Virus record (IMG/VR): IMGVR_UViG_3300021335_000960
Location: 1 to 21,177 of that record
Direction: 5' to 3' (one strand)
DNA from: a virus
Length of the DNA: 21,177 bases
Shown here: positions 1 to 21,177 of the stretch, piece by piece
Numbering within the stretch: position 1 is the first letter of the stretch
Layout: each line of letters opens with the position of its first letter
Translations under genes and position numbers: made by a program
Notes under the pieces: model-generated
What the model was told of the DNA's origin: nothing
Databases searched by the model: none
The model's input: the letters and a program-made list of their open reading frames with translations, nothing else

Positions 1-192
1 TATGTCACTGAAGAAGACCTAGAAGACATACTTTCCATGTATCCTATTAATGTTCGTATACTTGGTGAAGAATATCGAGACAAAGACTTTACAGGCAAAG
101 ATATTTGTCGTAAGCGTGATATCGATATACATTTTAACAAACGTGATCACCGTTTTAGTTCAAGTGATCTTAGGAGGAGAGTTTGTGAATAG
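1..192 (+). CDS. Cytidylyltransferase (TagD-like nucleotidyltransferase), C-terminal part
   Basis: An open frame enters from the left edge and ends at TAG 190-192, giving 63 C-terminal residues. The visible part contains GEEYRDKDFTG and then a basic stretch ending in HRFSSSDLRRRV. This is the usual C-terminal signature of glycerol-3-phosphate cytidylyltransferase-like enzymes, which carry a GxxY segment and an RxSSTxLR-type motif. Such enzymes use CTP to activate a phosphorylated polyol or sugar. The catalytic HxGH motif would lie outside the window. The last codons overlap the GTG start of the next gene, and that gene's Shine-Dalgarno sits inside this reading frame. Together with the next two genes it suggests a nucleotide-sugar or polyol activation module. 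The substrate cannot be told from this fragment. Confidence 0.75.
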   Translation, partial: YVTEEDLEDILSMYPINVRILGEEYRDKDFTGKDICRKRDIDIHFNKRDHRFSSSDLRRRVCE

Positions 193-886
193 ATATATTT
201 TTGATGTTGACGGAACAATTACTCCAAGTAGAGGACAAATAGATACAGACTTTGCAGTATTCTTTACAGACTTCTGTGCAGATCATTCTGTATATCTTGT
301 TACTGGAAGCGACAAAGAAAAAACTATTGAACAAATAGGCGAAGAAATATATAGTCTTGCCGAAAGAGTATACAACTGTTCAGGCAGTGATGTTTGGCAA
401 GGTGAAAAACATATACGCACAGATGATTGGAAAATAGGTCCAATAACAAGAGCGTTCTTAATAAGACAACTAGAAGAAAGTACTTTCCCATTAAGAACAG
501 GATTACATATTGAAGAACGTCCTGGCATGGTTAACTTTAGTGTAGTTGGTCGCAATGCAACAATGGGTGAACGTAAACTATATGTTAAGCATGATACAGT
601 TAATCAAGAGCGTGATATTATTGCCTCGCAGTTCAACACAGAATTTCCAGACTTAATTGCACGACCAGGCGGCGAAACAGGAATTGATATTTCGCCAAAA
701 GGTAAAGACAAAAGTCAAATAATACAAGATTTTGATCCTAATGATACACTTTATTTTTATGGAGATAGAATGGATCCAATGGGTAATGATTATCCATTAA
801 AGAAAGCAATAATAGATGCAGACTTAGGATTTGCCTTTCAAGTAAATGATTGGAAGGATACTTGGGAGAAACTTAAATGCGTATAA
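185..886 (+). CDS. HAD-superfamily phosphatase / phosphomannomutase-like (subfamily IIB)
   Basis: 233 aa from a GTG start at 185. I chose this start because AGGAGGAGA at 172-180 lies just upstream and the protein then begins directly with MNRYIFDVDGT, the HAD motif I (D7 nucleophile, D9 general acid). An in-frame ATG at 50 would add 45 residues that are only the shifted frame of the previous gene. The C-terminal half has GGETGIDISPKGKDK, matching HAD motif III with its lysine. It is followed by YGDRMDPMGND at about 192-202, matching motif IV as in eukaryotic-type phosphomannomutases (FGDxxxxGGND). Known relatives interconvert mannose-6-P and mannose-1-P or hydrolyse sugar phosphates. Overlaps with a cytidylyltransferase and an epimerase suggest sugar-nucleotide synthesis. 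The exact substrate is not determinable. Confidence 0.8.
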   Translation: MNRYIFDVDGTITPSRGQIDTDFAVFFTDFCADHSVYLVTGSDKEKTIEQIGEEIYSLAERVYNCSGSDVWQGEKHIRTDDWKIGPITRAFLIRQLEESTFPLRTGLHIEERPGMVNFSVVGRNATMGERKLYVKHDTVNQERDIIASQFNTEFPDLIARPGGETGIDISPKGKDKSQIIQDFDPNDTLYFYGDRMDPMGNDYPLKKAIIDADLGFAFQVNDWKDTWEKLKCV

Positions 887-1626
887 TGTTAACTGGACAC
901 AGAGGATTTATAGGTAGTCATTTACTTAAGAGATTAAAGAAAAGAAATAGTGTTGTTTGTTTTGATTTACAAGACGGACATGACTTATATGATATCGAAC
1001 TCAAAGAAGAATTTGATTTAATAATACATCTAGCAGGCAAAAGTGGTGTAAGAGAAAGTATTAAAGATCCTGCAGGATATTGGCGTAATAACGTAGAAGT
1101 AAGCAAACGTATATTTGAACGTTATCCTAACACAAGGATACTTTACGCAAGCTCTAGTAGCGCCTATGAGCCCGATTTGAATCCATATGCGGCTAGTAAG
1201 TATTGTGTTGAAGAAGCAGGTGAAAGATACGTTAACACATTAGGTATGCGTTTCCACACAGTATATTCTAGCAATCCACGTAAAGGAATGTTTTTACAAA
1301 AACTTATTGATAGTGAATTAGAATATACAACTAATCACTTTAGAGATTTCATACATATCGAAGATTTGTGTGATGCAATAGAATTGTGCATGAATAGTAA
1401 ATTTACAGGTACTATTGACATAGGTACAGGACATCCATATAAAGTTTCAGACTTTGCACCAGATCTGCCTGTCCGCCTAAATACACCATATGAACGTAAT
1501 TGGACATGTGCAAATACAGAAAAGATCAAGATGTTAGGCTTTAAACCTAAATACTCTGTAGAAAAGTACTTGACATCTTACACTAATGATAATATAATAA
1601 AACTTGAAATAGGAGAACCCACATGA
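877..1626 (+). CDS. NAD-dependent epimerase/dehydratase (extended SDR, nucleotide-sugar)
   Basis: 249 aa. The N-terminus MRIMLTGHRGFIGSH is a Rossmann glycine motif (G7xxG10xxG13), a serine-rich strand lies at about 92-95, and Y104-AAS-K108 is the YxxxK catalytic pair of extended SDRs such as UDP-glucose 4-epimerase. It is shorter than a typical 310-340 aa epimerase, mainly in the C-terminal substrate domain. ATG 877 overlaps the previous gene by 10 nt. A second in-frame ATG at 886 forms a TAATG junction, but starting there would remove the usual basic first strand residues. Likely role: epimerisation or dehydration of an NDP-sugar made by the two upstream enzymes. A perfect sigma70 promoter for the next gene lies inside its last 60 nt. 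Confidence 0.85.
   Translation: MRIMLTGHRGFIGSHLLKRLKKRNSVVCFDLQDGHDLYDIELKEEFDLIIHLAGKSGVRESIKDPAGYWRNNVEVSKRIFERYPNTRILYASSSSAYEPDLNPYAASKYCVEEAGERYVNTLGMRFHTVYSSNPRKGMFLQKLIDSELEYTTNHFRDFIHIEDLCDAIELCMNSKFTGTIDIGTGHPYKVSDFAPDLPVRLNTPYERNWTCANTEKIKMLGFKPKYSVEKYLTSYTNDNIIKLEIGEPT
1570..1598 (+). promoter_or_regulatory. Perfect sigma70-type promoter upstream of the sliding clamp gene
   Basis: TTGACA at 1570-1575 and TATAAT at 1593-1598 are separated by exactly 17 bp. The site lies within the 3' end of the epimerase gene. The predicted transcript would start near 1605, just before the AGGAGA ribosome-binding site (1611-1616) and the ATG at 1623. A weaker TTGACA/TATAAA pair with the same spacing lies at 1415-1443. 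Confidence 0.8.
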
Positions 1627-2351
1627 AAGACATCTTACAAGACATCGTTGCACATACACACGCACTAGGCTTTTTGAATCTAGTAAAGGTTACTAACGAT
1701 GAAGACACTAATATCGACTCAATGGCAGAAGATCGTTCTGTGATTTTGAGTGCGACAACAAATGCACCAGTTGGAGAATTCGAAGGTACATTTGGTATGC
1801 CTAACTTAGATAAGTTAGCACTACACTTGAAAAATCCTGAGTATCAAAAGGATGCAAAAATTGATGTTGTGAAAGCAGATCGCAATGGCGAAGTTGTTCC
1901 AACACACATCCACTTTGAAAATACAGCAGGCGATTTCCAGAATGATTATCGCTTTATGAACAAAGCAATTATTGATGAAAAACTAAAAACTGTTAAGTTC
2001 AAAGGTGCAACTTGGAATGTAACATTTAGTCCAAGTGTTGCTAGTATTGCACGTATGAAACTTATGAGTGCGGCACACGCAGAAGAGCCTACATTTAACG
2101 TAATGACTAAAGAAGGTAATTTAGTATTCAGCTTTGGTGATGCAAGTACACACGCAGGTGAATTTGTATTCCAACATGGTATTGAAGGAACACTAGCTCA
2201 TACATGGAGTTGGCCAGTAGCACAAGTACAAAGTATTCTTAATTTAGATGGTGACAAAACTGTTAGCATTTCAGATCAAGGTGCAATGCAAATTACTGTA
2301 GACAGTGGTATGGTAAAGTATGATTACATCTTGCCAGCACAGAGCAAATAG
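1623..2351 (+). CDS. Probable DNA polymerase sliding clamp (T4 gp45-like)
   Basis: 242 aa, preceded by AGGAGA and overlapping the epimerase stop (ATGA). There are no catalytic motifs. The composition is beta-rich, with two repeating halves. The C-terminal half has a stretch ending in ITVDSGMVKYDYILPAQ, resembling the last strands of phage PCNA-like clamps, and FGMPNLDKL near residue 57 resembles the gp45 core. The length is close to T4 gp45 (228 aa). A clamp would tether the phage polymerase to DNA and, in T4, also activate late transcription. The latter fits the late-type promoters seen further right. Its own perfect sigma70 promoter suggests early expression. Assignment rests on pattern recall rather than an invariant motif; an HMM or structure comparison would settle it. 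Confidence 0.65.
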   Translation: MKDILQDIVAHTHALGFLNLVKVTNDEDTNIDSMAEDRSVILSATTNAPVGEFEGTFGMPNLDKLALHLKNPEYQKDAKIDVVKADRNGEVVPTHIHFENTAGDFQNDYRFMNKAIIDEKLKTVKFKGATWNVTFSPSVASIARMKLMSAAHAEEPTFNVMTKEGNLVFSFGDASTHAGEFVFQHGIEGTLAHTWSWPVAQVQSILNLDGDKTVSISDQGAMQITVDSGMVKYDYILPAQSK

Positions 2352-2354
2352 TAT

Positions 2355-2918
2355 ATGAATTATAATTTCATAGATCACAAGTCAGACATTCAGTATCTTA
2401 TACATGCAATTAATTTACATGGTCAAAATTTAATAGGTGCTGAAGTCGGATTGTTTAGAGCAGAAAGTTTTTGTACAATGTTACAAAACTGCCCTAACAT
2501 AACAAAGCTCTATGGAATTGATAACTGGCAACCTTACACAGACTATATCGGTTCTATGCCAATGGAAGTTGATGAAAAGATGATTGAACTTGTAGAAATA
2601 CAAGCCATGCATAACTTCAAATGGACAGGTGAAACACAAAGAGGAGAAATATTAAAAATGACTAGTATGGAAGCATCTAAAAAAATAGATGATGCTAGTT
2701 TAGACTTTGTGTTTTTAGATGCCTATATTGATCAACAAAGTACTGTGAACGATCTAAATACTTGGTATACAAAAGTAAAACCAGGAGGATTGTTTAGTGG
2801 ACATGATTGGGATAGTCCTACTGTAGTAGATTGTGTAACACAGTTTAGGAAAGATAATAATATACAGACTAATTTAAGTTGCTACGGTGACACATGGATA
2901 TGGAAAAAAGATGAATAA
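2355..2918 (+). CDS. Class I SAM-dependent methyltransferase (Methyltransf_24-like)
   Basis: 187 aa. Motif I is GAEVGLFRAES (28-38) and the acidic residue after strand 2 is in YGID (53-56). A motif IV-like DFVFLDAYID lies at 117-126, followed by KPGGLFSGHDW (142-152). This is the layout of small Rossmann methyltransferases in the Methyltransf_24/cephalosporin-hydroxylase-like group, which often modify sugars or small metabolites. It starts 3 nt after the clamp gene and ends 8 nt inside the dpdA-like gene. The acceptor is unknown. Given the sugar-activation genes just upstream, a glycan substrate is possible, but a modified-base or protein substrate cannot be excluded. Confidence 0.8.
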   Translation: MNYNFIDHKSDIQYLIHAINLHGQNLIGAEVGLFRAESFCTMLQNCPNITKLYGIDNWQPYTDYIGSMPMEVDEKMIELVEIQAMHNFKWTGETQRGEILKMTSMEASKKIDDASLDFVFLDAYIDQQSTVNDLNTWYTKVKPGGLFSGHDWDSPTVVDCVTQFRKDNNIQTNLSCYGDTWIWKKDE

Positions 2919-4452
2919 AGACTTAACAGCAACACAAAAAGATTATGCACATTTCTTGCCTGCACTTAGTGGGTTTTATGCAACGTATGTAGGCAAGCAA
3001 CGTTTTGACAATTATGTAGATCCAGCAAGGATTCCTAGTAATTTTAAACATGGTGTTGAAAGTCTAAACTATCTTAATAAAGAGCAAGGTGCATTTACTT
3101 ACAAATGGAGTTTGTATAGTGCAGGACATGCCAACTTAGATACAACTATTGAAGTACCTAAAGAAGATATGGTACGTAATAGAGATAGAGAAAACACTTG
3201 GTTACTTGGTGACTCAGGTGGTTTCCAAATTGGTAAAGGTGTATGGGAAGGTGATTGGAAAGATCCAAACTGTCCTAAAGCACAAAAGAAACGTGATGGC
3301 GTTCTAAAATGGATGGACGCTTATATGGACTATGGTATGGTACTTGATATACCTGCCTGGGTAGCACGTTCACCAGAAGGAGCCAAAGCAACAGGTATTG
3401 ACAACTATCAAGATGCCGTAAATGCAACACGTATTAACAATGACTATTGGATGAAAAATAGAACTGGTTCGTGTAAGTTTCTAAATGTATTACAAGGTGA
3501 AACACATACTGATGCTGAAGATTGGTATCAGCAAATGAAAGACTATTGCGATCCTAAGAAATATTCAGATCATTTTAACGGATGGTCAATGGGTGGTCAG
3601 AATATGTGTGATATTCATCTAGCGTTACTACGTCTTATTAGTTTACGTTATGACGGACTTTTAGAAAAAGGATTACATGATGTAATGCACTTCTTAGGAA
3701 CGTCTAAACTAGAGTGGGCTACATTGCTTACAGATGTACAACGTGCAGTTAGGAAACATCATAATGAAAACTTTACTATTACTTTTGATTGTGCTAGTCC
3801 TTTTCTCGCAACCGCGAATGGACAAATATACATTCAGAATGAAACAGCGGATCGTTCGAAATGGACATATAGAATGGTGCCAAGTGTTGACGATAAAAAG
3901 TATGCTACAGACAACCGCCTGTTTAAAGACGCTGTTATATCAGATGGGATATTTAAAAACTTTGAAAACAGCCCAATCACTGCCGAACTTAAAGTATCAG
4001 ACGTTTGCACTTATGCTCCGGGAGACTTAAATAAAATCGGCAAAGAAGGAAAAACATCGTGGGATAGTTTTTCATATGCGATCCAGATGGGTCATAATGT
4101 ATGGAGTCATATAAATGCAGTACAAGAAGCAAACAGACAATACGACAATGGAGTCATTCCGTCAATGCTTGTCGAAGAACGTTTTGACAGGTTATTTTTT
4201 AGAGACATTGTGGAGGCAATATTTGCAACTGATAAAAGAGACGAAGCGATAGCAGTCGCAAACGAATTCCGTAGATATCTAGACACTATAATTGGCACAA
4301 GAGGTGCAACAGGCAAACGTATGACTAATGCCCAAACTTATTTCAACAATTTGTTTGATACAGTAGAAGAAACAACTGACGAAATAGTTGACGGCGAATT
4401 TTCAGAAGAACAAGAAAATAAGTTGGAGGAAATGGAGAATGAGCAATTATGA
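2911..4452 (+). CDS. dpdA: DpdA-like 7-deazaguanine DNA transglycosylase (TGT superfamily)
   Basis: 513 aa from ATG 2911, overlapping the previous stop by 8 nt. A GTG at 2887 would give only eight extra residues. The tRNA-guanine transglycosylase motifs appear in family order: GDSGGFQ (100-106), MVLDIP (143-148), LQGE (194-197), GWSMGG (224-229), HFLGTS (260-265) and FDCASPF (292-298). D101 and D293 would correspond to the TGT general base and nucleophile. The TGT C-terminal CxCxxC zinc site is not recognisable: only C in VSDVCTY and HN in MGHNVW (about residues 378 and 408) remain nearby. DpdA proteins use this fold to swap guanine in DNA for a 7-deazaguanine base. The window also encodes FolE, QueE and a QueD-like protein, supporting DNA rather than tRNA modification. 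The acidic tail is phage-specific. Confidence 0.8.
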   Translation: MNKDLTATQKDYAHFLPALSGFYATYVGKQRFDNYVDPARIPSNFKHGVESLNYLNKEQGAFTYKWSLYSAGHANLDTTIEVPKEDMVRNRDRENTWLLGDSGGFQIGKGVWEGDWKDPNCPKAQKKRDGVLKWMDAYMDYGMVLDIPAWVARSPEGAKATGIDNYQDAVNATRINNDYWMKNRTGSCKFLNVLQGETHTDAEDWYQQMKDYCDPKKYSDHFNGWSMGGQNMCDIHLALLRLISLRYDGLLEKGLHDVMHFLGTSKLEWATLLTDVQRAVRKHHNENFTITFDCASPFLATANGQIYIQNETADRSKWTYRMVPSVDDKKYATDNRLFKDAVISDGIFKNFENSPITAELKVSDVCTYAPGDLNKIGKEGKTSWDSFSYAIQMGHNVWSHINAVQEANRQYDNGVIPSMLVEERFDRLFFRDIVEAIFATDKRDEAIAVANEFRRYLDTIIGTRGATGKRMTNAQTYFNNLFDTVEETTDEIVDGEFSEEQENKLEEMENEQL

Positions 4453-4648
4453 TAACGAGGCAGACAAAATATGTGCAAGGCTACAAGAAGTAGAACGGAA
4501 ACATAGATCTCTTGACAAAGAGATTGAAATGCGTTATAATAATGTTACAGTTGATGAAGAAGTTCGCAGAATGAAAACTATGAAATTATATTTAAAAGAT
4601 GAAATTTATAGATTAAACGAAAGACTAATACAGGCAAAACTAAAATGA
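4439..4648 (+). CDS. DUF465/YdcH-like coiled-coil small protein
   Basis: 69 aa from ATG 4439, overlapping the dpdA stop by 14 nt. GGAGGA at about 4425-4430 serves as ribosome-binding site; an upstream in-frame ATG at 4388 lies deep in dpdA and lacks one. The protein is highly charged and helical: LQEVERKHRSLDKEIE, then VRRMKTMKLYLKDEI. This matches the E. coli YdcH/DUF465 pattern (KHxxLDxEI ... MKxxKLxLKDE). The family forms helical hairpins and has no firmly established biochemical role. A perfect sigma70 promoter lies inside the gene (4512-4540) and would drive the next gene. It ends with a 4-nt overlap with the gene at 4645. Confidence 0.75.
   Translation: MSNYDNEADKICARLQEVERKHRSLDKEIEMRYNNVTVDEEVRRMKTMKLYLKDEIYRLNERLIQAKLK
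4512..4540 (+). promoter_or_regulatory. Perfect sigma70-type promoter inside the DUF465 gene
   Basis: TTGACA 4512-4517, 17-bp spacer, TATAAT 4535-4540. The hexamers encode parts of LDKE and RYN of the DUF465 protein, so both functions share the DNA. It would start transcripts near 4547, about 100 nt before the gene at 4645. Confidence 0.75.
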
Positions 4649-5157
4649 AAAGAACATACGAAACAGGCATAGCAGAGGACGTTGTTTTCTTTACAGGTAT
4701 CGAAGTAGAAAAAACTCCTGCTCACGGAATGGATACGCTATTTGTTACAGGTGTACAACCATGTGATACTATACAAGAAAAATTAGAAGATAGACAGCAC
4801 ATTTTCTTTGGTGCTAATCACAGTTTTGAACCACTTAATGAAGAAGAATGGAATAAATGGGAAAGAATGATTAAGGCCTTCTTAACTGCGGGTAAGTTAT
4901 GTTCTCTTGATATTCCAATTAATTATGCAGAAGACTTTCTTGAAAGTGGACTTACAGAATATGAAAACTTTATTCCACAACTACGTATTCCGTTGCCTTA
5001 CGTAAAACAGTGGAACTACAACACTATGTTGAAGATTGATGATAAAGGATTTAAGGCAACTAATCCAGGTGTATGGTGCCATAGTTTACATGATCTAATG
5101 GATAGAGAAAAATTCACAGATTGGACAAAGTATGGCCTTGACAAGCCAGTAAAGTGA
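4645..5157 (+). CDS. Conserved phage protein of unknown function, between dpdA and queD-like
   Basis: 170 aa with no catalytic motif that I can name. Distinct segments are HIFFGANHSF (52-61), a middle ENFIPQLRIPLPY, LKIDD near 128, and a Trp-rich C-terminal part with TNPGVWCHSLHDL and FTDWTKYGLD. The sequence resembles a conserved unknown that I recall from marine T4-like phages, but I cannot name a family. It is soluble, with no signal peptide or membrane segment. It sits between the transglycosylase and the QueD-like gene, has its own perfect promoter upstream, and carries another in its last 20 nt. A role in deazaguanine synthesis or delivery is only an inference from position. Confidence 0.8.
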   Translation: MKRTYETGIAEDVVFFTGIEVEKTPAHGMDTLFVTGVQPCDTIQEKLEDRQHIFFGANHSFEPLNEEEWNKWERMIKAFLTAGKLCSLDIPINYAEDFLESGLTEYENFIPQLRIPLPYVKQWNYNTMLKIDDKGFKATNPGVWCHSLHDLMDREKFTDWTKYGLDKPVK

Positions 5158-5166
5158 GTGTATAAT
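5138..5166 (+). promoter_or_regulatory. Perfect sigma70-type promoter upstream of the queD-like gene
   Basis: TTGACA 5138-5143, 17-bp spacer, TATAAT 5161-5166. The -35 lies in the end of the preceding gene. The -10 overlaps the first in-frame ATG (5165) of the following frame, so transcripts from here, starting near 5173, would need a later start codon. Confidence 0.8.
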
Positions 5167-5212
5167 GGATGATATAATAAACAATGAACGATACTACGAA
5201 GGAATGATGCGT

Positions 5213-5671
5213 ATGATGAGAGAAGAAGATAAAAAAATCTATATGGAAAACAAGGTAAATAGATCTATATGGGTAACATTCAAGAAAGAGGGTATACACA
5301 AATATCCAGCGGCACTAGATGATCCGAAACTTGCAACAGGCGATTGGGACGATGTTTCGTTTCTTGGTTATCCTCACCGTCATATTTTTCATTTCAGGGT
5401 GCAAATCGAAGTGCGCCACAACGATAGAGATATCGAATTCATCCAGTTCAAAAGATGGCTCGAAAGACTCTATTCAGGAACAGATAGTAACGGAGGTGAA
5501 GCGAAGGGCTCAACCGACGCTGACGTGCTCCTTTTAGATTACAAGTCGTGCGAAATGATTGCGGACGAGTTGTATGAGAAGATCTCTGCAAAATATCCTG
5601 GCCGTTATGTAGAGATTGAAGTTGCCGAAGATGGCGAAAACGGCTGTAACATAAAATATCCAAAACCCTAG
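5213..5671 (+). CDS. queD: QueD/PTPS-like T-fold protein (6-carboxytetrahydropterin synthase-like)
   Basis: 152 aa from ATG 5213. I chose this start because GAAGGA (5198-5203) precedes it at good distance, and the earlier in-frame ATG at 5165 lies inside a -10 box; starting at 5165 would give 168 aa. The order of features fits PTPS/QueD. FKKEGIHKYP resembles FxxAHRLP (H29), YPHRHIFHFRVQIEV resembles LHGHxFxVxLEI (H55, H57), DIEFIQFK (73-80) resembles DFxxLK, SCEMIADELYEKI resembles PTSExLAxWI, and EVAEDGENGC resembles the VxET strand. The three histidines could bind zinc. The catalytic cysteine that QueD has between the first His and HGH is absent. FolE, QueE and DpdA-like proteins in the window support a pterin/deazaguanine role. 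A divergent activity is possible. Confidence 0.6.
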   Translation: MMREEDKKIYMENKVNRSIWVTFKKEGIHKYPAALDDPKLATGDWDDVSFLGYPHRHIFHFRVQIEVRHNDRDIEFIQFKRWLERLYSGTDSNGGEAKGSTDADVLLLDYKSCEMIADELYEKISAKYPGRYVEIEVAEDGENGCNIKYPKP

Positions 5672-5695
5672 ATGCTGTTAAAAGGAATAGAAACA

Positions 5696-5938
5696 ATGGC
5701 AATCAAATTTGATCGAGAAGCATATAAGACTATTTTCGACGATCTTGAAACCTTTAAAGAGTTTTGTGCAACTGCATATAACTTAGGTTTCGAAAGTGGA
5801 TTTAAGTTCGATGAAAAGAACTTATACAACAGTAAGAGCTACGAGTGGAGAGCTTTTCAAAATTATTTAAAATATGGGAAACCCCCTAAACCACGTAATA
5901 AAAACGCAGGACGTTTTAATAGTAACCGGAGAAACTAA
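5696..5938 (+). CDS. Small conserved phage protein, unknown function
   Basis: 80 aa. ATG 5696 is preferred over the in-frame ATG at 5672 because AAAGGAA (about 5680-5686) lies at the right distance, and ATG 5672 abuts the previous stop without a ribosome-binding site. The N-terminal two thirds are aromatic and acidic (FDDLETFKEFCATAYNLGF), followed by a WRAFQNYLKYG segment and a basic PKPRNK...NRR tail that could contact nucleic acid. The stop and the next start form TAATG at 5936-5940, indicating translational coupling to the glycosyltransferase. No family recognised. Confidence 0.7.
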   Translation: MAIKFDREAYKTIFDDLETFKEFCATAYNLGFESGFKFDEKNLYNSKSYEWRAFQNYLKYGKPPKPRNKNAGRFNSNRRN

Positions 5939-6984
5939 TGACTATTCATATTGTAGACATCGAAGCAGTAGATACACGTTATACTAAGCAATGGAAGGAA
6001 TATCTTCCAAAGCAACTGCGACGAGCTACAAATGAAGAAGTAGTTGTTATAAGTGGAGGAGAAACGCCTCAGGCTACAACGCCTGGGGCATTTCTTAACT
6101 TCGGCGGTACAAACGTATACAAGTCTAAACAACTTGAACAAATAGGAAAAATGTTTTGTAATGGAACTGTTAAGGACGGTGATTATTTTCTCTATACTGA
6201 TGCCTGGAATCCTACAGTGGTACAACTACGCTACATGGCAGAGTTACTCGGTGTTGATATTTGCATTGGTGGTTTGTGGCATGCAGGTAGTTATGATCCG
6301 CAAGATTTTTTAGGCAGACTTATAGGTGATAAACCTTGGGTAAGACATGCTGAACAAAGTATGTATGAATGCTATGATGATAATTTTTTTGCTAGTGAGT
6401 TTCATATAGACTTATTTGCAAAAAGTTTAGATATAGATGATACAAAGACTCATCGTGTAGGTTGGCCTATGGAGTATCTAAAGAACAGTTTAGACAGTTA
6501 TAAAAATATGGAGAAGAGGGATCTTATATTGTTTCCTCATAGAGTTGCTCCAGAGAAACAAGTTGAAATATTTAGAGATCTTAAAACACAACTTCCACAA
6601 TATGATTTTATAGTTTGCCAAGAGCAAACGCTTACAAAAAATGAATATCATAATATGTTAGGTGAAGCAAAACTAGTATTCAGTGCTAACTTGCAAGAAA
6701 CACTTGGTATTAGTTGGTATGAAGGTGCATTAGTAGATACTATTCCAATGGTGCCTGATAGATTAAGTTATAGTGAAATGGCACTTCCTGAGTTCAAATA
6801 CAACAGTGATTGGACTATTGACTATGATTCATATATGCAAAACAGAGACAAAGTAGTAAAGCAAATTGTTGAATACATGGAAAATTATAAAGACTTTTTA
6901 CCTAGCATACAAAAGCAGGTTACTAAATTACATAAGGAGTTTTTTAGTGGTAAAGAATTATATAGGGTAATTGCAGATGAATGA
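5938..6984 (+). CDS. GT-B fold glycosyltransferase (family 4-like)
   Basis: 348 aa. The C-terminal half has the features of retaining GT-B enzymes. FPHRVAPEKQ (199-208) is a donor-domain loop with the typical R/K, and NLQETLGISWYEGAL (251-265) contains an E-x7-E pair (E254/E262) that in GT4 enzymes contacts the nucleotide-sugar. An IPMVPDR loop follows. The N-terminal acceptor domain (1-185) has YTDAWNP and GLWHAGSYD and is not diagnostic. It is likely to transfer a sugar from an NDP donor to phage DNA, protein or a host glycan; the acceptor is unknown. The sugar-activation genes at 1-1626 could supply donor. It is coupled by TAATG to the small gene upstream and overlaps the next gene by 8 nt. 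Confidence 0.75.
   Translation: MTIHIVDIEAVDTRYTKQWKEYLPKQLRRATNEEVVVISGGETPQATTPGAFLNFGGTNVYKSKQLEQIGKMFCNGTVKDGDYFLYTDAWNPTVVQLRYMAELLGVDICIGGLWHAGSYDPQDFLGRLIGDKPWVRHAEQSMYECYDDNFFASEFHIDLFAKSLDIDDTKTHRVGWPMEYLKNSLDSYKNMEKRDLILFPHRVAPEKQVEIFRDLKTQLPQYDFIVCQEQTLTKNEYHNMLGEAKLVFSANLQETLGISWYEGALVDTIPMVPDRLSYSEMALPEFKYNSDWTIDYDSYMQNRDKVVKQIVEYMENYKDFLPSIQKQVTKLHKEFFSGKELYRVIADE
6061..6094 (+). repeat. Imperfect inverted repeat inside the glycosyltransferase gene
   Basis: GAAA-c-GCCTCAGGC (6061-6074), loop TACAAC, then GCCTGGGGC-a-TTTC (6081-6094). In RNA this gives a 13-pair stem with one G-U pair and one C-A mismatch, unusually GC-rich for this DNA. It lies about 120 nt into the coding sequence. 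Confidence 0.6.
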
Positions 6985-7306
6985 TGACGATTTAACTTAT
7001 ACTGTAAAATTAGATAGTTTAGATGATACTATACCTGTATCGTATGAAGCTGGTGCTACAGTAGGAGGCCCAAGTACAATTACATTAACAGGCACTACAA
7101 ATGATGATTTTAGTTATACGTTTGATACAACTTATGCAGGTGAATATGACAAGTACATAGATCCTCAGCAAGTAGAAAATATGTGTGAAGAATATCCAGC
7201 ATTGCAAAAAGTTTGGCGTAACTTCAAAAGCCTATACGACATGACATTACAAGACTACAAAGGCAAGCAAAAGGCAGGAGAATTAGATGATGAAATTCCT
7301 TTCTAA
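6977..7306 (+). CDS. Small acidic conserved phage protein, unknown function
   Basis: 109 aa from ATG 6977, overlapping the previous stop by 8 nt. A TTG at 6971 would add two residues but has no support. The N-terminal half is Asp/Thr/Gly-rich with TVGGPSTITLTG and looks beta-structured and flexible. The C-terminal half is helical, with VENMCEEYPALQKVWRNFKSLYDM followed by LQDYKGK. A central YDKYIDP segment links them. The helical part resembles a conserved unknown that I recall from marine T4-like phages. No enzyme motif, signal peptide or membrane segment is visible. It overlaps the cupin gene by 20 nt. Confidence 0.7.
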   Translation: MNDDDLTYTVKLDSLDDTIPVSYEAGATVGGPSTITLTGTTNDDFSYTFDTTYAGEYDKYIDPQQVENMCEEYPALQKVWRNFKSLYDMTLQDYKGKQKAGELDDEIPF

Positions 7307-7802
7307 TTTAATGGACAAACTTGGCAGACGCCGAGTAATTACAGATAGAACAGGTAAGATTCCATATCTTATACGCTACTATCTATTTTTAAAAGAACGT
7401 AAGAACTTTCCTTTTAACATTACGTTACATAAAGTATTAGTAAGTGATGAACCTACACTACATGATCATCCTTGGAATTGGGGTGCTTTTATTTTAAAAG
7501 GTGGATATTGGGAACACATTCCTATTATTTCAAAAGAAGGTGCAGTTGTAGGATCAACAAGAGTTTGGCGTGGTCCTGGTTCTATTAGATTTAGAAAAGC
7601 AGATGACTTGCACTGGTTAGAACTTGCTAAAGATGAACAAGGAAATGAAATACCGTGTACTAGCATTTTCTTTATGGGACGTAAACAAAAGGAATGGGGC
7701 TTTGTACGTTTTGTACATGCAACAGCAAACAACTGGCAAAATGCTGGTTACAGATGGGTACACAACGAAACTTACTTAAACGAGAAATATAAAAATGATT
7801 AA
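7287..7802 (+). CDS. Cupin-fold putative metal-binding protein
   Basis: 171 aa, starting ATG ATG at 7287/7290 after AGGAG (7276-7280). LHDHPWNWGAFILKGGYWEH (58-77) holds a cupin-1-like H59xH61...E76 set. DDLHWLEL supplies the later histidine (H109) expected in cupin motif 2, followed by IFFMGRKQKEWGF. Cupins of this layout bind Fe, Mn or Zn and act as dioxygenases, isomerases or small-molecule sensors. The substrate is unknown. It resembles an uncharacterised cupin that I recall from tailed phages. It sits between a small acidic protein and a phosphoribosyltransferase with overlaps on both sides, so it probably belongs to the same transcript. A link to nucleotide or sugar chemistry is inferred from neighbours only. 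Confidence 0.7.
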   Translation: MMKFLSNLMDKLGRRRVITDRTGKIPYLIRYYLFLKERKNFPFNITLHKVLVSDEPTLHDHPWNWGAFILKGGYWEHIPIISKEGAVVGSTRVWRGPGSIRFRKADDLHWLELAKDEQGNEIPCTSIFFMGRKQKEWGFVRFVHATANNWQNAGYRWVHNETYLNEKYKND

Positions 7803-8325
7803 GAAACATTATTACAGTTGGACTGATGTTGAACGTATGTGCGTCAGTATTGTCAATCAAATGTACAAAGACGAATGGCGTCCTAACTACATAGTAGGAA
7901 TTACACGAGGTGGTAATGTACCTGCTACAATTATTTCGAACATGACTGGCATACGTTGCGAAGCACTAAAAGTAAGTCTACGTGATGATAATAGAGAAAG
8001 TGAAAGTAACTGTTGGATGGCTGAAGATGCACTTGGATATCCTCATTGTGATACTGGAGATAATAAAAAGAATATTCTAATTGTAGATGACATTAACGAT
8101 ACTGGTGCAACATTCAATTGGATTATGCAGGATTGGCCTGCTGGGTGTTTACCTGACAGCCCAGAGTGGAATAATGTTTGGACTCATAATGTACGTTTTG
8201 CAACACTTACTGAAAATTTAGCAAGTGACTTTAGTAATGTAAGTTATACCTGTCACGAAGTAAACAAAGCAGAAGAAGATGTTTGGCTTGTTTACCCATG
8301 GGAAAATGTTGCAGACTATGCGTGA
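7795..8325 (+). CDS. Type I phosphoribosyltransferase (purine PRTase-like)
   Basis: 176 aa. NILIVDDINDTGATF (93-107) is the 13-residue PRPP-binding signature of type I phosphoribosyltransferases (hydrophobic run, DD, TG). VGITRGGNVPA (34-44) is the PPi loop as seen in xanthine-guanine and hypoxanthine enzymes (RGGxxPA). These enzymes join a purine base to PRPP to give the nucleotide. The specific base cannot be read from sequence. In this setting it could salvage guanine from degraded host DNA, or guanine released when a DpdA-like enzyme swaps bases in DNA; the latter is speculation. It overlaps the cupin gene by 8 nt and the DNA glycosylase gene by 8 nt. Confidence 0.85.
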   Translation: MIKKHYYSWTDVERMCVSIVNQMYKDEWRPNYIVGITRGGNVPATIISNMTGIRCEALKVSLRDDNRESESNCWMAEDALGYPHCDTGDNKKNILIVDDINDTGATFNWIMQDWPAGCLPDSPEWNNVWTHNVRFATLTENLASDFSNVSYTCHEVNKAEEDVWLVYPWENVADYA

Positions 8326-8719
8326 TGATTTAATGGTACAACAACAGGTAGACAATGTATGGCAACATATGGTTGGTGTTATTTGTTTGAACTGTACAAA
8401 CCGTAAACAAGTTAAGGCAGTACTACCTACATTCTTTACTAAATGGCCTACACACAAAGCATTTTTACATGCAACTAAGAATCAAATTGAAGACATTATT
8501 GCACCTTTAGGTATGCGAACGGTAAGAGCAAACAGACTGTATCGAATGAGTGAACAGTTTGAAGACTGGGACGGAGAAGATGCTACAGAACTATATGGCA
8601 TAGGCAAGTATGGTAGTGATAGTTATGAACTATTTTATAAAAAAAGAGTGCCAGAAAATATTGGCGATCATGAATTAAAACGTTATGTAGAGGAAGAATT
8701 TTATGAAACCGTGGACTGA
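8318..8719 (+). CDS. HhH-GPD DNA glycosylase, MBD4-like
   Basis: 133 aa from ATG 8318, overlapping the previous gene by 8 nt; an in-frame ATG at 8279 lies further inside that gene. It aligns along its whole length with the catalytic domain of vertebrate MBD4. NVWQHMVGVICLNCTNRKQV resembles DPWKLLIATIFLNRTSGK, IIAPLGMRTVRANRL resembles LLKPLGLYDLRAKTI, and LYGIGKYGSDSYELF (92-106) is almost identical to the MBD4 helix-hairpin-helix. GDHELKRY then places the catalytic Asp at D117. MBD4 removes T or U opposite G in CpG context. It lacks the endonuclease III iron-sulfur cysteines. Possible roles are repair of deaminated bases or excision of modified bases in host or phage DNA. Confidence 0.85.
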   Translation: MRDDLMVQQQVDNVWQHMVGVICLNCTNRKQVKAVLPTFFTKWPTHKAFLHATKNQIEDIIAPLGMRTVRANRLYRMSEQFEDWDGEDATELYGIGKYGSDSYELFYKKRVPENIGDHELKRYVEEEFYETVD

Positions 8720-9050
8720 TGTAGTAGTTGACACAAAAGACTTTACAGTTTACAAAGACGGATATCCTGTTACAGAAGGACATATTCTTTTTGTACCAAA
8801 AGAACAAACATGGCAGGATTTAAGTAAGTGTTTCGAAGCCGCATACAAATGGGGCTATGATTGGGTTGATCGCGGATATTGTGATGCGTTCAACATTGGA
8901 CAGAATTGTGGAGAGGCCGCAGGTCAAACTGTTGACTATCCTCATGTACATCTCATTCCTAGGCGCAAGGGTGATATGGAAGATCCGCGAGGAGGAGTGC
9001 GTCACGTAATACCTGAAAAGGGAAACTATAGGAAAGGAGATTTATGTTGA
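8703..9050 (+). CDS. HIT-family nucleotide hydrolase/transferase
   Basis: 115 aa. TEGHILFVPK (24-33) and NIGQNCGEAAGQTVDYPHVHLIPRR (64-88) match the HIT domain, with H81xH83 and IPR at the end. In the canonical HxHxH triad the first His is Tyr79 here. The middle His, which carries out nucleotidyl transfer, is present (H81). HIT proteins cleave nucleoside phosphoramidates or dinucleoside polyphosphates, or transfer UMP/AMP. The length is typical for a minimal HIT domain. It overlaps the glycosylase gene by 17 nt and the next small gene by 7 nt. A housecleaning or nucleotide-activation role beside the PRTase is plausible, but the substrate is unknown. Confidence 0.85.
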   Translation: MKPWTDVVVDTKDFTVYKDGYPVTEGHILFVPKEQTWQDLSKCFEAAYKWGYDWVDRGYCDAFNIGQNCGEAAGQTVDYPHVHLIPRRKGDMEDPRGGVRHVIPEKGNYRKGDLC

Positions 9051-9250
9051 AGGAAATCATGATTAGTGCGGCTAAAAAGCACGCCGAAGCAGAGATTGAA
9101 TTGCATAAGGCTAACATCGAAGTCTACATGAGACAAGTAGTAGGTATAGGCGAACACAGCGATATTATCGAAACTATCCAAAAAGAGTTAGATGCTATGG
9201 CTACTGCAAGCGATAGACTAGAAATGCTTAATAAACATTTCAATGACTAA
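9044..9250 (+). CDS. Small helical conserved phage protein, unknown function
   Basis: 68 aa from ATG 9044, preceded by AAAGGAGA (9033-9040). Almost all helix: an Ala/Lys/Glu-rich first part (AKKHAEAEIELHKANIEVYM), a VGIGEHSDI turn, then a second charged helix ending in LNKHFND. It resembles a small conserved unknown that I recall from marine T4-like phages. No motif suggests an activity; a helical-hairpin interaction partner is the most that can be said. It overlaps the HIT gene by 7 nt and the SGNH gene by 8 nt. Confidence 0.7.
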   Translation: MLKEIMISAAKKHAEAEIELHKANIEVYMRQVVGIGEHSDIIETIQKELDAMATASDRLEMLNKHFND

Positions 9251-10079
9251 GAGAACACTATTTTTAGGAGATAGCCACAGTCACGGTTATGCCGAGATTG
9301 ACGGCGAAGTAAAGTTCTGGCAGGAATATAACTATGGAGAAATTTACTCTAAATTAAATAATACTCCTGTGGCTATCTACAGCATTCCCGGAGGATGCAA
9401 TAAAAAATATCCAACATGGCTAAAAGCCATGTTGAACTACTATGAAAATAATATATCAGAAGTTTTTGTACAAGCAACATATTGGAATAGATATCTAATT
9501 GCTTGTAGTAGAAATTTAGATGTAGGTGACGGTATTCAACCAGATCATTTTTCAAGAGGCCCAAAACAACCTGTTGCAAAGGATGATCCTGAATTAGTAG
9601 ATAGATGGACTGATGAATTAGTTTCTGAAGAACATGCAGAACTAATTGAACAGTGCCGACCTGAGAACTTTGAACAGTTCAAAGGGTTTGAATATTCTGA
9701 AAGAAGAGGAATGACACATGACTGGGGTCCTTTTCAAGAGAAGTATCAATATACAAAGTTGTGGCATGAAAGTGCTACACATCTACAATATAGGGAATGG
9801 TGTGCTGATTACTTGTTAATGGATTTTATCTGTGCCAAGTTAAACATTCCCATGTATGTATGGTCTATTAATGATAGAGTGTTCATACCTAAGCATAAGA
9901 ACTTTTATGGTGACTTTGCAGTAACTGGTTTTGCACCTATGAGTGCAGAGCAATTCATCTTAAAAGAACATAATATAAACATAGAAACAGACGAATATAG
10001 GTATGACGGAGAGCATTATACTACCGAAGTCCATGAAATAATTGCAAAAGATTACATAGAATACGTAAAAAATGCTTGA
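9243..10079 (+). CDS. SGNH/GDSL-type hydrolase
   Basis: 278 aa. Block I is LFLGDSHSHGY (6-16), with S11 as likely nucleophile. Block V is DGEHY (255-259), giving the Asp/His of the catalytic triad (D255, H258). Between them YSIPGGCNKKY may supply the block II glycine and QATYWNR the block III Asn. Members deacylate or deacetylate lipids and glycans; phage members often act on host surface polysaccharides or decorate particles. No signal peptide is present. The long Trp/His-rich middle region is not diagnostic. A perfect promoter for folE begins within its stop codon region, and the gene holds a 9-bp perfect inverted repeat at 9412-9434. Confidence 0.75.
   Translation: MTKRTLFLGDSHSHGYAEIDGEVKFWQEYNYGEIYSKLNNTPVAIYSIPGGCNKKYPTWLKAMLNYYENNISEVFVQATYWNRYLIACSRNLDVGDGIQPDHFSRGPKQPVAKDDPELVDRWTDELVSEEHAELIEQCRPENFEQFKGFEYSERRGMTHDWGPFQEKYQYTKLWHESATHLQYREWCADYLLMDFICAKLNIPMYVWSINDRVFIPKHKNFYGDFAVTGFAPMSAEQFILKEHNINIETDEYRYDGEHYTTEVHEIIAKDYIEYVKNA
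9412..9434 (+). repeat. Perfect 9-bp inverted repeat inside the SGNH hydrolase gene
   Basis: CAACATGGC (9412-9420), loop TAAAA, GCCATGTTG (9426-9434). It could form a stable hairpin in RNA. No T-run follows, so it is not a typical terminator. It lies about 170 nt into the coding sequence. Confidence 0.7.
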
Positions 10080-10104
10080 CACAGACCTAAATAAAGTGTA
10101 TAAT
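10076..10104 (+). promoter_or_regulatory. Perfect sigma70-type promoter upstream of folE
   Basis: TTGACA 10076-10081, 17-bp spacer, TATAAT 10099-10104. The -35 overlaps the stop codon of the SGNH gene. The predicted leader of about 38 nt ends in CGGAGAA before the folE ATG (10149). The rest of the 69-nt gap holds only a weak GGCA/TGCC stem; no riboswitch was recognised. Confidence 0.85.
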
Positions 10105-10148
10105 ATAACAATATTGGCAATCCACTGCCTTAACATCGGAGAACGAAA

Positions 10149-10838
10149 ATGAGCAAAGTAGAACAAATAAAAAAGAAATTAGAAGATGCAGGTATTAGAT
10201 ACTGGGCAAATGATAATATTAGTGCAGTTCTTGAAGATGGTGATAAGCAACAATTAATTGAAGAAGCAATTCCTGCTTTTGAAAATGTGTTGCAGACACT
10301 ATTAATTGATACAAAAACAGATCCTAACAGTCAAGATACAGCAAGACGTATGGCTAAGATGTATATCAATGAGATTATGTCTGGTCGTTATGATAAAATG
10401 CCTAACCCAAGTGCATTTCCTAACTACATTGAAGGTGGTTATGAAGGTATGCTTGTTGTGCGAAGCGAACTTACAAGTTTGTGTTCGCATCATCATCAGA
10501 CTGTAAAAGGTGTTGCATACATTGGAATCATTGCAGGCCCTAAATTACTAGGACTAAGTAAATATACCCGAATTGCACAATGGTGTGCTATGCGAGGAAC
10601 ACTACAAGAAGAACTTAATGTTATGATTGCAGATGCAATTCAAGAACAAACAGGTAGTGAACACGTTGGTGTCTATGTACAAGCAACACATGGTTGTTGC
10701 GAAAATAGAGGTATTAGAGCAAAGAGTAGTTTGACACAAACAACTGTATTGCGTGGTGCTTTCAGCAAAGACCCTGCAACTAAGAAAGAATTTATCGATA
10801 ACGTAAAACTGCAACAACAGTTTGCTTGTGGAGTATAA
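10149..10838 (+). CDS. folE: GTP cyclohydrolase I (FolE)
   Basis: 229 aa, ATG 10149 after CGGAGAA. It converts GTP to 7,8-dihydroneopterin triphosphate, the first step of both folate and 7-deazaguanine synthesis. Zinc ligands are visible: LCSHHH gives C112 and H114/H115 (canonical CEHH), and HGCCENRG gives C183 in the HxCMxxRG motif with R187. LGLSKYTRIAQW (134-145) and QEELNVMIADAI match the FolE core strands and QERLTxQIA helix. The N-terminal part contains DTARRMAKMY, matching the DTPxRVAKM segment. Length is normal. It is the first gene of a run folE-queE-unknowns-RNase H under its own perfect sigma70 promoter, and ends 1 nt before the queE start codon. Confidence 0.93.
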   Translation: MSKVEQIKKKLEDAGIRYWANDNISAVLEDGDKQQLIEEAIPAFENVLQTLLIDTKTDPNSQDTARRMAKMYINEIMSGRYDKMPNPSAFPNYIEGGYEGMLVVRSELTSLCSHHHQTVKGVAYIGIIAGPKLLGLSKYTRIAQWCAMRGTLQEELNVMIADAIQEQTGSEHVGVYVQATHGCCENRGIRAKSSLTQTTVLRGAFSKDPATKKEFIDNVKLQQQFACGV

Positions 10839-10839
10839 T

Positions 10840-11769
10840 ATGCCAGAAGTTTTAGAAAAACCTAAAGAAAAGGTTAAGCAACTCAGGTACTCCGAAGCAT
10901 TTTATAGTGTACAAGGTGAAGGTAAATTTGTAGGAGTCCCAAGTGTATTCCTACGTACTTTCGGTTGTAACTTTCGTTGTATGAATTTTGGTACAGGTGA
11001 GAAAAAAGATCGTTGGACTTTACATAAAGAAGGCAAGCGATATAATGATGAAGTAAAGGACCTTATTGATAATAAAGTCCACGAAACTACAAAAGAGTTT
11101 AACGACTTGCCTATTGTACATACAGGTTGTGATACTTATGCAAGTATCTATCCAGAATTCAAACACTTCAATATGCTTAAAACAGTAGATGAAGTGGTTG
11201 AACATTTGTTATCACTTACTCCTAATGGTAAGTGGACACAAGACAATGGACAAGACATACACTTGATAATGACAGGTGGTGAACCTTTGTTAGCGTGGCA
11301 GAGGCTTTATATTGATTTGTTCGAACATCCACGTATGCGAGATCTAAAAAATGTTACATTTGAAACAAATACTACACAAACTCTATATCCAGAGTTCTTC
11401 CAGTATCTCAGCAATCAAGACAGGTTTGAAGTCACTTGGAGTTGTTCCCCGAAACTTGCAGTTAGCGGAGAACCTTGGGATACTGCTATTAAGCCTGATA
11501 TTGCTTTGCAGTATAGTCGTGTTACTGGTAGTGACATTTATCTTAAGTTTGTTGTCGCTACTCAAGATGACTTTGATGAAGTTACGAGAGCTGTGGAGGC
11601 TTATAGAAATGCCGGGGTACAATGTCCGGTATATCTTATGCCGCTTGGCGGACGTTCGGAAGAATATAACCTCAATGTTAAAGAAGTCGCCGAAGCATGT
11701 ATGGAGCGAGGTTGGCGCTTCACACCAAGACTCCACATTAGCCTATTCGGAAATGCCTGGGGAACCTAA
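10840..11769 (+). CDS. queE: 7-carboxy-7-deazaguanine synthase-like radical SAM enzyme (QueE)
   Basis: 309 aa from ATG 10840, with GGAG at 10830-10833; a TTG at 10822 would lie inside folE. It would convert 6-carboxytetrahydropterin to CDG with a [4Fe-4S] cluster and SAM. The start FYSVQGEGKFVGVPSVFLR (21-39) is the QueE signature and MTGGEPLL is the SAM-binding GGE motif. The cluster motif is unusual: C43xxxC47 is followed by MNF where CxxxCxxC needs a third Cys. A CDTYA sequence, typical of what follows the third Cys in QueE, occurs only at 97-101, with C97. The intervening charged segment (about 51-95) thus looks like an insertion that displaces the third ligand. Length exceeds the usual 210-245 aa accordingly. 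Confidence 0.88.
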   Translation: MPEVLEKPKEKVKQLRYSEAFYSVQGEGKFVGVPSVFLRTFGCNFRCMNFGTGEKKDRWTLHKEGKRYNDEVKDLIDNKVHETTKEFNDLPIVHTGCDTYASIYPEFKHFNMLKTVDEVVEHLLSLTPNGKWTQDNGQDIHLIMTGGEPLLAWQRLYIDLFEHPRMRDLKNVTFETNTTQTLYPEFFQYLSNQDRFEVTWSCSPKLAVSGEPWDTAIKPDIALQYSRVTGSDIYLKFVVATQDDFDEVTRAVEAYRNAGVQCPVYLMPLGGRSEEYNLNVKEVAEACMERGWRFTPRLHISLFGNAWGT

Positions 11770-11776
11770 GATTGAT

Positions 11777-11875
11777 ATGCCAAAAACACATTATAAAAAT
11801 AAACAACATGAAAAAGCAATGAAGGCAGAGATAAAAGAAGATCCTTCCGATGCAATCAGAAAGGCAGGATGGTAA
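11777..11875 (+). CDS. Very small basic/acidic helical protein, unknown
   Basis: 32 aa from ATG 11777, reading a highly charged MPKTHYKNKQHEKAMKAE... sequence and ending DAIRKAGW. It fills the space between queE and the next gene, and its stop forms TAATG with that gene's ATG (11873-11877), supporting translation. An in-frame ATG at 11753, inside queE, would give 40 aa. The ribosome-binding site is weak (GGGGAAC at 11759-11765). The longer open frame further upstream is only a shadow of queE. No family recognised. Confidence 0.5.
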   Translation: MPKTHYKNKQHEKAMKAEIKEDPSDAIRKAGW

Positions 11876-12255
11876 TGCTAGATAAAATGAAAAAGGCTTT
11901 AGGTATAAAACCTAAAGAAGAAGTAAAACAAACACCAGAACAAGAAAGAAGAGCAGTTCTGGCAAAAGAAAAAGAAGCGGCTACAAAAGCAGGTAAGCCG
12001 TGGGTAGGCGTTTTAGACACACAAGTCAATCCTGATAATATTAAGAATGGTTTCTTTGAACTTGATTGGAATAATGAGTTTATTGAACAATTACTTGATG
12101 CAGGTTATTCAGGTGAAACAAACGAAGAAATAGTTGATGCTTGGTTTAGAACTATTGCAATGCAGGTTTTGGACGATCAAGGGGTTGACAAAAATCGCGA
12201 AATGGGTTATATTAATGTTAAACCATTAGATAAGGACAAGAGCGAAGTATCATGA
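11875..12255 (+). CDS. Conserved phage protein, unknown function
   Basis: 126 aa from ATG 11875 (TAATG junction); an ATG at 11869 would add two residues. The first 45 residues are lysine/glutamate-rich and probably disordered or helical. A compact domain follows: KPWVGVLDTQVNPDNIKNGFFELDWN (43-68), then EFIEQLLDAGYSG and IVDAWFRTIAMQVL. It resembles a conserved unknown that I recall from marine T4-like phages. No catalytic motif. It ends in an ATGA overlap with the RNase H-like gene. Its last 70 nt contain a near-perfect sigma70 promoter (12185-12213). Confidence 0.75.
   Translation: MLDKMKKALGIKPKEEVKQTPEQERRAVLAKEKEAATKAGKPWVGVLDTQVNPDNIKNGFFELDWNNEFIEQLLDAGYSGETNEEIVDAWFRTIAMQVLDDQGVDKNREMGYINVKPLDKDKSEVS
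12185..12213 (+). promoter_or_regulatory. Near-perfect sigma70-type promoter upstream of the RNase H-like gene
   Basis: TTGACA 12185-12190, 17-bp spacer, TATATT 12208-12213 (11 of 12 positions match). It lies within the preceding gene, about 40 nt before ATG 12252. Confidence 0.6.
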
Positions 12256-13256
12256 GTACATATATCCTAGTAGACACAGCAAATACATTCTTCCGTGCTA
12301 GACACGTAGTACGAGGTAGCGTTGATGATAAAGTTGGTATGGCATTGCATATTACACTTAACAGTGTAAAAAAGGCATGGGCCGACTTTAACGCTGATCA
12401 TGTTGTATTTTGTTTAGAAGGACGCAGTTGGCGTAAAGACTTTTATGAGCCATACAAGCGTAATAGACAAGAAACACGTGATGCAATGACTCCGCAACAA
12501 GCAGAAGAAGATAAAGTGTTCTGGGAGATATTCGATGAATTCAAAGACTTTATTGGTAGTAAAACTAACTGTACAATGATGCAACATCCGCAACTAGAAG
12601 CAGATGATCTTATTGCAGGTTGGGTACAAGCACATCCTAATGATACACACGTAATCATTAGCACTGACGGTGACTTTGCACAACTTATTGCTCCGAATGT
12701 AAAACAGTATAATGGTGTTAGTAATACTATTATAACACATGAAGGTTATTTTGATGATAAGAAACGTCAACCTATTATAGATAAAAAGACAGGCGAAGCA
12801 AGACCTGCACCTAATCCACAATGGATGCTATTTGAAAAATGTATGCGTGGTGATACAAGTGATAATGTGTTTAGTGCATATCCAGGTGTTCGTACAAAAG
12901 GTACTAAGAATAAAGTAGGTTTGCAAGAAGCATTTGCAGACAAAGATACAAAAGGTTACAACTGGAATAATCTTATGTTACAACGTTGGGTAGATCATAA
13001 CGGTGAAGAACATCGTGTACTAGATGATTATCAACGTAATGTTGTGTTGTGTGATTTATCAGCACAGCCGAATGATATTCGTGACATCATTAATGGTGTT
13101 ATTGAAGACCACATGACTCCGAAAGACGTACAACAGGTCGGCATGCGTCTTATGAAGTTTTGTGCTAAATGGGATATGCAAAGGATTGCAGAAAATGCAA
13201 AACTATATGCAGAGCCCTTAAACGCAAAATATCCCGACCAGGAGGCAACAATATGA
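12252..13256 (+). CDS. rnh: 5'-3' exonuclease / T4 RNase H-like (FEN family)
   Basis: 334 aa, start in an ATGA overlap. Metal-binding acidic clusters of the FEN/5' nuclease family are visible in order: ILVDTANTFFR with D8, FCLEGRSWRKDFYEPYKRNR (53-72) resembling the FDxxxxxxRxxxxxxYKxxR helical gateway, LEADDLIAGW (115-124), ISTDGDFAQL (136-145) and MRGDTSDNV (198-206). T4 RNase H (305 aa) uses this fold to remove RNA primers and short flaps from lagging-strand fragments. The length agrees with this, and the C-terminal third would hold the helix-hairpin-helix DNA contact. With the sliding clamp it marks the replication set of this phage. An ATGA overlap couples it to the next gene, whose AGGAGG lies in its last 20 nt. 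Confidence 0.88.
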   Translation: MSTYILVDTANTFFRARHVVRGSVDDKVGMALHITLNSVKKAWADFNADHVVFCLEGRSWRKDFYEPYKRNRQETRDAMTPQQAEEDKVFWEIFDEFKDFIGSKTNCTMMQHPQLEADDLIAGWVQAHPNDTHVIISTDGDFAQLIAPNVKQYNGVSNTIITHEGYFDDKKRQPIIDKKTGEARPAPNPQWMLFEKCMRGDTSDNVFSAYPGVRTKGTKNKVGLQEAFADKDTKGYNWNNLMLQRWVDHNGEEHRVLDDYQRNVVLCDLSAQPNDIRDIINGVIEDHMTPKDVQQVGMRLMKFCAKWDMQRIAENAKLYAEPLNAKYPDQEATI

Positions 13257-13732
13257 TAAAGGCAAAATCAGTACTAAAAAATAAGTTCTGGATAATGGAA
13301 GAAGATGGCAATAAGATTGGCACTCTACACCGTAATGAAGAAGACAAAAAGTATATGTATACTTGCAGTACCGGAACGACATTCTATGACAATGAAAAAG
13401 AATTAAACACTGCATTAGGTAATATTACTTGGAGTGTAGGAACTATTAGTGATAGTGAATCTCATATAGACAAAGAACTATATGGATTTCCTACAAGTAG
13501 TATTCCTTATAATACAATGTATGACGTACAACGTAGGTTACCATTGTTTACAAAGAGTCCTAAAAGTAAAAGTGTATATGCGGCAGGTTATTACATTATA
13601 AGATTTGACAAAGGCTGGGTAAGAAGTTTTTGTCCTAAGAGTGTAACTATTGAAAAATATCCTTTCAAAGGTCCTTTTAAAACAGACTTACAAATGAGAA
13701 CGGAGTTAAGCAATGCCAATAGAGCCGATTAA
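13253..13732 (+). CDS. Conserved phage protein, unknown function
   Basis: 159 aa from ATG 13253, with strong AGGAGG at 13240-13245; upstream in-frame codons lie inside the nuclease gene. The N-terminal 45 residues look like a small beta domain (KFWIMEEDGNKIGTL, then MYTCSTGTTFYDNEKEL). The middle has GFPTSSIPYN and the C-terminal part YYIIRFDKGWVRSFCPK followed by a Lys/Phe/Pro-rich segment. It resembles a conserved unknown that I recall from T4-like phages. No enzyme motif, signal peptide or membrane helix. It overlaps the next gene by 20 nt. Confidence 0.75.
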   Translation: MIKAKSVLKNKFWIMEEDGNKIGTLHRNEEDKKYMYTCSTGTTFYDNEKELNTALGNITWSVGTISDSESHIDKELYGFPTSSIPYNTMYDVQRRLPLFTKSPKSKSVYAAGYYIIRFDKGWVRSFCPKSVTIEKYPFKGPFKTDLQMRTELSNANRAD

Positions 13733-13952
13733 TACTGCACCAATACAACAATTTATTAATCAAGTAAAAGGCGCAGATGCTTCTCAGCAAAAAGAAGTCA
13801 AACTAGATATTATGACTGCACGTAAACTAGCACTTACACTAGGTGAAGTAATGGCACGTATGAATGGTGACTTAGAAAAGTTTGTAAAAGAAAATGCACC
13901 TAAAGGCGAAGAAACTGTAACCATCAATATGGATGGTGGACAAAGCTGGTAA
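13713..13952 (+). CDS. Small conserved phage protein, unknown function
   Basis: 79 aa from ATG 13713, inside the previous gene's 3' end. It begins MPIEPINTAPIQQFINQVKGAD and continues with a helical DIMTARKLALTLGEVMARMNGDLEKF and a short acidic tail ending INMDGGQSW. Similar small proteins occur, as I recall, in marine T4-like phages; no function is known to me. It ends the co-directional overlap run, and the next 63 nt hold a late-type promoter element and a hairpin. Confidence 0.75.
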   Translation: MPIEPINTAPIQQFINQVKGADASQQKEVKLDIMTARKLALTLGEVMARMNGDLEKFVKENAPKGEETVTINMDGGQSW

Positions 13953-13979
13953 TAAGTACTAATATAACCTAAAAAAGAG

Positions 13980-14013
13980 ATAAATATATGCGTACATAAT
14001 TTATGGAGTACGC
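13980..14013 (+). promoter_or_regulatory. T4-late-type promoter element plus hairpin enclosing the ribosome-binding site
   Basis: ATAAATA (13980-13986) matches the late promoter element of T4-like phages. It is followed by the inverted repeat GCGTAC (13990-13995) / GTACGC (14008-14013) with a 12-nt loop. The GGAG ribosome-binding site (14005-14008) lies at the loop-stem junction, and the ATG follows at 14016. Folding could mask the site. Confidence 0.55.
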
Positions 14014-14015
14014 AA

Positions 14016-14303
14016 ATGAGTAGACCAAAACCTACGGTAATATTAGAACATATAGATAAAAAGACATATAAGTCTGAACAAGTATTAGAAGCAGAAGCTA
14101 TATGGGCAGTGTTTTTTAAAGGCAAGCCCTTCAATTTGAAGTCTCTAAACGTTATCACGAATTACCCTGGACCTAAATACAAAAAAGTATCTTTTTCAAA
14201 TCCAGGACATGCACATAATCTAGCACAAAAATTGAACGAACTATTTAATTCAGAAGACTTTGCAGTATATAAACTTACTACAGGTGAACTAACAGTCGAA
14301 TGA
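14016..14303 (+). CDS. Small conserved phage protein, unknown function
   Basis: 95 aa, ATG 14016 with GGAG 8 nt upstream. Begins MSRPKPTVILEHIDKKTYKSEQ, then EAEAIWAVFFKGKPFNLKSLN, a YPGPKYKKVSFSNPGHAHNLA segment and a short beta-like C-terminus. It resembles a conserved unknown that I recall from marine T4-like phages. It is basic and soluble, with no known motif. Expression as a late gene is suggested by the ATAAATA element just upstream. It is coupled to the next gene by an ATGA overlap. Confidence 0.78.
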   Translation: MSRPKPTVILEHIDKKTYKSEQVLEAEAIWAVFFKGKPFNLKSLNVITNYPGPKYKKVSFSNPGHAHNLAQKLNELFNSEDFAVYKLTTGELTVE

Positions 14304-14683
14304 ACTGGAAAGAAACCTATACAAAAATCTTTTTGAAGAATAGTAATATTGCACTAAGTGATGCTACTATGAAGGAATATCTTCCTTTGTGGTGGCAAAA
14401 CACTAGAGCAAAAGATGAAGGCGGATTGCGCCTTACAGAAGACGGGTATATACATCTTACAGAAAAATTGGATATACAAACATATGAAGTACCATTTCCA
14501 AAAGACTTCAAAGTAACTACACAAGTTATTATATTTTTGGACAAATTTATAGACTGTCCATACTTCCTTTCACCGTATAGTATCATTGTAACAAACGAAA
14601 AAAAGGCCATGGAATTGCACCTTTTTAGCGGAGATCTACGTAAATACGGACTAGCAAAAGCTCTTAAAAGACACGAAAATTAA
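14300..14683 (+). CDS. Conserved phage protein, unknown function
   Basis: 127 aa, ATGA start overlap with the previous gene. Features: NSNIALSDATMKEYLPLWWQNTR near the N-terminus, GGLRLTEDGYIHLTEKLD (41-58), then a hydrophobic strand VIIFLDKFIDCPYFLSPYSIIV and MELHLFSGDLRKYG at the end. The hydrophobic stretch is interrupted by charges and is not a membrane helix. It looks like a conserved unknown of marine T4-like phages. The tail of basic residues (ALKRHEN) is short. No function can be assigned. Confidence 0.78.
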   Translation: MNWKETYTKIFLKNSNIALSDATMKEYLPLWWQNTRAKDEGGLRLTEDGYIHLTEKLDIQTYEVPFPKDFKVTTQVIIFLDKFIDCPYFLSPYSIIVTNEKKAMELHLFSGDLRKYGLAKALKRHEN

Positions 14684-14702
14684 TATTTTGGTAATAAAGA
14701 GG

Positions 14703-14731
14703 TTGACTTTTCGGCCTTGTGATAGTATTAT
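14703..14731 (+). promoter_or_regulatory. Sigma70-type promoter upstream of the MoxR ATPase gene
   Basis: TTGACT 14703-14708, 17-bp spacer, TATTAT 14726-14731 (10 of 12 match). An alternative TATAAT (14729-14734) would need a 20-bp spacer. A start near 14738 leaves no leader for ATG 14745, supporting ATG 14778 as the true start. Confidence 0.65.
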
Positions 14732-14777
14732 AATAGTATAGTAAATGAGCAAAGACACTACAACTAGAGAGGCTAAT

Positions 14778-15863
14778 ATGGAAAATATCGCAACACGTAC
14801 TGTCACTCCTAATGGGGCTAAAAAATCAATCGCAAGAGCTTTTAAAAAGCAACGTCCGGTTTTTATTTGGGGTCCTCCAGGTATTGGCAAATCAGACATT
14901 GTACATCAAATTGGAGCATCTATGGATGCATATACAATTGATGTTCGACTATCGCTATGGGAACCAACAGACATTAAAGGTATTCCCTACTATGCGGCAA
15001 ATGACAACTGTATGGCTTGGGCACCGCCACAAGAACTTCCTACACAAGAATTTGCAAAGAAACATAAATGGATTATTTTGTTTCTAGATGAAATGAATTC
15101 AGCGGCACCGGCTGTACAAGCGGCCGCTTATCAATTGATACTTAACCGTAAGGTTGGTACATATACACTGCCAGACAATGTTCTTATTGTTGCGGCAGGT
15201 AACCGTGACGCAGATAAAGGCGTTACATACAGAATGCCAGCACCATTGGCAAACAGATTTATCCACTTAGAAATGGCTGTGGATTTTGATGATTGGTTTG
15301 CTTGGGCTGTTGCAAACAACCAACACAAAGACGTAGTTGGTTACCTAACTTTTAGCAAGAAAGATTTATACGATTTCGATCCGAAGTCACCGAGTCGTTC
15401 TTTTGCAACACCACGTAGTTGGTCGTTTGTATCAGAATTACTTGAAGATGACGACGACGAAGAAACCACTACAGATCTTGTAAGTGGTTCAGTTGGTGAA
15501 GGCCTTGCAGTGAAGTTTATGGCACATAGAAAAGTTGCTGGGCAGATGCCTAACCCTACAGACATTTTGTCAGGTAAGGTTAAGGAGCTCAACAATAAGG
15601 AAATCAGTGCGATGTATTCCTTAACAGTGTCTCTTTGCTACGAGCTTAAAGAAGCCTGCGACAAGAACGATAAAAAGTTTGATACTAAAGTTAATAACTT
15701 TTTACGTTTTGCTATGGATAACTTCGACACAGAGTTGGTTGTAATGGGAATCAAATTAGCCCTCACACAATACTCATTACCTATCGATCCTGATGAAGTC
15801 GAATGTTTCGATGAGTTCCATGAACGTTTTGGCAAGTATATTACTGCCGCACAAAAGGTTTAA
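14778..15863 (+). CDS. MoxR-family AAA+ ATPase
   Basis: 361 aa from ATG 14778, with GAGAGG at 14767-14772; an ATG at 14745 has no ribosome-binding site and sits on the predicted transcript start. Walker A is GPPGIGKS (32-39), Walker B ILFLDEMN (100-107), and the sensor 1 Asn lies in VAAGNRD. RMPAPLANRFIHLEM matches the arginine-finger region of MoxR/AAA_5 proteins. An acidic patch EDDDDEE lies mid-C-terminal domain. MoxR ATPases work with VWA partners as chaperones that assemble or activate complexes. The gene two positions down is exactly such a partner. A strong terminator follows 7 nt after the stop, so the pair is transcribed separately. Confidence 0.9.
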   Translation: MENIATRTVTPNGAKKSIARAFKKQRPVFIWGPPGIGKSDIVHQIGASMDAYTIDVRLSLWEPTDIKGIPYYAANDNCMAWAPPQELPTQEFAKKHKWIILFLDEMNSAAPAVQAAAYQLILNRKVGTYTLPDNVLIVAAGNRDADKGVTYRMPAPLANRFIHLEMAVDFDDWFAWAVANNQHKDVVGYLTFSKKDLYDFDPKSPSRSFATPRSWSFVSELLEDDDDEETTTDLVSGSVGEGLAVKFMAHRKVAGQMPNPTDILSGKVKELNNKEISAMYSLTVSLCYELKEACDKNDKKFDTKVNNFLRFAMDNFDTELVVMGIKLALTQYSLPIDPDEVECFDEFHERFGKYITAAQKV

Positions 15864-15870
15864 CCAAATT

Positions 15871-15900
15871 AGAATAGGGGTGAAAGCCCCTATTCTTTTT
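15871..15900 (+). terminator. Strong rho-independent terminator after the MoxR gene
   Basis: AGAATAGGGG (15871-15880), loop TGAAAG, CCCCTATTCT (15887-15896), then TTTT to 15900. A perfect 10-bp stem with U-run. It is the only clear factor-independent terminator I see in the window. Confidence 0.93.
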
Positions 15901-15910
15901 ACCAAACTAT

Positions 15911-15939
15911 TTGACATTGAAACGTAAAGATACTATAAT
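15911..15939 (+). promoter_or_regulatory. Perfect sigma70-type promoter upstream of the VWA/metallopeptidase gene
   Basis: TTGACA 15911-15916, 17-bp spacer, TATAAT 15934-15939, directly after the terminator. The short leader holds AAGGAG (about 15952-15957) before ATG 15964. Confidence 0.87.
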
Positions 15940-15963
15940 AAGTAACATAGCAAGGAGAATAAG

Positions 15964-17277
15964 ATGAGTGCAGTAGCAGGAAAAAAACATTGGTCACCTA
16001 ATCCAGACATTACTCCAGCAGAACTGGACGAAATGCGTGTTGATGTTCTTGACAGAATTATTGTAGCACGTATTGGCTTACTTCTTAGACATCCTTTCTT
16101 TGGTAATATGGCAACACGTCTGCGTATTAAAAGTGCAGATGATTGGTGTCCTACAGCCGCAGTAGACGGTAAAAATTTATATTTTAACACTCAATTCTTT
16201 AATGCTATGGATAATAAAGAGATTGAGTTTGTAATTGCACACGAAATTTTGCATTGTGTATTTGATCATTTAGGACGTAGAGCTTGGCAGGGTAGAAACT
16301 TAGATCCTCATATTAGTAATATTGCACAAGATTATATTGTAAACAATACACTTGTAAGAGACAATATTGGTACTAAGCCTAAACTAGTAGATTGTTTTCA
16401 AGACTTTAAATATGAAGATTGGACTTCAGAAGAAGTTTACGAAGATATTTTTCAAAAGTATGATGAAGAAGAACTTAAAGCATTAGGTGAATTGTTAGAC
16501 GAACATCTTGATTTAGATGATGATTCAGGAGGCTCTGCAAACAATAAAGATCCTGAACAGGATACTAATCATGACGAAGGTAACAAGAGTGTAAAGGCAC
16601 CTAAGTATAGCAAAGAAGAACTAAAGAAGATTAGAGATAGTGTAAAAGAAGGTATGATGCAGGCCGCACAAGCCGCTGGCGCAGGTAACCTTCCTAAAGA
16701 AGTTCAGCGAATGATATCTGAACTTACAGAACCTAAAATGAACTGGCGTGAACTTATCCGTCAGCAGATACAGTCTACTATAAGAAATGACTATACATTT
16801 AGTCGTCCATCACGTAAAGGTTGGCATACTGGTGTAGTATTACCAGGTATGAACTTTGACGAGCAGATTGATCTTTGTATTGCATTTGATATGAGCGGAT
16901 CAATTGGTGGTGATATGCCTAGAGACTTCCTAAGTGAAGTAAAAGGTATTTGTGATGAATTCAAAGAGTACAATATTAAAATTTGGTGTTTTGATACATC
17001 TGTATATGCAGAGCAAGATTTTCATTCAGATCAAGGCGATGACATTTCAGAATATCAACCTGTAGGCGGTGGCGGAACAGAGTTCATGGTTAATTGGGAA
17101 TACATGAAAGAAAATGACATTGTTCCAAAGAAATTTATTATGTTTACAGACGGTTACCCATGGGGCAGTTGGGGTGAAGAAGATTACTGTGAAACAGTAT
17201 TTGTAATACATAGCAACCGTAAAAAGGATATTCAAGCACCGTTTGGTGTTACTGCACACTATGAAGAAACCGTTTAA
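15964..17277 (+). CDS. DUF2201-like metallopeptidase/VWA-domain protein
   Basis: 437 aa, ATG 15964 after AAGGAG. The N-terminal domain has a zinc-protease motif HEILHCVFDH (93-102; H93, E94, H97 and perhaps H102). A long acidic, low-complexity linker (about 165-215) follows. The C-terminal VWA-like domain has IAFDMSGSIGG (306-316) with MIDAS residues D309, S311 and S313, T372 in GGGGTEF, and D396 in FTDG. This architecture is that of bacterial VWA-like/DUF2201 proteins paired with MoxR ATPases. The MoxR gene lies directly upstream, but terminator and promoter separate them. It may recognise a protein target through metal at MIDAS, with the peptidase domain acting on it. Target unknown: host factor or virion assembly intermediate. 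It overlaps the next gene by 17 nt. Confidence 0.88.
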   Translation: MSAVAGKKHWSPNPDITPAELDEMRVDVLDRIIVARIGLLLRHPFFGNMATRLRIKSADDWCPTAAVDGKNLYFNTQFFNAMDNKEIEFVIAHEILHCVFDHLGRRAWQGRNLDPHISNIAQDYIVNNTLVRDNIGTKPKLVDCFQDFKYEDWTSEEVYEDIFQKYDEEELKALGELLDEHLDLDDDSGGSANNKDPEQDTNHDEGNKSVKAPKYSKEELKKIRDSVKEGMMQAAQAAGAGNLPKEVQRMISELTEPKMNWRELIRQQIQSTIRNDYTFSRPSRKGWHTGVVLPGMNFDEQIDLCIAFDMSGSIGGDMPRDFLSEVKGICDEFKEYNIKIWCFDTSVYAEQDFHSDQGDDISEYQPVGGGGTEFMVNWEYMKENDIVPKKFIMFTDGYPWGSWGEEDYCETVFVIHSNRKKDIQAPFGVTAHYEETV

Positions 17278-17539
17278 ATCACCAAATCCTAATGATTTTT
17301 TTCAAATTAGAAAGTTAAAATTTGAAGCACCTCACCTTGAATATATCGATCTACCATTCGCATATAACATAGAAAATAGTCTAGAAAAGTGGATTACAGA
17401 CAACTGTAAGAACAGATTCTATATCAAAAAGACTATGGCCATAACAGATAAGCAAGGATTCAAACTTAGAGTAGGTTTTGAAGATCCTAAAGAAATGTCA
17501 TATTTCGTTTTGGCGTGTCCACTTTTGAAATACAAGTAA
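17261..17539 (+). CDS. Small conserved phage protein, unknown function
   Basis: 92 aa from ATG 17261, inside the VWA gene's 3' end; a start at 17243 would add six residues. Begins MKKPFKSPNPNDFFQIRKLKF, then LEYIDLPFAYNIENSLEKWI, and ends GFEDPKEMSYFVLACPLLKYK. It resembles a conserved unknown that I recall from T4-like marine phages. Basic N-terminus, no membrane segment of sufficient length. No clear ribosome-binding site, so translation may be coupled to the VWA gene. Confidence 0.72.
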   Translation: MKKPFKSPNPNDFFQIRKLKFEAPHLEYIDLPFAYNIENSLEKWITDNCKNRFYIKKTMAITDKQGFKLRVGFEDPKEMSYFVLACPLLKYK

Positions 17540-17568
17540 ATAATATACACAGTTAACGGAGGTAAAAG

Positions 17569-17841
17569 ATGACTGAAGAAAAGAAGAACCCACAAGTAGC
17601 GGGTACACAAACAGCACCACAACAGCCTACTGAGCCTGTTGAACTAACAATTCAGGACTTAGGCGTCATTAGAAGTATTATTGACGTGGCTAGCCAACGC
17701 GGTGCATTCAAAGCAAATGAAATGGAAGCAGTTGGTAAAACATATAATAAGCTAGAAACTTTTCTAGAAACTGTTCAGAAGAAATCTGAAGAGGCAAAAG
17801 CGGCTCAAGAAAAGGCGCAAGGAGAAAAAACAAATGGCTAA
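17569..17841 (+). CDS. Small helical conserved phage protein, unknown function
   Basis: 90 aa, ATG 17569 after GGAGG (17558-17562). The first 25 residues are Gln/Pro/Thr-rich and probably disordered. A helical core follows: LTIQDLGVIRSIIDVASQRG (26-45), then EMEAVGKTYNKLETFLETVQKKSEE and an Ala/Glu/Lys coiled-coil-like tail. No enzymatic motif. It overlaps the next gene by 8 nt, and both may be structural or assembly factors. The preceding 29-nt gap has GTAAATAAT, only a weak late-promoter resemblance. Confidence 0.75.
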   Translation: MTEEKKNPQVAGTQTAPQQPTEPVELTIQDLGVIRSIIDVASQRGAFKANEMEAVGKTYNKLETFLETVQKKSEEAKAAQEKAQGEKTNG

Positions 17842-18466
17842 TATAAAACATGTAGGACGTATAAAGTCAAACCAACGTAAAGTTGCAGTGGCTTTTCGCG
17901 TACTACCCGATGATCCAAATCATGCACTTATTGTAGATACTGCAACCCTAAGCGATGCAGATCACGATAGTTTAATGAAATTAATTGAATCTGATGCAGG
18001 TCAGCAAGCACATGAACTTGCAGAAGCAATGGATAGAGCAGTATTAAGTGATGGTGCTCGTATGTTACCAAGATTTCACCAAACTGGAAGATTACAAAAG
18101 ATTCCAACATCTGAAATTGAGATGACACCTAATAACACCACAGCAGTTTTATTGTCTGAAATTAATTCAGCAGTAGCAGAACAAAAAGGTGTAACAGTAG
18201 CAGATCTTGCTATGTCTGACAATACTGTGCCTAAGACTACTACAGAAACTGTAGGTACTGTAAACGAAATGCCAGCCACAACAGAAGTTGCGGCAGAAGC
18301 TGATGCGGCACGTATTCAAGCACCAGACGATGGAGTGATCTCCGACGAACAACTGGCGGCAAGTTATAGATCACAAGCCGATAGAATGTTCAAGGAAGCG
18401 AAAAGGTTACGTGAACAGGCTGAAGAGCTAGTTCCAACCAAGAAGAAGAAAAAAGAAGAAGCATAA
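17834..18466 (+). CDS. Conserved phage protein, possibly virion-associated, unknown function
   Basis: 210 aa. N-terminal domain: MANIKHVGRIKSNQRKVAVAF, then VLPDDPNHALIV, HDSLMKLIESDAGQQA (about 44-59) and an alanine-rich helix. A middle part has MTPNNTTAVLLSEINSAVAEQKGVT. The C-terminal third is low complexity and ends in a lysine/arginine-rich coiled coil (ADRMFKEAKRLREQAEEL, then KKKKKEE). The N-terminal half resembles a conserved protein of marine T4-like phages that I cannot name with certainty. Position near a tail-fibre-like gene makes a structural role possible. Overlaps the previous gene by 8 nt. Confidence 0.75.
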   Translation: MANIKHVGRIKSNQRKVAVAFRVLPDDPNHALIVDTATLSDADHDSLMKLIESDAGQQAHELAEAMDRAVLSDGARMLPRFHQTGRLQKIPTSEIEMTPNNTTAVLLSEINSAVAEQKGVTVADLAMSDNTVPKTTTETVGTVNEMPATTEVAAEADAARIQAPDDGVISDEQLAASYRSQADRMFKEAKRLREQAEELVPTKKKKKEEA

Positions 18467-18497
18467 TTTTTTCTTCCGCAACACATCGGATTGATGA

Positions 18498-18806
18498 ATG
18501 AAACGTAAGAAGTTTCCTGCGGATGTTATACGACAGTGGCCCGAGGTATTCAAAGACATAGATGTACATAGTGTACCGATGGAATACATCAACACTATTC
18601 ATGTAGAGTTTAAGAATGGTAAAGCGTGGGACATTGATTGTAAAGCAAAACGGAGCATATCTAATAATAACGTTACCAAAGAGCTAGAAGATTTATTCGA
18701 GCAGTACGGTGACGCTATAAAGGGTATTGACTTCCGTATCGACAGTCGAAGAGTTAAGAAAGACATTCAAAAAGAAACTAGAAAATTTCTTAAGAGACGC
18801 AAGTAA
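18498..18806 (+). CDS. Small basic conserved phage protein, unknown function
   Basis: 102 aa, ATG 18498 in a poorly marked context (only CGGA at about 18488). Begins MKRKKFPADVIRQWPEVFKDID, has IHVEFKNGKAWDIDCK in the middle, and finishes with a basic helix (RRVKKDIQKETRKFLKRRK). Resembles a conserved unknown that I recall from T4-like marine phages, perhaps nucleic-acid binding judging by charge. It ends by a one-base overlap (TAATG) with the FkbM methyltransferase gene. The 31-nt gap upstream has no clear promoter. Confidence 0.72.
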   Translation: MKRKKFPADVIRQWPEVFKDIDVHSVPMEYINTIHVEFKNGKAWDIDCKAKRSISNNNVTKELEDLFEQYGDAIKGIDFRIDSRRVKKDIQKETRKFLKRRK

Positions 18807-19441
18807 TGGGACCTGAAGGAAGTAACCTAAACATATCAGAAAGTGGCCAAGAGTTTTTTGTTTTAGATCAATTAGGATATAAAAAGAACGGTTATTTTAT
18901 TGATATTGGTGCTTCAGATGGTGTTACTGCTAGTAATACTTTTATATTAGAGAAGTTTTACAGGTGGCAAGGTATTTGCGTTGATCCTAATCCTAGCACA
19001 TTAAAGAGCTTATGCGGAGCAAGAGATAGTGTAATAAGCGATCTCTGTGTGTATAATGAGTCAGGAAAAATACTACCGTTTCGGTATTTAGAGGATCAAA
19101 CACAGTTTTTTGGTTGGAATTTGAGATCAGGTATTGAAGGTATTATCGAGGATCCAGGAGAAGACTTTGCACATATGAATGTGTATAGCATTACTCTATC
19201 AGACTTGATAAAATTATATAAGGCACCTCCGGTTATAGATTATATTAGTCTTGATTGCGAAGGAAGTGAATCTTTAATATTAGAAGCATTTGATTGGAGT
19301 GTTCATATTAACACTTTGACTGTCGAATTTGAAAACGACAAAAATCGTCAAAAGATATTAAATATACTAGAAAACCAAGGCTTTGAGCGTCATATACGCT
19401 GTGATAACGAAGATTGGTATGTAAATAACATTATTAAATAA
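18806..19441 (+). CDS. FkbM-family SAM-dependent methyltransferase
   Basis: 211 aa, TAATG start. GYFIDIGASDGVTASNT (29-45) is the FkbM SAM-binding motif. ICVDPNPSTLKSL resembles the acidic-loop region, and IDYISLDCEGSESLIL is the family's characteristic (D)CEGxExxIL motif. FkbM enzymes O-methylate sugars or polyketides; phage copies often sit near tail or glycan genes. Here it directly precedes a tail-fibre-like gene with its own late-type promoter. Substrate unknown; methylation of a surface sugar or of virion glycans is a reasonable guess. Confidence 0.85.
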   Translation: MGPEGSNLNISESGQEFFVLDQLGYKKNGYFIDIGASDGVTASNTFILEKFYRWQGICVDPNPSTLKSLCGARDSVISDLCVYNESGKILPFRYLEDQTQFFGWNLRSGIEGIIEDPGEDFAHMNVYSITLSDLIKLYKAPPVIDYISLDCEGSESLILEAFDWSVHINTLTVEFENDKNRQKILNILENQGFERHIRCDNEDWYVNNIIK

Positions 19442-19454
19442 ATGCACATAAGGC

Positions 19455-19461
19455 ATAAATA
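19455..19461 (+). promoter_or_regulatory. T4-late-type promoter upstream of the tail-fibre-like gene
   Basis: ATAAATA (19455-19461) in the 48-nt gap before ATG 19490. AGGAGA (19478-19483) is the ribosome-binding site. Late expression agrees with a structural product. A TATAAT at 19464-19469 lacks a -35. Confidence 0.65.
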
Positions 19462-19489
19462 CATATAATAAAGAATCAGGAGACAAAGA

Positions 19490-20701
19490 ATGTCACTACG
19501 TTTGAGAAGAGGTACAGACGGCGAACGTCTAGCAATAACGCCAGAAGCGGGCGAACTTATATTCACTACGGATACTAAAACAGTATTTGTTGGCGATGGT
19601 GCCACACAAGGTGGTATTGTTGTTAGTGCCGGCGGAGTTACTTTAGCAGACTTAGGTGATACAAACATTGTATCTGTACAAGACGGTGATTTATTAGGTT
19701 ATAACGCATCTGCAAGCAAATGGGAAGCAACAAGATTTGTTGACACTGATATAACAGGTAGCGTATTTGCTAAAGACTCAGGTGTACTTGTTGACGCAAA
19801 CGCTGGTCTAATCACTGGTACAGTAAGCACAGATGCTGTTACAGCATCAGGAACAATTACAGCAAACGCATTTGTAGGCGATATTACAGGTGGTGTTACA
19901 GGTGATGTTGTTGGTAATGTTACAGGTAACATAGTAGGTAACTCAGTAGGTTATCATACAGGTGATATTACAGGTAGCGTATTTGCTATAGATTCAGGTT
20001 TAATGGTTGACGCAATTAACGGTGAGTTTTTTGGCAACAGAATTTTTACAACAAAAGTTGATAATACTGCTGGACAACTTACACTTCAAGGTACTACTGG
20101 AATTAGAATTCAACAAACAGGCGGTAGTGCTAACACAATGACATTCAATGACACTGACGGACTTGTCATTAACGGTAGTGGCAACAATTTATCATTCACT
20201 GGAACAACTGGATTAGATGCAGGTAACACTATCCTTTCTCGTAAAACAGACGGTAATCCAATTTTTAGTTTTACAAGAACAGAATCAACAGGACAAGTAG
20301 CAACAGAAGCAAGTATTGGACGTATAACATTTAGTAAGACTGATACAGATGGTACACAAACACCATTCCAAATTGAAGTTAACAAAACTTACCTGAATAT
20401 TTTCCCTAACCCAACTGGCACACCAGATTACACAAAATTTGTACAAGTTTGGAATAACGGTAAATTACAAGTAGGCGGAGAAGCTGGCGGCTCAGGTTAT
20501 CAAGGTATGAGTAGAGAACCAGATGCACAACTAGAAGTAACAGGTAACGTTAAAGTAAATGGTGCGTTTGAACTGCTTTTAGGTAATATGACAACTACAG
20601 AACGTAATGCACTAACAGCCGCAAACGGTATGATCATATACAATACAACAGACAACAAGTTCCAAGGCTACGAAAATGGTGCTTGGGCCAACTTAATTTA
20701 A
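19490..20701 (+). CDS. Tail-fibre-like structural protein with Mtd-type N-terminus
   Basis: 403 aa, ATG 19490 with AGGAGA 7 nt upstream. The first 45 residues contain RLRRGTDGERLAITPEAGE and then LIFTTDTKTVFVGDG, the N-terminal domain found in phage tail fibre and tropism proteins. A Gly/Thr/Val-rich region with short repeats (GDITGG, VTGDVVGN, VTGNIVGN; about 128-150) suggests a beta-helix or fibrous stalk. A 12-residue unit beginning DITGSVFA occurs twice, at about 87 and 159. The C-terminal MTTTERNALTAANGMIIYNTTDNKFQ... resembles the last domain of many phage fibre proteins. It is likely part of the host-recognition apparatus. No enzymatic motif. Confidence 0.8.
   Translation: MSLRLRRGTDGERLAITPEAGELIFTTDTKTVFVGDGATQGGIVVSAGGVTLADLGDTNIVSVQDGDLLGYNASASKWEATRFVDTDITGSVFAKDSGVLVDANAGLITGTVSTDAVTASGTITANAFVGDITGGVTGDVVGNVTGNIVGNSVGYHTGDITGSVFAIDSGLMVDAINGEFFGNRIFTTKVDNTAGQLTLQGTTGIRIQQTGGSANTMTFNDTDGLVINGSGNNLSFTGTTGLDAGNTILSRKTDGNPIFSFTRTESTGQVATEASIGRITFSKTDTDGTQTPFQIEVNKTYLNIFPNPTGTPDYTKFVQVWNNGKLQVGGEAGGSGYQGMSREPDAQLEVTGNVKVNGAFELLLGNMTTTERNALTAANGMIIYNTTDNKFQGYENGAWANLI
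19748..19998 (+). repeat. Direct repeat within the tail-fibre-like gene
   Basis: 35-nt copies at 19748-19782 and 19964-19998 share GATAT(A/T)ACAGGTAGCG and continue with few changes (DITGSVFAxDSG). Their 216-nt offset is 72 codons. Between them, shorter ACAGGT units recur. This suggests in-frame duplication of a fibre module. Confidence 0.7.
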
Positions 20702-20718
20702 CACTAACCTAAATCCAA

Positions 20719-20725
20719 ATAAATA
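20719..20725 (+). promoter_or_regulatory. T4-late-type promoter upstream of the desaturase gene
   Basis: ATAAATA (20719-20725) in the 41-nt gap after the tail gene. It is followed by AGGAG (20733-20737) and ATG 20743. Confidence 0.62.
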
Positions 20726-20742
20726 CATTTGTAGGAGTACAA

Positions 20743-21177
20743 ATGGAAATTTTTATAGCAATTCTAATCGGTATTATATGGAGCCAAGTAATAAGTCATT
20801 TTGGTGCAAGTATTCTTTTGCATCGACACTATTGCCACAAACAATTCAAAGTTCCTGTATGGTTTGAATGGGTTGGTTTGTTTATGCTTTCAGTAGCATA
20901 CATTAGAACACCTATTGGTTGGATTGCTAGTCATCGTATGCATCATCATCATTCAGATAGCGAAAAAGATCCGCATAGTGCTAAACATGTTGGCTTTTGG
21001 AAAGTGCTATTAACTATTTGGGATATACCTAATATACCTCCTAAATATGCAAAAGACCTTTACGCTAATCCTAGATTAGTGTTTTTTCATAAACATCATT
21101 TGAAAATATTAGCGGCACATAACATAATAAGTTTTATAATTAGTCCTTATTTTTGGCTTGCTTATGCCGCAGTACCG
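20743..21177 (+). CDS. Fatty-acid (acyl) desaturase, N-terminal part
   Basis: 145 residues, open to the right edge; the gene continues beyond it. It begins with a hydrophobic segment (MEIFIAILIGIIWSQVI). The first histidine box is H27RHYCH32, followed by a second hydrophobic stretch (FEWVGLFMLSVAYI) and then H64RMHH68 and DPH. These are the HxxxxH and HxxHH boxes of membrane di-iron desaturases; SHRxHHxxSDxxxDPHxA is the family signature. The third HxxHH box would be downstream. These enzymes introduce a double bond into acyl chains in the membrane. In a phage it would alter host lipid fluidity. ATG 20743 has AGGAG 5 nt upstream and a late-type promoter. Confidence 0.88.
   Translation, partial: MEIFIAILIGIIWSQVISHFGASILLHRHYCHKQFKVPVWFEWVGLFMLSVAYIRTPIGWIASHRMHHHHSDSEKDPHSAKHVGFWKVLLTIWDIPNIPPKYAKDLYANPRLVFFHKHHLKILAAHNIISFIISPYFWLAYAAVP

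Follow-up and report, generated by a model that had tools for sequence, protein, structure and literature searches.

A putative phage pathway to glycosylated 7-deazaguanine in DNA, with a QueD-fold paralogue and a GT4-type glycosyltransferase

Gene content of the fragment

Which base does a phage place in its DNA when it encodes FolE, QueE and a putative DNA-guanine transglycosylase, and no QueC is visible? According to the available part of Hutinet 2019 (PMC6884629), 7-deazaguanine modification of phage DNA with DpdA or DpdA2 occurs in phages such as 9g, nt-1 and CAjan, where the bases replace dG. The sequence analysed here (the window) is the whole record IMGVR_UViG_3300021335_000960, linear and 21,177 bases long, and genes missing from it may therefore sit elsewhere in the phage. 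As a preliminary description had it, FolE, QueE, a DpdA-like protein of the TGT superfamily and a protein with a QueD fold are encoded together on this one 21-kb phage fragment. Their genes are dispersed, as claimed; the order is nevertheless conserved among relatives. A search of the whole record likewise bore out the missing QueC, and a QueC gene inside the window was ruled out (no match at E ≤ 0.001). The genes relevant here are the following, with homologue counts given among relatives spanning the respective offset.

1 to 192, + strand: nucleotidyltransferase of cytidylyltransferase (HIGH) type, C-terminal part, cut by the contig end (41 of 58 relatives)
185 to 886, + strand: phosphomannomutase-like protein, start codon inferred (PF03332 PMM, E 1.1e-22; 28 of 59)
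877 to 1626, + strand: NAD-dependent epimerase/dehydratase of NDP-sugars (PF01370, E 5.1e-24; PF16363 GDP-mannose 4,6 dehydratase, E 1.4e-19; 44 of 62)
2911 to 4452, + strand: putative DpdA-like DNA-guanine transglycosylase, type i, divergent from DpdA2 (65 of 66)
4645 to 5157, + strand: conserved module protein, no assigned function (67 of 72; also in Acidovorax phage ACP17)
5165 to 5671, + strand: QDL, a QueD-fold paralogue and proposed CDG-processing enzyme (decarboxylase, DpdL-like), on family, model, residue and co-occurrence evidence
5672 to 5938, + strand: small conserved protein between QDL and the glycosyltransferase, no assigned function (56 of 72)
5938 to 6984, + strand: predicted GT4-type (EX7E) glycosyltransferase of the module (66 of 69)
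7795 to 8325, + strand: xanthine/guanine-type phosphoribosyltransferase (PF00156, E 6.6e-8; NF006613, E 3.9e-13, under its cut-off; 49 of 58)
10149 to 10838, + strand: FolE, GTP cyclohydrolase I (PF01227, E 2.3e-37)
10840 to 11769, + strand: QueE, 7-carboxy-7-deazaguanine synthase of phage type, start inferred (phrog_2076, E 3.7e-53)

The preliminary description had passed over the glycosyltransferase, the genes for sugar nucleotides and the purine phosphoribosyltransferase. The three sugar-nucleotide genes (1–192, 185–886 and 877–1626) lie upstream of the DpdA-like gene. The family of the nucleotidyltransferase was named by eye from its LLHAGH and SSSDLRRR motifs, the 63-aa piece giving no Pfam match; its role would be in sugar-nucleotide or related supply. 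The gene is complete in contig L109 (851–1255), whose glycosyltransferase is 100% identical to that of the window. No match to the window's sugar-nucleotide genes was found in the named-phage regions compared; annotated cytidylyltransferases are present in the module regions of PA5oct and X1. For the conserved protein at 4645–5157, the AlphaFold2 model (pLDDT 85.8) had no match among PDB structures at E ≤ 0.001 (best E 0.022, partial), and the profile returned nothing useful from PDB sequences.

FolE contains the GTP cyclohydrolase I domain with the motifs CSHH and HGCC, which are zinc ligands, and NCBIfam FolE models match it below cut-off. The same holds for NCBIfam QueE models and the window's QueE, a clear member of its family by the phrog_2076 match. 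The cluster motif of QueE is usually a contiguous CX3CX2C; here the third cluster Cys is displaced (CX3CX49C). None of 142 QueE frames (duplicates included) has CX3CX2C; 121 show CX3C without a Cys three positions on, and 21 do not match the pattern.

The DpdA-like transglycosylase

Searches with the protein at 2911–4452 found nothing in Pfam at E ≤ 0.1 or in PHROG, PADLOC and NCBIfam at E ≤ 0.01; the DpdA profiles had no match among PDB sequences. By tblastn, relatives occur in 22 phage records, 13 of them at 26–36% identity and nine, from Pseudomonas putida phages, at 23–24%. Profile comparison with hhalign connects the protein to the DpdA2-type group (95%, 236 columns) and that group to E. 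coli TGT (93%); compared directly with E. coli TGT, it reached only 14.7% (E 0.0018), in an alignment that pairs the FDC..P motif. Residues D101, D146, G196 and D293 are found in 19/19 relatives, Q195 in 16 and C294 in 15. The link through the DpdA2-type group and the invariant D101, D146 and D293 uphold the earlier assignment to a TGT-superfamily protein with core motifs, and the predicted membership includes the nucleophile Asp.

Neither nt-1 nor X1 is among the 22 records reached from the window's protein. The DpdA of X1 does reach YP_008125322 of nt-1 by sequence search, the protein named DpdA2 by Hutinet 2019 (PMC6884629, available part). With reach of a sequence search using YP_008125322 as the mark of the DpdA2 subfamily, the window's enzyme falls outside it; it appears related to DpdA2 by profile, yet on a separate branch.

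Membership of the TGT superfamily and a common precursor pathway could also fit an enzyme system acting on tRNA, of queuosine type, instead of DNA. We regard this as highly improbable. Of the profiles compared, that of the DpdA2-type group, whose X1 member matches nt-1 YP_008125322, comes closest to the transglycosylase, and Pfam TGT was matched by 0/19 members scanned. Grouping with tRNA TGTs, which the preliminary description had named as the outcome that would speak against it, was ruled out on these grounds. The best reading of the DpdA-like enzyme is that it would insert deazaguanine into DNA.

Some related loci carry a third TGT-like type, which gave no hhalign signal to TGT, so that its assignment depends on motifs recognised by eye. 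A possible DpdA-QDL fusion, Bakedbeans gp176, proved on testing not to be one.

A QueD-fold paralogue where QueC is mostly absent

QDL falls into phrog_17812 (E 2.7e-32), annotated as of unknown function. Its AlphaFold2 model (pLDDT 88.7) finds E. coli QueD as best PDB match (E 2.4e-5, probability 1.00), which points to a PTPS T-fold. The hhalign comparison with phage QueDs gave 81% over 75 C-terminal columns; Pfam PTPS was matched by 0/25 QDL members, and the QDL profile retrieved from PDB sequences only the QueD-type PH0634, at E 0.39. The metal triad H..HxH (H45, H71-x-H73) is invariant in 25/25 members. The catalytic Cys and the Asp-His of QueD are missing in 9/9 QDLs aligned and present in 13/13 QueDs.

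QDL was found in 26 phage records, including Cellulophaga phages phiST, phi13:1 and phi19:2. All of the eight named phage records first tested with QDL have a separate PTPS/QueD match over cut-off (weak in Ahp1, E 2.4e-6) and 0/8 have QueC over cut-off; the other two of the ten named records searched contain QueC, and QDL was not found in them. Among 18 longer IMG/VR records with QDL, QueC exceeded the cut-off in one, as a partial match (the record of L226), and four more have QueC matches below cut-off, as does X1. Vibrio phage D479 carries QDL and a partial QueC match over cut-off. No separate QueD was seen in 5/18 of the longer relatives (records of L062, L143, L184, L041 and L104); in these, QDL may itself serve as QueD, the enzyme could come from the host, or the record may be incomplete.

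These data bear on the preliminary description, in which QDL was an ordinary QueD and the inserted base CDG (7-carboxy-7-deazaguanine), or preQ0 with QueC from elsewhere. The predicted QueD fold and the five relatives without a separate QueD agree with it, and the available part of Hutinet 2019 (PMC6884629) allows CDG as the base in Bipper, a phage lacking only QueC. Nevertheless we consider it distinctly unlikely, as QDL has none of the catalytic residues, the 8/8 named phages have a QueD-family protein besides, and QueC is rare where QDL occurs. Of the 'QueD-like' label, the fold and the metal triad stand; QDL is very probably not QueD in function, and the plain-QueD candidate was rejected for the missing residues and the separate matches.

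Among 47 distinct QueDs the triad position reads HGY in 29, HGH in 17 and HGQ in one. The idea that QDL and a metal-defective QueD form one mixed enzyme was abandoned: QDL coexists with the HGH form in PA5oct and Magnetospirillum, and PhiXhv-12, which lacks QDL, reads HGY.

From its sequence and distribution, QDL probably takes CDG onward in QueC's place, perhaps by decarboxylation. Cui and co-workers reportedly described in 2023 an enzyme, DpdL, as a 7-carboxy-7-deazaguanine decarboxylase, with dDG/dCDG in phages; a glycosyltransferase is said not to be part of that description. Such activity would account for QDL in phages without QueC, and by genomic context QDL is a candidate DpdL.

A glycosyltransferase associated with the module

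EX7E and R..EK motifs are marks of GT4 enzymes. For the protein at 5938–6984, R202, K207 and the second E of EX7E are conserved in 123/123 sequences, and the first E in 102, with D in its place in 21. The window's own sequence matched no Pfam family; 14 of 28 family members match PF00534 (best 7.8e-13), and the PAC2 homologue is annotated 'glycosyltransferase family 4 protein'. The group-1 glycosyltransferase domain and both motifs place the family, by prediction, in GT4. The best hit of its profile among PDB sequences was WlaC, at E 0.02-0.03.

The glycosyltransferase occurs in 213 of 234 IMG/VR loci with QDL among the matches listed, counts that are not independent since these loci are best matches, mostly from one broad lineage and some from the same contig. 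Sorted by transglycosylase type, the listed loci have it in 181/183 cases with the window's DpdA type, 8/11 with DpdA2 and 0/13 with the third TGT-like type; L195, a DpdA2-type locus, shows none within 7 kb each side of QDL. In the reverse test, starting from the glycosyltransferase, QDL was present in 77/77 new loci (best 80 of 397 relatives). Relatives were found in 19 of 50,697 phage records, 15 of which hold QDL. The remaining four are PhiXhv-12, PhiXhv-15, PhiXhv-16 and Ep032. In PhiXhv-12 the neighbours of the gene are a Gat-QueC fusion and a PIG-L deacetylase, and the record also has FolE, QueD and QueE matches. Phages with hosts from five genera carry the glycosyltransferase gene next to QDL or DpdA, namely Phosso (Sinorhizobium), PA5oct (Pseudomonas), ACP17 (Acidovorax), X1 (Xanthomonas) and BUCT-ZZ01 (Synechococcus). 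Its genomic distribution suggests that it belongs to the module as a dedicated member.

The 7-deazaguanine might still stay bare, with QDL decarboxylating CDG, DpdA inserting the product, and the glycosyltransferase having a different target, such as a virion protein, a glycan of the host or some other base. QDL indeed occurs without the glycosyltransferase in the 13 listed third-type loci, the QDL regions of RHph_I1_18, Ahp1 and phiST gave no match to it, and 10/26 QDL-bearing phage records are absent from both glycosyltransferase match lists. We nevertheless hold this to be unlikely, as 15/19 glycosyltransferase records hold QDL and one more a QueC-type deazaguanine pathway, and the gene lies inside the module in phages of those five genera.

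If the acceptor is plain 7-deazaguanine, its C7 bears no hydroxyl or amine, so that attachment of the sugar would require a C-glycosidic bond or a different atom. As a matter of chemical reasoning such a C7 is no usual glycosyl acceptor, and QDL could instead convert CDG to another intermediate with a reactive handle for the glycosyltransferase, or the glycosyltransferase could esterify the CDG carboxylate. The occurrence of the family beside Gat-QueC also fits, and means that the acceptor may vary. We judge this very unlikely: since other phages carry QDL but not the glycosyltransferase, what QDL makes is presumably of use by itself, and no further enzyme was identified for the extra step, though the protein at 4645–5157 has no assigned function.

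Proposed pathway and comparison with known systems

That the fragment encodes a 7-deazaguanine DNA-modification pathway, as first proposed, is well supported; the QueD role named with it is very probably wrong. The inserted end product is probably neither CDG nor preQ0, since the QueD paralogue mostly occurs without QueC and the module has a glycosyltransferase of its own; the five of 18 longer relatives that show no separate QueD leave these two bases a lesser chance. On balance, the sequence evidence leans towards a phage that makes 7-deazaguanine via QDL, uses a divergent DpdA2-like enzyme for its insertion and decorates it with a sugar. FolE and QueE, with QueD from elsewhere in the phage or from the host, would yield CDG, which QDL would turn into 7-deazaguanine, most likely by decarboxylation. 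The DpdA-like enzyme would then swap guanine in DNA for 7-deazaguanine, and the phosphoribosyltransferase, for which we propose guanine salvage, may recover the guanine released. The GT4-type glycosyltransferase would add a sugar to 7-deazaguanine, either as the free base or within DNA; the donor may be a product of the phosphomannomutase, nucleotidyltransferase and epimerase encoded upstream. The resulting base may protect the DNA from restriction.

More tentatively, and with slightly less than even confidence, glycosylated 7-deazaguanine, possibly a C7 C-glycoside on decarboxylated CDG, could be a new DNA base reached via FolE-QueD-QueE-QDL-DpdA-GT4 here and in Magnetospirillum clusters, with the Gat-QueC/PIG-L version in Xanthomonas phages leading to an amino-sugar form. 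Sugar-decorated phage bases are known on hydroxymethyl-pyrimidines. In animal tRNA, a 7-deazaguanine-derived nucleoside bears a sugar in mannosyl- and galactosyl-queuosine, there on the cyclopentene hydroxyls of queuosine (PMC12518689, available part); the base proposed here is not predicted to have a ring of that kind. On the tRNA side, QTMAN is an enzyme of the GT4 family. T4 glucosylates hydroxymethylcytosine, a modified base of its DNA, after replication, and differs from the proposed system in base, handle and incorporation route (PMC13216743, available part).

Like the fragment, the phages with DpdA or DpdA2 combine FolE, QueE and a transglycosylase of the TGT superfamily (PMC6884629, available part). 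The QDL-bearing group differs from them in that QueC is mostly absent, with QDL instead, and in the dedicated GT4-type glycosyltransferase, with sugar-nucleotide genes in the IMG/VR lineage. PA5oct, which has the module and several adjacent genes in common with the fragment, is stated to have a deazaguanine synthesis and incorporation system, in the available description of which a glycosyltransferase and a QueD paralogue are not mentioned as parts (PMC7824862).

We found no published description of glycosylated 7-deazaguanine in DNA among the open-access papers searched. If the proposed reading is true, glycosylation would extend to the guanine modification pathway, and two families that carry mostly 'hypothetical' annotations in the phage records compared, phrog_17812 and the glycosyltransferase of the module, would gain a function. 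It would also mean that a phage protein labelled 'QueD-like' may in fact be another enzyme. Glycosylated 7-deazaguanine can be tested for in cultivated phages.

Organization of the module and its transglycosylase

The sequence comprises the whole IMG/VR record (21,177 bases), and all the genes discussed lie on the + strand. FolE and QueE were clear from profile matches. The central genes are:

2911-4452, +, DpdA-like protein
5165-5671, +, QueD-fold paralogue (QDL; phrog_17812)
5938-6984, +, glycosyltransferase, GT4-type
7795-8325, +, phosphoribosyltransferase
10149-10838, +, FolE
10840-11769, +, QueE

The 2911-4452 protein gave no match in the family libraries searched. Its profile matched that of a DpdA2-type group (95%, 236 columns), which in turn matched E. 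coli TGT (93%, 180 columns); the direct profile match to E. coli TGT was weak (14.7%, E 0.0018), with the nucleophile motif aligned. Because of this chain, the protein is assigned at the profile level to the TGT superfamily. Protein YP_008125322 of phage nt-1 was reached with the DpdA of phage X1, a member of the DpdA2-type group, and not with the 2911-4452 protein. YP_008125322 is the protein that Hutinet (2019; PMC6884629) names DpdA2. We refer to the 2911-4452 kind as type i and to DpdA2 as type ii; type iii is a third, shorter protein, TGT-like by motifs picked out by eye, that accompanies QDL in RHph_I1_18, Ahp1 and other loci.

In QueE of the window an insertion displaces the third cluster cysteine (CX3CX49C, with GCDT there). 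A scan of 142 QueE frames, counting duplicates, showed CX3C without an adjacent third Cys in 121.

QDL is very probably distinct from QueD and occurs where QueC is mostly missing

The AF2 model of QDL (pLDDT 88.7) had E. coli QueD as its closest PDB match, and QDL is thus predicted to share the QueD fold. It retains H..HxH; the Cys and Asp-His of QueD are missing in all nine QDLs shown and present in all 13 QueDs shown alongside. A PTPS/QueD match over cut-off was found in 10/10 named phage records searched whole, eight of which contain QDL; weak matches were those of Ahp1 (E 2.4e-6) and Peetri (5.3e-5). The 5165-5671 protein, called QueD-like in the preliminary description, is therefore very probably not QueD, since it lacks these residues and a separate QueD match exists in the named QDL phages. 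Among 18 longer QDL-bearing IMG/VR records (39-417 kb), 13 had a separate QueD; the five lacking one speak against a neat division of roles.

QueC exceeded the cut-off in none of the eight named records with QDL (X1 had one match below it), and both records in which QDL was not found have QueC. As for further QDL phages, Bakedbeans had no QueC match, and in D479 a match passed the cut-off but was partial, covering 69 of 210 positions. The 18 longer records yielded one partial match over cut-off and four more only below, and QueC was found in 0/80 loci retrieved with QDL (best 80 of 592 relatives, many of the loci truncated; one-sequence profile). The simplest reading is that QDL takes 7-carboxy-7-deazaguanine (CDG) onward in place of QueC. 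We infer that the reaction would be a decarboxylation, a reading helped by a 2023 report in which DpdL is said to be a CDG decarboxylase.

At the metal-triad position, 47 distinct QueDs comprised 29 with HGY, 17 with HGH and one with HGQ. HGY replaces HGH in many separate QueDs (loci L006, L007, L010, L011 and other QDL loci; L300). It is not tied to QDL, because PA5oct has HGH with QDL and PhiXhv-12 has HGY without it.

A glycosyltransferase accompanies QDL and DpdA

By itself the window glycosyltransferase had no Pfam match; 14 of 28 members of its family matched Glycos_transf_1 (best 7.8e-13), with EX7E and R..EK residues conserved. Homologues adjoin QDL or DpdA in Phosso, PA5oct, ACP17, X1 and BUCT-ZZ01. 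Among the 80 QDL-query loci (best 80 of 592 relatives, many truncated), the glycosyltransferase was present in 78, type i DpdA in 76, the phosphoribosyltransferase in 60, FolE in 55, QueE in 46 and a separate QueD in four. The reciprocal query (best 80 of 397 relatives, three already in the QDL set) gave 77 further loci, with QDL in 77/77 and DpdA in 69/77; the eight without DpdA are truncated, with under 1.5 kb of sequence on the upstream side of the glycosyltransferase.

Across 234 IMG/VR loci from best-match lists, some on the same contig, the glycosyltransferase was found in 181/183 loci with type i DpdA, 8/11 with type ii, 0/13 with type iii and 24/27 where no DpdA was seen. With QDL ends counted once and at least 2.5 kb on both sides, the values were 111/111, 4/5 (the exception being L195), 0/5 and 7/7, respectively (types i and ii vs. 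iii, Fisher p 3e-8, relatedness of loci ignored).

A search of 50,697 phage records with the window glycosyltransferase (E<=1e-3) revealed relatives in 19, of which 15 carry QDL; the other four, from three Xanthomonas phages and Erwinia Ep032, are distant (24%), and one, PhiXhv-12, was examined. With the X1 glycosyltransferase as query, QDL was present in 16/16 records, including BUCT-ZZ01, absent from the window-query list. Out of 26 phage records with QDL, 16 were in either list and 10 in neither. BUCT-ZZ01 has a second group-1-like glycosyltransferase (by eye) immediately before DpdA2 (L010, 9379-10722), with relatives in L093 and L257.

The PhiXhv-12 record had no QDL match, a TGT match only below cut-off, and matches to QueD, FolE and QueE (1.9e-42; one TAG in the QueE frame). 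Its glycosyltransferase adjoins a glutamine-amidotransferase-QueC fusion (PF06508 2.3e-49; annotated aminotransferase) and a PIG-L deacetylase:

L297 4498-13755, Xanthomonas phage PhiXhv-12, consecutive Gat-QueC fusion, PIG-L deacetylase, related glycosyltransferase and GFO/IDH oxidoreductase

This row is a candidate second deazaguanine glycosylation system. Leu/Phe-tRNA-protein-transferase-like and GNAT genes lie upstream.

Sugar-nucleotide genes and other neighbors

Three genes upstream of DpdA are candidates for sugar supply:

+, nucleotidyltransferase fragment (by eye), kept in 41/58 spanning relatives
+, phosphomannomutase (PF03332 1.1e-22), kept in 28/59
+, NDP-sugar epimerase (PF01370 5.1e-24), kept in 44/62

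In type iii loci, the phosphomannomutase and the epimerase were each found in 0/15 and the nucleotidyltransferase in 5/15. None of the three had a match in the named-phage regions compared; the PA5oct and X1 regions contain annotated cytidylyltransferases. Given this distribution, the link of these genes to the glycosyltransferase is suggestive, with lineage as a confounder.

Other genes of the window are:

2355-2918, Methyltransf_24 methyltransferase (PF13578 8e-11), in 2/66 spanning relatives
4645-5157, +, conserved 170-aa protein immediately before QDL
8279-8719, HhH-GPD DNA-glycosylase-like protein, close to the module (PF00730 at E 1.4e-5, narrowly missing the cut-off), in 14/54 spanning relatives
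18806-19441, FkbM-type methyltransferase (PF05050 2e-12), at a position outside the span of all 80 compared loci
20743-21177, incomplete fatty-acid-desaturase-like protein at the contig end (histidine boxes by eye; no Pfam match at E<=0.1)

Owing to its rarity among relatives, the 2355-2918 methyltransferase seems not to belong to the module. The 4645-5157 protein gave no Pfam match, and its structure search returned nothing at E<=0.001; it is a candidate further pathway enzyme. In Phosso, a gene annotated as glycosylase stands just before QDL.

Related clusters in bacteria

Twenty-two QDL relatives were found in GTDB contigs. The glycosyltransferase, QDL, type i DpdA and QueD occur together in one Rhodospirillaceae contig and four Magnetospirillum contigs (two from one assembly):

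L281, L283, L284, L285, Magnetospirillum glycosyltransferase-QDL-DpdA-QueD clusters

The L284 cluster has integrase, HEPN-protein and CoiA-like nuclease genes nearby and may be a mobile or defence island. Two Amycolatopsis contigs carry QDL-QueD-QueE-FolE, the one in L294 adjoining a terminase.

Predicted nature of the modification

The window carries a real 7-deazaguanine DNA-modification module. The pathway first proposed for it is borne out in FolE, QueE and the TGT-superfamily DpdA-like protein, and very probably not in the QueD role of the QueD-like protein. The module is a variant that combines a QueD paralogue, found where QueC is mostly absent, with an additional glycosyltransferase. 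From this conserved association, its product is predicted to be a glycosylated 7-deazaguanine in DNA.

Follow-up and report, generated by a model that had tools for sequence, protein, structure and literature searches.

A predicted T-fold protein family related to QueD and lacking its catalytic triad occurs in probable QueC-less 7-deazaguanine DNA-modification clusters

The window analysed here, that is, the whole record of a 21-kb virus fragment (21,177 nt) within which all that is visible of the genome lies, encodes a protein of the PHROG 17812 family. This family is a real, widespread and unannotated T-fold subfamily found in what are probably QueC-less 7-deazaguanine DNA-modification clusters. 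We put the probability that it belongs to a QueC-less 7-deazaguanine pathway at roughly 85%, and consider it about an even bet that the reaction is specifically the decarboxylation of 7-carboxy-7-deazaguanine (CDG). A tunnel-fold scaffold that has lost its catalytic triad while apparently keeping its metal and its purine pocket makes the question of the reaction directly testable. The genes and codons concerned are listed in Table 1.

Table 1. Genes of the window and codons of the QueD-fold gene referred to in the text.
Feature	Coordinates	Strand	Evidence or conservation
TGT/DpdA-like transglycosylase, DSGGFQ motif, likely start ATG 2911	2887..4452	+	TGT in PDB, profile E=3e-4
170-aa recurrent neighbour	4645..5157	+	near 118/222 distinct members; no family match
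QueD-fold protein, PHROG 17812 family, 168 aa	5165..5671	+	model pLDDT 90.8; Foldseek to QueD/PTPS
His45 codon, first of three zinc-type histidines (QueD His16)	5297..5299	+	261/261 conserved; aligned to QueD
Leu67 codon, position of QueD catalytic Cys27	5363..5365	+	Leu in 261/261
His71-Arg72-His73 codons (QueD His31-Gly-His33)	5375..5383	+	His71, His73 in 261/261
Loop insert, low model confidence	5483..5512	+	missing from most relatives
Ser128-Cys129-Glu130 codons (QueD T-S-Glu86, substrate-binding region)	5546..5554	+	261/261
Glu155 codon (QueD Glu110, pterin anchor)	5627..5629	+	259/261 by alignment
88-aa recurrent neighbour	5672..5938	+	near 129/222 distinct members
GT4-type glycosyltransferase, tightest neighbour	5938..6984	+	Glycos_transf_1 in 14/24 relatives, best 7e-12
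Xanthine/guanine-type phosphoribosyltransferase	7795..8325	+	PF00156 E=7e-8; near 100/222 distinct members
FolE, GTP cyclohydrolase I	10149..10838	+	PF01227 E=2e-37
QueE, 7-carboxy-7-deazaguanine synthase	10822..11769	+	phrog_2076 E=4e-53

Fold, family membership and active-site residues

The original prediction described a QueD/PTPS-like protein encoded at positions 5213-5671 only (153 aa). That ORF and all the motifs cited for it (H29, H55xH57, DIEF, CEMIA and AEDGENG) are present, and the start of the gene is better read as ATG 5165, because the relatives align from residues 1-8 of the resulting 168-aa version, in whose numbering the motifs correspond to H45, H71xH73, E91F92, C129E130 and E155. 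Sequence searches of Pfam, NCBIfam and PDB with the window protein returned noise only, and profile and fold comparisons were therefore used. The profile match of the window protein to PHROG 17812 (E=2.7e-32) assigns it to a group that has no functional annotation and is matched by 47 of 47 family representatives; its match to the QueD PHROG has an E value of 0.018-0.03, and the PF01242 and QueD models matched three of the 47 members, none with an E value below 0.011, which is not above cut-off. Comparison of the family profile with that of QueD gave E=3e-6 and a probability of 88, against 0.2 for an unrelated profile. In the AlphaFold model, which was based on 47 aligned family members, the elements follow the order beta-beta-alpha-alpha-beta-beta, and the top Foldseek matches were Pyrococcus PTPS and E. 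coli QueD (TM ~0.73-0.77 by target length), with a probability of 1.0 for both PTPS 2dj6 and E. coli QueD 4ntk. The window protein is thus modelled as a T-fold of PTPS/QueD type, in line with what had been proposed from the order of its motifs, and the closest solved structures are those of PTPS and E. coli QueD rather than of any unrelated fold.

A tblastn search of 50,697 phage records found the family in 26, where it is labelled as hypothetical protein; the phiST member is CGPG_00067, and YP_007673448.1 is an accession representing the family. The viral-contig collection contained at least ~600 stretches with the family per scan, and the prokaryote collection had it on 19 contigs, some of them viral and others clearly chromosomal, including those of Magnetospirillum, Methylobacterium and Streptomyces; no plasmid relatives were found in a search for them. 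The family had been suspected to be a distinct phage subfamily, and it is indeed a distinct subfamily, albeit one that these three bacterial genera share with phages. Its conservation over hundreds of viral contigs is far beyond chance; many marine viral contigs carry it, and it goes by the name of hypothetical protein in isolate phages. Some members carry long N-terminal extensions (L007:9215-10366, 383 aa; L011:9431-10312, 293 aa), and that of the MA9V-3 member looks, by eye, to be of homing-endonuclease type.

The catalytic triad of QueD and PTPS enzymes consists of Cys, Asp and His. Six residues were invariant across 13 QueD sequences (Cys27, His31, Asp70, His71, Glu86 and Glu110). In our alignment set of 261 family copies (222 distinct proteins), His45, Leu67, His71, His73, Arg88 and Glu91 (the R and E of the RDxEF motif), Ser128, Cys129 and Glu130 are invariant, and Glu155 varies in two copies; the Streptomyces copies, which are outliers of the family, are without it. 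His45, His71 and His73 align in the same order with QueD His16, His31 and His33, and would be clustered in space as a putative zinc-binding site. Between its first His and the HxH pair the window protein has no Cys, exactly as had been pointed out, and the position equivalent to Cys27, four residues before HxH, is never Cys or Glu in any of the 261 copies, all of which have Leu there. A Cys does occur elsewhere between the first His and HxH in 43 of the 261 relatives, at scattered places. Moreover, the Asp70-His71 segment is missing from the family in the alignment. The loop in this region is only ~19-28 residues long in most relatives, the loop insert that the window protein has at this place does not restore Asp-His, and the 'DH' that some members read just before SCE is not equivalent to the QueD dyad. 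By alignment, all three residues of the QueD triad are absent from the family. Since the Asp-His dyad was lost along with the Cys, the change is not a one-residue replacement; of the options first put forward, a different chemistry is likely. The core point of the original prediction stands, and is stronger than was stated.

Pathway context and proposed reaction

The pathway survey covered 20 viral records with the family, namely 11 isolate phage genomes and 9 viral contigs. QueE was found in all 20 records. A separate PF01242 QueD was found in 10 of the 11 isolate phages, with a weak match in Ahp1 and none in D479, and in 2 of the 9 contigs. QueC was essentially absent from the 20 records, with weak partial matches in three; in comparison, it is present in 331 phage records. 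With QueE present and QueC essentially absent, the pathway therefore runs from GTP through dihydroneopterin triphosphate and 6-carboxytetrahydropterin to CDG and stops before preQ0, and no pathway intermediate other than CDG, the product of FolE, QueD and QueE, is shared by the surveyed genomes. The combination of FolE, QueE, a TGT-like protein and a glycosyltransferase without QueC points to 7-deazaguanine for DNA, and not to the other pterin product that had been envisaged. The family signature (GxHxYP, HRHxF, HxDRDxEF, SCE and EDGENG) would mark phages in which the replacement of guanine in DNA is expected to end before preQ0.

We propose that the protein is a zinc-binding T-fold enzyme derived from the QueD/PTPS superfamily, and that it would have kept the metal site made up of three His as well as the pocket that grips the 2-amino-4-oxo-pyrimidine edge (Ser and Glu of SCE plus Glu155), without keeping the Cys/Asp/His machinery by which QueD removes the pterin side chain. 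In a pathway that lacks QueC, it would take over once FolE, QueD and QueE have acted, bind CDG with the carboxylate on zinc and decarboxylate it to 7-deazaguanine, and the adjoining TGT/DpdA-like protein would then put this base into phage DNA in place of guanine. Action on CDG is suggested because the metal site and an intact pocket are retained, the residues that cleave the side chain are gone, CDG is made and QueC is lacking. Among the reactions conceivable on this substrate, decarboxylation while zinc holds the carboxylate is the most likely, as the simplest that fits. It counts against this reading that, apart from the predicted DpdL, no decarboxylase of QueD-type fold is known to us. A precedent for the reaction is provided by tubercidin synthesis, in which CDG decarboxylation is carried out by an unrelated UbiD enzyme (PMC6112128). 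In the same route TubE is a CDG phosphoribosyltransferase (PMC6112128), and because of this the phosphoribosyltransferase of the window may likewise handle deazaguanine bases.

Neighbouring genes and alternative readings

Neighbours were counted for the 131 distinct members that have 4 kb or more of flanking sequence on either side; their loci had been picked because they resemble a small number of queries, and do not represent independent lineages. A glycosyltransferase was present in 105, a TGT-like gene in 99, FolE in 105 and QueE in 96, and the order TGT - family - glycosyltransferase was seen in 88. All partner genes lie on the same strand as the family gene, and the glycosyltransferase is at most 3 kb away from it in 204 of 206 loci. 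Among the 50,697 phage records, 12 of the 13 with a TGT of the window type and 15 of the 15 with a full-length copy of the glycosyltransferase also carry the family. The AlphaFold model of the window TGT-like protein has a pLDDT of 86.6, and its top nine Foldseek matches are TGTs; it is too distant from a 9g/CAjan DpdA profile built from three sequences only for profile comparison. The genomes of phiST, MA9V-3, Ahp1 and D479 are without the window-type TGT and glycosyltransferase (the TGT match in phiST is weak only), and have another, compact TGT-like gene downstream (L002:8810-9589, L011:10785-11579, L008:10417-11289 and L009:10686-11543); these compact proteins are 259-290 aa long, have LDNGA/MDNSAFE motifs and are weakly related to the window TGT. 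No TGT was identified in RHph_I1_18 and Bakedbeans.

Several gene arrangements were observed besides. In the window, a HAD-type phosphatase or mutase gene and then a nucleotide-sugar epimerase gene (50-1626) lie upstream of the modification genes and could feed the glycosyltransferase. In Magnetospirillum (L247:6835-11687) the run is glycosyltransferase - family - TGT - 114 aa - QueD - 288-aa protein; it is largely conserved in five loci and has a phage integrase gene nearby. In Methylobacterium frigidaeris (L263:90-4697) the order is TGT-like - membrane protein - family - glycosyltransferase - possible CoiA-like nuclease, where the membrane protein resembles the putative preQ0 transporter of CAjan; the nuclease was considered as a partner and rejected, being found beside some bacterial copies and not conserved. 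No fusion of the family with the glycosyltransferase was seen in the fetched loci, the only informative fusion being one with an AAA_18 kinase-like domain (L141:7192-8154). In phiST (L002:8329-8808) the family domain is followed by an AAA_18 kinase-like domain, and a MazG gene precedes it.

Decarboxylation alone leaves the base without an obvious handle for the tightly linked glycosyltransferase, and the recurrence of this partner suggests that some of these DNAs carry a sugar too. On this point we tentatively consider that the TGT-like protein, the triad-less QueD-fold enzyme and the GT4 glycosyltransferase may form a widespread, undescribed module that puts glycosylated, QueC-independent 7-deazaguanine into the DNA of marine T4-like viruses, of jumbo phages of the PA5oct/Paride type and of a small number of bacterial chromosomes. 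Given the glycosyltransferase partner, the DNA of the cultured isolates PA5oct, Paride and ACP17 is predicted to contain a guanine derivative that bears a sugar. The foremost alternative to decarboxylation, which we regard as rather unlikely, is that the family turns CDG into a product other than 7-deazaguanine, with a group to which the glycosyltransferase attaches a sugar, so that a glycosylated 7-deazaguanine would end up in DNA. The 88 loci with the order given above argue for it, as do the isolate phages, in which nearly all TGT matches and every full-length glycosyltransferase fall in family carriers, and the overlap between the family gene and the glycosyltransferase gene in Methylobacterium. 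On the other hand, this glycosyltransferase is missing from phiST, MA9V-3, Ahp1, D479, Bakedbeans and RHph_I1_18, all of which have the family, and it might act on a different base or on a surface sugar instead.

Two further alternatives are both improbable. According to the first, the family would be a 6-carboxytetrahydropterin synthase of an unusual kind, standing in for QueD or assisting it by means of other catalytic residues. It shares the fold and metal site of QueD, and several large family contigs show no QueD (G001, G003, G004 and G005); these contigs may, however, be only partial genomes, or QueD may come from the host, and the three QueD catalytic residues are all absent from the family. 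In addition, most of the complete phage genomes also have a true QueD, and PA5oct has two. The family is usually accompanied by a true QueD and would therefore perform an additional step, rather than being an altered QueD. The two PA5oct genes (L003, MK797984.1: 169215-169715 and 171534-171944) encode one QueD that retains the three zinc histidines and another of the LHGY type. According to the second alternative, the family would act on a pterin, e.g. 6-carboxytetrahydropterin, rather than on a deazaguanine base. It takes its support from Streptomyces NEAU-Y11, which has a divergent member, in whose genome no convincing QueE was found by three QueE models and where CDG is perhaps not the substrate: the family gene there is followed by QueD, FolE, a TadA-like deaminase and then an FAD-dependent oxidase (L261:7977-10120). 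QueE, however, is found in all 20 other records tested, the Streptomyces copies are the outliers that have lost Glu155, and the models used may miss an actinobacterial QueE. The Streptomyces gene run is found on two contigs and resembles a natural-product cluster.

Many phage QueDs keep Cys27, Asp70 and His71 but only one of the three zinc histidines (LHGY for LHGH, and no His16; L002:5484-5978, L005:5778-6254, L010:6253-6720, L265, L267 and L268). Least probable of all is that the family is a non-catalytic partner which lends a zinc site to these QueDs, of which it is the reverse in residues kept and with which it often shares a genome, or which is a subunit of the TGT or the glycosyltransferase: a search with an LHGY-type QueD matches 105 phage records, mostly without the family and some with QueC (such as BcepGomr), and in Bakedbeans and Magnetospirillum the QueD found alongside the family has none of the three histidines missing. 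The idea of an obligate donor of zinc sites to LHGY-type QueDs was dropped, since these QueDs often occur where the family does not.

Comparison with known systems

Decarboxylation of CDG remains our preferred reading. With QueD/PTPS (PF01242; E. coli 4ntk) the family shares the predicted T-fold, three zinc-type histidines in order, equivalents of Glu86 and Glu110, and a similar type of gene neighbourhood; it differs in having neither Cys27 nor Asp70-His71, in its shortened loop, in the family-specific HxDRDxEF and SCE motifs, and in co-occurring with a real QueD. In PTPS-III the Cys is replaced by Glu, whereas the family has Leu at this position. The nitrile reductase QueF is also a T-fold enzyme, but acts on preQ0 made by QueC, which is absent or a weak partial match in the 20 viral records. 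TubF, of UbiD type, is proposed to strip the same carboxyl group from the CDG nucleotide, and in this is like the role proposed here; it has an unrelated fold and a proposed prenyl-FMN cofactor, and acts after phosphoribosylation (PMC6112128). The DpdA systems of phages 9g and CAjan encode FolE, QueD, QueE and a transglycosylase together, as the family loci do (PMC6884629). Unlike the latter, 9g and CAjan have QueC and are without both the PHROG 17812 family and this glycosyltransferase.

There may also be a likeness to DpdL, the name that Cui et al. reportedly gave in 2023 to a predicted CDG decarboxylase. In phage DNA, the same authors are said to have detected 2'-deoxy-7-deazaguanine together with the 7-carboxy form of this nucleoside, and Cellulophaga phages are reportedly among those of the DpdL type. 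Both the predicted role and the kind of phage, that is, QueC-less 7-deazaguanine DNA modification, agree with the family, and we know of no glycosyltransferase partner of DpdL. The novelty of our proposal depends on whether DpdL is the PHROG 17812 family, the likeness being one of predicted role. If the two are the same, the enzyme already has a name, and what is new is the breadth of the family and its glycosyltransferase module.
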